Shown here piece after piece: positions 1 to 64,000 of a DNA stretch of 64,000 bases. Below the pieces are notes generated by a model. That model was not told the origin of the DNA. It ran no database searches and worked only from the letters and a program-made list of their open reading frames with translations. The stretch's first letter is position 1; every line of letters begins with the position of its first letter. The translations under genes were made by a program, and so were the position numbers. Source of the DNA: Candidatus Altimarinota bacterium (GTDB lineage: Bacteria > Patescibacteriota > Gracilibacteria > BD1-5 > UBA6164); NCBI GenBank assembly GCA_013350285.1, contig JAAXWG010000001.1, positions 186,001-250,000 of the forward strand. The letters run 5' to 3'.

Positions 1-218
1 TTAGACCGAGAGGGAGAAATCTTTTTCCCCACTTTTTTTATTTTTTTAGAACTTTTATATAGCCAATTATTATTATAGTAATCTAACTTAATTTTAGTAA
101 TAAAAATCTCGACTTAAAGGGAAAAAGTCCGGATTTCAAAAGTGTTAAAATTATAATAATATATTATAAGAAGAATTTCTCACTTCATTCTAAATGACAA
201 ATTATCCGTGTTTTCCCT
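1..218. other. Intergenic, no gene seen
   Basis: I see no open frame with a start in this stretch under table 25. It holds a 12-bp inverted repeat, TTAAAGGGAAAA at 115-126 and its complement at 210-221, which reaches the stop codon of the minus-strand gene beginning at 219. The loop is about 83 nt, so it is a long-range structure and not a simple terminator. An AT palindrome-like run lies near 150-170. Confidence 0.5.
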
Positions 219-1058
219 TTAAATAAATTTAAAATAAGCATCTTTGAAACTTATTTTGTAATCCATAAAATTTTCTTTAAAGTCACTATATCATTTTTGG
301 TCAAAACTCATATATTTATCTCTTAAATGATCAAAATTTATATACTTTATTCATTTTTTCAAACTATCATTAAACCAATAATCAATAAGCCCTGTTCCTG
401 CTTGATATTGTTTTCATTTTTTTGTGATAAATGAAACAAGATGAACAGAAGAAGTTTCATTATAATCAAGAACTGAAAGTCATGCAATTGCTTCATCATC
501 ATAAAAACAAATAAAATTTCTTATAACTCATCTTTTATCTATTTGAGATATATTATGATGATATTCTATAAAATTTCTTTTCAAAACTTGTTTGATTTTT
601 AATTCTTTATAATATTTTTGAAATATTTCTTCATTTACTTGTTGAATAGAAAGATCTGGATTTTCTAAATATTTTTTTCTTGCTCGCTTTCCTCTTGTTT
701 TCCATTTTTTATAATAGTTTTCATCTTCAATAACACTAAATCAAGTAAGAGTGAATTCAAAATTTATCCACATTTTTTTCCATCATTTTGGTATATTTGT
801 TGTCAATTTTGGAACCCAAATAAGCATTCATCGTTTAAATCATTTTTTTCTTAAATCTTCAACATTTGGTTCTTCATCAATTCTTTCATATTTTACTATT
901 TGAAATAATCCTCAAAATATATGTTTCATCCATCCATATTGTTTCCCAATTTCTATAATCTTGATTCAAAGAAATTCTAAATATTTTCAGTACTCATAGG
1001 AAGAACTTCTATGATACATATATTCGTTTATTCATTCTGTCCTATTAATAACTTTCAT
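219..1058 (-). CDS. FemAB/GNAT-like acyltransferase, putative
   Basis: The frame is 279 aa with UGA = Gly and ends in TAA. It starts with ATG six bases beyond the tyrS stop, so the two genes probably form one transcript. The protein is rich in Trp, Lys and Tyr. Its C-terminal half (about residues 185-260, with AGTGLIDYW and GIKYINFDH) resembles the acceptor half of FemAB/GNAT-fold aminoacyl or acyl transferases. Such enzymes use aminoacyl-tRNA or acyl-CoA, and a place next to an aminoacyl-tRNA synthetase would suit the former. The family assignment is pattern-based; the reading frame itself is solid. Confidence 0.6.
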
Positions 1059-1064
1059 ATTTTA

Positions 1065-2423
1065 TTATTTTTTTATCACTATTTTATAATTTTTCTTCCC
1101 TTTTCTCAAGACCAAAAATTTTCCATTTACAAAATCAGCGGAAAAGTCATATTTTGCATCTTCTATCTTTTTTTCATTGATAAACATTCCGCCCGATTGA
1201 AAAGTTTTTCTTGCCGTAGAATTACTTTGCTCAAGCCCAGAAGAAACAAAAAGCTCAAAAAGATTTTGCTCTTTGTATTCAACTCATCAAATCTCATTAT
1301 ATGTTTCAAAAATAGCTTCATCATCAGAGTTAGAAAGTAATTCTATTACACTTTGAGGAACATTTTTTTCTATTTGAGATAAATTGAAGTCTTTAAAAGA
1401 CTTTGAATATTTTTGAACAAAAGAATTTCACCATCAAAATATAACACTTGATAAATGAAATGAAAATATTGCTGATTTTTCTCAATGAATTATCTCAACT
1501 ACCTTATATGCCAACATATTTTGCCCATACCTGTCTTCTGGACAAGCTTTATGTGTCTTTATAATGTTTTCTATTTTTTCTAAATCAAGTAATGTCAAGA
1601 TTTTGAGAAATTTTTCTACATCTTCATCGGCAGTATTGAGAAAATATTGATAGATCTTGTAAGCGGAAGTTTTATTTTTATCAAGAAAAAGAGCATTTCC
1701 TTCTGATTTTCCAAATTTTTTTCCACTTGCATCAAGCATCAATGGCCAAGTAAAAGCATATACTTCTGCTTCTGTTTTTTTACGAACCAGCTCAATTCAG
1801 GTAACAAGATTTCCCCATTGGTCTTGTCCGCCGATTTCTACTTGCACATTATTTTCGCTAAAAAGTTTATAAAAATCATAGCCCTGTAAAAGCATATATG
1901 AAAATTCTGTATAGGAAATAGATTTACTCGGATCTTCAATCCTCTTTTTTACCGTATCTTTTGCCATCATCTGATTGACTGTATGGTATTTTCCGACTTC
2001 TCTCAAAAAATCAAGATAAGAAAGACCAGTATAAAAATCAAGATTATTGACAAGCTTGAAAGGAAGTTTTTTTCATGTGCTTCTTTCTAATCAAACAAGA
2101 ATATTTTTAAATTGTTCCCCAATTGCTTTTTCATTTTTCTTGAGATTTTCTTCTGAAAGAAAAGTTCTTTCATTTTCTTTTCCTCCAGGATCACCAATCA
2201 TTCCTGTTGCCCCTCAGACAAGAGCATAATAAGTATTTCCCTTTAACATCAAATGGACAGCACACATAAATCCGATAAAATTTCCAAGATGAAGAGAGTC
2301 TGAAGTTGGATCAAATCAACAATAAAAAGATATTCATCCTTTTTCAAGTTTTTCAAATACTTTTTCGTCTGATATTTGATAAATAAATCCTCTTTCTTGA
2401 AGCTCTTTTTTTAGGCTTGTCAT
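1065..2423 (-). CDS. tyrS: tyrosyl-tRNA synthetase
   Basis: This gene encodes a 452-aa class I synthetase that charges tRNA-Tyr in the cytoplasm. The HIGH-type motif is HLGN at residues 45-48, after GFDPTSDS. The tyrosine pocket shows QGYD and [11 protein letters not shown]. The KMSKS-type loop is KFGKS at 236-240. An S4 RNA-binding domain fills about the last 60 residues ([14 protein letters not shown]). Several conserved glycines, including one in the domain around GFDPTS, are UGA codons. The start is the ATG at 2421-2423. The transcript continues into the acyltransferase-like gene at 1058. Confidence 0.97.
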
Positions 2424-2588
2424 ACAAATTTTTCTTAAAAAGATAATATTTTACAAGAAAGTATACAAAAAAATTTTAAAATCAAAAAATTATTTTGTAT
2501 TTTAAGAGACTTTTTTATAATTGTAAGCAAATAAATGAAGAAACCTATTTTTGGTAAATTTTAGCAAAGTATAAAATATCTAAAAGAA

Positions 2589-3194
2589 ATGAAAACAATA
2601 GACTTATCAAAAGTGTTTTGATCAAAATGTAGGGCAAAAATACTTGAAAAATTTTTTCTTGAATATGAATCAGGAAATAATGAAGGTCTTCATATGAGGG
2701 CTGTTGCAAGAGACCTTGATGAGCAAATTAATTCAGTAAAAAGAGAATTAGATAATCTTTATGATATATGATTTTTGAGATATAAAATGGATTTGAAAAA
2801 AAAGATATTTTTTATCAATGAAAATTTTATTCTTATCAATGAATTCAAAGATATTTTTCTCAAAAGTTATGATCCGCTTGATAAAATTAAAAAATTCTTT
2901 AGAAGTATAAATACTCTTGAGTTAATTTTGGTCAATGAGGATATACGATATAAACTTATAGATCCAGGAAAAAGTATTTTAGATATTTTTCTTATAGGAG
3001 AAATAGATAAAGATGATTTTAATGATTTTTTAGCTCATATATTTTATAATAGAAAAATAAAATATGCTATCATCACAACAGAAGATTTTTACAACAGGAT
3101 AAAATACGGAGATAAACTGATTTCAAATATTCTCAATCAAAAAGGAAATATTTTTCTCAAAGATACACTGAAGGTGATGGATAAAATACACTAG
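2589..3194 (+). CDS. winged-helix transcriptional regulator-like protein
   Basis: The ORF is 201 aa and has two UGA glycines near its N-terminus (KVFG and DIGF). Residues 10-75 read as a winged helix, with a helix-turn-helix in the stretch LHMRAVARDLDEQINSVKRE. The rest resembles the C-terminal part of small HTH proteins fused to a degenerate nucleotidyltransferase fold, common in archaea and CPR, but I see no catalytic GS...D motif. It is divergent from tyrS and convergent with tsaD, with an 8-nt gap to the tsaD stop. Its target is unknown. Confidence 0.75.
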
Positions 3195-3202
3195 AAAAAT
3201 TT

Positions 3203-4225
3203 TTATACACTGAGAGTACCAATATATTTTTCAAATTTGCCATACTTTATTTTATAGTAGGCATTTATTCAGACCATTCAGGCATTATCCATAGAGTATA
3301 TTTTTTTGATTGGATGAATTATTTTGAAATTATTTTCAGTTTGCAATAAAAGCTTTTCTCTGAGATTATCATTTGCACTGACTCCTCCAGCAAGCATAAG
3401 AGTTTTTACTCAAAAAATCTTTCAAGCAAGAAGAAGTTTTCAAACAAGAACTTCATTGACCGCTTCTTGAAATTCAAAGGCAATTTCTTCCTTATCTTCA
3501 ATAGAAAGGTCTCATTTTTGCAATTTTCTCATATCTATTTCTCTTTTTACTGCACTTTTTATTCCAGAAAAACTAAAATTTAATTCTTTTTTTTCAAGCC
3601 ACACACGAGGAAAAATATTTTTTCCTTTTTCTCAAGCTTTTCTTTTCTCTTTCCAATTATTCGCAAATTCTGAAATAATTGGTCCTCAAGGATACCCGAG
3701 TCCCAACATTTTTGCAACTTTGTCGTAAGCTTCCCCTGCTGCATCATCTATCGTAGCACCGATTTTTTCTAGACTCCACATATCAGACAAAAAATAAATA
3801 TCTGTATGTCCACCAGAAACTGTAAGACAAACAGCTGGAAAACTAATTTCTGACTCTTCTCTTTTAAGAAAATTAGAAAAAATATGAGCTTCTATATGAT
3901 GAATAGGAATAATTGGACAAGAAAGAATTTGCGATAAAGTAGAAGCAACACTTACTCCTGTAAGTAAAGAAGGAATAAGTCAAGGATTTGTTGTAACCGC
4001 TATATAATCAATCTGTTTGAGAGAAAATCAAGCAGTATCTAAAACTTCTTTTAAAGCAATAAATATATTATTTGCATGTTCTCTTGCAGCGACCTCAGGG
4101 ACAACTCAAGCCGTTATTTCATGAACTTTTATCTGAGACAAAGTAGACATAAAAAGAAGATTTTTATCTTCAAAAAGAGCTACAGAAGTATCATCACAAC
4201 TTGTTTCAAAGGCAAGGATTTTCAT
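3203..4225 (-). CDS. tsaD: tRNA N6-threonylcarbamoyladenosine transferase TsaD
   Basis: This 340-aa protein transfers the threonylcarbamoyl group to A37 of ANN-reading tRNAs, working with TsaB and TsaE, which are not in this window. It begins with MKILAFETSCDDT. The metal-binding HHIEAH is at 109-114, and the ATP-site glycines TVSGGHTD and DDAAGEAYDKV are present. SGIKSAVKR, LAGGVSANDNL and the C-terminal MDNAGM are also visible. The length is usual for the family. The gene is followed on the same strand by an RNA pseudouridine synthase, giving a small tRNA/rRNA modification pair with only two bases between the genes. Confidence 0.97.
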
Positions 4226-4227
4226 AA

Positions 4228-5232
4228 TTATTTTAATTTATCTATAAAATTTTTCATATCTTCTTTTAATCTTGCTTCTAGTAAAATTTTTTTATTTCTC
4301 TCATAGTGAAAAAACTCTAATTTCCAAGCATGAAGAGCTTGTCTACAAAAACCAAATTCTTGGCAAATATAATGATTAAATGATTTGTTTCAATACAGTT
4401 TATCACCAATAATAGGATTTCAAATATAAGCAAGATGGACTCGTATTTGATGCATTCTCCCTGTTTGGATTTCTATTTCTAATTCTGAAATAATTTCTTT
4501 TCCATTTTTTGTTTCCAAAATATATTCATTTAAAACCTTGTAATAAGTAAGAGCATTTTTCCCATTTTTATCAATTTTTACTTTATTTTCTTTTGTTGCA
4601 TTTTCTATACGAGTCAAATTTTCTTCTATTTTTCATTCTTTAGATGGTAATTTTCATAAAACAAGTGCAAAATAAATTTTTTTTATACTATTATGTGTTT
4701 TAAAATCATTTACCAAACGAGTCAGCATATCTTTTTTTTTCGCAATGACAACAATTCAAGAAGTATCTCTATCAAGTCTATGCACAAGAGAAGGACGAAA
4801 AGTAAGACTCGTCAAAGTTTCTCAAAAATAATCATGAACAAGCTCTATTAATGAAGCCTCCTTTGATTTATTTTCTCAAGGATGTACATTAATTCATGGA
4901 TTTTTATTGATAAGCAAAATACTTCCATCTTCATACACAATGTCTTCTTTTTTGAGAATATTTTTTTCTCAATACATTATTTTATTTTCCTCTTTTTTCG
5001 CTTGAAGAAGAGAAAAGTCTGTATCACTTAGAAAAATTTTTACCTGAGAATTAAGAGGAAGTTTATACTCATTGTCTTGTTTTAAAAAATTAATTCCATC
5101 AATACTAATTTTTATTTTTCATTTTCTATTAATTTTATAAATAAGTCCTCTTGTTGCCTGAGGAAATAATTTTTTTAAAAATTTATCAAGTCTCTGATTT
5201 GCATCATCTGCTCCTATAAAAAATATCTTCAT
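4228..5232 (-). CDS. RluA-family pseudouridine synthase
   Basis: The gene encodes 334 aa. An N-terminal S4-like RNA-binding segment spans about residues 10-70. The catalytic domain has the RluA signature HRLDRDTSG at 151-159, with the nucleophilic Asp at 154, and IQTGRMHQIRVHLA downstream. It isomerises uridine to pseudouridine in rRNA or tRNA, but RluC, RluD and RluA cannot be separated by eye. It lies directly upstream of tsaD on the same strand, ATG at 5230-5232. UGA encodes glycine at several points, such as NPGINVHPG. Confidence 0.93.
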
Positions 5233-5235
5233 AAT

Positions 5236-6126
5236 TTATTGAAATACGGTAAAGTCATAAGCATCTATAAGTGAATCCAAAGGATAGTAAAGAGTAAAAT
5301 CTTTTCTAAAACCATAGGATAATCCTCAAATTTCTATTTGTATAATATTTGTCGGAATTGCTTGATCATCAAAGTCAATCCTATATTCAAGATAAGGTAT
5401 CTTTTTCCCTTCTTCTATTCATCTTTCAGCAATTAAATCACTAATAATTGAAAGCTTTAAAATACAATCATAGTTGTTTGAATTACAATTATTATTATAA
5501 AAATTTGGAATATCTGAAGATGTGTTATCAAGTAAAAATCAAGTTTTTAGTGAATTTAAAACAGTTCATGGACAAATTCATGCTCAAGTCAGAGAAGAAT
5601 TACAAATATCTCAAGAGGAAAATCTTTGTCCATCATCTGCATTCAAAACATCTGTTTTTCCTAATATTTGCCAATTTACTATATCTCAAGTAGAACTCAT
5701 TTCCAAATTATCCGAAAAATAAGGAACTCTAAAATAGATATTAACATTTGCCCAATTTATACCTGTTGGAAGAAAAACCTGCACTGATTGAGAAGGACTT
5801 ATTTTTGACCAATCTTTATCAAAATCACTTGTTCAAAATCATTCAAGAGGAAGAGTTGTTCCTGTTGAGATAATATTATAAGCAGAGCTAGATGTTCAAG
5901 AAAAAACTTTTGTATCTCATACTCATATACCATTTTCACGAATAAAAAAAAGAGCATTTTCTTGTCAGGATAAAGCAAGGTAATATGACTTTGTTGCATT
6001 TTCTATCCCTTTCACATTTCTTGAAAAGGGAATAATATATTCAAGTATATAAAAGGCAATAAGTGTAATAATTAAGACTATTCAAAGAGCTATAATAATA
6101 GAAAAACCTCTTGTATTTTTTTTCAT
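5236..6126 (-). CDS. PilX-like minor pilin / type IV pilus accessory protein
   Basis: This 296-aa protein starts with MKKNTRGFSIIIALGIVL, a PilX-type N-terminus: short basic leader, G-F/S prepilin cleavage site and a hydrophobic helix to about residue 28. SYYLALSGQENALFFI follows, much like the PilX/GspK region after the helix. The C-terminal part is a Ser/Asp-rich globular region with no domain I recognise. It follows the prepilin gene ending at 6135 on the same strand, eight bases apart. It probably enters a type IV pilus or competence pseudopilus. UGA codons are numerous in the early part (LG, SG, GIGVG). Confidence 0.85.
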
Positions 6127-6134
6127 ATAAAAAA

Positions 6135-7268
6135 CTATTTAGCAAATATATCACTCAAAGAAAGTGTCGTAGAAAAGTTAAATTCTGGTGGTCTTCCATT
6201 TATCCCTGCTCTTTTTCTCCAACTTGGAGTAAGAGTAATATCTATTCTTAGATAAGGAGCTATATTTATATCAGGATTTGTTTCTTTCCAAGCTAAGTGA
6301 ATATCTTTTGTTGGATAAAGAAAGAAATTTATATTTTCTATATTTATAGTATTTGGAAAAAGATTAATCCAATAGTTTTCACTATCATGATCATATACAT
6401 CAGATCATGGATTTGAATCAGCAACAACAGCATTTGTCAAACCATAAACTTCCCTATCAAATATCCAAGTATCAATAATTCAATCATATTGAGTATCATC
6501 TTGAGTTATTTCATTATGATCATTTCACCAATCCATTCATTCCAATTTTAAAAATTGGATATTTCATAGACATCCACTTCAAGTAATACTACTAGGATTT
6601 CATATAAGTCCATCACAAGTTGCTCCAGTTGGAGCATTGGGATCAAAGGCAACATTCCATCTCAAAAAAGTCCTTTTCGTCTTACTTCCATTTATAAGAT
6701 AGAGTTCATCTACCATTGGTCAGATAAATGCCTCTGGTCAAAATCATAAATATTCATCATCATCATCTCTTTGAATATTTCCATCTCAGTCCTCATCACC
6801 CAAATCATCATCTGCATTAGAGTTATAATCAATAAATTGATAAGCATATTGTCAAAAAATAAGAGGATTTGATAATAAAGAAACTCAAGATGTATTATAG
6901 ATGGTATTTACACATCCTCATGTTCCCATAGAATTAGCATTTCAGCTTCTACAATAATAAAATTCATCTTCAAGATTTCAAAATCAAGTAAGAAGAGAAT
7001 AATGTCAATCTATAAAGCTTCAAATTCCAACATTTTGTCTATTAAAATATTCTTCATAATCAATAACTCACCCCTTTTTTATAAATTCAAATAATTTTTC
7101 AGAAAAATAAAAAGCTTCTTTTTCTATACTCGTTTCTTCAATAAGCTTTATTTTTCCAATATTGATATGAGTAAGAGCATAAAATCAAGTAATTATTACA
7201 GATACTACTATAATAATTCCTATAAGAATCTCAACCAAAGTAAATCATTTTTTCTTTTTATGAAGCAT
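6135..7268 (-). CDS. type IV prepilin-like protein
   Basis: This 377-aa protein begins MLHKKKKGFTLVEILIGIII, a textbook prepilin leader and cleavage motif (G-FTLVE with Glu5), and the first helix runs to about residue 35. The rest is extracellular in character, rich in Gly, Asp and Asn, with the acidic stretch DDDLGDEDGDGN near the middle and several Cys. The length is large for a major pilin, so it is more likely a minor or tip pilin. It sits between an 85-aa hydrophobic protein (stop at 7271) and the PilX-like gene, all on the minus strand and nearly touching. Confidence 0.9.
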
Positions 7269-7270
7269 TA

Positions 7271-7528
7271 TTATCTTTTTTTAAAAATAAAATGAATTAA
7301 GTCTCAAAAAAAACTTCCTATTTTATACCAAGTAGGATTTTCCCAAAAATATTTTCCCCAAATTCTAAAACTAAAATCAAAAAAATCAAAAAAATAATTT
7401 CTTGCTTTTATTTTACGAGAACTAAAGAAAATAAAAATACTCCTAAAAAAAGAAAGCAAAAAACTCAATAAAAAAGCGATTAAATCAAAAAAGTTATTGT
7501 GAATAATTTTTTTTTCTTTTTCTTTCAT
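7271..7528 (-). CDS. small hydrophobic protein in pilin cluster
   Basis: The ORF is 85 aa when the UGA near its end is read as Gly; under the standard code it stops at 74 aa. It has a basic N-terminus, a hydrophobic segment about residues 13-35 and a second aromatic-rich region. The stop lies two bases before the prepilin ATG, so it should be co-transcribed with the two pilin-like genes. I do not recognise the family. A membrane-bound assembly partner is an inference from position only. Confidence 0.6.
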
Positions 7529-7601
7529 AAAAAATATTTATAATACTTACAGGTGATTATAATTTATATGTATTAAAAGTAAACTAGAATAAACTTTACT
7601 T

Positions 7602-7877
7602 TTAATTAAAAATATGTATAAGATTAATTTGTAAATTTTTTAATATGGAATATAGAAATAGAGCAAAAAATAGAAGACTCAAGAGAAATGTTCTTTCTCT
7701 TGCAAATATTCTTAAATTTAAATGACTCAACTTGAGTAATTGAGAAAAAATAAGTGTTGTTTGAATATTTTTGAGTCTAATTTCTCTTTTTTTTATCTGG
7801 GTTGATTCTGCTTCTTGAGAAGAAAAATGAACTGCTTTTTCAAGTCTCGCTTGATCAGTAGGATATATAATGCTCAT
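7602..7877 (-). CDS. small protein with C-terminal membrane segment
   Basis: The 91-aa ORF starts at ATG 7875-7877. Residues 1-60 are polar, with many Glu, Gln and Lys. Residues about 62-82 are a hydrophobic stretch (TFLLSLLFFALFLYSIL), followed by a short tail, which suggests a C-terminally anchored membrane protein. It lies upstream of the pilin cluster on the same strand, 73 bases before the next start. No family is recognised. It contains no UGA codon. Confidence 0.5.
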   Translation of the reverse strand: MSIIYPTDQARLEKAVHFSSQEAESTQIKKREIRLKNIQTTLIFSQLLKLSHLNLRIFARERTFLLSLLFFALFLYSILKNLQINLIHIFN

Positions 7878-7971
7878 TGTTCTTCTTTTTTTAATTTTTA
7901 TACTTTTTTCTCATTCAAGAAAAGAAAAACTCAAACTTTATTCAGATATTCACTTTAAGGATTCTACTATA

Positions 7972-8229
7972 ATAATTTTATGATGAATATTTAATATATT
8001 TCTTTCTTTTAATATTTTTAGTTTTGTTACTTGATTACAAAGATTTTCTAGCACTATAATTTGTGGAAATGGAGTTATTCTAAGTATTACCTGAGCTATT
8101 GTTATAGTTATCTGAGGAATTATCACAAGAAAAGAAAAGAAAAGCGAAAAATACTCTATCTATACAAATGAACTCATTGAAGAAGAAGAACAAAAAGAAG
8201 AAGAAAATAATATGAAACTTCCTTTTTAA
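7972..8229 (+). other. Possible membrane ORF without a standard start
   Basis: Between the genes at 7877 and 8322 one plus-strand frame stays open to TAA at 8227-8229 when UGA is Gly. It would encode a hydrophobic segment with glycines (ITGAIVIVIGGII), then RKEKKSEK and an acidic tail with runs of Glu, which looks like a single-span membrane protein. I find no ATG, GTG or TTG in this frame upstream. It is either a gene with an unusual start, a decayed gene or chance. The rest of the 444-bp interval shows nothing I can name. Confidence 0.3.
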
Positions 8230-8321
8230 AAATAATTTGACTTTTAAAATAGAATAGTTATATTTAGCAGTATAAAAGAATAGAAAAGAAAAAATATAAT
8301 ATTTTTTTAACCAAAAAAGAA

Positions 8322-9374
8322 ATGCAAACAATTCCTACAAGTAAAATTGAAAATTTATTCTTTGATGTACTTACATCACTTTCTGATAAAGAAAAAAAAG
8401 TAATTGAAAGAAGAATTTGAGTAAATGGGCAAAAGGAAACCCTACAAAGTATAGGAAATTCTTTTTCTCCTGCTATTACCAGAGAAAGAGTAAGACAAAT
8501 AGAAGATGCTGGTATTAAAAAAATTTGAAGAATAGTAAAAGCAACAGAACTTATTGCAATTCAAGAAAAAGCTCACGAACTTATAAAAATGCATGGAGGA
8601 ATTATGACAAAAGAAAAACTTGTAAATGCTATAATAAAAGAACTTGAGATTAGTGATACTATAAATCAATCAATTATAGAGATTATTGTTCAGTCTGATT
8701 ATGATATAGCAAAATCAAAACCAAAACTTGGTGTAAAAACTTATTTTTGTCTTCCTGAATTAAATAGAAAAGCACTTGATCCTATTCATAAGGAAGCTAT
8801 GAAATTTCTTAATAGAAAAAAAGATGTTATAGAAAGAGAACAACTTTATACTCTTATTAGTGATGAATTAAAGGCTAAATTTACAACAATAAATGCAATT
8901 CTTATAGATTCTGTTCTTGATATATTTGAAGATATTATAAAATGAGAAGAAACTCTTATAGGGCTTACAAAATGGAAAATACTTAATCCTAAAACTCTCA
9001 AAGATAAAGCTATCTATGTAATGAAAAAAGAAAGAATTCCAATGCATTTTATAGAAATTTCAAATAAAATTACTAGTTATCTTGGGGATAAAGTAAAAGT
9101 AAATACTATCCATAATGAACTTATTAGAAATGAAGAATTTGTACTTATTGGAAGAGGTATATATGCTCTAAAAGAATGGGGATTCAAACCAGGAACAGTA
9201 CTTGATGTCATCGTAGAAGTAATGAAAAAAAATAATGGTCCTATGAGTACTGAATCAATCGTAGCAAAAGTACTCAAGGTAAGAAATGTTAAAAAAACGA
9301 CAATTTATATGAATTTACAAAATAAAAAAGTAATTGAGAGAGTCGGAAGAAATTATTATCAAGTCAAAGCATAA
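8322..9374 (+). CDS. sigma-70 region-4-like / HARE-HTH DNA-binding protein
   Basis: This 350-aa protein begins with a helix-turn-helix like sigma-70 region 4 (ITRERVRQIEDAGIKKI at about residues 48-65). No region-2 core-binding motifs are visible, so it is not a full sigma factor. The remainder contains winged-helix-like units of the HARE-HTH type also found in RNA polymerase delta (MHFIEISNKI, GRGIYALKEWG and GRNYYQVKA). It probably acts at the transcription apparatus, but whether it recruits or restrains polymerase cannot be told. A hairpin terminator follows. Confidence 0.8.
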
Positions 9375-9387
9375 AATAAAATTACAT

Positions 9388-9421
9388 AAAAAAGGAAAAG
9401 TATACATCTTTTCCTTTTTTA
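9388..9421 (+). terminator. rho-independent terminator
   Basis: A 13-bp stem (AAAAAAGGAAAAG, 9388-9400) pairs with 9408-9420 across a 7-nt loop and ends in a run of T. It lies 13 bases after the stop of the sigma4/HARE gene. Confidence 0.85.
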
Positions 9422-9490
9422 TTTTGATATTTTGAGAAAAATAATTATTCTATAGACCGATTTTCTTTTATAAATAATTTATTAAACAAA

Positions 9491-10102
9491 ATGAAAGTAT
9501 TTGTCTTTGATACAGAAACAACTGGTTTTATAAACAAAAAAGAAAATAATGTAAATCTTCAGCCATCTATTATTCAATTCGCAGGAATTTTATGAGAAAT
9601 AGATGAAGAAAAAAATTGGAAAGATTTAGAAAAAGTAAATATACTAATAAATCCAAAAAAAACTATTCCTTATGAATCAAGTCAAATTCATCATATTTAT
9701 GATATAGATGTAAAAGATGCTCCTTTTATAGAAGATATTATTGATACAATTCTTCATTATATAAATACTCCTGATATTATTGTTGGACACAATATAGAAT
9801 ATGATGAAGATATGATAAAACTAGAATTAAAGAGACTTGGAAGAGAACATGATTACAGACCAAAACAAATATGTTGTACTATGAAAAATACAGTAAATTT
9901 TTGCCAAATAAAAGGAAATGGGGAAAGATTTAAATATCCAAAACTTGGTGAACTTCATAAACATATTTTTGGGGAATATTTTACTTGAGCTCATGATGCT
10001 CTCGTTGATGTAGAAGCAACCTTGAGATGTTTTATAGAACTCCAACAACAAGAAATAATAAAAGTCGCTCCAAAAAAAGAAATTCTTATGTCTTTATTTT
10101 AA
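9491..10102 (+). CDS. DnaQ-like 3'-5' exonuclease
   Basis: The protein is 203 aa. ExoI is FDTETTG near the N-terminus, ExoII is VGHNIEYDEDM near residue 100, and the ExoIII-epsilon end is GAHDALVDVEAT, giving the full DEDDh set. It removes 3' nucleotides and may serve as a proofreading subunit or a free-standing nuclease; no polymerase subunit is near. It follows a terminator and precedes a zinc-ribbon gene ten bases away. The Gly in GAHDA is UGA. Start ATG 9491. Confidence 0.92.
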
Positions 10103-10112
10103 ATTATAAATA

Positions 10113-10349
10113 ATGAAATCTATGAGTAATTATAATGATCTCGTAAATGTAGAAGAGCTGGGAAATAAAAAAACAGAATTTAATGAAGAAAGAGGAGATG
10201 TATGTTTTTATTGTAAAGATTGTAAAAAAATTGTAGAAGTAGAAAGACCAAATCCAACAGGATATGTTTTTGTATGTAAAGAATGTGGTGGAAAAAATAT
10301 AGCTATAGGGACAAAAGAAGGTATAAAAGATGCCTACAGAATCAAATAA
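10113..10349 (+). CDS. small zinc-ribbon protein
   Basis: This 78-aa protein has two CxxC knuckles, CFYCKDC and CKECGG, about 25 residues apart, the pattern of a zinc ribbon. The spacing and the sequence FVCKECGGKNIAIGT resemble small zinc-ribbon proteins of unknown function seen in CPR genomes. An internal ATG nine bases downstream is an alternative start. It lies between the exonuclease and recA on the same strand, which fits a nucleic-acid role but does not prove it. Confidence 0.8.
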   Translation: MKSMSNYNDLVNVEELGNKKTEFNEERGDVCFYCKDCKKIVEVERPNPTGYVFVCKECGGKNIAIGTKEGIKDAYRIK

Positions 10350-10432
10350 AAAGACTTTTTTTAAAAAAGATTTGCATCTATGTATATTGTTTATATACTT
10401 AGTTTATATTTTATATACTAATTATTTAATTT

Positions 10433-11419
10433 ATGGATAAAAAAGAAGCATTAAACCAAGCTCTTGCTAATATAGAGAAACAATTTTGAAAAGGATCTAT
10501 TATGAGACTTGGAGATACAGAAGGAGGACAAAAAGTTGAGACAACTCCATCTGGTTCACTTGCACTTGATCTTGCTCTTGGTTGATGATATGCAAGAGGA
10601 AGAGTAATAGAAATTTATTGACCAGAATCAAGTGGAAAAACCACTCTCACCCTCCATGCAATTGCAGAAATACAAAGAACTTGAGGAACCGCTGCTTTTA
10701 TAGATGCAGAACATGCTCTTGATCCAGAATATGCAAGAAAAATAGGAGTAGATGTAGATAATCTTATCGTTTCACAGCCAGACTATGGAGAACAAGCTCT
10801 TGAAATCGTAGATTCTCTTGTAAGATCAGGAGCAATTGATTTAATTGTTGTTGATTCGGTTGCAGCACTTACTCCAAAAGCAGAAATAGAATGAGAAATG
10901 GGAGATTCTCATATGGGACTCCAAGCAAGACTTATGAGCCAAGCTTTAAGAAAAATAACAGGAGCAATTAGTAAATCAAAATGTAGTGTTATTTTTATCA
11001 ATCAGATAAGAAGTAAGATAGGAGTAATGTTTGGAAATCCAGAAACAACAACTGGAGGAAATGCTCTTAAATTTTATGCTTCTCAAAGACTAGATGTAAG
11101 AAGAAAAGATAAGATAGAATCATGAGCTGGAGATGATAAAGAAATAAGTGGAAACAGAACAAAAGTAAAAGTAATAAAAAATAAAGTTGCTCCTCCTTTT
11201 AGAGAAGCTGAATTTGATGTAATGTATAATGAAGGAATTAGTAAAATTGGGGAAATTCTTGATATAGGAAGTGAAACCTGAGTGATTAAAAAATCATGAG
11301 CTTTTTATAGCTACTGAGAGACAAAACTCGGACAAGGAAGAGAAAATGCAAAAAATTTCCTCAGAGAAAATGAAAAACTTGCAAAAGAGATAGAAGAAGT
11401 AATTAGAAATAGTTTGTAA
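10433..11419 (+). CDS. recA: recombinase RecA
   Basis: This 328-aa protein is the strand-exchange ATPase of homologous recombination. Walker A is GPESSGKTT at 63-71, and its first glycine is UGA. The LGGGYARGR just before it has two consecutive UGA codons at invariant glycines, the clearest proof of the code in this window. [16 protein letters not shown] (Walker B), the loop with [14 protein letters not shown], and [14 protein letters not shown] are all conserved. It is followed by a strong hairpin shared with the convergent peptidase gene. Confidence 0.99.
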
Positions 11420-11454
11420 TAAAAAAAGAGAGTTTAAAAACTCTCTTTTTTTAT
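11420..11454. terminator. bidirectional terminator of recA and the C39-like gene
   Basis: The stem AAAAAAAGAGAGTTT pairs with its complement just downstream, with T runs on both strands. The hairpin overlaps the last codons of the convergent minus-strand gene, whose stop is at 11434-11436. Confidence 0.85.
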
Positions 11455-12084
11455 TACCCTCATCTTTTTACTTTTATAAGCAATTCAAACTGCTTTTTTT
11501 AAATCTAAATTTTTTTGAACCCTGCTTATTAAATTTTCTTCTGTTATAGGTTCTGGTTGATCTTTTAATGAATCAAATAAATAATATCTTCAATTTATAA
11601 AAATCACTCAAGTATAATGGTCTCATGAATTTTCATCAAACATCATATATAAAAAACTAAAATTTTTTCTACTTAAATGCTCTTTTAATTGATTAATGTT
11701 TTCAATTGGAGTAATACTAAAATTTTTATTTTGTAAATAATTATTAAGATCCACAGAAGTTAGATTTTTTTGTCTTCATTTTTTTTCTTTTTGATTATGT
11801 CATCTTTGAAAATTAATTTCTCGATAAATAGTGTCTGGATTTTCTTGGTGTCACAAAAAATCATAGTATGATAACATATTCGCAAGCATCGCATATCCAC
11901 AACTATTTCAATCAGTTTGTTTAAAAAATTTTATTGTATTTCAATTGAGAGGAACAAGTCTTTCAATAATTTGTTGTACAAATTTTATTATTTTAGTAGT
12001 ATTTTGAGAAAGTCCTGTATTGTTAGGAATTCATGGTCATCTTGTAATTTCAAATTTGTTACCATCTCCACCTTTTAAAACCAT
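11434..12084 (-). CDS. C39-like papain-fold cysteine peptidase
   Basis: This 216-aa protein shows a papain/C39-like triad: a nucleophile in TDGNSCGYAMLANML (Cys62), a His in SGDHYTGVIFINGRYY, and an Asp in LFDSL shortly after. The glycines in NGRYY and DGNSC are UGA. I see no signal peptide or transporter domain, so it could act in the cytoplasm or be exported by another route. Nearby is a plus-strand SGNH hydrolase. The substrate is unknown. The start at 12082-12084 is the only ATG near the frame's beginning. Confidence 0.75.
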
Positions 12085-12232
12085 ATTAATTTAGGTCATA
12101 TTTAATAACTAGATTATAACATATTTTTTTATTCTATACAATTTTTTCCTTCTCTTTTTCTTTCCACTCCCTCTTGATTTTTAATTTATTGAACTTATAC
12201 TCACTATTAATTAAACTTTTAATTAATAATTT

Positions 12233-12890
12233 ATGAGAATCTTAATTTTCTGAGACAGTATTACAGAATGATTTTGTGATTATGAAATGTGAGGGTGGAT
12301 AAATATGTTGAAAATTTACTTTTGGAAAAAGTGAGCAAAATTTCGGGTAACAAATTTATGAATATCATGAGATAATTCAGAAGATATTTTGAAAAGATTT
12401 GAATCTTTTCAAAAGGCTTATAATCATAAATATCAAAATAAATCTATTATTATTTTTTCGTTTTGAATGAATGATAGTTTATTACTTAAAAATTGAAATA
12501 ATGACATAAATATTGATGAATTTAAAAAAAATATAGAAAAACTTATACAAATATCAAAAGATAATTCTCTTATTTCTAAAATTATATTTCTCACAAATAC
12601 AAATATCAAAAGATAATTCTCTTATTTCTAAAATTATATTTCTCACAAATACAAATATTGATGAATTAAAAACTAATCTTGCATCTTGAGAAGAAATTTT
12701 TTATAAAAACAATGAAATCAAAAAATATAATCAAGTCATAAAAAATATTTCTAAAAAATACTGATTAGAATATATTGATTTATTCTGAATTATGCTTGAA
12801 ACTGATTTATTAGATTGACTCCATCCAAACACTCTATGACATAAAAAAATATTTGAAAAAGTAAAATCATACCTTGAAAATAATTTTTAA
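12233..12890 (+). pseudogene. SGNH/GDSL hydrolase, frameshifted by a 52-bp duplication
   Basis: The intact gene would encode 201 aa: block I GDSITEG, block II GISGDNSED, block III FSFGMND and block V DGLHPNTLGH, a complete SGNH esterase with Ser, Gly, Asn and Asp/His. A 52-bp tandem repeat (units from 12545 and 12597) shifts the frame, and the first frame meets TAA inside the second copy at about residue 128. Dropping one unit restores the frame exactly to TAA at 12890. It is thus a recent mutation, a phase-variable allele or an assembly error. UGA = Gly throughout (FGDS, TEG, GISG). Confidence 0.9.
12545..12658 (+). repeat. 52-bp tandem duplication with 10-bp microhomology
   Basis: The 10-mer ATACAAATAT occurs at 12545, 12597 and 12649, exactly 52 bp apart, and the DNA between the copies is identical. 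The ancestral gene would have had two copies of the 10-mer, so slippage or unequal exchange between them would create the duplication. Confidence 0.95.
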
Positions 12891-12969
12891 TTCCTTTTTT
12901 CCCACTCTCCCTTGCCTTTTTTTGCTTTTTTCTTATATTTCTAGAAACTTATAAAAATAACAAGCAATT

Positions 12970-15318
12970 ATGAAAATATCATATAATGTCCTAAAAAAAT
13001 ATCTTCCTTATTTAGAGTCTCCTGAAAAAACTGCGGAAGATTTGATTATGCATACAGCAGAAGTAGAAGATATATATTCAAAACTTGATACACTTAAGAG
13101 AGTTCTTACTTGAAAACTTCTTAATTATGAAAAAGTAAATGGAAGTGATAAACTCAATGTATGACAATTTGATTTTTGAAATGAGGGGAAAAAACAAATT
13201 ATTTTTGGATCTGTTTTTTGACTTAAAATTTGAGAAGTTTATCCTGTTGCTCTTGCTCCTACAATACTTCCAACTTGAATAGAAATCAAAAAAACAAAGA
13301 TGCTCGGTGTCAGCAGTGAAGGAATGGTTTGTGCTGATGAAGAACTTGGAACATCATATACGACTGAATGACTCATTCGTTTTTCAGGAAATACTCCTCT
13401 TGGAGTTCCTGCAATAGAAATAATGAGTGGGTGAAATATAGACACTATCCTTGAAATAGATAACAAAGCTATCAATCACAGACCTGATATGTTTAGTCAT
13501 ATAGGAGTGATGAGAGAACTTGCAACTATATATGAAAAAGATTTTTCTCTTCTATATGAAGAAATTGATTTTTCTGGAGAAAAAAAATATATGCTTGAAA
13601 ATCAAATTCCAGAGCTTGTAAAAAGATATATTGCTCTTTGTGTAAATAATGTAGAAAATAGTGAATCTCCAAAAGAAATAAAAGAGTTTATAGAAGCTAT
13701 TTGAAATAATTCAAAATGAATCCTTGTTGATATTACAAATTATTCTCTTTCTTTTTACTGACAACCAACCCATTGTTTTGATAAAGATAAAGTAAAAGGT
13801 GCTATTGTAATAAGATTTGCAAAATCTTGAGAAAAATTTCTTGCTCTTGATAACAAAGAATATGAACTTGATGAAAAAGATATTGTTATTGCTGATAATG
13901 AAAAAATTCTTGCTCTTGGGTGAATTATAGGAGGAAAAGAATCATCTGTTTCAGAGACAACAAAAAGTATAATTATTGAAGGTGCAAACTTTCCATGAGA
14001 TATTTTGAGACATACAGGAAGAAAACTTGGGATCAGAACTGATGCCCTCAATCTTTTTGAAAAAAATATTCCTGCTTCTTTTGCTCTTCATTGAGTAAGT
14101 CTTATCTATAAAACATTAAAAGATATTTTTCCCAAAGCAAGTATAGAAAGTTATGGAGAATCTTATCCAAAAAGACAAGAACAAATAAAAGTAGACTATG
14201 ATATAAAGTTTATAAATAAACTTATTTGAGCTTCATATAAAGAAGAGAGAGTTGTTGCAATACTCAAAAGACTTGGTATAGAAAAACAAGATTCAAAATT
14301 ATTCGTACCATTTTGGAGAAGTGATATAAAATTTAAAGCGGATATTGCTGAAGAAATAGCAAGAATAGATGGCTATGATAAGATAATTTCGACAATAACT
14401 GACATTAATCTTTGAGCAATAAAACAAGAAAATATTTATAAACTCAAAGAAGATACAAGAAAGTTTTTTACAGATAAAGGTTTTTTTGATATGTATAGTT
14501 ATTCATTTGTAAATGAAGATTTGATGAAAAAAACTTGATGAGAAATAACTCATTGTATAGAAATGAAAAATTATCTCTCAGAAGAACTTACTCACCTCAA
14601 AAACAGTCTTATTCCTCATCTTCTTCAAAGTCTTGAAGAAAATAGAAGGGATTTTGAAAAACTCAAACTTTTTGAAATAGAAAAAATTTTCCACAAAACA
14701 AACTCTAGTGTTAATGAAAATTATTCCCTTTGAGGAGTTATGGTATCAAAAAAAGAAAAAGTTTATTATGATATACAAAATATATTGACCCTCTTTTTTA
14801 AAAAAATAGGAGTAGATAAGTATGAATATAAAAAATCAGAAAATTACCCAAGCTTTGCTCATGCAGGAAGAACCGCTCAAATTATTGTAAGAGGACAATC
14901 TCTATGAATAATCTGAGAAATACATCCCCTTATTGGAGAAAATTTTGATATACAAGAAAGAATTTGATTTTTTGAAATAAATGCTGATAAGCTTGCTTCT
15001 CTTGCCTATAATACAAAAAAAGCAACCGATCTTTCTTCTTTTCAAGAAAACAATTTTGACTTGAGTTTTCTTATTGATAAAGAAAAATCTGGAAAAGAAA
15101 TAGAAAAAGCTATCATAAAAACAAATCCAAAACTTATAAAAAAAGTCAGCCTTTTTGATATCTATGAAAATGAAGAAAAACTTCCTTGAAAAAGAAGCCT
15201 CAGTTTTACTATTTATATCCAATCCGATGAAGAAACCCTTGGAGATACGGTAAAAAATGAACTGATAGAAAAAATAATAAAAAATGTGGAAAAAGCAGGA
15301 GGAAAATTAAGAAGCTAA
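12970..15318 (+). CDS. pheT: phenylalanyl-tRNA synthetase beta subunit
   Basis: This 782-aa subunit pairs with PheS, whose gene is not in the window. An N-terminal OB-fold tRNA-binding domain (about residues 40-150, with GVSSEGMVCADEELG) is followed by B3/B4 editing-type sequence containing NHRPDMFSHIGVMREL. B5 carries RIDGYDKI near residue 475. The C-terminal anticodon-binding domain ends at the stop. Length is normal. Many UGA glycines occur. No hairpin terminator is obvious before the lipoprotein gene 65 bases downstream. Confidence 0.97.
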
Positions 15319-15383
15319 AAAACTTTACAAATCCTAAAAAACTCTAAAATAGAATAAATACTATACTTTCTTAAAAATAATCT

Positions 15384-16262
15384 ATGAAAAAAATACTTAC
15401 AATCATTTCTTTATTATTTGTTTTAGCATCTTGTTCTTTTAACAAAGCTGAACAAAAAATAGATGAAACACAAACAGGGGCAATAAATCTTGAAAATAAC
15501 ACGGAAACGGAAACACAGAGTGGAAGTGAAGAAAATACTCTATTTTGAACAAATACAACCACATCAAGTAGTAGTAGTTCAAGTGAATGATGAACAGGCT
15601 GGAGAACCCTTGATCCAAATTGTGGTATAAATGATATAGTAGTCTGAACACAAACTTGGGCAGGATGTAACTCGACTCTCTGAACTTGATTTGAATGGTG
15701 AAAACAAGATAATGGAACAAATGGAACTATAGGAGCTTGTTATAATTATGATGGAACAAATAATATTGCAAATTGTCCTATATGAGGAGCATCTATGGCA
15801 AGCAATGTAAGTGCAATAACTTTTTTTAATGCGATGCAAACCGATGGAATAACTACTTATGGCGATAGTGAATATGATACTATCTGGTGAAAACTCTATA
15901 CTTGGACTAATGCACCAAGTGCTTGTCCGACTTGACGGCACCTCCCAAGTGATACAGAGTGGACAACACTTGAAAACTATATAACAACTCAAAATGGAGA
16001 CGATGCTAATATTGGATGGATGTCCCACAATACTAAAACAAATACAAATAATTTATCAAATGCTCTCAAAATCCCTCTCGCAGGCTACCGCGATACTGAT
16101 GGTTCTACATTCTACTATCGTGGCTTCAATACATACCTTTGGTCAAGTACTCCAAGTGATGTTGATGCTTACAGCAGGCATTTGGGTTGGTATGGTTCCA
16201 CAGTGATTCACAATTTCAATACCCAGTCGTACGGATTTTCTGTGAGGTGTATGAAGGATTAG
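15384..16262 (+). CDS. FISUMP-domain lipoprotein
   Basis: This 292-aa protein has a lipoprotein signal peptide ending LASC (Cys17), then a Ser/Thr/Glu-rich linker (TTTSSSSSSSEGG) to about residue 75. The rest matches the FISUMP pattern (Fibrobacter succinogenes major paralogous domain, TIGR02145): WAGCN, GKLYTWTNA, CPTGRHLPSDTEW, PLAGYRD and the final YGFSVRCMKD. It is probably exposed at the cell surface; the function is unknown. UGA encodes Gly in the first three quarters but not in the last 80 codons, which are also richer in G and C. Confidence 0.88.
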
Positions 16263-16280
16263 CTGTTTATCCTCAAACCT

Positions 16281-16317
16281 GAGACCGGTCTCTTTTTTTG
16301 AGACCGGTCTCTTTTTT
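16281..16317 (+). terminator. terminator with repeated GAGACCGGTCTC palindrome
   Basis: GAGACCGGTCTC occurs at 16281-16292 and 16300-16311, separated by seven T. As each copy is its own complement, the two arms form a GC-rich 12-bp stem followed by T6. It lies 18 bases after the lipoprotein stop. The other 270 bases to rpsT hold a promoter and a leader hairpin but no gene that I can see. Confidence 0.88.
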
Positions 16318-16505
16318 CTCAGCACCGGTACCGAACTCTCGTTTTTGGCTGTTTATACTTTTTTTCAGTTTTTGCTTTCTTCTTTGTGAGTTTGGTACGA
16401 AATCATGGCACAAATATATCAATAGCATGGTCTGAAATTTTTTAATCAATGATTTTTTGTGTTTAAATTTTTGAATAGATGAAAAATAAATATATAAAAA
16501 ATCTT

Positions 16506-16533
16506 TTGACTATTTTAAAATTAATTATATAAT
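16506..16533 (+). promoter_or_regulatory. sigma-70-type promoter of rpsT
   Basis: TTGACT at 16506-16511 and TATAAT at 16528-16533 are separated by 16 bases. A small hairpin, TAGCTT/AAGCTA (16538-16555), follows in the leader, about 36 bases before the rpsT ATG, and could be an attenuator or an S20 control element. Confidence 0.75.
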
Positions 16534-16591
16534 CCCCTAGCTTTAAATTAAGCTAAGCCCCGAACTATATTAATTATTAAATTTTTGTTCA

Positions 16592-16903
16592 ATGCCTATA
16601 ATAAAATCTGCAAAAAAAGCTTTAAAACAAAATGCTAAGAAAAAATCAAGAAACGATCACTTTAAAAACCTTTATAGAGAATCAAGAGTTGCTTTTGAAA
16701 AAGCTATAAAAGCTCAAGATTTAGAAACTGCTAAAAAAGTTTTTGTTTGAGAAAAAACACCTGAAGGAAAAAATACAAATGGTCTTCAGTCTTGTATTGA
16801 TAAACTCGTTAAAAAGAACATTATAGAAAAAAATAATGGTTCAAGAAAAAAATCTCTTTTTGCAAAAAAACTAAAAGAGCTTGAGTTATCTAAAAAGTCT
16901 TAA
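16592..16903 (+). CDS. rpsT: ribosomal protein S20
   Basis: The protein is 103 aa, a primary 16S rRNA binder of the small subunit. It begins MPIIKSAKKALKQNAKK, followed by the basic helical pattern of S20 (NLYRESRVAFEKAIKAQD) and a C-terminal KNIIEKNNGSRKKSLFAKKL. It is the first gene of a translation cluster with infC, rpmI and rplT and has its own promoter upstream. Some bacterial S20 proteins repress their own translation; whether the leader hairpin does this here is unknown. Confidence 0.95.
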
Positions 16904-16919
16904 TCATTTATCTTACTTA

Positions 16920-17432
16920 ATGAAAGAAAATAAAAAGCCTCTCAATCATGAGATAAAAGCATCTCAAGTCCAAGTAATAGATGAAAAAGGTGAAAACTTA
17001 TGAGAAATGAGTCTCCAAGAAGCTCTTTTAAAAGCAGAAGAAGATAATTTAGACTTGATGGAAATAGGAAGAAAAGATAATGTTGCTATTGTAAAAATGC
17101 TCAATTTTTGAAAGTTTATTTATAAACAGAAAAAGCAAGAACAAAAGCAAAAGCAAAAAGGAAAAGTCCCAGAATTAAAAACTATTAGAATTACATTTCG
17201 TATTGGAGAACATGATTTAGAAATAAGAAAAAATCAAGCAGAAAAATTTGCAATTGAAGGGCATCCATTAAAGGTTATCTTGGTAATGAAAGGAAGAGAA
17301 AATCAATATATTGATATAGCTCGTGAAAAAATGAGAAATTTTGTAATATCACTTGATTGAGTTTACAAAATAGAAAAAGATATAGTACAAAATGGGAATA
17401 ATCTCGTTGTAAACTTAAAGACAATAAAATAA
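16920..17432 (+). CDS. infC: translation initiation factor IF-3
   Basis: The 170-aa factor keeps the 30S subunit free and checks the start codon. The N-terminal domain (NHEIKASQVQVIDEKGENLG, with G as UGA) is joined by a Lys/Gln-rich linker (KKQEQKQKQKGK) to the C-terminal domain with FRIGEHDLEIRKNQAEKF and KVILVMKGRE. It starts at ATG 16920, not the rare AUU used by some infC genes. It lies upstream of L35 and L20 in the universal infC-rpmI-rplT order. Confidence 0.97.
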
Positions 17433-17456
17433 TTTTAAATTCTTAACAATTATACT

Positions 17457-17651
17457 ATGTTAAAAACAAGAAGTGGTGTAAAAAAAAGAGTAAAAGTAAC
17501 TTGAACTTGAAAATTTATTCTTGAGCATGCTGGAAAAAAACATTTACTCAGTGATAAGACAAAGAAAGCAAAAGGAAGAAATAAATATGGAGTTGTGGTA
17601 GATGCAACTGAAACAAAAAAAATTAAAATACAACTTCCATTTGCTGGATAG
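17457..17651 (+). CDS. rpmI: ribosomal protein L35
   Basis: This 64-aa protein has the usual L35 pattern: MLKTRSGVKKRVKVTGTGKF, then the basic KKHLLSDKTKKAKGR. Two glycines in TGTG are UGA. It lies between infC and rplT with 24-nt and 43-nt spacers. It binds 23S rRNA in the large subunit. Confidence 0.95.
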
Positions 17652-17694
17652 TTTTGTATTTTTGAATATCTTTATTTAATTTAAATTTGTAAAT

Positions 17695-18039
17695 ATGGTA
17701 AGAGTAAAAAGAAGTCTCATGACAAAAAAGAGACATAAAAAAATACTAAAAGCAACAACTGGGTATAGAATGCTTAATTCTAGAGTTTTCAGTAGAGCAA
17801 AAAATGCTTGGATGAAAGCATGACTCAATGCTTATATTGGAAGAAGAAGAAAGAAAAGAGATTTCAGAAGACTTTGGACAATAAGAATTAATAATGCAGT
17901 AAGAGAAGAATGATTAAATTATTCTAACTTTATCAATAAGATGTACTTAAAAAAAGTAAGTCTTAACAGAAAAGTATTATCAAACTTGGCTATTTCAAAT
18001 TCTGAAGTATTCAAAAAAATAGTAGCATTTGTAAAATAA
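17695..18039 (+). CDS. rplT: ribosomal protein L20
   Basis: This 114-aa protein begins with MVRVKRSLMTKKRHKKILKA and continues with GYRMLNSRVFSRAKNAWMKA and the RRRKKRDFRRLWTIRINNAVR signature of L20. It is needed for early 50S assembly and in several bacteria represses the infC-rpmI-rplT transcript. It is the last gene of that operon, and a hairpin terminator follows five bases after the stop. Confidence 0.97.
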
Positions 18040-18043
18040 GAAT

Positions 18044-18071
18044 AAAAAGAACGATTACTCGTTCTTTTTTT
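18044..18071 (+). terminator. terminator of the infC-rpmI-rplT operon
   Basis: The stem AAAAAGAACGA (18044-18054) pairs with 18059-18069 across a TTAC loop and ends in a T run. Confidence 0.85.
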
Positions 18072-18180
18072 ATTGATTTTAAAGAATATCTTCATTGTAA
18101 ATTCATTTCAAAAACTTTCTTTTTTTCTTTTTTCCCTTATTCTATAATTCCTACAAAAGTAAAAATATAAAAGCCACTTT

Positions 18181-18432
18181 ATGATTATAAAAAAAATCCT
18201 TATTTCCCTTGTAAAACTCTATCAAAAAGCTCTTTCTCCTGATCATTCTTTTTGGGCAAAAGCTATGAATAAGCCACCATATTGTAAACATATTCCCAGT
18301 TGTAGCGAATATATGATAGAAGCGATTGAAAAAAAATGAGTTATTATCTGAATAACAAAATGAATTTGAAGAATTTTAAGATGTATGCCATGGGGAAAAT
18401 GATGATATGATCCAGTGGAGAAGAAAAAGTAA
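18181..18432 (+). CDS. yidD: membrane protein insertion efficiency factor YidD
   Basis: The 83-aa protein has the YidD core: LVKLYQKALSP, then PPYCKHIPSCSEYMIEAI with the Cys pair, and the end [20 protein letters not shown]. It is peripheral at the inner face of the membrane and helps YidC insert proteins. Four glycines near the end are UGA. The usual neighbours rnpA, rpmH and yidC are not in the window. Confidence 0.93.
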
Positions 18433-18510
18433 AAAAATTTTAAAATATTTTTGACACTTGTAAAAAAAAGATAATAATAATAAAGTTATTATTATCTAAT
18501 TTATATAAAT

Positions 18511-19233
18511 ATGACTTTAATGGAATCAGATTCTGATATTAACCCAAAAATAAGTAGTGATTGAGAAGAAGAAGGGAGTCCGAAAACTAAAAAAGAGATA
18601 AGTAGGGTTCGATCAATAGTATATACTATTTTAATATTCTCAGGATTGTTGGGTTCAATTTGATCGTGAATACATTCTTTTCAATGAATGGCAGATGAAG
18701 AGAAAAAAAGAAAGAGAATAGAAACACTAGAAAATGAAAAAGAATATAATAAAAGAAAAGCAGAGTATGATACTATTAATAGTGCTTATGTTTGTAATGA
18801 AATACAAACTATTGAGGCCCCTAACTGAACACATATTGAAATCAAAGTCCCTTGTAAATTAAAAGAGACATGGTATAAAAATGTATTTGATTTTAATAAC
18901 GACCTAAGATTTAATTTTTATAATAATCAAAAAATTAACCCTGAAGATGAAAGATCTTGGGTTTCAAAAGAAGCTTTTAGAGAAATAGGTCAATATATTC
19001 AATTAATACAAATTACAACATTTACAGATATTAATAATAATGTAATTCCTGAAGATAATGAAGTAATAAGCAAAAAAATTCGCATAGCTAATAATGAAGA
19101 TATAGAAAAATATGATCCTAATAATAATTTTAGCATAAGTGATGATAGTAAATGAGGAAGAATAATTACTCAATGGAAAATTATACAAGCACAAATAACA
19201 AAAATTAAAAGAAAAATTGAAAAGAAAAAATAA
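18511..19233 (+). CDS. unknown single-span membrane protein
   Basis: The ORF is 240 aa. An acidic cytoplasmic-type N-terminus is followed by one membrane segment at about residues 36-56 (VYTILIFSGLLGSIGSG), then a charged helix with ADEEKKRKRIETLENEKE. The C-terminal half is hydrophilic with two Cys (VCNEI and VPCKL) that could form a disulfide if exported. It ends with a Lys-rich tail. I do not recognise a family. It stands alone between yidD and rplA. Confidence 0.75.
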
Positions 19234-19289
19234 AACAATTTTTATTTTCATTTTTTTTTGAAAAAATTTTACTTTTTCTTTTTTTTTAC

Positions 19290-19356
19290 TATAATTCTTT
19301 CGCCTTAAAAAGGAAGGATGTAAAAAATCCGATTGTACCTTTATTTTTTTAAAATT
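19290..19356 (+). promoter_or_regulatory. rplA promoter and structured leader
   Basis: TATAAT at 19290-19295 is a likely -10. The leader folds as AAAGG (19309-19313) with CCTTT (19338-19342) around an inner GGAT/ATCC stem (19316-19319 and 19327-19330), then T7. This could be an attenuator or an L1-binding autoregulatory site, as known for L1 operons of other bacteria. Confidence 0.5.
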
Positions 19357-19363
19357 TATACAC

Positions 19364-20056
19364 ATGGCAAAAAGAGGAAAAAAATATAACAAAGCTATTG
19401 AGTTTATAAATCCTGATATGGCTTACTCAGTAGATGAAGCTATAGAGCTTCTTGAAAAAACAAATACTGTAAAATTTGACCCAACAGTAGAAATACATTT
19501 CAATCTTAATCTTGATCCAAAATATCAAGATCAAATGATTAGAACAACTATTACTCTTCCTCATGGAACAGGAAAAAAACCAAAAATTTGTGTTTTTAAT
19601 GATTCAGCATCTGCTGATGAATTAAAAAATCTTGGAGCTGATGTTGTTGGTAATGAAGAACTTATAGAAGATATAAGTACATGAAAACAAGCTCTTGACT
19701 TTGATGTATGTATTGCTACTCCTTCAATGATGAGGAATCTTTGAAAAATAGCAAGAGTACTTTGACCAAAAGGTCTTATGCCAAATCCAAAAACTTGAAC
19801 TGTAGGAGAAGATTTAGTAGCAATCGTAAAAGAAATTGCAGCTTGAAAATTTGAATTTAAAACAGATAAACAAGGAAATATTCATTCTTTATTTGGAAAA
19901 CTTTCTTTTGGGGCTACAAAACTAAAAGATAACTTAAATCACTTTTTACAAACTATTCAAGATGTAAAACCAAGTGGAGCAAAAGGAAAATACATAAATA
20001 CTATTTATGTATGTAATGCTATGTGACCTGGTATAAAACTAGATCTCACAAAATAG
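19364..20056 (+). CDS. rplA: ribosomal protein L1
   Basis: The 230-aa protein forms the mobile L1 stalk of the 50S subunit. It begins MAKRGKKYNKAIEFI and carries the signature GPKGLMPNPKTGTV in the second domain, where several glycines are UGA. The end VYVCNAMGPGIKLDL type (here IYVCNAMGPG) is conserved. L11, usually next to L1, is not adjacent. A hairpin terminator follows. Confidence 0.97.
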
Positions 20057-20067
20057 TAAACTTTTCA

Positions 20068-20100
20068 AAAGAAACCAAGCAAATTGCTTGGTTTCTTTTA
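20068..20100. terminator. bidirectional terminator of rplA and the SUF operon
   Basis: The stem AAAGAAACCAAGCA (20068-20081) pairs with 20085-20098 over a 3-nt loop. The T run on the plus strand and the A run on the left allow it to serve both rplA and the convergent Rrf2 gene, whose stop codon overlaps the hairpin. Confidence 0.85.
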
Positions 20101-20493
20101 TTTTATGAGTTTATCTATAGTATACATTTTCAAAAGTGAATTAAATCCTTTTTGTAAACTTATAAAAGCCTCACTTGTATGACAATCTTTTTGTTTTGAA
20201 CAATAAGTTCATCCAACACAATTTCGTATAAACAAATCTTCTCCTACTGCTTCCAATATATCATAAAAAGAAATTTGATCTTCTTTTTTTGCAAGACTTA
20301 CTCATCCATTTCTTCCTCGTATTGTCTTTATAATTCCTACTCATTCAAGCTTTGCAATAATTCTTCTGAGAAGCGATTCGCTTATTTTTTCACCACTGGC
20401 TATATCTTTTATTTTTACAAGATTTTTTTTGCTCTTTGCAATAAATAAAATTGCATTAAGTGCATAATATCAAGTTTCTGAAAGATGAATCAT
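20098..20493 (-). CDS. Rrf2-family Fe-S-sensing regulator, IscR-like
   Basis: The 131-aa protein is a winged-helix regulator: MIHLSETGYYALNAILFIA, then LLRRIIAKLEGVGIIKTIRGRNGG (helix-turn-helix and wing) at 40-64. Three Cys at residues 92, 98 and 104 have the same spacing as the [2Fe-2S] ligands of IscR, with His105 close to the IscR His. It is the last gene of the SUF operon, so it probably senses Fe-S status and controls this operon by feedback. Glycines of the wing are UGA. Confidence 0.93.
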
Positions 20494-20494
20494 A

Positions 20495-20896
20495 TTAAGA
20501 ATGGATTAAGTCAATAAAATCATCTTTTTGTCCATCATTCAAATATTTATGAAGAGCATTTCTCGTAGATAAAAGACCAAGAACAGATGCTTGTCTTCTC
20601 CTCGGTGATATTTCCATCCCAACCAATTTTTCTATATAATCATAATCAAGAGTAAATATTTCTTCTATATTCATTCCAAGAATACTTTCTCAAAAAACTG
20701 AAGCACAAGCCGTCGTAATAATTGCTGTATCTCCTTCAAACGACCAATCTTGAATAATATTGTCTTGAATTTTTATATAAACTTTTAAGTCATCTCAGCA
20801 CACTCTATTTTCTTCCCAATAAGAAATATCATATTTTTCCAAAATTCATTTATTTGGGGGAGTTTTTGAGTAAAAAGTTATTGTTTCATTGTACAT
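20495..20896 (-). CDS. sufU: SufU/IscU-like Fe-S scaffold with non-standard cysteines
   Basis: The 133-aa protein has the IscU fold pattern: RVCGDDLKVYIKIQDN with the first ligand Cys, then WSFEGDTAIITTACASVFG and a C-terminal SPRRRQASVLGL. In IscU and SufU the second ligand follows FxGxG and the third lies in RxxC. Here those places hold Thr-Ala and Ala-Ser, with a new Cys six residues after the second site. It may use another ligand set or act in sulfur transfer like SufE. It lies between the Rrf2 gene and a deoxyribosyltransferase-like gene. Confidence 0.85.
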
Positions 20897-20952
20897 AAGA
20901 AATTTTTTTATAAATTAAATACTTTTGTCATTCTGAACTTATTTCAGAATCA

Positions 20953-21324
20953 TTACTTGTAAAAATCTTTAAAATACTTCCTTAGTTTAAACGATAAATC
21001 TTCCAAATCAACATATTCTATAAAATCTTCGCAAATATTTTTCAAAGAACTTGAAATTTTTATTCAAGACTGAGAAATACAAACAATTCGTTTTTTATAA
21101 AGATAAGCAAAACCAAGCTCAATCCCAAGCCCTGTTGCCGGATAACTTACTTCTGCCAAAAATATATCTACTCATTTCAAAGTCTCTTCTGAAAGCCTTC
21201 AATTATTTTCTCATTCATGAGAAAAAATCCACTCAATATCTCAGGATTTAAAGTTTTCTTTGAGAGGAATATAAAGTTCATTTTGATAATCAAAATCACG
21301 AGAATGACCGACTTGAATTTTCAT
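20953..21324 (-). CDS. nucleoside 2-deoxyribosyltransferase-like protein
   Basis: This 123-aa protein shows SEETLKGVDIFLAEVSYPATGLGIELGFAYLYKK-type sequence, the Asp...Ser-Gly/GxExGxA pattern of nucleoside 2-deoxyribosyltransferase and related Rossmann-like hydrolases of nucleotides. The Glu in GIELG is the likely nucleophile. It sits inside the SUF operon between sufS (four bases away) and sufU, an unusual place. Whether it acts in nucleotide salvage or has a link to Fe-S assembly is unknown. Confidence 0.7.
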
Positions 21325-21327
21325 AAT

Positions 21328-22542
21328 TTATTGTAAAGTAATAATAGCATTTTTTAATTCCTCAAAAAATATATCTATATCTTCCATCGTATTATAAATA
21401 TAAAGACTCATTCTACAGGTATGAGCAAGTCCAAGAGAAGTAAGAAATGGTTCAGCACAATGTTGCCCAGCTCTAATACAAATATTCTTCGTCGCAAGAT
21501 ATTCAGAAATATCAATAGAGTGAATCCCTTCTATAATAAAGCTAAAAACTCCGACTTTTGACTCTTTATTTTTTCATCAAATAAGTTTTACTCAAGGAAT
21601 AGATTCAAATTTTTTGAGAGTATATTCTATCAATTCTTGCTCGTGAGTAATCAAAGTTTCATAGCCTCCTATTTTCTCTATATATTCAAATGCTTTCAGA
21701 AGACTCACCGCTCAACTCAAATTTGGAGTTCCGGCTTCAAATCTATCTGGCAAAGGAGCATCATAAAAACAATCTTTCAAAACTTTTGAAATCGCTCCTC
21801 ATCAAGAAAAAGCTGGTTTCATCGTATTAAGAATTTCCTTTTTTCACCAAATTATTCCTATTCCTGTATCTGCCATAAGTTTATGTCCTGTAAAAAAAGT
21901 AAAATCACATTGAACCTTTTTAACATCAAGTGGGATATGCGGAACACTTTGAGAAGCATCAACCACAAAAAGAATATCTTTATTTTTCTTTTTTATAAGA
22001 GTTCCCAGTTTTTCCAGATTAAATATTTCTCCCGTCACATTTGAAACAGCCGTAAAAGAAACAAGCTTTACATCGGCAGTGAATTTTTTCTCAAAATCCT
22101 CAAAATCAATTCAAAAATTTTCATCTATATTTACATAGTCTATTTCTATCCCGATTTCTTCTTTGAGGATAAGCCAAGGGACAATATTAGAATGATGCTC
22201 TACAACACTGATAAGCACCTTATCACCCTTCTTTAATAATTGACTTCTTTTAAGAGAAGCCGAAAGAAGATTGAGGGCATAATTTGCATTATAAGTATAA
22301 ATAATTTCTCTATAATCGGTGGATCAGATAAATTTTGCTGTTATTTCCTTACTTTTTTTGTACATTTCCTCTGATCTTTCAGAAAGACTATAACTTCCTC
22401 TATGAATATTGGCATAATCATTTTCAAGATACTCTTTTATCCCATCAATAACAAAGCTCGGTTTTTGGCTTGTTGCCGTACTATCAAGGTAAATAAGTCC
22501 AGGATTATTATCAAAAATGGGGAAATCTTTTTTAAAATTCAT
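21328..22542 (-). CDS. sufS: cysteine desulfurase SufS
   Basis: This 404-aa PLP enzyme takes sulfur from cysteine for Fe-S assembly. It starts MNFKKDFPIFDNNPGLIYLD. The PLP lysine is in FTGHKLMADTG (Lys221), the Asp and Gln that contact PLP are in VVDASQSVPH, and the catalytic Cys is in RAGQHCAEP (Cys362). These features are of the SufS group. It follows sufD on the same strand with nine bases between the genes and ends four bases before the next gene. Confidence 0.97.
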
Positions 22543-22551
22543 AGGAATAAA

Positions 22552-23229
22552 TTAAGAATTAAAATCTAAATGCTTCATAATCTCTCTAAAAATTTCTTCA
22601 TATTTTTCACTATTTTTTTCTTTTAAATGTGCAAAAATATTTTCAATATAAGCTTCTATTATCATACAAAAAGCCTTTCTTTTAGGAATACCTCGGCTTC
22701 GCAAATAAAATATTTTTTCTTTGTTTATTTTTTCAATTTGACAAGCATGATGAGCTTCTACATCAAGGCTTTCTACACAAAGACGAGGAACTCATGAAAA
22801 AGAAGCACTATCATGAAGAAAAATATTTTTTTGGAGAAGAGATATTTTTGATTTCTCTCTTTTTTTATCTATTTTTGCAAAAGCATTTATATCAAGCCTT
22901 CCTTCTCAAGCAAGAAGAGAATAAATATCAAGAGAAAAAGAAGAATAACTTGCTTGCATATCACCAAAAATTTGTATATTACAATTTATATTTTTTGAAA
23001 AATTAAGAATTTTCACTTTGACTTCAGATCCTTCTTGCCCTATAAAAATATGTTTATCAAAAGAAGGAAGAAAAGAATATCAAAGAAAAAAAAGAGAAAC
23101 TCCTTTTCCAACTATTATTTTTTTTATATTCTCTCCCTCATCAAAAAGAGTAACATGTATATTGTCTTCTATTTCTATTAATTCTTCATTATTTGTAATG
23201 TCATAATAGCCAGATTTTTGTATTTTCAT
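22552..23229 (-). CDS. sufD: SufD-like Fe-S assembly protein
   Basis: The protein is 225 aa, short for SufD (usually over 350). The C-terminal core is clear: VESLDVEAHHACQIEKINKEKIFYLRSRGI, where the HHAC resembles the His of the SufD active region. The N-terminal half is a reduced beta-helix. It should pair with SufB and SufC as the SufBC2D scaffold. It lies directly between sufB and sufS, with short gaps. Confidence 0.9.
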
Positions 23230-23240
23230 ATTGTATAAAG

Positions 23241-24641
23241 TTATTCTCTATTTTCTTTCATTTCCATTCCGATAAGCACATTGAGCTCAGAAGCATATTC
23301 AAGCGGAAGTTCTTTTACTATGGGGCTAATAAATCCATTCACGATCATTGTTTTTGCCTGTTCTTCATCCATTCCTCTTGATTGGAGATAAAACAAATAT
23401 TCTTCATTTATTTTTCCAGCACTTGCCTCATGTGCAAGAGTTGTTGAGGTATTTTCTACAATAATATTTGGAATACTATCAGAAGATGAAATATCATCTA
23501 AAATAAGCCCATCACAATCTATTCTTGATATACTTCAAGTTGCTTGAGGAAGTATATGAACAAGTCCTCTATAAGTATTTTTTCCCCCATCCTTACTAAT
23601 TGATTTTGACATGATTTTACTTTTTGTATTTTTTCCTATATGGATAATTTTTGCTCCCGTATCTTGATTTTGTCCTCAAGAAGCAAGAGCAATACCAAGA
23701 TGTTCGGCACTTGCATTGTCTCCTTTCAAGACACTACACGGATAAAGCATTGTTACCTGAGAACCGAGATTTCCTCAAACCCATTCTATAGAAGCATTTT
23801 CTTCTATGATGGCTTTTTTTGTATTGAGATTATAGGTATCTAAACTCCAGTTTTCAACAGAACTATAACGAAACCTTGCATTTTTTCAGACAAATATTTC
23901 CACTCATCCAGCATGAAGTGAATTTGTCCCATATTTTGGGGCACTACATCCTTCTATATAATGAGCCTCTGCTCACTCTTCCAAAATAATAAGAGTATGT
24001 TCAAATTGTCATCCAGATTGCACATTCATACGAAAATAGGACTGAAGTGGTTCTTTAATTTTTACTCAGGAAGGAATGTAAAGAAAAGTCCCTCCACTCC
24101 AAACTGCATAATGAAGAGCTGAAAATTTATGATAGCCTAGAGAAATACAAGAAGAAAAATATTTTTTTACAATATTTGGATATTTTTTGAGAGCCGTTCA
24201 TAAATCTTCAAACAAAACTCATTGTTCCTTGAGCGAATCTTTTATATTATGATACACACTTTCGCTGTCATATTGAGCTCCTACTCCAGCAAGAGCTTTT
24301 TTTTCAGCCTCTGGAATTCCGAGCTTTTCAAAAGTATTTTTTATATTTTCAGGAACTTCTTCCCAACTTTTATTTTCACCAGATCAAGATACTTGTGCAA
24401 AATAAATAATTTCTTGTTCTGAGAGGTTTTCAAGATTTGGTCACCATTTTGGCATCTGCTTTGAAAAATAAATTTTAAGTGCCTGAAGACGAAGATTAAG
24501 CATCCATTCAGGCTCATCATGCTCAAGAGAAATTTTTCTTACGATATCTTCACTCATTCATACTTGAAGTTTTCATTTATATACTACTGTATCATTTTCA
24601 AGCAAAAAATTTTTCTCACATTTTTTATTTTCTTTTTGCAT
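23241..24641 (-). CDS. sufB: Fe-S cluster assembly protein SufB
   Basis: This 466-aa protein is the scaffold subunit of the SufBC2D complex. Visible landmarks are [14 protein letters not shown], the beta-helix core with [30 protein letters not shown] and [15 protein letters not shown], and a C-terminal [24 protein letters not shown] encodes many of the conserved glycines. It follows sufC on the same strand with nine bases between them, giving the sufC-sufB-sufD order. Confidence 0.97.
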
Positions 24642-24650
24642 ACAAAAATA

Positions 24651-25403
24651 TTAGAAATTTTTAAATCATTCTTTTTTTACCTTTTCAATAAGTTCATTTC
24701 CTCATTCTTCTACAATTCTTCCCCCCTTCATTACAAATACTTTATCTATTCAAAGAGAATCAAAAATAGCAAAATAATGACTTACAATAATAAAACTTAT
24801 TTCTTCTGTCTTCAGAGAAGTAAGAAAAGAAAGAACACTCTTAAAGGCATCAAGATCAAGTCCTGAATCAATTTCATCCAAAATAATATAAGTCGGAGCA
24901 AGAAGTTTCATCTGTAAAATTTCTATTTTTCTTTTTTCTCCACCACTAAAACCAACATTAAGTTCTCTTTGCAAAAAATCCTCATTTATCCCAAGCTCAA
25001 GTAAGTATTTTTTTATAAAACGAGAAAATAAAAAAGGACTCAGTGGACGAAAATCTTGATTTTTTTGCCCTGCCTTATATGCAAGAGAAGAATTATAAAT
25101 CGTCCTTAAATATTCTCATAAAAATATTCAAGGAATTTCTGGAACATTTTGAAAAGAAAGAAAAATTCAGAGTTTACTTTTTTCATCAGGTGAAAGATGA
25201 CTAATATTTTTACCATCAAGCCATATTTCTCAAGAACTTATTGTATATCTTGGACTTCAAGCAAGAGTAAGACTCATACTTGATTTCCCACTTCCATTTT
25301 CTCAAAGGATTGCATAATTTTTTCCTTTCTCAAAGGCAATATTTATTCACTTTACTATTTCTTTTTCTTCTACTTTTACAAATATATTTTTAAATTCCAA
25401 CAT
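24651..25403 (-). CDS. sufC: Fe-S assembly ATPase SufC
   Basis: This 250-aa protein is an ABC-type ATPase without membrane domains. Walker A is GENGSGKSS at 34-42, the Q-loop is FLSFQNVPEIPG, the signature is FSGGEKRKIEILQ and Walker B/D-loop is YIILDEIDSGLD, followed by the switch His in IIVSHY. It is the first gene of the SUF operon; its promoter must lie in the 280-bp divergent region shared with rsmH. Confidence 0.97.
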
Positions 25404-25683
25404 AGTATATTTTTGAAAATAATTTAAAACATTACTATTTTAGTAATATTTTAATGAAAATCAAATAAAAGAAAGTATTTTTGCTTTGTTAACAAAATGT
25501 TAAAAACTAAACTTTAACCCTTATTTAGTCAATAACACATTTTTTTATAATTGTCTATCTATTTATAGTAAGATAGTTTTGACATACAAGAAAAAAAGAA
25601 TAAAAATACTTATACAAAATAGCTAAATAAAAACAAAAAAAATCAATTATTAACTAGTTTTTAACAAAAAGGCGAAAAAACCG
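25404..25683. promoter_or_regulatory. divergent promoter region of sufC and rsmH
   Basis: For rsmH, TTGACA at 25579-25584 and TAAAAA at 25601-25606 are spaced by 16 bases. The minus-strand promoter for the SUF operon is not clear; a TTGACT on the minus strand near 25539-25544 is a candidate -35. A partly symmetrical sequence, CTATC and GATAG with a 12-nt spacer (near 25555-25576), could be an operator. I see no gene here. Confidence 0.5.
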
Positions 25684-26625
25684 ATGTTGGAAAAAACACA
25701 AGAAAAACATATATCTGTTCTTTTACATGAGCTCGTTGATACAATTTCCTTATCTCCTTCTAAAAAAGATATTGTTGTTGATTGCACCCTTGGTTTTTGA
25801 GGGCATGCAAAAGAAACAATAAGAAAGATGAAAAAATGAGATATGTTTATTTGATTTGATGCAGATGAAAAAAATCTCAATCTTGCAAAAGATAATCTTA
25901 AGCATTTGGTTCAAGAAAAACAAATAGAAGCAGTATTTATACACTCTAATTTTGTTCAACTAAAAGAAGAGTTAGAAAAAAGAAATATTGATTCTCTTTC
26001 TTTTATTTATTATGACTTAGGAATTTCAAGTATGCAAATAGATGAGTGAGAAAGAGGTTTTAGTTTTAAAAATGATTGACCTCTTGATATGCGATTTGAT
26101 AAAACAAAAGGGAAATCTGCCTATGAAGTTGTAAATTTTTATGAAAAAGAAAAACTAATAAAAATATTTAAAGAATATGGGGAAGAAAATATGGCAAGAA
26201 GAATTGCCGAAAAAATAGAAACAGAAAGAAAAAAGAAAAAAATAACAACAACAAAAGAACTCTCATCTCTCATAGAGTCTATAAAATGAGATGCAAAAAC
26301 AAAAGCAAGAATTTTTCAAGCAATACGAATAGAGGTAAATAATGAATTAGAAAATATAAAAATATCTATTCGTGATGCTATAAAATTTCTAAAAAAATGA
26401 GGGAAGATATTTGTAATTACCTTCCATTCTCTTGAAGATAGAATAGTAAAAAATATCCTGAGAGATGAAAGTAAAGATTGTATCTGTAGTGAGCTTATAT
26501 GCACCTGTAAACACAAAAAAAATATAAAAATACTAACAAAAAAACCAATCATTCCTCGTAATGAAGAAATAAAAAATAATCCTCGATCAAGAAGTGCTAA
26601 GGCAAGAATCGGAGAAAAAATATAA
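25684..26625 (+). CDS. rsmH: 16S rRNA (cytosine1402-N4)-methyltransferase RsmH
   Basis: The 313-aa methyltransferase begins with [11 protein letters not shown], then the SAM-binding DCTLGFGGHAK where three glycines of the motif are UGA or GGx. [27 protein letters not shown] and [11 protein letters not shown] are all diagnostic of RsmH/MraW. Near the C-terminus are four Cys ([10 protein letters not shown]) and [14 protein letters not shown]. It is followed by a small FtsL-like gene, matching the start of the classic division cluster, which does not continue here. Confidence 0.97.
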
Positions 26626-26660
26626 AATTATTTTGTTTAATCTTCCCCAAAAATTAAAGT

Positions 26661-27026
26661 ATGAATCCAAAAGTAGTATTAAAAGAGTCTAGTAAAAATT
26701 TTTTTTCGGAGAGAAAAAAAGAAAAAGAAAGTATAGAGTTTTGATTTAATTCAACTTATACTGTTCTTGTTGCTCTTATTTGATGCCTTCTTATTTATTA
26801 TGTATGGATTCTCAATGTCAATGCAACACAAGGATACAATATAAGACAACTTGAAATAGAAAAAAATAATCTCCTTCTCCAAAAAGATCTCCTCGATGTA
26901 AAAATAGCAGAACTAGAAAGTCTGGGAAATATCCTGAAAGAAGAGGATACAAAAGGAATGGAAAAGATAGAAGATCCTGATTACCTCGTGATAAAAGAAG
27001 GAGTCCAATATGTTTATAATAATTAA
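26661..27026 (+). CDS. FtsL/DivIC-like membrane protein
   Basis: The 121-aa protein has a cytoplasmic basic N-terminus, one membrane segment at about residues 33-54 (TVLVALIGCLLIYYVWIL) and then a coiled coil rich in Leu, Ile, Asn and Glu (residues 60-100). That topology and its place 35 bases after rsmH match FtsL, which links early and late division proteins. Sequence identity in this family is too low to be sure. Confidence 0.75.
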
Positions 27027-27054
27027 AAAACTGTCTTTAAAAGACAGTTTTTTT
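27025..27054 (+). terminator. terminator of rsmH-ftsL-like operon
   Basis: The stem AAAAAACTGTCTT (27025-27037) pairs with the following AAGACAGTTTTTT over a 3-nt loop and continues into T. It overlaps the last base pairs of the upstream stop codon. Confidence 0.88.
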
Positions 27055-27176
27055 GTGCTTGAAATTTTGAATTTTCAAAGTCATAAAAATATAAGAGAGA
27101 TTAAAATATTTCAAATAAAAATCTTTTGAAGAATTATAGATTTTTTTAAATTATCAGTACTAATTAAAAATTCTAT

Positions 27177-27995
27177 TTATGAAATTCACTTATTCTTATT
27201 AATTTCACTAACTTTTTTATTAATTCTTTCTTCTTTTTTACTAAAAACTTTTTCTAAAATAGATTCTAAAATTTCATAAACTTCTAATAATTCTTCTTTA
27301 TGTAATTTACAACTAGAATGACTTCAATCGTTTCATATCCATTTAATTGCGAGTAATCTTTCAGATTGTTCCTCATTATTTTCTTTGTAACGATTTATTC
27401 TGTCCCCCAAAGATAACCTATAATTCTCTCCTTTTTTATTTTTACTTTCCTTTGGAATTCATTCATAATCCATAATCAATTCAATAATAATTCTCATTTT
27501 ATTTGCACAAGAATGCTCATCAATCCAAAATAATTCAAATGATTTTATGAGATTTTCCACGATTTCACATTTAGGTCAACAAGCTCGATCTTTATATAAA
27601 TCATAAATTTCTATTGGTATAGTTATGATAAATGGAGCCGGAAAAATATACTTTATTTTATAATAGTTTTCATTTATATAATTTATTCAATTTTTAAACC
27701 TTTCTTCTCAATCTTCTGAATCAAAAGAAGGTTTGTAATTTCTTTCTGGAAACTTTTCTCAGCTTATTACTGCATTTTCTCAACAATCACGATTTTGGCA
27801 GTTTGCAATTAAAATGAACTTCATTAAAAATTCATCAAATTCCCAAGAAGAATTATCCCTCAAATTTTGATTTAATCAAGATTCCTTTTCAATAATATCA
27901 CTTTTTAAAAACTCCAATCTTCAAGTATTACAATGAGGACAAGCAAAATAAGGAATTTCCTTATATTTATCTATGAAAATATTTTTTTGAACCAT
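27177..27995 (-). CDS. DUF4145-like zinc-finger protein
   Basis: The protein is 272 aa. The N-terminus has FACPHCN and later the Cys pair CQNRDC, a likely zinc site. The C-terminal region (about residues 165-265) matches the DUF4145 pattern: an all-helical unit with MRIIIELIMDY, LGDRINRYKEN and LAIKWIGNDGSHSSCK, where two glycines are UGA. DUF4145 occurs in restriction and defence-linked nucleases, but the function is unknown. Its start lies inside the 3' end of the 929-aa gene (23-bp overlap), so they are co-translated or at least co-transcribed. Confidence 0.78.
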
Positions 27996-30760
27996 GAATT
28001 ATTATTTAGATAGTAATTGGCTGTATAACGAATATCTTTATCATTTATATCGGATTTGTTAATTATCCGATCAAGATAATCTTTAGGAATATTTTTCCAC
28101 AACTCTCATTTATGTTTTCAAAAAGTACATTTATACAAAAGCATTGGATTTTTTGTAATAGAAAGCATCTTTTCTATTATTTCATCATCAGTTTTTATAT
28201 TTTCCCTATTTTTTAATTCTTTAAATAACTTTTCAAATAATTTTTCAAGTACATAAATATCACTCAAAGCATCGTGAGGATTTATCTCAAAATCAAATTT
28301 TAAATCAAGTTCATATCTCAAAGTTTGTAATTTATGATTTTCTATTTGGGGAAACAAATACCTTGCAACTCTTAGTGTACAGATATATTTTTCTGGTTTT
28401 ATATTATATGCTCTCAAAACTCCACTATCAAACTCAACATTATGTGCAACTAAAACTCAATCATCTAACAAAGATTGTAATTTTTTCCTATCATTATCTG
28501 ACTCTTCAAAAGTCTTTTTTCATTCAAGCATTTCTTCAGTTATATGATGGACTCATTTAGCTGATGAACTTATAGGAACTCATCAAGTTGAATAAAAATT
28601 ATTAAAATATTTTCAATTTATATTATTCTTATAAGCTAATTGTATCAAAATAGGATTTTCTAAATCATGGGTTTCCGTATCCAAAATAATAAGCTTCAAT
28701 GCTCATTGAATAACCTCATCTTCTTTCTCAATTATGTCAGCAATTATATTACTCTCAGTAATAGTTTCTGCATCATTTTCTCACATATTTTTCCCATCAT
28801 CAACTCTTTTTCAATTTTCATAAACATAATTTTTATCTTTTGCATAATTTCCATAAATAACTTTAAAAGTTTCTATATCTACTCATATTATTTTTTCACC
28901 ATTGTAATAAACAGAATTCTCATCTTTTAAGTAAGGGCTAGATTTTGATTCAAGATTAGAATTATTAATTTCTTCGAAAGTTTGTTCCTCTGATCATTCT
29001 ACCTTTTCTCATTCGGCTCTATCTTTTTCAGAAGAAGTTTTTATTGACTCCTTATAAGAAAAATCTTTATCCTTAAATTTTTTATATCATTTGGTCATAC
29101 TATTAATCCAATCTTTATTTAACTCCCTTTTTTGTTTATCTGTATATTTATTAGCTTCACGAAGATACTTACTAATTTTATTTAATAAATTATTATAATC
29201 ATTTAATTTATTAATAGCTCATTCTTTTACTTCAGGAGAAAGACTTTCTCTTGCTTTATTTCAATATTGTATTTGAGCTCCTATCTGTCGGTATTTTAGC
29301 CTTAAAGAATTTTCATAATCGTTACCTTTGTAATAAGCTCTTCGTTTTTTTTCATAAGCAATCCTCCTAGTTATTTTAGGATACATATCTTCAATTTTAT
29401 ACTTTGCATACTTAAAAATAAAAAATAAATATGGCCCCACTATCTCACCTTTATAATAAACATTGTTTTTATCTTTTGCATACTCACTATCAATAATTTC
29501 AAAAGTGCCTGAATCAGCACATTCTATCTTTTCTCAATCAAAATAAACATTGTTTTTATCTTTTGCATACTCACTATCAATAATTTCAAAAGTGCCTGAA
29601 TCAGCACATTCTATCTTTTCTCAATCAAAATAAACATTGTTTTTATCTTTTGCATACTCACTATCAATAATTTCAAAAGTGCCTGAATCAGCACATTCTA
29701 TCTTTTCTCAATCAAAATAAACATTGTTTTTATCTTTTGCATATTCACTGTTAATAATTTCAAAAGTTTCTAAATCTACTCATTCTATCTTTTCTCATTT
29801 ATAATAAACATTGTTTTTATCTTTTGCATATTCGCTGTTAATAATTTCAAAAGTTTCTAAATCTACTCATTCTATCTTTTCTCATTTATAATAAACATTG
29901 TTTTTATCTTTTGCATATTCGCTGTTAATAATTTCAAAAGTTTCTAAATCTACTCATTCTATCTTTTCCCACCCTTGAAACCTATCATTTTCATCCTTTA
30001 AGTAATAAATATTAGAAATATCTCTTGAATAAAAATCATTAATAATCTCAAAAGTTTCTGGAAAAGAATCATTAATAGGAAAAGAATAATAACCTGAAGA
30101 ATTTAAGTATATTTTAGAATATAAGTATATTTTTTTTCAACCATAATAAACAGAACTTCTATCTTTTGCATAATCTTTATTAATAATTTCAAAAGTTGCT
30201 AGATCTGCTCACATTATCTTTTCTCATCTATAATAAACATAATTTGTATCTTTATTGCAGTAGAAATTTAAGTTTTCATAATTATCAATACTAAAATCTT
30301 GTGGAGATACTCATTCCATTCTCCGCCAGTGATAATAAATGAAATATTTATCTTTTGAGTAATCTTTATTTAGTACTTGAAAAGTATCATTATTGACCAC
30401 TATTTCAGATGCCCTAAAAAATATTTTTCCATAACTTCTACTGAAATCTTTCTCTATAAATTCAAAAGTCTCGGGATCTGCTCATTCTATTTTAGAATTG
30501 GAGTAATAAACATTATTTTTATCTTTGGTAAATAAATCATTGATAATCTCAAATGAATCAATATCAATTCATTCTAACTTTTTATTATTGTATGTAATAT
30601 AATCTTTATGCCTATAATATCAGTTTCATAAATCCTTTTCTTGCTTTTCTAAAAACAATTTATTCTCTTCATATTCCTTAGTTTTTATTATCTCTCAGCA
30701 ATGTTTGCATTTTATTGCTTCATCCTGAATTTCTTCAGCACAATAGGGACATTTTTTCAT
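27971..30760 (-). CDS. Zn-ribbon / DKNYY-repeat / DEDDh exonuclease / DUF3820 fusion
   Basis: One unbroken frame of 929 aa in table 25. Residues 4-21 form a zinc ribbon (CPYC and CKHC). About residues 50-443 are DKNYY-family repeats, with cores like AKDKNNVYF, including 29-residue units that repeat almost exactly. Residues about 447-600 are helical and charged, followed by a further DKNYY pair (613-656). Residues 690-845 are a DnaQ-type exonuclease: DTETHD at 694, AHNVEFD at 773-778 and PHDALSD at 829. The end (877-925, [17 protein letters not shown]) matches DUF3820. It may be a nuclease tethered by repeats. I know of no characterised protein like it. Confidence 0.88.
29461..29982 (-). repeat. 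six 87-bp tandem repeats inside the DKNYY region
   Basis: Units begin at 29461, 29548, 29635, 29722, 29809 and 29896 (forward strand), each 87 bp or 29 codons. The first three are identical base for base. The next two differ by one base, and the sixth matches them for its first 70 or so bases. The two classes differ at about a dozen sites, which points to recent duplication or conversion within each class. Confidence 0.95.
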
Positions 30761-30841
30761 AGTATTGAATTTACTTTTAAAATACAAATATTATTATTAT
30801 ATGTATTTCAAAAAATAAAAAACTTTTTTAATTTTTTTTCT

Positions 30842-30924
30842 TACCCAGAGCGGGAATCGAACCCGAACTCCCGTGAAGAAATGGGTTTTTGAGACCCACA
30901 TGCTACCAATTCCATCATCTGGAA
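30842..30924 (-). tRNA. tRNA-Leu (CAA)
   Basis: An 83-nt type II tRNA with a variable arm. The anticodon stem is TGGGT/ACCCA with loop CTCAAAA, so the anticodon is CAA for UUG. D-arm GGAATTGGTAG and T-loop TTCGATT are present. The 3' acceptor strand is TCTGGGT with discriminator A; CCA is not encoded. The 5' acceptor strand is TTCCAGA, so pair 1-72 is T:T and pair 2-71 is T:G. The first 12 bases match an internal piece of the neighbouring denV gene. Confidence 0.85.
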
Positions 30925-31071
30925 AATAATTATTGTAAAATTCTCAGGATAATCCCTACACATCTTTTCAATAATACTTGTAAAAATTTGGTTTATATTT
31001 TTCTTTTAGTCTTGCTTTACTTATCTCTATCGCCTCATCATCTGGAAAATAATTATTGTAAAATTCTCAGG
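30913..31071 (-). repeat. 36-bp direct repeat shared by denV and tRNA-Leu 5' end
   Basis: Positions 30913-30948 and 31036-31071 are identical over 36 bases, 123 bp apart, and similarity continues a few bases beyond. The right copy encodes the [10 protein letters not shown] stretch of the DenV-like protein. The left copy covers the region after the denV stop and the 5' strand of the tRNA. Confidence 0.93.
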
Positions 31072-31342
31072 CTAATCACAAAAAATTCTCTCAATAATTT
31101 TGTACCTTAAATCCTCTTTTGAGGCATTCATCATAAAGCTCTGAGTACCTCAGCCTTAAAAACTCCATTTTATCATAAAAAAATTTAACATGCCCACTTC
31201 AAAGTGTGTACTTTTTTGGTTGTCATACAAAATTATATTTTCATTGTTTTATAAGATTAGGAATTCTTTTTATTTCCCTATGTTCTGCCAATAAATGCTG
31301 ATCATACAATTCTTTCACTGGAACCAAATTTACTCTTGTCAT
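30956..31342 (-). CDS. denV: T4 endonuclease V-like pyrimidine-dimer DNA glycosylase
   Basis: The 128-aa protein aligns along its full length with phage T4 Den[21 protein letters not shown], then [31 protein letters not shown] and the C-terminal YKYYGK. Thr2 (the N-terminal nucleophile after Met removal), Arg22, Glu23 and Arg26, all key in T4, are present. It cuts the glycosidic bond of UV-induced pyrimidine dimers and nicks the strand. Glycines in UGA show that it has adapted to this code. It is divergent from recR, which also concerns repair. Confidence 0.95.
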
Positions 31343-31587
31343 TTTTTTGTATTAATTTTTATGCTTGTCCACAATATACCTGATACAAATTGGTTTTCCG
31401 TTAACTCCATTTCTCCCTTGGGGATTGGGGGATGTTTTAGGAAAAACAAATTAGCTTAGGTATAATATGAAAATGTACAAAAAGTGCAATGGAATGAATT
31501 ATTTAATAAAAATTTTCTCGCTTCCCTTGCCTCATCATCAAAAATCAATATACTTATGCAATATTTTCTTTTTTTAAAAAACTTTTT
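31343..31587. promoter_or_regulatory. divergent region of denV and recR
   Basis: No gene is seen. TATAAT at 31461-31466 on the plus strand could be the -10 of recR, with a leader of about 115 bases; its -35 is poor. A G-rich stretch, TTGGGGATTGGGGG, lies near 31416-31430, unusual in this AT-rich window. Confidence 0.4.
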
Positions 31588-32199
31588 ATGCCGGAAGCTC
31601 TCAAAAAACTGATACAAAATATAAATCTTTTGCCGTGAATCTGAGAAAAAACAGCGACAAGAATTGCACTTTTTTTACTCAGCACCAATAATAATTTTAT
31701 AAATGATTTCAAAAATAATTTATCTTGAATAAAAGAAAAAATACAATATTGTAAAACCTGTCATGCTATCACCGATGCTGGAAAAGATTTTTGCACTATT
31801 TGCGAAAAACAAACAAGAAACAAAAATACTATCTGTGTCGTAGAAGAATATCTTGATATGCTGACAATTGAGCAAGCTGGAGGCTATGATGGAGTCTATC
31901 ATATCTTATGATGAGCCATTTCTCCAATTAATTGAATTTTTATAGGAGATCTCAATTTTGAAAGTCTTTTTAATAGGATTGAAAATGCTGATGATAAAGT
32001 AGAAATTATCCTTGCGACCAATCCAAATATAGAATGAGAAGCGACAAGCTCTTACATAAAAGAAGAAATAGAAAAAAGAAAACTAAAACACAAAACTTTT
32101 TTGAGTAGATTATCGAGATGACTCAGCTCATGATATATAGAATTTGCTGACAACATCACTATAATTAATGCTTTAAAAGAAAGAAAAGAACTAAAATAA
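31588..32199 (+). CDS. recR: recombination protein RecR
   Basis: The 203-aa protein starts PEALKKLIQNINLLPGIGEKTATRIALFLL, the helix-hairpin-helix that binds DNA. A four-Cys zinc finger follows (CKTCHAITDAGKDFCTIC), then the Toprim domain with VVEEYLDM and later ISPINGIFIGDL. With RecF/RecO it loads RecA. The HhH glycines are UGA. Start ATG 31588. It is followed by a small ORF 22 bases downstream. Confidence 0.95.
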
Positions 32200-32221
32200 T
32201 TATTTTTTAACAAAAATACTT

Positions 32222-32422
32222 ATGAGTGAAGGAGAACTTATGCCTTCTTGATGAAAGCCAAAAATGACAAGATCTCAAGTAAAAAAATACATCAAAAATA
32301 TGAAACAGGCTCAAAAAATTGCGAAAGAAAAAATAAAAAAAATGAAAGAAGCAGGAGATTTGGAACAAAGTGATGAAGAAATAAAAAAACTTGAAAACCA
32401 GATAGATGAAGCTTTTGAATAA
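32222..32422 (+). CDS. small conserved-looking charged protein
   Basis: The 66-aa ORF, MSEGELMPSGGKPKMTRSQ..., contains two UGA glycines in PSGGK. Most of it is a Lys/Glu-rich helix (KKYIKNMKQAQKIAKEKIKKM), likely an amphipathic or coiled-coil helix. It lies 22 bases after recR and may share its transcript. It is convergent with the coiled-coil gene ending at 32439. I do not recognise it. Confidence 0.6.
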
Positions 32423-32438
32423 TTTTTTATTTATATTT

Positions 32439-33476
32439 TTAAATAAAACTTGTTAATTTTGTATCAATTCAAAGAAGTTCACATATTTCATCATATAATT
32501 TTTTAGAAAGTTTCGCTTTCTTTTTTTCTCATGAAAATCACAATTCTTTTAATCTTTGAAAATCTTCCAAAAGTATTTTTTTTGAATTTCAAAAAGTAGG
32601 CTTTTTTAATCCTTTTATAATAACTCCCAAATTTGTCTTAAATTGCTGTATTTCCTCTTCTTTTTTGCTTATAAAATCTTTTATTTTTTTATTTTTTTCT
32701 TCTAATATATCAATTTGTTGATAAATATCATCTTCTGAAATAACTTCTTCTCTTTTTTTCTCTTGTTCTTCTGCATTGTAAGAAATTCCTAATTTTTTAG
32801 CGACTGTTTGTTTTAATCATATAAATTCATTCTCTTTTTTTTCTAATTGTTTTTCCAGATCTCAAATTTCTTGTTTTAATATTTCTACCTTTTCTTTTGC
32901 TTTTTCTAATTTTTCTTTTTCTTCTTCTTTAGATAAAGCTACATTTCTTCTTGTTGGTCATAAAATAGTTAAAACTTCTTTTTCTCTCAAAGATATTTGT
33001 TCTTTTATACTTTCTTTTGTTATTTCTTTTGTTATTTCTTCTGAGTTATCAGTATAAGTAATAGTTATTTTTTCTCCATTAATAAGAAGATGAGAGATAG
33101 CTGAAATATCTTTTCATCAAAGTTCATATTCACCAAATTTGGTATATAAAAAATGAAATCCACTTTCTTTTGTAAAAACATAAGTATAATTTCATTTTTC
33201 ATCAATAGCTAGTTTTTTTATTTTTCATTCTAAAGGAATAATAGTTTCTTCAAAGCTTTCATTTTGCTGATTCCACTTTAAAATAACAAGTGGTTTTATG
33301 GTATTATTTATTATGTTTTCAGTATCTCTAAAAATAAAAACATAATCTCTAGCTTGAGATAAATGTATTATAGAAGGCGAAGAAGAATACACTAATGTAT
33401 CTCCTTTATAAATTCAATTTATTTTGATTGTATAGTTATTTTTTATTTCATCTCTTTCTCCTTCTCTTTCTCACAT
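32439..33476 (-). CDS. unknown coiled-coil protein
   Basis: The ORF is 345 aa. The N-terminal half (about residues 10-150) looks beta-rich, with Lys, Tyr and UGA-coded Gly; the middle (about 165-275) is a long coiled coil rich in Glu, Lys and Leu; the C-terminal 70 residues are helical and basic. There is no signal peptide or membrane span. It follows the HAD phosphatase gene, at the end of the RNR locus. The start at 33474-33476 is ATG followed by a UGA glycine. The function is unknown. Confidence 0.7.
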
Positions 33477-33493
33477 CAAATATATATTAATAA

Positions 33494-34102
33494 TTATTTT
33501 TGTAGCTTTTCCAAAAAAGGAAGTAATTCTTCAAAATTATGAATAATCAAAAGAGGATTTCATATCTCTAAAATTTCTTTTTTACTATAGTTTCATACAA
33601 TCGCTATTGTCTTTATTCCTACATTATTTGCTTCTTTTATATCCCCCAAAGTATCAGTAACAAAAAGTATTTCTTCTTTTTTTAATCAATATTCCTGTAT
33701 TAAATTTTCAAATTTCTCTTGTTTAGACTGACAAGTTTCAAGTCACATAATTTTTTGAAAATGATGATGTATATTATTTGTTTCAAGACAAGCAAAAATA
33801 TTTCTCTCTCATCAAGAAGAAATAATAAAAATATGGTAATTTTGTGATAATTTTTCTATATCTCTTTTTATATTCTCATCAACAGAAATTTCTCTTTGCT
33901 CAGTATACACATAATCTCTATATTTTTCCCATTCAATATTCTTTATTGCTTCTAAATTATGTTCAAAAAAATTTCCATAATGGAGAGAACGAAACTGTTC
34001 ATCTGAAATATCTACTCAAGAAAAAGCTTTTACTTTCTCAAAATGAAAATGAAAACTATCAACAATAACTCCATCAAAATCAAAAATAATCGCTTTTATC
34101 AT
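33494..34102 (-). CDS. HAD-family phosphatase (phosphoglycolate phosphatase-like)
   Basis: The 202-aa protein starts MIKAIIFDFDGVIVDS, with the HAD nucleophile DxD. A helical cap follows, then motif II IIISSG, motif III Lys and motif IV FVTDTLGDIKEA. It resembles the PGP/beta-phosphoglucomutase group. It starts two bases before the nrdR stop, so it belongs to the nrd transcript. Dephosphorylation of a nucleotide or a sugar phosphate is plausible. Confidence 0.88.
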
Positions 34103-34103
34103 A

Positions 34104-34547
34104 TTAAAAAAATTCTTTTTGGATAAATTCTAAAAAATCTTTTATATCTTCAAACTTGAGATGAACTGAAGCATATCGTATATAAGCCACTTGATCAATA
34201 TTTTTTAATTCATTTAGTACTTCTTTTCCTATTTCCTTGGTGCTGATTTCTTTTATTCATCACCAAGAATTTTCTAATTTATTAAGCATATGAGTTATAA
34301 GTTCTCTCTCCACATTTCTCTTATTACAAGCTATAAGTATACTTTCTTCTAGCTTTTGTCTATCATATCTTTCAAGCTCATTATCTGATTTTATCACATT
34401 GATATTTACAAGCTCTATTTGTTCAAAAGTCGTAAATCTCCTTCCGCATTTTTCACATTCTCTTCTTCTTCGTATATTTGTCCCATTTTCATTTATACGA
34501 GAGTCTATTACTTTTGTCAGAGGATTTCAACATTGTGGGCAAAACAT
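34104..34547 (-). CDS. nrdR: transcriptional repressor NrdR
   Basis: The 147-aa repressor has an N-terminal zinc ribbon (Cys3, Cys6, Cys31, Cys34) around RRRRECEKCGRRFTTFE and an ATP-cone with IVLACNKRNV-type sequence (here ILIACNKRNVERE). It senses ATP/dATP and represses ribonucleotide reductase genes by binding NrdR boxes, two of which lie in front of nrdD in this window. It is in the same operon as nrdD and nrdG. Confidence 0.97.
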
Positions 34548-34558
34548 AGGTTTATATA

Positions 34559-35260
34559 TTAACTACGAATAAAACATTTTTCTACATATTTCTGAGCAAT
34601 ATCTTGAAAAATTTGTAATTCTTTGATAGAAAAACTTTTTCAAGAAAAATCTTTTTCTAAAGTATTTCAAGGCTTATAATTTTGGAGATAATAAAGCTTT
34701 GCTCAGGCAATACTTTTTACTATTTTTTCTATATCTTCTTGATTATGAAATCAGGCAACACAAGTTGTGCGAAATTCATATTCAAGTGATGAGTTTTTTA
34801 TAAGTTCAATAGATTCGTTTATTCCTTCAAGATTTTCCTTAAATCAAGTAATTTCTCCATATTTTTCCAAAGGATTTTTTATATCCATTGCAATATAATC
34901 AAGAAGTTTATCATCTATCAAACTTTTTAAAATCTTCGGATTTGTCCCATTGGTATCAAGTTTGACAAAAAATCCTAGCTCTTTTATTTTTTTACAAAAA
35001 TTAGAGAGATTTTTTTGAAGAGTTGGTTCTCATCAACAAATAGAAACTCCATCAAGTAAGCCCTTTCTTTTTTCTAAAAAACGAAAAAATATTTCTTCAG
35101 GTATTATATTTTTTATTATTTCTTCTTTATATTTTTCACTGACAAATTCAGGATTATGGCAATAAGGGCAACGAAAATTGCATCCAAGAGTAAAAATCAC
35201 GGTTGCTATTTTCCCTGGATAATCAATAAGCGAAAATTTTTGAATACCAGCTATTTGCAT
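34559..35260 (-). CDS. nrdG: anaerobic RNR-activating protein, radical SAM
   Basis: The 233-aa protein begins MQIAGIQKFSLIDYPGKIATVIFTLGC and carries the radical-SAM cluster CNFRCPYC (Cys27, 31, 34). It uses SAM to make the glycyl radical of the class III RNR. GVSICGGEPTLQKNL and LDTNGTNPKIL are the later SAM motifs. It sits five bases downstream of the stand-alone glycyl-radical ORF and before nrdR. The family name NrdG is certain; the length is that of the PflA/NrdG2 type. Confidence 0.95.
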
Positions 35261-35265
35261 AGTGT

Positions 35266-35451
35266 TTATTTATATTCTTCTATAAAACAACAATTTGTAG
35301 TTTTAAAATATTTTCTACTATAAAACTCTGATTTTTTTCCTATATTAAAATGTGTTACTGGTCTATGATATCCCATAACTCTTGTATAAATCTCACAAGG
35401 AGTTCTTTGTACTTCTACACCATTTTCATTTATAAAAATTTGTGGTTCCAT
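35266..35451 (-). CDS. stand-alone glycyl-radical domain of class III RNR
   Basis: The 61-aa ORF corresponds to the extreme C-terminus of NrdD: YTRVMGYHRPVTHFNIGKKSEF, with the likely radical Gly27, coded GGA. In most class III RNRs this segment is part of the NrdD chain. Here the NrdD ORF ends in TAA at 35474, 22 bases upstream and in a different frame, so the radical loop is made as a separate peptide. It lies between nrdD and nrdG. Ribosomal frameshifting is not needed, since it has its own ATG. Confidence 0.85.
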   Translation of the reverse strand: MEPQIFINENGVEVQRTPCEIYTRVMGYHRPVTHFNIGKKSEFYSRKYFKTTNCCFIEEYK

Positions 35452-35473
35452 AATAATAAAATTAAAAATTAAA

Positions 35474-37678
35474 TTACATTTTTATATTTTCTAAATCATC
35501 CATCTTTTGAGCATCATCTGTATATTTTGCTCTTGTTTGCATATCAAATTTTGTTCCTTTATAACCAAGTTCAGCATCACATTTTGGACAATAATCATGT
35601 TCTCAGGCAATATATCCATGTTTTGGACAAATAGAAAAAGTTGGACTAATAGTAATATAAGGAAGTTGATAATTTGATATTACTTTTCTTACAAAATCTC
35701 TACATATTTGAGATGTTTCTAGTCTTTCTCAAAGATAAAGGTGGAGAACGGTTCATCCTGTATACTTACATTGAAGTTCATTTTGTTTATCAAGAGCTTC
35801 AAAAGCATCATTTGTAAACCCAACAGGAAGTTGACTTGAGTTGGTATAATAAGGAGCTGATTCAGTTCCTGACTGGATAATATCATGAATTTGTTTTTTA
35901 TCTTCTCTTGCAAATCTATAAGTTGTCCCTTCTGCAGGAGTTGCTTCAAGATTGTAGAGATTTCCTGTTTCTTCTTGAAATGCTTTTAATTTTTCTCTCA
36001 TAAAGTCAAGAATTTCTATAGCAAATGCTTCTCATTTAGGAGTTGATATATCTTCTTTTCCATCCGTAAAATTTAAAATTGCTTCATTCATTCCATTGAG
36101 TCCAATCGTAGAAAAATGATTTCTAAAACTTCTTAAATATCTATAGGTATATGGATAAAGTCATTTTTCAAGCCATTTTGAAACTGTTTTTCTTTTGAGT
36201 TCAAGAGAAGTTTTTCCAAGCTCCATCAAATAAGAAATTTGTTTTTTAAATCCTTCTAAATCTCCTTTATTATTGTATCCTATTCTTGCCATATTAATCG
36301 TTACTACTCAAATACTTCCTGTCATTTCTGCAGAACCAAAAAGTCCATTTCCTCTTTTTTCTAGTTCTTTTAAGTTAAGTTGAAGTCTACAACACATACT
36401 TCTTACTGCTCATGGTGTATAAGCATCTTCGTTTCTTATTGTCTCAAATTCTCCACTTTTATTTTTCACTCTTTTATACTGACTTCCAACAAAATTTTGA
36501 AAATATGGTAATCCATATTTTGCTGTCATTTCAAATAAATCTTCTACGAGAGGGTCTTCCCAAGGAAAGTCTTCTGTAATATTGTAAGTAGGAATAGGAA
36601 AAGTAAAAACTCTTCATTTATTATCTCATTTTGTATAGACTTCTATAATTGCTTTGTTAATAATTCTCATTTCATCTTCAAGCTCACTATATTTCTTTTC
36701 ATAATATCCTTGTTCTATTCCTCAGAGAAGAAGAGCTTTTTCTTTTAAATCTTCTGGACATACCCAATCAAGAGTAATATTTGTAAACGGAGTTTGTGTT
36801 CCCCATCTACTTGGAACATTAAGTCCAAAAACAAAATTTTGCATTTGTTGATAGACATATTTATAAGTTTCATCATAAATATATTGTTCTTTTGCTTCTT
36901 CTGAATCAAAATGAGCTTTGAGTTTAACTAACTCATTTCTTAATTCTGTTTTATGTTTGTGGACAAATGGAGCAAGATAAGTATCAAATGATGAAAATGC
37001 TTGAGCTCCAGCCCATTCATTTTGAAGAGTTCCAAGAAAATTTATCATTTGATTTACTGCTGCTTGTAAATTTTTTGCAGGAGAAGAATCAATTCTTGCT
37101 GGAACACCATTAAACCCTTCTTCAAGAAGTTGTCTTAAACTCCATCAAGCACAATATCAACAAAGCATATCAAGATCATGAATATGAACATCTCCATTTC
37201 TATGAGCATTTCCTATTTCAGCTGGATATACATGAGAAAGCCAATAATTTGCTGTAACTTTTCCAGATACATTCAAAATAAGTCCTCAAAGAGAATATCC
37301 GGAATTTGCATTTGCATTGATTCTCCAATCTGATTTATCAAGATATTCATTCATTGTATCTATAACCTCTACAACGACACTTCTATCATTTCTGCCTTCA
37401 CTTCTTTTTTGTCTGTAAATAATATAACTTTTTGCAACCTTGTCATGTCAAGCCTTAATAAGAGCTTCTTCCACAGAATCTTGAATATCTTCAACTGAAG
37501 GAATTCATTTTCCCAATTTTTTCATTGCTATATCAATAGCTATTTTTGTCAGTTGTGAAACTTCACTAAAGTCTTCTCCACCAACTGATTCTATCGCTTT
37601 TTTGATAGCTTTTTCTATCTTATTTTTATCAAAAGTAACAAAACTCCCGTTTCTTTTTTTTATTTTAAAAAAGTTCAT
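35474..37678 (-). CDS. nrdD: anaerobic ribonucleoside-triphosphate reductase, lacking radical tail
   Basis: The 734-aa subunit starts with an ATP-cone (FKIKKRNGSFVTFDKNKIEKA, residues 1-95). The ten-stranded barrel has the catalytic Cys region DLDMLCGYCAGWSLRQLL, NVPSRWGTQTPFTNIT and GLNGMNEAILNFTDG. Near the end it has the zinc pair CPKHG/CPKCDAELG. The usual following glycyl-radical loop is missing and is encoded by the next ORF. It reduces NTPs to dNTPs without oxygen, so the organism makes DNA precursors anaerobically. Confidence 0.96.
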
Positions 37679-37683
37679 AATTT

Positions 37684-37727
37684 ACTATATATGGTATTAA
37701 AATTGTAAAAACAATACTATATATAGT
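37684..37727 (-). promoter_or_regulatory. two NrdR boxes in front of nrdD
   Basis: ACTATATATGGT (37684-37695) and ACTATATATAGT (37716-37727) fit the NrdR box consensus and are 32 bp apart, about three helical turns. On the minus strand a TTGTTT and a TATATA inside the left box give a possible promoter 17 bases apart. The left box begins only five bases before the nrdD ATG. Confidence 0.85.
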
Positions 37728-37729
37728 GT

Positions 37730-38102
37730 TACGAATGTCAAAAAAATAAAAATAAATCCACTTGATTTTATTGATTTTTTATTTTATTGGATTTTAAATA
37801 AGGGGCTTCTTCTTGTGTCATTGCTTTTAAAAAAATTGCAAGTTTTTTTTGTGAATTTTTATAAAAACTTTCCTATTAAAAAAAATAGCATTATTAAAAA
37901 ATAATAAGAGAATAGGGATTTTAAAATTTTATTCTCTATTAAGGAAAGTCTGAAAAACTAACTTTTTGTCATTCCTGCGAAGGCAGGAATCTATTAAATA
38001 GACAAAATTCTTTTTCTCTAGTATATTCAACTAACAAAAAAAGTAGAATGTGTTTTTTTACATTCTACTTTATTGGGGGCAGTTTATTGAAGAGGTTTTT
38101 TG
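37730..38102. other. Intergenic with two hairpins, no gene seen
   Basis: A stretch of about 370 bases without a usable frame. ATTCCTGC-GAAG-GCAGGAAT (37971-37990) is a compact hairpin with a GNRA-like loop, of the REP-like kind common in bacteria. A weaker repeat AGAGAAT/ATTCTCT lies near 37908-37937. The terminator at 38040-38071 is listed separately. Confidence 0.5.
38034..38071 (-). terminator. terminator of the gene at 38103-39293
   Basis: AAAGTAGAATGT (38040-38051) pairs with ACATTCTACTTT (38060-38071). On the minus strand the stem is followed by seven T, as expected for the gene whose stop is at 38103. Confidence 0.85.
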
Positions 38103-39293
38103 TTAAATAGTTCTACTTCCAGATACTTCTTTTATTTTTGGTGTTTCCCTTTTCATATCTCTATAGATAGTATTGAGAAAATTTACTAAAAAATTAACAT
38201 TTTTATATCATCCCATACTATCCTTTAGAACTTTATTTATAACAGAGTTACTTATCAATGTAGTATCATCTATAATGCCTGTATCTACATATATATTTCT
38301 ATCTATACTAAGGTAAAAAGGATCTAATTTATTTCTAATTTTTTCTCCACTTAATGAATATATGTAATCATAAATTATACTATGAACAATATTAATAAGT
38401 TGTATCATATTTGTAATATTTGTTTTATTTGTCTCATTTTTCAATATCTCTCCATTATCTGAATATTGGAGATTAAGACGATAAGGAAAATCATATTTTC
38501 ATAATATTTTTACATTACCTTTACCTTTTCCTAAATCAATAGTTGATTTACTATTACCATAAGATGAAATTTCTAAATTATTTCAAACAATATTTATTTT
38601 TAGATTTCTTTCAGACTTCCTACTTTTTTTAGTATCTATATTAGTTAGTTCTATTTCATTTATTAAATCACCAAGTTGTCCTTTTATATAATTAAGAGTT
38701 TCCTGTTTTTCATGACTATAAATAGTCTTATCACTATATTTTTTTGCCGAACTAAGATTCTGAAAATCCTTTTTATAATCAACTATTGTTCTTGCTGTTT
38801 CCATTCAAATATTTCAATCTATATGATATGTAAGTTTCTTGAAATTTTCTTTATCAATATTATATTCTCATATAATAAGCATTACTTGTATAAATTTAGC
38901 TTCATACGAACCATTTTTTATAATTATGTCTCTACCTTGATATTTTGTTTTCCTATCTTTTCCAGATTTTCAATAATAATTTTGAGTATCCATATTTAAA
39001 ACTAGTTCTTGAAAAATTTTAATACTTTTACTATTTTTAAAAAAACTATAAAAGTCTTTTAAAGAAAAATTCTCATATTTTTTTATTTTTTCTACCATAG
39101 ACATAAATAACTCTACTCGTTTTTTAAAATAATCTGAAGAAGGAATTTTATCTATTTCTTCATTATTTGAAGAAGTTCTCGCTATTGTAATAGTATTATC
39201 TAATTGTTTTTCTAAATTAGCCGTAATCTTTTTGTTGCTTTGTTGATTGATATTTATTACATTTTTCGGTTTTTCTAAATTAGTCATAATCAT
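38103..39293 (-). CDS. unknown hydrophilic protein
   Basis: The ORF is 396 aa, rich in Asn, Ile, Lys and Ser, with no signal peptide, membrane span or motif that I can name. The N-terminal 60 residues look disordered (KPKNVININQQSNKKI). Residues 60-250 appear mainly helical. A second ATG six bases inside is an alternative start. It is a single-gene unit with its own promoter (39335-39363) and terminator. It may be lineage-specific. Confidence 0.7.
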
Positions 39294-39334
39294 TAAAATT
39301 AAAAATATTAAAAATTGTATTTTTATACTCTAAT

Positions 39335-39363
39335 ATTTTACTATTCTTTTTTTATAATGTCAA
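39335..39363 (-). promoter_or_regulatory. promoter of the gene at 38103-39293
   Basis: On the minus strand TTGACA (39358-39363) and TAAAAT (39335-39340) are exactly 17 bases apart, about 40 bases upstream of the ATG at 39291-39293. Confidence 0.7.
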
Positions 39364-39503
39364 AAATCAGCACAAAAAAATCAGAAAAAATTTTTCTATT
39401 GAATTAAAAGCCAAAAAAACAAGTAAAAAATGTAAGAAATCAACACTATAAAAAAGTCTAAAGTATTTTTTCATATTTTAGACTCATAGAATTCATAATA
39501 TTT

Positions 39504-39944
39504 TTAAGTATACATCTTCATCTCAACTTCTAATCCTTGAAATCAAAATTTTTCATAAAAAGGGGCAAGTTTTTGGTCACAAGCAAGTTCTATCTTATAA
39601 CATCACTCTCAATTAAGATACTCAAGAACATATTGCATCAAAAGAGAGCCAAGTCAATTTCACTGATATTTTGGATTAACACTCACTTCTTCAATTCTTC
39701 ATCAAATACTTCCTCCTCTCAAAAATTTATAATCAAGAAGTCCTCTTACACTCCCTACAATATCTCAAGATTCTTTTTCTATAACAACAAAAGTCTTGCT
39801 ATACGATTTTGATGCCTCAAAAGTATTTATAAATTTTTCTAAATTTGGATTTTCTACAACTTTTAGTCAAGCCATAGAATGACAAAAACTTTCAAATTTT
39901 TCTTTGAGCAAAGAAAGAGTAAGTTCTGTAATAAAAAATTCCAT
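39504..39944 (-). CDS. GNAT-family N-acetyltransferase
   Basis: The 146-aa protein has the GNAT layout: SYSKTFVVIEKES, VGSVRGLLDYK (beta4), EEVSVNPKYQ and the acetyl-CoA loop with GS and GSLLMQYVLEYL, then the C-terminal YKIELACDQKLAPFYEKFGF typical of RimI-like enzymes. Glycines of the CoA loop are UGA. The substrate cannot be told. It stands alone, divergent from the pilin gene. Confidence 0.88.
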
Positions 39945-40116
39945 ATCAAAATCTATGAAAAAATAAATCTAGCTAATTATATTGAAAATAAGCTCCTTTC
40001 AAGTGAAAATAAAATTATCATTTTTATATATTTTTAAAATAGCTCTTTATAAATAAAAGAGATACTAGATAAAAAATATAAAAAATAAAAAAAAATAAAT
40101 AGCAATAAAGAAATAC

Positions 40117-40144
40117 TTGCAAAAGTAGTTTGAGGAAAGATAAT
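40117..40144 (+). promoter_or_regulatory. possible promoter of the fibrinogen-like pilin gene
   Basis: TTGCAA (40117-40122) and GATAAT (40139-40144) are 16 bases apart. The -10 lies inside the left arm of the 44-bp palindrome, so a protein bound to the palindrome would block it. The 170 bases to the left are AT-rich and show no gene. Confidence 0.4.
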
Positions 40145-40180
40145 TAAATAAGATTAAATTTAATCTTATTTAATTATCTT
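40137..40180. repeat. 44-bp perfect palindrome before a pilin gene
   Basis: The left arm (40137-40158) begins AAGATAATTAAATAAG, and its exact reverse complement follows without a spacer (40159-40180). The 22-bp arms have no mismatch. It ends 15 bases before the pilin ATG. Confidence 0.97.
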
Positions 40181-40195
40181 AATAAAAATATATAA

Positions 40196-41893
40196 ATGAA
40201 TAAAAATAAAAGTCTTTTTGCCTTTACTTTAGTTGAACTAATTGTAGTAATAACAATTTTAACAATTTTAGGGAGTATTGCTTTTATAAGTTTTCAATGA
40301 TACAATAAAAATTCTAGAGATGGGGTAAGAATAACAGATATGAATAATTTAAAAAAGAGTTTAGAATTATTTATAACAGAAAAATCATTTTATCCAGTCC
40401 CAGATAACAATATAGAAATAACTTATAGTTGATGAATTGCTTGGGGACAATGAACTATATGAGACTCCATGATAACAAACATTTGAAAATTAAATAAAAA
40501 ACCAACCGATCCTCTTACAGGGAATGAATATACTTATAGCATAACTTCTTTAAAAACAGAATATGAAATATCAATGATAAGTGAATGATGAGAAATTATA
40601 TGAATGGAAAACTGACTTATTCCTCAAGCAAATGCTGATACTACTAAAAAAGCTTTGGCAATAATTTGAGGAACATATAATCAAAAATTTATAAAAGTAC
40701 AAACCTGATGAATAGATTATATAATAGCAACTCCAAGTATAGTAAATGTAAATATGAATGATACAGATTTAATAACAATTATAAATAAAAAAGAGCTTGT
40801 ATATAATGGTTTTCAAAATCTTCCATCAAGTTATAATAATAAAGGATATACTATGACGGGATGATTTGATTTCATTCCAGCATGAAATCCTGTAATTTAT
40901 AGCGGAAGTATTAATTCAATAACTCAAGATCCAAATAAATTATCTTTTATAAATAATCTAAAACAAGTATATCAATGAACAATATTGGCTACTGACAGAA
41001 CATATAATGATATAATGAATATAAATACAATAAATAATGCTGATTGAGCAATAACTCTTGTAAATAATTATATAGAAAATAATATTTGAGGCCTATTTGG
41101 TAATACTAATACTTGAAGTTTAACTCTAAATTATTCATGTATATCTTCATCCCCAACAAATGCTACTTTATCAATATGAATACCAAATCAAGTAAATCAG
41201 ATTTGGCAAAATAATGACAGTAATTCTCCTTGTTATTTCACTTGTAATTCTTGATATATTCCTGATTTCTGAGATTGTACAATAAGACCTTGATCCGTAA
41301 GTACAAGCCCATGATTATCTTGTAAAGATATTCTTGATAAATGATGAAGTATTTGAAATTGAACTTATTGGATAGATCCTGATTGAGTAAATCCTTCTTT
41401 ATCTTCTTTTCAAGTTACTTGTGATATGACTAATGATTGATGAGGTTGGACTTATGCATTAAAAACATCAAGTTCTCTTACTCCATCAACTTTTGTAACA
41501 AATAATATAATTTCTAATATTAATGCTTCAAAAGTTAGATTTAAAATTTGAACTTATGCCTGAATTTGTGATATGTATTACTCAAATCATACTTTAAAAT
41601 ATCAATTTGATACTATTCCTTGGAATTATACAAATTCTGCTTATTCTACTACTTTATATAGTAGTTCTTTATGAGGTTTTTATAATAGTAGATGAAATTG
41701 TGTATGGAAAGCTTCTGATTTTTGAACAAGTGCAAACTATAATTGAGGAGAAGATACTTGTATACTCTTATCAGCAGATGCAAATACTAATAATAATGAA
41801 GCTGATTATTATTTTTGATTTGGAACAATAGAATCAACCCCCTATTTTAATGGAAATGGTTGATCAGAATCTGCAGATATATGGGTAAGATAA
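40196..41893 (+). CDS. type IV prepilin with fibrinogen-like C-terminal domain
   Basis: The 565-aa protein starts with MNKNKSLFAFTLVELIVVIT, a prepilin leader cut before FTLVE, and a membrane helix to residue 35. A pilin head is followed by a long Asn/Thr-rich region with Cys pairs. The last 180 residues start SCKDILDKGGSIGNGTYWID and run into VTCDMTNDGGGWT, the hallmark of fibrinogen-related domains. It is probably an adhesive tip or giant minor pilin. UGA glycines are very frequent. A terminator follows at 41908. Confidence 0.9.
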
Positions 41894-41907
41894 AATTTTC
41901 CTAATTA

Positions 41908-41942
41908 TAAAAAACACATTATTATAATTAATGTGTTTTTTA
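41908..41942 (+). terminator. terminator of the fibrinogen-like pilin gene
   Basis: AAAAACACATTA pairs with TAATGTGTTTTT across a short AT loop and ends in T. The A run in front lets it also serve the convergent kinase gene (stop at 41951). Confidence 0.87.
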
Positions 41943-41950
41943 TGTCTCTA

Positions 41951-43033
41951 TTAGATATATTTATCAATTATCTTTTGTAATAATTCTTTTTTTCCTTCAA
42001 AACTTTTCCAGAGAAAATAAAGCTTTTTTGCTTTTTCAAGATTTTGAAGCGGATATCTGACAATAAAATATTTATTTCCATCAAGATAATCAGTATAAAA
42101 TCTCATAGAAAGCTCAAATATAATAAATCAAACAGAAAAAACTATATGTTTTTTTTCTATTTCTGTAAGAAAATCATTTCCTTTTTTGAGATAGCCTTTC
42201 ATTAAACTTTCAAAAATATCTTCCCTAAAATCTACCAAAGCGAAATCATCTCATTCTTCCAAAGTATTACTACACATAGAACGACACATATCACCAATAT
42301 CTACCCAAAGAGGAAGTTCATTTGAAATAGTATCCCAATCTATGATAACCACCGGATTTCAAGTATTTTTATCAAACAAAATATTATTTGCTTTTGTGTC
42401 ATTATGAGTTGTCCTTACTTGTATCTGTTTTGTTTCTATGAGATGAAAAAAATAATCAATAGATGATTTTTGTGATTCTATCCATTTTTCTATTTGATAA
42501 TCTCTTTTTGATACTTTGGTATTTTTGATTGCTTCTTGAAAGTTTTTATAATAATTTGGAGTATTATGAAATCAAGGAAGTGGATTATACAATTTTCCCT
42601 CTAAATCAGATAAACAAAGATGAAATTGTCCTATAAGTTCTCCTACTTTTTCGGCTTGAAAAGAATAATAAACATAATCTTGAGTAAGAGTATCTTCAAT
42701 ATAATCATATATTCTCCAAGAATTATCTTCAAACTCTACATAATTTTCTCCTTTTTCGTTTTTTATAGGAGTAAGTATTTTATATCCATTATCCCACAAT
42801 CCCTCTGCTTGTTTCTTGAGAAGATGATTATGAATCGTATCAATATTTTTCATAACTCAAGCAATATTAAAAAGAGTATTTATCTTCTGCAAAATATACC
42901 TTTTATTGTTTGTGCAAGTAATCAAAAAAGTATAATTTAATTGTCACTTTCCATAAGCCTTTACACTTAATATCTCTTCTTTAATTTGAAAAAAATCAAA
43001 AATATATTGTACCAATTCTATTGAAATAGACAT
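41951..43033 (-). CDS. APH/choline-kinase-fold phosphotransferase (NahK-like)
   Basis: The 360-aa kinase has the Brenner motif THNDTKANNILF, then VVIIDWDT as the DxD Mg site, and LPLWVDIGDMCRS, which resembles N-acetylhexosamine 1-kinase and related sugar kinases. The N-lobe has LNYTFLITCTNNKRYILQKIN. It phosphorylates a small alcohol or sugar in the cytoplasm; the substrate is inferred from the motif only. It is preceded by GNAT and DUF559 genes on the same strand. Confidence 0.87.
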
Positions 43034-43114
43034 AAAAAAATGCTTAATTTTTGTTTAAAATAATGGAGTGAATTTTATAAAATAAAAATGAAAAATCAAA
43101 TGAAAAATATTTTC

Positions 43115-43618
43115 CTATTTCTTTATTTCTATCCAATATCTATTTTTTGCTCAGTCATTGGTTTTTCTTTCAAAAACTCATCCATTTTTTTGTATAACTT
43201 TGTTGGATCAAATATTTCCAATATCACAAGTAAGGAGAACTTTTTTGAGTCAAAGTTTTTTTGCTTCCTCTAAACCAAGTTGCAACATAACTGTTGCATA
43301 TCATTTTTTTCGATATTTTGGAGCAATCCCATATCAAATATGTCCTCCCAATTCTATAAGGTTTGGGTGATTTATATGATGACGAATTTGAATTCATCCC
43401 AAAATTTCACTATCATCAATAAGAAAGAAAAGATGAGAATTTACTCATTTTTCATTATGTGTAATATCAGAAATTACTCTTTCTAAAAAATCTTCAAAAT
43501 CTTTTCATACAAAAAGTTTAGAGGGAGAAGAAGGAGTTTTTTCAAATTTTCCCCATTCTTTTATAAGCCTTTCATAGGAATCTTTATGAGATATATTTGG
43601 AAATTCTAATCTAAGCAT
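43115..43618 (-). CDS. GNAT-family acetyltransferase (RimJ/RimL-like)
   Basis: The 167-aa protein contains LIELGGHIGYGIAPKYRKKGYAT, the acetyl-CoA pyrophosphate loop region with UGA-coded glycines, and VLLTCDIGNIGSNKVIQKNG, the final GNAT motif. An N-terminal ISHKDSYERLIKEWEKF fits RimJ/L or a related GNAT of unknown substrate. It lies 81 bases upstream of the kinase gene on the same strand and downstream of a DUF559 gene. Confidence 0.88.
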
Positions 43619-43627
43619 ACGAGTTAT

Positions 43628-44020
43628 TTATATATCAAAATAATCTTCCAATAATTTTATTTTATCAATTATTTCCTCCAAAGTAGCTAGAACTCAATCA
43701 CTATTCTCCATAATTTCTTTATTTGTAAATCTACAAACTTTTATTCAAGCAGTTTTTAAAAATTCTGTTCTTATCTCATCATATTCTTTTTGTTCATTTT
43801 CAAAGTGATTATCTCCGTCTATTTCAATACACAGATTTAATTCTTTACAATAAAAATCCATAATATATCTTCAAATTGAATGTTGTCTCCTAAATTTCCA
43901 TCATAAAAATTGTTTATTTCTTACTTTATTCCAAAATATTTCCTCTGGTTTTGTCTGATTTTTTCTCAGAACTTTTCTTGTTTGTTTTAGGGCTGGAATA
44001 TTTTGTAAAATTTTTCACAT
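43628..44020 (-). CDS. D0F559-type (DUF559) Vsr-fold nuclease-like protein
   Basis: The 130-aa protein matches DUF559 of the PD-(D/E)XK/Vsr superfamily: ALKQTRKVLRKNQTKPEEIFW, then FRRQHSIGRYIMDFYCKELNL and CIEIDGDNHFENEQKEYD. Conserved Asp, Glu-x-Asp and the basic FRRQ are present. Such genes often occur as singletons near small repetitive hairpins. Here an IR element lies directly before it, at 44034-44101. It may be a nuclease, target unknown. Confidence 0.88.
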
Positions 44021-44033
44021 AATTTATTAAATT

Positions 44034-44101
44034 AATCCCCCACCTAGCCTCCCCCTAACAGGGGAGGAATTTTACTTTCCCCTCCTGCTAGGGAGGGGAT
44101 T
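44034..44101. repeat. 68-bp inverted-repeat element, C/G-rich
   Basis: AATCCCC at 44034-44040 and GGGGATT at 44095-44101 bound the element; the outer 15 bases pair with two mismatches. Inside are two hairpins: CCTCCCC/GGGGAGG (44048-44067) and CCCCTCC/GGAGGGG (44079-44098). Its base make-up is very different from the AT-rich surroundings, like a MITE or REP-type mobile hairpin. Confidence 0.8.
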
Positions 44102-44111
44102 AAGGGGAGGG

Positions 44112-45950
44112 CTATTTCTCCAAAACTGCCTTTATTCTTCTGACTCATGATGAGCTTGCTTCTTCTTTGATGATTTTAAATTTTCCCATATTTTCCGTTG
44201 TTTCTACATGTGGTCATCCACAAAGTTCTTGTGAATATATCACTCCGTCAACTCAAACAAGAGTATAAATTTTTACAATATCTGGATATTTTTCCCAAAA
44301 ACTTCCGACAATTCATTTTGCTTTTGCTTCATCTTTTTTCATCTCATTCATTATCATCACGGCATTTGACTGTATTACTTGATTCACAAAATCTTCTACT
44401 TGCTGTAATTGGTCTGCTGTCATTTTTTCTCCGTGAGTAAAGTCAAATCTGAGTCTCTCCGCCGTGATATTTGATCAAGCCTGATAAACATGAGGACCAA
44501 GAATTTTACGAAGTCCTGCAAGAAGTATATGGGTAGCACTGTGGTATTTTGTTTCCATCTCTCCATCACCAGCAAGTCCTCACTTAAATTTTCCTTCTGA
44601 TGCTGTACGAGAAAGTTCTTGGTGTTTTTTCATTTCTTCATCAAACTCTTTAGTTATTCTATCCAAATCTACATCAATTCATTTTTGTTTTGATAAATCT
44701 ACAAGTACTTCTAAAGTCATTTCAAGAGGAAATCAATTTGTTTGAAATAAATCAAATACATCTTTTCAGTCAATTCACCACGATTCTTTTTCTCAAACTA
44801 ATAGTGATCAAGTTGCAACAATGCTCTCAAACTTTTTTTCCAGAATTCTCATTCAATCTTTTATCGTTTTTCCAAATCTTTCTTCTTCTTTATTTAGTTC
44901 ATCAATAATTTTTTCTTTATTATTTTTTACGGATTCATAAATATTTTCAAATTTTTTTATATATATTTCTGCAATTTCTGAAATAATTGCTTTTTCATAT
45001 CCCATTTTATAAAATTCTCTTATTGCTCTTCTCACAAGTCTCCTTAAAATATATCCTTGGTCAATATTTTTTGGCACAACTCCATCAGCAATCATATGAG
45101 TTGCGGTTCTCAAATGATCTGCTATAATTCTTGCACTTCTTATATTATAATTTTCACTTCCAACAATTTCTTGTATTTTTAGTAAAATATCTTCAAAAAT
45201 ATCGGTATCATATACTGATTTTTTCTTATTAAGTGTTGTTGTAATTCTCTCAAGTCCCATACCTGTGTCCACATTTTGTGCAGGAAGATTTATGAGTTTT
45301 CCATCTTCAAGTCTATTAAATTCCATAAATACATTATTCCAAATCTCCATCCAATTTTTTTCATCATTTTTTACATTTGAGTCCGGACTCGGTTCTCACT
45401 CTCCTACCCAGTAAAATATCTCTGTATCAGGTCCACATGGTCAAGTTGGTCAAGCTGCCCACCAGTTATCATCCGCTCCCATATAACTAACTCTTTCTGG
45501 TGGAATTCAAAGCGATTTCCAAATACTCGCCGATTCTTCATCTCTTGGTGCATTTTCATCTCACTCAAAAACGGTTACTGCTAAATATTTTTTATCTATT
45601 GCGAACCATTTTGGACTTGTGAGAAGTTCATAGGACATTTCTATAGATCATTTTTTAAAATAATCCCCAAGACTCCAGTTTCCAAGCATTTCAAAAAAAG
45701 TAAGATGAGTATTATCTCCTACTTCATCCAAATCTCCCGTCCTTACACATTTTTGGCAATCAGCAAGTCTTTTTCCTAGAGGGTGTCTTTCTCCAAGTAA
45801 ATAAGGAACAAGTGGTTGCATTCAAGCTGTATTAAATAAAACAGTAGGGTCATTTTCTGGGATAAGAGATGCACTTGGAATAATAGCATGATTTTTTTCC
45901 TTAAAAAATTCTAAGAATTTTTCTCGTATTTCTTGGCTTTTTATAGTCAT
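44112..45950 (-). CDS. alaS: alanyl-tRNA synthetase, short form
   Basis: The 612-aa enzyme has the class II core ([44 protein letters not shown]) and the editing domain with [13 protein letters not shown] and the Cys/His [13 protein letters not shown] zinc site. The usual C-terminal C-Ala/DHHA1 domain of about 250 residues is absent: the protein stops after RRIKAVLEK. Many synthetases in small genomes lack it. The gene ends next to the C/G-rich element. Confidence 0.97.
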
Positions 45951-46073
45951 ATAATAATTATTTTAAATAAATCCTTCTCATAGTATGAAAAAAGCTTTTT
46001 TTTTCAAGCTGTTTTTTGCCTAAAAAAAGAAATTATGTTATTATTTTACAGATTACAAAATAAAAACAAAAAG

Positions 46074-47843
46074 ATGAGTGAAAGTCTTATTCAACAAATT
46101 GAAAATTCTAAAGTAGAGCAATCTTCTTCTGATAAAGATAAAGAACAATGAAAAAGAGATTTAAAAAATTCTCTAAATAAAGCATGGGAAATTTTGGGGA
46201 AAGTAAAATGAACTCCTCTTTACAGTAGATTTAGAAAAAATTATGATAATTTAGTAGAAAATATAAAACAAGCTGTAGAAAAAGATAAAAGTATCAGTAT
46301 AGCTGAGAGAAATAAAATTATTAGGGAATATAAAGAAATGTTTTTATTAGAAAGAAATGTTAAAAAACAAGAACAGAAAGAAGTTAATTTGCTTGAAAAG
46401 GGAAAAAATATATGGGATGAAATATGGATTAAAGGTGAATTAGGAAGTCTAAATTGATACTGAAATGGTAAGCTTCATTTATATAGAGGAAATAAAAATA
46501 ATGTAATAAAAATATCAACATTTGAAAAACAAATGGAGAAAATAGAAAGTATACAAGAATTAAATAATAGATGATTATATAACTATATACAGTATTTAAA
46601 ATCTAAATGATATTTTAATAATAATTTTATACAAAAATTTAATAATCCTATTATTACAAAAGAAAACTTATCAAAATTTGAGCAAAATTATAAATCTGGT
46701 AAAGCTTTTACAATTGAAAAACAAGTTGAAAGAGTAGAAAATATATGAAGTGAGGCTTTAGTAAAAGTTCAATTATGAAGTATAAATAGTTGATTTTGAA
46801 ATGGTAAGCTTCATTTATACAATAAAAAAGGTTGAAATACTATTATTGATATATCAACATTTGAAAAAAAAATTAGCTGAGTCAAAAATATACAAGAATT
46901 AAATGGTAGATGACTCTATAATTATATACAATATTTAAAATCTAAATGATATTTTAATAACGATTTTATAAAAAAATTTAATAATCCTATTATTACAAAA
47001 GAAAGCTTATCAAAATTTGAGCAAAATTATAAATCTGGTAAAGCTTTTACAATTGAAAAAGCTTGGGAAAAACATAATCAATCCTTAAATCAGACTAGAA
47101 AGAAACTAGATGAAGGATTACAATATATTCAAAAAAATATAGGAGAAAATTATAATGAAAATGAAATTCGTGCTTGAAAAACATTTTCTCAAAAACCACA
47201 AGAAAAATGAAAAAATACTATTCCTAATTCTCCTCAAGTAAAAAAATGATGAGAAAAAGAATTACCCCTCAAATATGAGAAATGAGAAAAAATACAAATA
47301 AATATGAGAGGAAGAAATATAAATGTTTATCTCAAAGAAGAGGCTAATGGTTGATATACTTTATTTTATAGAGGAAGAGTTATAAATAAAGAACTAACTA
47401 AAAAAGAAGGAGAGTTAATTAAAAAAAATCCTGAAGCATGAGGAAATATACTAAGATTTCATCGTTTTTATAATTTTATAAATCTTTGATCTGTTTGGAA
47501 ATATAGAAATGAACTCATTCATGCAATAGATAAAGTAGGAATAAATAAAGATGATGACTTTCTTAATGAAGCTGAATTTTTGAGGCTTTGAAACACAATT
47601 ATTAGCTTCATAAATAAATCTTGATGAGGAAATTTACAAGAAGCTCATAATCCTCGTGAATTGTGAGAAACTTTCAAAAATTTTTCATTATCAAATCATA
47701 TTCTTGATAAAAGAGCGAGAAATTCAAAAGGTGAAGATAAATTTGCTGAATTACTAAGAAATAATTGAGTTTTAAGACTTGATGGTTCATTTAATACAAT
47801 AAAATTTCAAGAAATTTTAAATAGTCAACAAAAAAAGAGCTAA
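46074..47843 (+). CDS. unknown protein with two 100-residue repeats
   Basis: The ORF is 589 aa with many UGA codons. Two copies of about 105 residues (about 121-220 and 229-330) share GNGKLHLY, STFEK, IQELN, RGLYNYIQYLKSKGYFNN and the last 30 residues almost unchanged. Then come a helical linker and a basic C-terminal part with INMRGRNINVYLKEE and LRFHRFYNFINLG. No membrane span or signal is seen. A hairpin follows the stop. The family is not known to me. Confidence 0.75.
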
Positions 47844-47858
47844 TTAGCTCTTTTTATT
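47833..47858. terminator. terminator between the repeat protein and gyrA
   Basis: AAAAGAGCTAATTAGCTCTTTT is a perfect palindrome followed by T on one side and preceded by A on the other. It can end both convergent genes. Confidence 0.85.
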
Positions 47859-47861
47859 TTT

Positions 47862-50459
47862 TTATATTTCTTCTTCCTCAACTTGTCTCACGACAGAAGC
47901 TCTCATCAAGACATCTCCTTCTCATTTTATTTTTGTAAGTATAACCCCTTGTGTTACTCTTCCTGTAACTCTTATACCTTTGAGTGGAAGTTTTATAGTT
48001 TGTCCATCTTTACTTATAAGTATCAAATTTGCTATTTCTAAATCTTCTTCACTCACAGTGGTTGCTCCTACAAGTTTTCCTGTTTTTATTGTCACTGCCA
48101 TTGCTTTTACTCCCGTTCATCATCTTGTCTGATTTCTATAAGCATCGGTTTCTGTAATTTTTCCCATTCCTCTTTCTGTCACGACAATTAAATATTTATC
48201 TAAATCAGATACAATTCCTACTTCTACAACAGAATCCTCTCCCTTAAGCTTGATTCCTCTTACTCATGAAGCAGCTCTTCCCATTGGTCTTACATCCGTT
48301 TCTTTAAATTGAATTGCTTTTCCTTCTCTTGTTGCAATTAATATATTATTTGCTCATGAAGTTGTTCTTACCCAAGCAAGATCTTCTCCTTCTCTAATTT
48401 TGAGAACAATAAGTCCACTTGAACGAATATTTTTTACCTCTTTCATATCAAGTTTTTTTACTGTTCCAAGAGTTGTTACAAAGAATAAAAATTTATTTTT
48501 TTCCTCTGTTATATCCAAAATTGCAGCAATTTCTTCATCTTTTTGAAGAGAAATAAGATTAATTGCTGGTTGTCCTTTTGCAATTCTTGTTGTTTCTGGT
48601 ATTTCATAAGCAGGAAGACTAAAAACTCTTCATTTAGAACTAAAGAAAAGTAAATCATTATGATTTCTTGTTGGAATAATTTGACTAATTTCATCATCTT
48701 CTTTTGTTGCTGTTGTAATTCCTACTCCTCATCTTCTCTGGACACGAAAAGCATTTGCTTTTATTCTTTTGAGATAATTGTTTTTTGTTAATACTATGAC
48801 AATATCTTCATTTGGAATTGTATCTTTTGCACTAAATTCTCAAACTTTTCCTGAATTTACTTTTGTTCTTCTTTCATCTCAAAAATTTTCTTTTATAAAA
48901 TCAAGTTCTTCTATAATAATTTGTACAATTCTTTCTGGTTTAGCAAGAATATCTTTTAAATCTGCTATTAAAGCAAGTTTTTCATTGAGTTCATCTTCTA
49001 TTTTTTGTCTTTCAAGTCCTTGAAGTCTTCTTAATTTCATCTCAACTATCGCTTCTGCTTGTTTTTCTGAAAGATTAAATTTTTCCATAAGCCTTTCTTC
49101 TGCATCATCATAAGAGCTCCTAATTGTTGCTATAATTTCATCAATATTATCAAGAGCTATTTTTAATCATTCTAAAATATGGGCTCTTGCTTCCGCCACT
49201 CCAAGTTCATATTGAGTCCTCCTCTTTACTACTTCCTTTCTATGTTCTATAAAATCTTCTAAAATTTCTTTAAGATTATAAAGTTTTGGTTGTTTTCCTC
49301 TTTCTCAAAGAGATATCATATTATATCAAAAACTTGTTTGAAGTGGTGTAAGTTTATAGAGTTGATTGAGTATTTTTTTTGGAAAAGCATCTTTTTTTAG
49401 CTCAACGATAACCCTTACACTTTCTCTATTTGATTCATCTCTTATATCACTTATACCTATTATTTTTTTATCTCTTACCAAATCTGCTATTTTCATAACA
49501 AAATTTGCTTTATTCAGTCCATATGGAAGTTCTGAAATATTTATATATTTTTTTCATTTCTTATTTTCTTCTATATTTGCAACTCCTCTCACAATAACTG
49601 ATCATCTTCCTGTAGAATAAGCACTCAAAAGTGCTTCTCTATCATAAACAATTCCTCATGTTGGAAAATCTGGTCATTGGATATAATTCATCAAATCACT
49701 TACTGTTACTTCATTTATATCAGGAACTTTGATAAGGTATTCTATAGCATCTATCAATTCTATAAGATTATGAGAAGGGATATTTGTAGCCATTCAAACA
49801 GCAATTCCCATAACTCCATTCATTAAAAGATCAGGAATTCTTGTCGGAAGAACGGTTGGTTCTTGTCTTGTCGCATCATAGTTATCTCTCCAATCAATTG
49901 TATCTTTATCTATATCTGCAAGCATATATTCAGCAAGTTTCGTCATTTTTGCCTCGGTATACCTCATTGCAGCAGCACTATCACCATCCATAGAACCAAA
50001 GTTTCCTTGACCATCAACAAGTGGATATCTCATAGAAAAATCTTGAGCCATTCTTACCATTGCTTCATATACAGAACTATCTCCATGTGGATGATATTTT
50101 CAAAGCACATCTCAGACAACGGTTGCTGATTTTCTATATTTTGCAGAAGCCTTTAATCCAATATCATGCATTGCATACAATATTCTCCTATGTACTGGCT
50201 TAAGTCCATCTCTTGTATCAGGTAAGGCTCTTTGAGCTATAACACTCATCGCATAATCAAGATAACATACTTCCATTTCTTCTTTTATGTCTCTGAGTGA
50301 ATCTCAAGCATAAGTTATTTTTGTAGAATCTGGGAAAAGTTCTTCTTGGGTTTCATCACTTTGGTTTTCATTATTTTGTTCTTCCTTTGTATTCTCATTT
50401 TCATCATTATTCTGTTCATCATTGTCTAGAATTTCGTCATTTAGATTTTCATCACTCAT
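47862..50459 (-). CDS. gyrA: DNA gyrase subunit A
   Basis: The 865-aa subunit cuts and rejoins DNA in the gyrase tetramer. An acidic Asn/Glu/Asp-rich extension of about 45 residues precedes the usual start [37 protein letters not shown] is the quinolone region, [11 protein letters not shown] carries the catalytic Tyr167, and the C-terminal pinwheel has RGGVGITT-type GyrA boxes. Many invariant glycines are UGA. gyrB is not in the window. Confidence 0.98.
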
Positions 50460-50610
50460 GATAATAATTTTTTAAGAAATATTTTCGCTTGAGAGTATAC
50501 TTTTATTTGTCATATTTACAAGAGAAAATGAGTAAAATTTGCTTTTTATTTCTTGTAAAAAAAACAAAAAAACATATATTTTGAATCATTAAAATTATTT
50601 TACAATAAAA

Positions 50611-51300
50611 ATGAAAGCAATAATCCTTGCCGCTTGAGAATGAGTACGACTCAAACCCCTTACAAATGACATACCAAAAGCACTTGTAGAAGTGTATTGA
50701 AAATCTCTTTTAGAGCACAATCTTGAAAAAATTTATAAATTTGTTGATGAGATAATTATTGTTATTGCTTATAAAAAAGAAAAAATAATTGAAAAATTTT
50801 GAGATAATTATGCTGGAGTAAAAATTTCCTACCATTATCAGAATATAACAAAAAAATGAACAGGTGGAGCAATTATGGGAATAGAAATAAAAGATGAATT
50901 TATCATACTTTTTGCTGATATGCTTTTAAGTGATAGTGATATACAAAATATTTTAATGAGTAAAAACCCTACTCTTCTCACAATGGAAGTAAATAGTCCA
51001 AAAAAATATGGAATTTGTTCAATAGATAAAAATGGAAATCTTATAGAAATTATTGAAAAACCTCAAGATTTTATAGGAAATCTCGCAAATACTGGCTGTA
51101 TAAAAGCTGATGAAAAACTCCTTGAAGAAGTCAAAAAAATTAAACTTTCTTCACGATGAGAATATGAGCTTACCGATGCTATAAATTCTCTTGCAAAAAA
51201 ATCACCAATACAAATAATTCGTCTTCAAGAAAAATTTATTGATATAACCAGCTTAGAGGATTTGGAAAGGATTGAAAAGGAGGGAAATTTTTATAAGTAA
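50611..51300 (+). CDS. sugar-1-phosphate nucleotidyltransferase-like protein
   Basis: The 229-aa protein begins MKAIILAAGEGVRLKPLTNDIPKALVEV, the nucleotide-binding GxGxRxxPxT-K motif of NDP-sugar pyrophosphorylases (two Gly in UGA). IILFADMLLSDSDI provides the catalytic Asp. NTGCIKADEKLLEE and GEYELTDAINSLAK match the acceptor half. It makes an NDP-sugar for a cell-surface polymer. No C-terminal beta-helix is present. It is divergent from gyrA. Confidence 0.9.
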
Positions 51301-51373
51301 AATAGTTTTTCTTCGCTTATAATAGGTAATTTATTTTAAACTATACTATGAATTCCAGTTATATTTATATTTT

Positions 51374-52258
51374 CTAGTCTCAATATTTTTTATCCAAATC
51401 TTCCATTATTTTGTCAGAAAAATCTTTTACTATTTGTTTCATATTCTTAAAATCAAATTTTTCTCCAAACAACTTATCAATTCTAAATTCAGATGGAATA
51501 CTGATACCAGTTTCTTTCATAACTTCTGATAAATCAATAAGATGATATGCATTATAGGTTAAATCATTAAATCTCATCATTTCTGAGCTAAATTTTCAAT
51601 TTTTTATTTTCTCTGGCATTTCTACTATTTTATTTCAATCTTCTCAAACTCATTTTATAATCTGAATATATAATTTCATTCAAGAAATATATTTATCTAA
51701 TTGCCATTTTTTATTATTAGTAAGAGCTATTTTTTTTCTTAAAGACTCAAGTTTTGACAAACTATTCTCATAAAGATCAAGTCATTTACTATAAATATGT
51801 ACTATTATTCAGTTAATTTTTTCTGCTGAAGGAAAAATTAATCCAGTCTGTTTTTTGAAAAATTTTTTGAATCGATTATGATATGAATTAAACTCTAAAG
51901 TTTTTATATCAGTCATGATAGTGGTTTCAAAATGAGTATTTCATTCAGCAACATATACTCTTCATTGCCAGCTATATCAAATTTCTCAAGCTTTCTGTCA
52001 CTCGTATTCTGGTTTATGTTTTATATTTAATTCCTTGATATAATTTTCCAAATATTCTTTAAATTCTTTATATTTACTTTCGTGTACACTTACTGCAAAT
52101 AATCTTGACTCTACTGGTATTTTCTTTTTTGGATCTAAATGTTTATCTACTTCTCTATAAGAAAGAATAATATAATCTTCTCATTCTTTCCAATTTTTTC
52201 AACCAAACCATTTTTTTAAGTTTTTGATTTTTTGATCCATTTGTTGATAATTATCCAT
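51374..52258 (-). CDS. unknown protein
   Basis: The 294-aa ORF has no signal peptide or membrane span. The N-terminus (MDNYQQMDQKIKNLKKWFG) and the following KEWEDYIILSYREVDKHLD are Trp/Lys-rich. The middle appears helical. The last 66 residues give an open frame under the ordinary code but the true stop is two codons later, past a UGA. I do not recognise it. It is convergent with the nucleotidyltransferase. Confidence 0.6.
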
Positions 52259-52572
52259 TTATTAATCATAATGTTTTAATATATCAAAAACACTGGTTTT
52301 TATAATATTTAGAAATAATTAAGTTTATATATTTTTGATTATGGTGTTTAATCAATACCTTTTGTATATTCATTTTTGATACAATAAGATTTATTTTAGT
52401 ATTTTTATTATTGTATCATATATTTCTAGGTTTTTGCAAATTACTCACTTACTATTATGAAAGTAATTATTTTTTTGATTCAATTTTTTTCAGTCTTTTA
52501 GCTATTTTTTTCTATAATTGCTCAGGTAAACACAATATCATCTACAATTTTATATTTTAATATTTTTTCTTA
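52259..52572. other. Intergenic with inverted repeat, no gene seen
   Basis: GATACAATAA (52378-52387) and TTATTGTATC (52408-52417) form a 10-bp inverted repeat with a 20-nt loop. The remaining AT-rich sequence has no start-to-stop frame that I can support. It may hold the promoter for the unknown gene ending at 51374. Confidence 0.45.
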
Positions 52573-52648
52573 TGGAGCCATTGACGGGAGTCGAACCCGT
52601 GACCCCACCCTTACCATGGGTGTGCTCTACCAACTGAGCTACAACGGC
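52573..52648 (-). tRNA. tRNA-Thr (GGT)
   Basis: A type I tRNA: acceptor GCCGTTG pairs with CAATGGC (one G:T), D-arm GTAGCTCAGTTGGTAGAGC, anticodon loop ATGGTAA (anticodon GGT), T-loop TTCGACT. Discriminator T and an encoded CCA end complete it. It lies downstream of the rpmA terminator. Confidence 0.95.
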
Positions 52649-52656
52649 AAAATTTG

Positions 52657-52694
52657 AAAAAGACCAGTCTTTATTAATAAAGACTGGTCTTTTT
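52657..52694. terminator. terminator of the ribosomal operon (perfect palindrome)
   Basis: AAAAAGACCAGTCTTTATT and its exact complement (19 bp each) give a 38-bp palindrome without spacer between rpmA and tRNA-Thr. The T run on the minus strand suits the end of the rpmA transcript. Confidence 0.85.
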
Positions 52695-52704
52695 ATGAGT
52701 TATA

Positions 52705-52977
52705 TTATTCAACAGTAACATAAGTGTCTACATAAATTCTTCCATCAAATCTTTTTCTTTTTCTTTCATAAAATCTTACAGTTCCTTCAGCTTGAGCATA
52801 CAAAGTAAAATCATTTCATTGCCCAACTCAATTAGCTGGCCAAAATTTATTTCATTTTTGTCTTACAATTATATTTCCAGAAACAACTTTCTGTCCCCCA
52901 TATACTTTTACTCAAAGTCTCTGGGCATTGGAATCACGACCATTATTGGTAGATCATTGTGCTTTCTTGTGAGCCAT
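52705..52977 (-). CDS. rpmA: ribosomal protein L27
   Basis: The 90-aa protein starts MAHKKAQGSTNNGRDSNAQRLG, the typical L27 N-terminus that reaches the peptidyl-transferase centre, without the Firmicute-type cleaved prefix. VVSGNIIVRQKGNKF and the end RRIYVDTYV-like (here GRIYVDTYVTVE) follow. It is the last gene of the long minus-strand translation cluster and is separated from L21, which is not seen here. Confidence 0.96.
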
Positions 52978-53008
52978 ATTTCTTTATTAAATTTTAAATT
53001 TATATTTT

Positions 53009-53437
<429 letters not shown>

Positions 53438-53522
53438 ACTATATACTTAACAATTAAAAATTAATAATTTTATGGTATTTATTTTTCAGCAATTGTTAGG
53501 CTTACTCCATAAAAATCATTTT

Positions 53523-53942
53523 TTATTTTTTTGGTCTTTTTGCTCCATAGAGACTTCTTCCTTGTTTTCTATTTTTTACTCCTTCTGTATCAAGTAATCC
53601 TCTTACGATATGGTATCTTACTCATGGAAGATCTTTTACTCTTCCTCCTCTTATAGCAACAACAGAGTGTTCTTGAAGGTTATGACCTTCTCCTCCAATA
53701 TAAGCATTTACTTCATATCCATTTGTAAGTCTTACTCTTGCTACTTTTCTCAAGGCAGAGTTTGGTTTCTTAGGAGTCATCGTAGTAACTTTTGTACAAA
53801 CTCCTCTTTTTTGAGGTGCTCATTTTCTAAGTTCTACTATTTTTGACCTAATAGAATTTTTTGTAACTTGTAAAGCAGGAGCTTTACTTTTTCTTTTTTG
53901 ATCTTGTCTTTTATTCTTTACAAGTTGATTAATAGTAGGCAT
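53523..53942 (-). CDS. rpsL: ribosomal protein S12
   Basis: The 139-aa decoding-centre protein starts [24 protein letters not shown] and includes [27 protein letters not shown] and [15 protein letters not shown], with two of the glycines coded UGA. The K-x-P-N-S-A-L-R-K motif, where streptomycin-resistance changes occur in other bacteria, is normal. It lies between rpsI and rpsG. Confidence 0.97.
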
Positions 53943-54024
53943 AATTTTTTCTTAAAAAATAGTGTAAAATTAATAATTTTTGTGGGATTATATAAACAAT
54001 TCCATTTTTGTCAAAAAATATTTT

Positions 54025-54417
54025 TTAACGTTTTGACCATTGAATAGATTTTCTCGCTTTATGTCTTCATGGTTTCTTTCTTTCTACTTGTCTTCCATCA
54101 GAAGTAATAAGTCCAGCTGATTTTAAGATTTTTTTCAAAGTTTCATCTTTTTCTCCTATTGCTTTTGAAATAGCATACATAATAGCTTCTGATTGAGCAC
54201 TTTCTCAAGATCCACTTACTTTTACTTCAAAGTAAAATTTATCTTTTAGTTTTGTAATTCTAAGTGGAGAAAAAACATTATCAAATAAATCCTTTCTTGT
54301 GATATATTCTCCTACTTTTTTTCCATTAATCATACTTTCTCAAGCTCATTCAAAAAGTCTTACTTGAGCAGTTGCTGTTTTTCTTCTTCCAACAGAAAAA
54401 TTATACTTATTTTCCAT
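54025..54417 (-). CDS. rpsI: ribosomal protein S9
   Basis: The 130-aa protein starts with NFSVGRRKTATAQVRLFEGAG and ends in GRHKARKSIQWSKR. The C-terminal R-K-S-x-Q-x-S-K-R tail reaches the P-site tRNA. SGSGESAQSEAIMYAISKAI is the conserved middle. It follows rplM on the same strand, as in nearly all bacteria. Confidence 0.97.
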
Positions 54418-54437
54418 AATATTAGAATAATTTTAAA

Positions 54438-54869
54438 TTATAAGTTTATAAGTTCAGGTTTTTGGGCAATATAGGTATGCTCATTTCCAGTAAAAAGTTT
54501 CAGTCTTGCAAGCATATCCTTTTTTAGTTTATTTTTTGGAAGCATTCCAACAACAGCTAATTCCAAAGGTTTTGCTGGTTTTTTCACTAAAAGTTTAGCG
54601 AGGTTTGTAGACTTTAATCCACCAAGATATCCTGTATGTCTATAATACATTTTATCTTCCATTTTCTTTCCTGTCGTTTCAAACTGATCACAATTCAAAA
54701 CAACAACATAATCTCCATTATCAAAAAATGGTACAAAATCAACTTTATTTTTTCCTCTTAGGATTCCTGCAATTTTTGTAGAAAGTCTTCAAAGATTTTG
54801 TCATTTTGCATCTATCACATACCATTTTCTTTCTGGTGCTTGAGCTTTTTTAGGAATAATCGTTTTCAT
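54438..54869 (-). CDS. rplM: ribosomal protein L13
   Basis: This 143-aa protein has WYVIDAKGQNLGRLSTKIAGIL at the front, NGDYVVVLNCDQFETTGKKMEDK in the middle and AVVGMLPKNKLKKDMLARLKLF towards the end, all typical of L13. It is paired with rpsI downstream. It is placed directly after rplQ, joining two transcription units that are normally separate. Confidence 0.97.
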
Positions 54870-54891
54870 AATCAACACTCTTTTTAAAAAA

Positions 54892-55254
54892 TTAAATTAA
54901 TTCAAGTAATACAAGTTTTGCATTGTCTCCATCTCTATATTTAATTGGGACAATTCTTGTAAATCAAGAAGTCTTTTTTTCTTTGTATTTTGGAGCTACA
55001 TTTTTAAATAATTCAAGAGAAGATTGTTTTGTATAAAGATACATCATAGCATATCTAATTGCATTCATTTCGTCTTTTGTATTTACTACATTGATAAGTT
55101 TATCAATCATAGGTACAATAGCTCTTGCTTTTTTTTCAGTCGTCTTTATAGATTTGTGAATAAAAAAACTCGTTAAAAGATTTCTCTCCATTGCTTTTCT
55201 ATGTTGGAAATCTTTATTATTAAATTTCAAAAATTTTCTTACTCTATGTCTCAT
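54892..55254 (-). CDS. rplQ: ribosomal protein L17
   Basis: The 120-aa protein starts MRHRVRKFLKFNNKDFQHRKAMERNLLTSF, with the conserved HR and R-A-M-x-R-N-L. The middle is FIHKSIKTTEKKARAIVPMIDKLI, and it ends with DGDNAKLVLLEL. It follows rpoA as in most bacteria. Confidence 0.97.
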
Positions 55255-55284
55255 AATAGAATTTTAATAGTTATAAATTATATA

Positions 55285-56265
55285 TTAGTCATCTCATAAA
55301 AGTTTTAGACCTCTCTCTCAAAGAGCTTGTCTTATTTCTGTCATTGCTTTCTTCCCAAATCATTTTATAGAAGAAAGTTTTGTTTCTGTACATTTTGTTA
55401 GTTGTTCAATAGAAAGAATATTTCCATTGATAAGAGCATTCAAAGTTCTTGGAGAAAGTCCCATTATCTCAATAGGAGTATAACTTTCTTTCTCAAGTTC
55501 CTCCTTTACTTCCTCTTTTTCTTTATTTATTAAATCTTTTATATTTCCTATAAATTTTCCTTCAATTTGTAATCCCTCTTCATTAAAGAGTGAAAAATAT
55601 GATTTCAACATATCTCAAGAAAATTTTACAGCTTCAGCTGGAGAAATAATTCCATTTGTTGCAACAGTCATTTCAAGAGAATCAAGACTTGTTATATCTC
55701 AAAATCTTGTATTTTCTATCTCATATTTTACATTTACTACTGGAGAAAAATTAGCATCTATAAGGAGAACATTTACATCTTCTTCTCTTTTCTTTAATTC
55801 TTCAACACTTATATATCCAACTCCTTTTTCTATTCTTATCTCAATATCAAGTTCTAAACCATCTTTATCAATTTCTGTTATATAGAGATCTTTGTTCATT
55901 ATTTCAACTCAAGCAGGAAGTTTTATATCTTGAGCACTTACAACTCCAGCTTTTTTCTTATTTAATTTTAACCATTCAATAGAATCATCTTTTTTATCTA
56001 TAATCAAATCTTTAAGATTTAACATAATATCAATTATACTATCTTTTATTCAAGGAAGTGTCGAATATTCATGACTTATTCCTTTTACTTTTATTCCTGT
56101 TATCTTTGTTCATGGAATAGTAGAGAGAAGCACTCTTCTCAGAGAATTTCCAAGAGTAATTCCATAGCCTCTTGGAAGAGGTCAAATATTAAATACGGAA
56201 GTATTTTCAGCGATATCTTTTTGAGAAACCTTAGGAACTCAAATAGTGTTGTGAATAATATGCAT
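55285..56265 (-). CDS. rpoA: RNA polymerase alpha subunit
   Basis: The 326-aa subunit has an N-terminal dimerisation domain ([22 protein letters not shown], with the glycines partly UGA) and a C-terminal domain starting near residue 245 (IEIMGLSPRTLNALINGNILSIEQL, with GFGKKAMTEIRQAL). It starts the assembly of RNA polymerase. It lies between rpsD and rplQ. The length is normal. Confidence 0.97.
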
Positions 56266-56295
56266 TTTTCTAAGAGTTATGAAATAACATTAAAA

Positions 56296-56919
56296 CTATT
56301 TAGAATAGAATTCTATAATTTTTTGTATATCAATAATTTGTTCAAAATCTTGTTTTTCAGGAAGTGCTTTTACAATAATCTTCAAATTTTTTACATCAAC
56401 ATCTATCCAATTACAATTCGTTACTTTTCCTTTATTTTGCTTAGAAAATTCCTCTAATTCTTCTAAAAGAGATTTATAGAGGTGACTTTCTTTTAATTTA
56501 TCTCTTAATTCAAGTACATCTCCTATTTTTAGAGATATAGAAGGAATAGATACATTCACACCATTTAATTTAAAATGAGCATGAGAAGCAAATTGTCTTG
56601 ATTGCATTCTTGTTCTTGCAAATCAAGCTCTATATAAAACATTATCTAATCTTAATTCAAGAAGCCTTAACATTTTTTCTCAAGTTGTTCACTCTCATGA
56701 AGACTTTATTGCTTTTTTATAATATGAAGCAAATTGTTTTTCAGAAAGTCAAAACATTCTTTTTGCAAGTTGTTTTTTTCTTAATTGTTGTCCAAATTCT
56801 CAAGTTTTCCTTGTTTTCAAAGGACCTCTTTTTGACTTACTTAAATCATACTTTTCGGTACCAAAAAGGTTAATACCTTCTCTTCTACACAACTTTTTCT
56901 TTGGTCAAGTATAATGCAT
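56296..56919 (-). CDS. rpsD: ribosomal protein S4
   Basis: The 207-aa protein has the N-terminal KKLCRREGINLFGTEKYDLSKSKRG, then LRKKQLAKRMFGLSEKQFASYYKKA, and the S4 domain with [34 protein letters not shown], where G before F and after R are UGA. No N-terminal zinc Cys set is visible. It is a primary binder of 16S rRNA and lies between rpsK and rpoA. Confidence 0.97.
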
Positions 56920-56951
56920 AATTAATTAACTATTAAAAACTAAATATTATA

Positions 56952-57341
56952 TTAAAGTTTTCTCACTTTCTTTTTTCTACATCCATTATGAGGAATTGGA
57001 GTGATATCAAAAATTCCTTTTATATCTATTCAAGCTCCTATAAGTCCTCTTATTGCTTGTTCTCTTCCTACTCAAATTCATTTTAAATACACATCCGCCG
57101 TTTCTAAAGAATGGAGAGTTTTTGCTTTTGAAGCAGCATTTTCAGCAGCCATTTGGGCAGCATATGGAGTAGCCTCTCTTGCTCATTTAAATCCAGATGA
57201 ACCACCACTTGCCCATACAAGAACATTTCCTTTTTCATCAGTAATACTTATTATGGTATTATTAAAAGCAGCCATAATATGAACTTGCCCATGAGGAATA
57301 ACCTGTCTTGTTTTTTTAGTCTTCTTTACAACTTTTGCCAT
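56952..57341 (-). CDS. rpsK: ribosomal protein S11
   Basis: The 129-aa protein shows [47 protein letters not shown] and the end [18 protein letters not shown], all typical of S11. Several of the SGG-SS-G glycines are UGA. It follows rpsM on the same strand. Confidence 0.97.
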
Positions 57342-57375
57342 AAATTAATTAAGTTAATAAAAATTATAATCTAAA

Positions 57376-57741
57376 CTATTTTTTCTTCCCTGCTACTGCG
57401 GTAGCCTTTCCTTTTCTTGTTTTTGCATTTGTTTTCGTTCTTTGTCATCTTACTGGAAGCCTCTTCTTATGTCTTTGCCCCCTATAACAATTAATTTCTT
57501 GAAGTCTTTTTATATTCAAAGAAACAAATCTTCTTAAATCTCATTCTACAAGAAATTCTTTTATTTCCGCTCTCACTCTATCAAGTTCATCCTCAGAAAG
57601 ACTTTCAATTTTTCTTGTTTTTTCTATTCCAAGTTTTTCTAAAATTATATTAGAAGTTGGTCTTCAAATTCAATAAATATAAGTTAATGCTATTTCTACA
57701 TGTTTACCATTTGGTAGATTTACTCAAGCGATTCTTGCCAT
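57376..57741 (-). CDS. rpsM: ribosomal protein S13
   Basis: The 121-aa protein starts [26 protein letters not shown] and ends with the basic tail [18 protein letters not shown], the part that reaches the P site. The helix-two-turn-helix [17 protein letters not shown] is normal. It follows rpmJ. Confidence 0.97.
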
Positions 57742-57770
57742 ATTTTTTTAAAATTTAAAATAAAATAATA

Positions 57771-57884
57771 TTATCCTTGTCTTTGCTTATGTTTTGGATT
57801 TTTACAAATAACTCTCAATATTCCATTTCTTCTTATTTTCTTACAATTATCACAAATTGGCTTTACAGAACTTCTTACTTTCAT
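57771..57884 (-). CDS. rpmJ: ribosomal protein L36
   Basis: The 37-aa protein, [21 protein letters not shown]..., keeps the zinc-ribbon Cys pair C11/C14 with Cys27 and His32 near the end. It is too short for a usual ORF scan. It is located between infA and rpsM, the common order. Confidence 0.96.
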
Positions 57885-57906
57885 AATAAATATTGTTAAA
57901 AATTAA

Positions 57907-58137
57907 TTATTTTTTTCTAAATACTATTCTTCATTTTGTTAAATCATAAGGACTTAATTCTATAAGTACCCTATCTCACTCTATCAATTTAATAAAATTT
58001 TTCTTCATTTTTCAACTTAGGTATCACTTTACTTGTTGTCATCAAAAATCATCTGGTAATTGAACATCAAAAACCAAACCGGGGAGTGTTTTAGTAATAA
58101 CTCACTCAACCTCTATTTTATCATCATTTTTTGACAT
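57907..58137 (-). CDS. infA: translation initiation factor IF-1
   Basis: The 76-aa OB-fold factor has DDKIEVEGVITKTLPGLVFDVQL, KGYLSGKMKKNFIKLIEGDRV and ELSPYDLTKGRIVFRKK, all typical. Seven of its glycines are UGA, so an ordinary-code search cuts it to pieces. It binds the A site of the 30S subunit. It lies between the cNMP-binding gene and rpmJ. Confidence 0.97.
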
Positions 58138-58204
58138 ATTTATTTGTCTTTTATTAAAAAGCTCGCTCAGTGTATTGAAAAAAAAAGAAAATGCAAATTT
58201 ATTT

Positions 58205-58636
58205 TTACTTTTTTCTAAATTTATTTTCTAATATCTTATTTTGTGTCATTCTTTCCTCTATAATTTGATGAATTTTGTTCATAATTATAGGATTTGTTTT
58301 TGTTAATTCTTGTATAGAAAATGATAAAATCGTAACAATTATAGAATCCTCCATAGCAACTGCTTGAGCCATCCTAATTCAATTATTATTAAAAATAGCC
58401 ATTTCTCAAAGTATTTCTTCAGCATGTACTGTTCATAAATAAATTTTTACCCCTTCTATTTCTTTATATACTCCTATAGATCATGTTTTAAGTATATACA
58501 TAGCATTTGCTTCATCTCATTCGTTAAAAATAACTTCTCAAGCACTTACTGCTCTTTCTTGGCAAAAATCAGAAAGTTTTTGTTTTTCTTCCTTTGTAAG
58601 AGGAGAGAGAATTTCTACTGTATCAAGAAAAGTCAT
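58205..58636 (-). CDS. cyclic-nucleotide-binding-domain protein
   Basis: The 143-aa protein is a single CRP-type beta-roll: FCQERAVSAGEVIFNEGDEANAMYILKTGSIGVY, then LGTVHAEEILGEMAIFNNNGIRMAQAVA with the FGE-like phosphate cassette. It has no DNA-binding HTH and only a short C-terminal helix. It could be a sensor or regulator of a partner protein. It lies between infB and infA, inside a translation cluster. Arg-Met-Ala in place of the usual R(T/S)A may alter ligand choice. Confidence 0.88.
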
Positions 58637-58656
58637 AAAAAATTTATTAAAAAATA

Positions 58657-61098
58657 TTATTTAGAACTTATTTTGTAAAATTCAAGCATATCCCCCATTT
58701 CTGGTTTATGATTTCAAACATATTTTATTCCACATTCTCATGGTCATTCAAATTTGTTTATTTCCTCAACTCCTTGTTTTAACGAAGATACTTCTCCATA
58801 TCAAAGAATTTTGTCTCCTTTTATAATTCTTATTTTTGCTTTTTTCTCTATAATAGATTCATCTTTTAATTTTAAACCAATAATCATAAAATCTTTTGAA
58901 TTATAAAAAATTCATCCAACAACCGCTTGTCAAAGTATAATTTCAACTTCTTTTGTATCAAGCATTCAGGTAACAATTTTTTCTATTTTTTCTGTAATAT
59001 GATAAATAACTTCACTACTAATAAGCTCCACTCAAAGTTCTTGTATAAGATTTTTTGCATTTTGAATAACTGAAACCCTAAATCAAATAAGTATTGCTGA
59101 GCTTCATTGACACATAGCAATATCAGATTCTGTAATATTTCCTACTCAAGAATGGATAATTGTTACTGTTGTTTCTTCAGTAGAAAGTTTAATCAAAGAT
59201 CATTTTATTGCCTCTAAGCTTCAGTTTGTATCTGCCTTAATAAGAAGTTTTAATTGTTTAAGGTTTCAAGCCTTTATCTTTGACATAATATTATCAAGAC
59301 TAGAAATACTTTTTGATTTCACATGAGCAAGAATATCCTTGTATTCAATAGCCCTTTGTCTTGCCTGTTCTATACTTGGAAGAACTTGTAAAATATCTCC
59401 TCCCTCAACAACTTTTTCTAATCCTATAACAAGTACAGGGTCTCATGGAGCTGATGTTTTTATATTTTTATGAGCATAATCTTTAAGTATTTTTATCTTT
59501 CCATAAGTATCTTTACAAACAATATTATCTCATTGATTTATTGTTCAAGTATTTACCAAAATTGTCGCTACAGGTCAAAGCTTATTATCAAGATGAGACT
59601 CTATTACTGTCGCAACTCAAAGTCTTGTAGGGTTTGCTTTAAGATTTTTCATCTCTGCAACAAGAAGAATTATTTCTAAAAGAGTATCAATTCAAAATCA
59701 AGTTTTTGCAGAAACAGGAATCATAGGAGTATCTCCCCCCCAATCTTCTGGAATTAATCAATTTTCTGAAAGTTGATTTTTTACAAAATCTGGATTTGCC
59801 CCCTCTTTATCCATTTTATTTATTGCAACAACAACAGGAATTCAGGCTTCTTTTGCATGATTTATACTTTCTATTGTTTGTGGTTTTACTCATTCATCTG
59901 CTGCAACTACAAGTATTGCAATATCAGTAGATTTTGCTCATCTCGCTCTCATAACTGTAAAAGCCTCATGTCATGGAGTATCAAGAAAAGTAATTCTTTT
60001 TTCATTGTGTACAACCTGATAAGCTCCTATACTCTGTGTAATTCATCATGCCTCTCCTTGTACTACTTTTGCATTTCTTATATAATCAAGTAAAGAAGTT
60101 TTTCCATGATCTACATGCCCCATAATACTTATAACAGGAGGTCTTTCCTCAAGTTTTGAGCTATCTTCTTCTTTTAACATTTCTAAAATATTTCCATGCA
60201 ACAAATCTTGAACACTAATCCCTGAAGAATTATCTTTTTCAAGTTTTATATCAAATATTTCTGCTATAATACTCGCTGAATCAAAATCTATTTTTGAATT
60301 AATATTTACAAGCATTCCATTTTTCATAAATTCTGCTATAAGCTTCGTAAGTGGAATTCCTAATTTTTCTGAAAGTTCTTTTACACTCAAAACATCTCCT
60401 ATCACGATAGTTTCACCTGAATGTGAAACAAGATTTTGTACAATATCTTCTGCTTTTTTTTCTTCTTTTTTCTTATTTACTTTACTTGACCTTATAAAAA
60501 CATTTTCATCTTTTCCTTCTATTAAATCATTAATATTTTTTCTTTTAAAATCAACAAATGTTCATTTTTTCTTCTTTTTCCAGTTTTTTTCACCGCCATC
60601 AGTAACTTCTTCCTGTTGGGAAAAAGTTTTCTTCTTTTTTAAGTTTTGAGGCTTATGATCTTCTTTACTAAATCAATCTCTTTTTACAAAGTCGGATTTT
60701 TGATTTTCAGCAGAAGTAAATTTAAAAACTTTTCTTTCAGGAACAACATCACTATCTTCTTTTTCACTATCATTAAACTCTTTCTCTTTTTCATCATCAT
60801 ATACTTTTTTTTCCTCTATTTCATCAAACTCTTCTTTTTTTTCTTCTTTTTCCTCAAATTTAACTTTTTCTACAAAAGAGGAAGTTGGCTTTTTAATTTT
60901 TATTTTTTTATGAGTTTCTTCACAAGAAAGAAGCTCTTCGCTTCAAACGATAGTTTCTTCTTTTGTTTCATTTACCAAAGTTCATGGCTTTGATTTCAAT
61001 TTTATTTTTTTCTTCCCTGAGTCTCATTCCTCAGATTTGTCTCAAGTATGAGAAATACTTGAGTAATAGTCATCTACTACTTGTTTTTTATCTGCCAT
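58657..61098 (-). CDS. infB: translation initiation factor IF-2
   Basis: The 813-aa GTPase has a long charged, Lys/Glu-rich N-terminal region (about residues 1-230), an IF2-N piece and the G domain near residue 310: [12 protein letters not shown], then [16 protein letters not shown] and NKMDKEGA. The C-terminal half has the beta-barrel and the fMet-tRNA-binding C2 domain, ending [22 protein letters not shown]. It starts the minus-strand translation cluster and is divergent from the KhpB-like gene. Confidence 0.97.
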
Positions 61099-61228
61099 TG
61101 ATTTTGTTAGAGTTTAAAAAGGCTTTTTGCACGAGAGAAATATAAATTTTTTTCTTCTTTTGTCAAAAAAATATAAAAACTTGTAAAAATATGAATTTTT
61201 ATTAATCTATTTTGCAGATTTTTTAATT

Positions 61229-61246
61229 TATAATACTTGCCCAGTG
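61229..61246 (+). promoter_or_regulatory. -10 element placed for a leaderless transcript
   Basis: TATAAT at 61229-61234 stands nine bases before the GTG start codon at 61244. A start of transcription 7 to 10 bases after the -10 would fall on or next to the start codon, so the mRNA would be leaderless or nearly so. The -35 is unclear. Confidence 0.55.
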
Positions 61247-61738
61247 GAAAAGGAATTAGTAATAAAAATCGTTGAGGGATTTTTTTGAAAACTTTGATTA
61301 AATTTTTCTCAACTAGAGGTAGAAGAAAGAGATAATAATCTTTATTATATAAAAATTAAAACAGAAGATTCTGGAATTATTATAGGACCAAAAGGAAAAA
61401 ACCTAGAATACATAAAGATTATTTTAAGGCTTCTTCTCGCAAATATGCTTGAAAAAAGTGTAAATATAAATTTGGAAATAAATGACTATCTTGAATCAAA
61501 AGAAGAAAGACTTTTTAGTATGGTAAAATCAAAAATAGAAATAGTTATAAAAACAGGAAAAGACCTAAGACTTCCTTATCTTTCTTGATATGAAAGAAAA
61601 CTTGTTCATTCTTTTGTTGCAGATATAAATAATCCTAAAATTTATACAAAAAGTGAGGGGGAATGAAATGAAAGATTTCTCTATATCTGTAAAAAAGATG
61701 AGAAAATTACTATTGATATAGAAGGAAGTGATATTTAA
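61244..61738 (+). CDS. khpB: KhpB/Jag-like RNA-binding protein (KH-R3H)
   Basis: The 164-aa protein starts with GTG. The KH domain is at about residues 35-95 (DSGIIIGPKGKNLEYIKIIL with the GPKG loop). An R3H domain follows (KTGKDLRLPYLSGYERKLVHSF and a Gly/Ser-rich end with RFLYI). The N-terminal Jag domain of Firmicutes is lacking. It binds RNA and in other bacteria affects cell elongation and division genes. It is divergent from infB. Confidence 0.85.
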
Positions 61739-61752
61739 TAAATTAGATTTCA

Positions 61753-62904
61753 ATGAAAAATAGAAAGATATACTTTTATTGGGTATTTTTATTTTTTATT
61801 TTTTCTCTTATTTTAAGTTTCTTTTACAGAGTAAATCAAGAAAATTATAAAAAAATAAGCCAAATAAAAGAAAACATAGTAAAGCATCCAGAAAATCTTC
61901 CAACAAAAGAGATGGCTAGATTAACAACTTTTTGATTTAAAAATATAAAGGCTGATATATATCGGCTTGAAACTATTCAATATATAGGGGGAAATGTTAT
62001 TCATGCAGAATATAAAAAATATCTCTATACGATTCTTGATCTTATTACGGAACTTAATCCTTATTTTGAAAATCCCTATATTATTGGGCAATTGCTTCTT
62101 CCAGATTACAATTATAGGTATGAAAATTTAGATAAAAAAGAACAAGAAAATTATATAATTCAAGGAGAAAAAATAGGACTTAAAGGAGTAAAAAACTTTT
62201 GTGATGAAGAAAAATTGGAAAAGATAAAAAATGAATTTGATCTCAAAAAAATATGGACAGAAGAAGTATATACAAATCCTTGTAAAAGCTACAAAGTTCC
62301 TTTTCATCTTGCTTTCGTCTATTATTTTCACAAAAAAGATCCTGAAACTTCTGCTTATTACTACAAAGTAACAAGTGCAAACAAAGATAGTATAGAGGGA
62401 GCAAAAGTAATGTCTGCTATTATGCAATGAAAATCTTGAGATAGGGAAAAGTCTATTTTTATGTTTCTTTCTATGGCAAAAGAAAGTGAAAAAGAAAATA
62501 AAAAATGTCAAGCACTTGCTGACCAACTTGGGAATATAGGAGTATGAATAATTAACAAATCCATTCGTCTTGATGCAAAACTTATTGAATCTATAGAAAA
62601 AACAAGAAACAAATCTTTTTGAAAATTTAACGAAAAGAGAGAAAAAGAATTTCTTGATGATGCAAAATGTAGTAACTATGTAAATAAAACAATAAGAGAA
62701 ATCAATCTTCTTTATATTGAGAAAGCAAATGAGAAATTTAAACAAAAAAATAATGGACTCAGTGCAAGAAATGCTCAAGCTCTTTTTGAAGAATGATATT
62801 TAGAATTTCTTCCTACTGATTTTCAACAATATGGTGATTATGGTATAATCTACCAATACAATCCTGATACTCAAAAATTTGATTATGAAATGGGAAATTA
62901 TTAA
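61753..62904 (+). CDS. unknown membrane-anchored helical protein
   Basis: The 383-aa ORF has a membrane segment at about residues 7-26 (FYWVFLFFIFSLILSFFY) and then a hydrophilic, mainly helical domain. The latter has Tyr/Leu/Ala spacing that suggests TPR-like helical pairs (AYYYKVTSANKDSIEGAKVMSAI). Two Cys in FCDEE and NPCKSYK might pair. It begins 14 bases after the KhpB-like stop and precedes tig, so it may share a transcript. No family is recognised. Confidence 0.75.
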
Positions 62905-62978
62905 TTAAATAATTAAAAATTTGAAAATATTCTTTCTTTTCATATAATTTGTTGGCTTTAAATTTTAAAAAATGACCA

Positions 62979-64000
62979 ATGAAAATAGAAAAGAAAATTC
63001 TTCCTTGATCAGTTATAGAACTTATTCTTGAAGAAGAAGATATAAATAAAATCGTAAAATACAAAAAAACTGCTCTTGATAACTTGAGAAAAAATACAAA
63101 AATTAAATGATTTAGACCATGAGCAAATATTCCAGATAATGTTATCATAAAACAATATGGAGAAGATTATATCAATAGTATTGCTGTCGAATATGCAATT
63201 GATTTTATGTATCAAGATGCTCTCAAAAAAGAAAAACTTCTTCCTGTTACTCAAGCTGAAATACTTGAAGTAATGAGCCAAAATCCTATAAAAATAAAAC
63301 TTCATATAGAAGTATTTCCAAGTATAGAAATAGATAATAAATATAAAAAAATAAAACTCAAAAAACAAAAAATTGAAGTAAGTGATGATGAAGTAGAAAA
63401 TGCTCTTCATGATATTCAAACAAGATTTACTCAATTTGAAACTCAGGAAAAAGATTATAAAATAGCTCTCTGAGATAGAGTAAGTATTGATACTGAAGGG
63501 TTTGATGAAAAAAATATTCCTCTTCTCGGTACAAATATGCAAGAATATCCTATTGTTATTGGTTCAAAAATGCTTGTTCCATGATTTGAAGAATGACTTA
63601 TTGGTAAAACTTCTTGAGAAGAAATAAGTCTTGATATCGCTTTCCCTGCTGATTATCACAGTGCTGATTTTGCTGGTAAAAAAACTATTTTTAAGGTAAA
63701 TATTAAAAAAATAGAAAAAGCAGTAAAACCAGAATTTACAAAAGAATTTATAAAAAATTTAAGAGGAAAAGATGTAGATATTGATGGATTTAAAGAATTA
63801 ATAAAAGAAGAAATTAAAGAAACGAAAGAAATGAATGTAAGACTTGATGATGAACACAAACTCATAGATGAACTTGAAAAACTTACAAAAATGGAAATAG
63901 GAACTCATATGCTTGAAAACCAAGTAAAAAATGTATTTGCTGAAATAAGAGAAAATCTTGGAAAAGATAATGTAAGAATCCAAGATTATCTCGAATCTCT
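62979..64000 (+). CDS. tig: trigger factor, 5' part (runs off the window)
   Basis: The first 340 codons are visible. The N-terminal ribosome-binding domain has GFRPGANIPDNVIIKQYG, the signature G-F-R-x-G-x-x-P at about residue 45, where two glycines are UGA. The FKBP-like peptidyl-prolyl isomerase domain follows (GDRVSIDTEGF, LVPGFEEGLIGKTSGEE and FPADYHSADFAGKKTIFKV). The C-terminal chaperone arms are cut by the window edge. An ATG at 62972 is in another frame and is rejected as start. It folds new proteins at the ribosome exit. Confidence 0.95.

Follow-up and report, generated by a model that had tools for sequence, protein, structure and literature searches.

In a genome from the Gracilibacteria, a little-known group of tiny bacteria, we found a 929-amino-acid protein that joins a long array of DKNYY repeats, beta-repeats that in other bacteria are normally exported to the cell surface, to an exonuclease that resembles exonuclease X (ExoX). 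The fusion is genuine and out of the ordinary: its parts are known, and the combination stands alone. We propose that it is probably a lineage-specific fusion, encoded on an accessory island, that produced a tethered cytosolic 3'-5' DNA exonuclease. The window that we analyzed is a stretch of 64,000 nucleotides from a Candidatus Altimarinota bacterium (assembly GCA_013350285.1, contig JAAXWG010000001.1, positions 186,001 to 250,000 of the forward strand). Coordinates are given within this window unless a locus is named.

The fusion protein and its exonuclease

The fusion gene lies on the minus strand (27971..30760). Its frame is open, from 30760 to 27971, when translated with table 25, in which TGA encodes glycine; this code was reported for Gracilibacteria/BD1-5 (PMC4032931). 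The gene contains 34 in-frame TGA codons, which make up 34 of its 49 glycine codons, and under table 11 the frame is broken. From the N terminus to the C terminus, the protein comprises a zinc ribbon, the DKNYY array, a basic helical stretch, two more DKNYY units, and an ExoX-type exonuclease with a DUF3820-type tail. The first-pass annotation of this DNA, which was made without database searches, had proposed that a zinc ribbon, DKNYY repeats, a DEDDh exonuclease, and DUF3820 are combined in one protein of this length, and the open table-25 frame and the matches to Pfam and NCBIfam bear this out. The agreement with this description is far beyond chance.

The zinc ribbon (residues 1-26, CPYC...CKHC; 30683..30760, minus strand) matches Zn_ribbon_3 from Pfam with E = 4.4e-6, slightly below the curated cut-off. 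This head is also present on small open reading frames (ORFs) in relatives. The basic helical stretch (residues 442-590; 28991..29437, minus strand) belongs to no known family; it has a pI of 9.7 and is modeled with low confidence.

The DEDDh 3'-5' exonuclease domain (residues 689-855; 28196..28696, minus strand) was identified by Pfam, NCBIfam, alignment, and a fold match. It is similar to RNase_T from Pfam (E = 1.3e-14), and residues 674-921 match a PHROG family of DNA polymerase exonuclease subunits (E = 5.6e-41). The expectation that all of the catalytic residues of a DnaQ-type nuclease would be present was correct: D694, E696, D778, H829, and D834 are invariant among 12 aligned sequences. 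The tail (residues 856-925, with GKHKG...YLDR; 27974..28195, minus strand) follows directly. In the alignment of 12 sequences, its GK..G residues are invariant and its YL residues are nearly so, and R898 of the fusion protein takes the place of a near-invariant tryptophan.

Pfam makes no call for the tail at E ≤ 1. We assigned it to DUF3820/ExoX from the alignment of stand-alone relatives, from a plasmid relative that is annotated as “DUF3820 family protein,” and from the NCBIfam profile PRK07983 (exodeoxyribonuclease X), which spans residues 690-920 (E = 5.4e-26; profile positions 2-219 of 220). Also, when an AlphaFold2 model of the full-length fusion protein was compared to solved structures, the top fold matches were two structures of ExoX from Escherichia coli (4fzx and 4fzy; E ~1e-9, TM 0.81-0.82 on the target). 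The first-pass annotation had named an exonuclease domain that lacks a fold match as one outcome that would count against it, and this is not what we see.

Given the full-length ExoX profile, the invariant residues, and the top fold match, the exonuclease and the tail together constitute a single, known type of enzyme, exonuclease X. They had been viewed as two joined partners, but PRK07983 covers both of them, and in relatives an exonuclease with this tail is a protein of its own. Plasmid and phage copies of the ExoX part are annotated as exoX or as DUF3820 family proteins. The fusion protein shares the DEDDh residues, the fold, and the C-terminal tail with E. coli ExoX, and residues 690-920 align to nearly the whole length of that enzyme. 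However, E. coli ExoX is a stand-alone protein of 220 amino acids, while the ExoX part here is the C-terminal quarter of a 929-amino-acid protein that scores 91.1 bits against PRK07983 and does not reach the equivalog cut-off of 202 bits. We therefore call the protein ExoX-type and do not file it as an equivalog.

The DKNYY array and the distribution of the fusion

The DKNYY array (residues 43-441; 29438..30634, minus strand) is predicted to form a chain of short beta strands with a period of 29 amino acids, and it is acidic (pI 4.5). The protein matches PF13644 in 6 stretches (E = 7.5e-84; 279.9 bits, as compared to a cut-off of 25). In the AlphaFold2 model, the pLDDT of the array is mostly 75-97, with a dip around residues 216-230. 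The two further DKNYY units lie at about residues 605-655 (28796..28948, minus strand). At the DNA level, the array contains 5.9 tandem copies of an 87-bp unit (29455..29968, minus strand). Three of these units are identical, which implies that the array was recently amplified.

Searchable papers assign no function to DKNYY repeats. Foldseek found no match between the array and solved structures at E < 0.001. With VIA-align 2, no solved structure reached Z ≥ 5 and there were only scattered beta-blade pieces, and a sequence-profile search for a solved fold gave nothing convincing. These results do not imply a new fold. We also considered DNA mimicry by the acidic array. Other DKNYY arrays, most of which are exported, are acidic as well (a median of -4.4 charges per 100 amino acids), so we set this aside as a specific idea.

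Across the class, DKNYY is present in 72 of 353 genomes. Among the class's array ORFs (those with at least 2 DKNYY units), 70 of 79 carry a hydrophobic segment for export or anchoring, as judged by a simple hydropathy rule. The fusion protein has neither a hydrophobic N terminus nor another export signal, and it is the only one of the array ORFs of the class that we read to carry an exonuclease. DKNYY is also found in 22 of 80 genomes of Fusobacteriales (G353-G432), many of which have 20-60 matches each, with a maximum of about 60. We read about 55 of the DKNYY ORFs from Fusobacteriales: they are mostly exported, they are up to ~1100 amino acids long, and by profile none has an exonuclease. 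Thus, the fusion protein has the same 29-amino-acid repeat as the rest of PF13644, but the DKNYY proteins elsewhere are mostly exported or anchored, and those we read lack an exonuclease. This agrees with the earlier suggestion that the joining of DKNYY to a nuclease is unusual, at least among the ~79 proteins from the class and the ~55 from Fusobacteriales.

The closest parallels that we found are two proteins from the same bacterial family, in G068 and G045 (L043:4321-5940 and L044:3642-5096). As in the fusion protein, the DKNYY array lacks an export signal and is joined to a nuclease-like domain. In these proteins, however, the nuclease-like domain is an HNH-like head (with weak HNH scores) at the N terminus, before the array, and belongs to another class of nuclease than the fusion's exonuclease.

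DKNYY proteins occur in other settings as well. G071, another genome of this family, encodes many of them (at L032, L033, L035, L038, and other loci); several have a stretch that resembles S-layer homology domains before the array, and others are lipoproteins. On a plasmid from Rhodobacteraceae (L164; CP081164.1), a DKNYY protein is encoded within a few genes of DUF4123 and PAAR, both of which commonly mark type VI secretion loci.

Within the order (77 genomes searched), the ExoX-type domains that we read, in 12 genomes, are stand-alone ORFs of 236-293 amino acids. These stand-alone relatives retain all of the DEDDh residues, and the closest, from G001 and G002, show 50% identity. In a phylogenetic tree, the exonuclease domain of the fusion groups with these two (support 91/93). 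The order's DKNYY proteins are encoded by separate genes, apart from the ExoX-type genes. The first-pass annotation had put forward a novel architecture, to be given up if close relatives had the domains in separate genes; since the ExoX and DKNYY parts are separate genes in relatives, we do not adopt that view. Viral contigs contained no relative of the whole fusion protein, and phage records were queried with the ExoX part only. Among the 20 plasmid records listed, each matched either ExoX or DKNYY, and the two were never joined. Within the genomes searched, the fusion is seen in one species only.

The accessory island and the DUF4145 gene

In six relatives, rsmH, ftsL, and recR adjoin each other, and the gap from ftsL to recR is less than 140 bp. 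The window has 4.5 kb between these two genes. Because ftsL and recR are adjacent in the six relatives, we consider the 4.5 kb insert (27027..31587) to be an accessory island. Its contents are all on the minus strand: a DUF4145 gene, the fusion gene, a second copy of tRNA-Leu(CAA), and a pyrimidine-dimer DNA glycosylase. We looked for the ends of a mobile element and found no target-site duplication at the borders of the island. The ftsL-recR junction thus clearly illustrates how a genome that reads a stop codon as an amino acid can carry such an island.

The glycosylase (PF03013; 30956..31342, minus strand) has a patchy distribution in the order, with 10 of 76 genomes encoding it. The tRNA copy (30841..30925, minus strand) is degenerate and has no CCA end; a copy of tRNA-Leu(CAA) that has the CCA is present elsewhere in the genome (L245:1439-1525). 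The 5' end of the degenerate copy merges into a 63-nt duplicate of the glycosylase's coding sequence, with 87% identity (30841-30975 and 31036-31098).

The DUF4145 gene (27177..27995, minus strand) overlaps the fusion gene by 25 nucleotides (27971-27995). It encodes a member of the HEPN superfamily with a zinc-ribbon-like part (CPHC) at its N terminus, and the match to PF13643 is clear (E = 4.4e-14; 52.7 bits, as compared to a cut-off of 23.1). DUF4145 is a HEPN family, with ties to restriction and to abortive infection (PMC3710099). Nevertheless, the Rx4-6H active-site motif of HEPN proteins is absent: nowhere in the DUF4145 protein is an R followed by an H at that spacing. We found no relatives of this protein in 75 other genomes of the order, and on the three plasmids that we read, the DUF4145 relatives were loners without an adjoining exonuclease. 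So the protein has its family membership in common with other DUF4145/HEPN proteins, but it lacks the catalytic motif, and there is no conserved pairing with an exonuclease. Of the earlier proposal that the two overlapping genes form a system, the overlap stands, and the system is not supported by the genomes and plasmids that we covered.

Proposed function of the fusion protein and alternative explanations

The explanation that we consider probable starts from what the analysis showed: the frame is open, no catalytic residue is missing, the model has the fold of ExoX, the array is predicted with confidence for the most part, and the gene sits on an island. An ExoX-type DEDDh 3'-5' DNA exonuclease, with its normal tail, would have been joined to the C terminus of a zinc ribbon and a DKNYY array. 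As it has no export signal, the fusion protein should remain in the cytosol, where, by analogy to E. coli ExoX, it would trim the 3' ends of single- and double-stranded DNA. The acidic array, which seems to have grown recently by whole 87-bp units, is a putative protein-binding or tethering arm, and it may bring the nuclease to a partner or a location. Binding of nucleic acids may be aided by the zinc ribbon and by the basic helical stretch.

As to the cellular process, our most economical guess is a role in DNA repair or DNA turnover. This guess is based on the pyrimidine-dimer glycosylase that the island also encodes, which is an association with one neighbor only, and on the roles of E. coli ExoX in mismatch repair, UV repair, and the stability of tandem repeats (PMC3753628). 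The presence of the fusion in a single species, the missed equivalog cut-off, and the replacement of the tail's tryptophan by arginine count against the explanation as a whole.

Alternatively, the array could be a passenger that was gained by recombination, and the protein could simply be this genome's ExoX. With the queries that we used, it is the genome's sole ExoX-type match and its sole DKNYY match. Its restriction to one species, the instability of the array's DNA, and the rearrangement scars next to it, where a tRNA copy is welded to a duplicated piece of a gene, would also fit. But all 929 codons form one unbroken frame, the model gives the array a confident fold, and the three freshly copied units preserve the protein repeat, so we think that a chance fusion is unlikely. 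The protein is almost certainly not an artefact in which the assembly joined two genes. Although identical tandem units of 87 bp are error-prone spots for assemblies, the collapse of repeats alters their copy number and would not create the link. Furthermore, the junction between the array and the exonuclease lies in unique sequence (28696-28796), two DKNYY units are on the exonuclease's side of the helical stretch, and the window lies within a 356-kb contig of an 8-contig genome that is 98% complete.

It has also been suggested that the protein has an immune or toxin function. What speaks for this is its residence in an accessory island, and we do not adopt it. A more specific version is a module for defense or against mobile elements, in which the array would recognize invaders or signals of damage and then switch on the exonuclease, with the DUF4145/HEPN protein as an RNase partner or a regulator. 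The gene overlap, the insertion into an otherwise conserved junction, and the association of this HEPN family with restriction and abortive infection are consistent with such a module. So are the two relatives with an HNH-like head, which suggest that the fusion of nucleases to DKNYY recurs. But the DUF4145 protein's missing motif, its lack of relatives in the order, and the absence of an exonuclease beside it on the plasmids argue against a partnership; PADLOC's matches cover the exonuclease domain only; and ExoX is a distributive nuclease of a house-keeping type (PMC3753628). We saw neither a conserved gene pair nor a match to a whole defense protein, either of which would mark the pair as a known anti-phage system. 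A defense module therefore seems quite unlikely. We give little credence to a broader speculation, in which Gracilibacteria have repeatedly put DKNYY arrays, which are normally exported, to use within the cell, as arms by which various nucleases (ExoX in the fusion protein, HNH-like ones in two relatives) recognize a target or are tethered. On small islands, these would form a modular toolkit against mobile elements, with the length of the arrays tuned by tandem duplication.

The fusion protein offers a first handle on the function of DKNYY repeats: here, an array shares one polypeptide with an enzyme whose type of activity is known. Whatever the array's partner is, it must make sense beside a 3'-5' DNA exonuclease.
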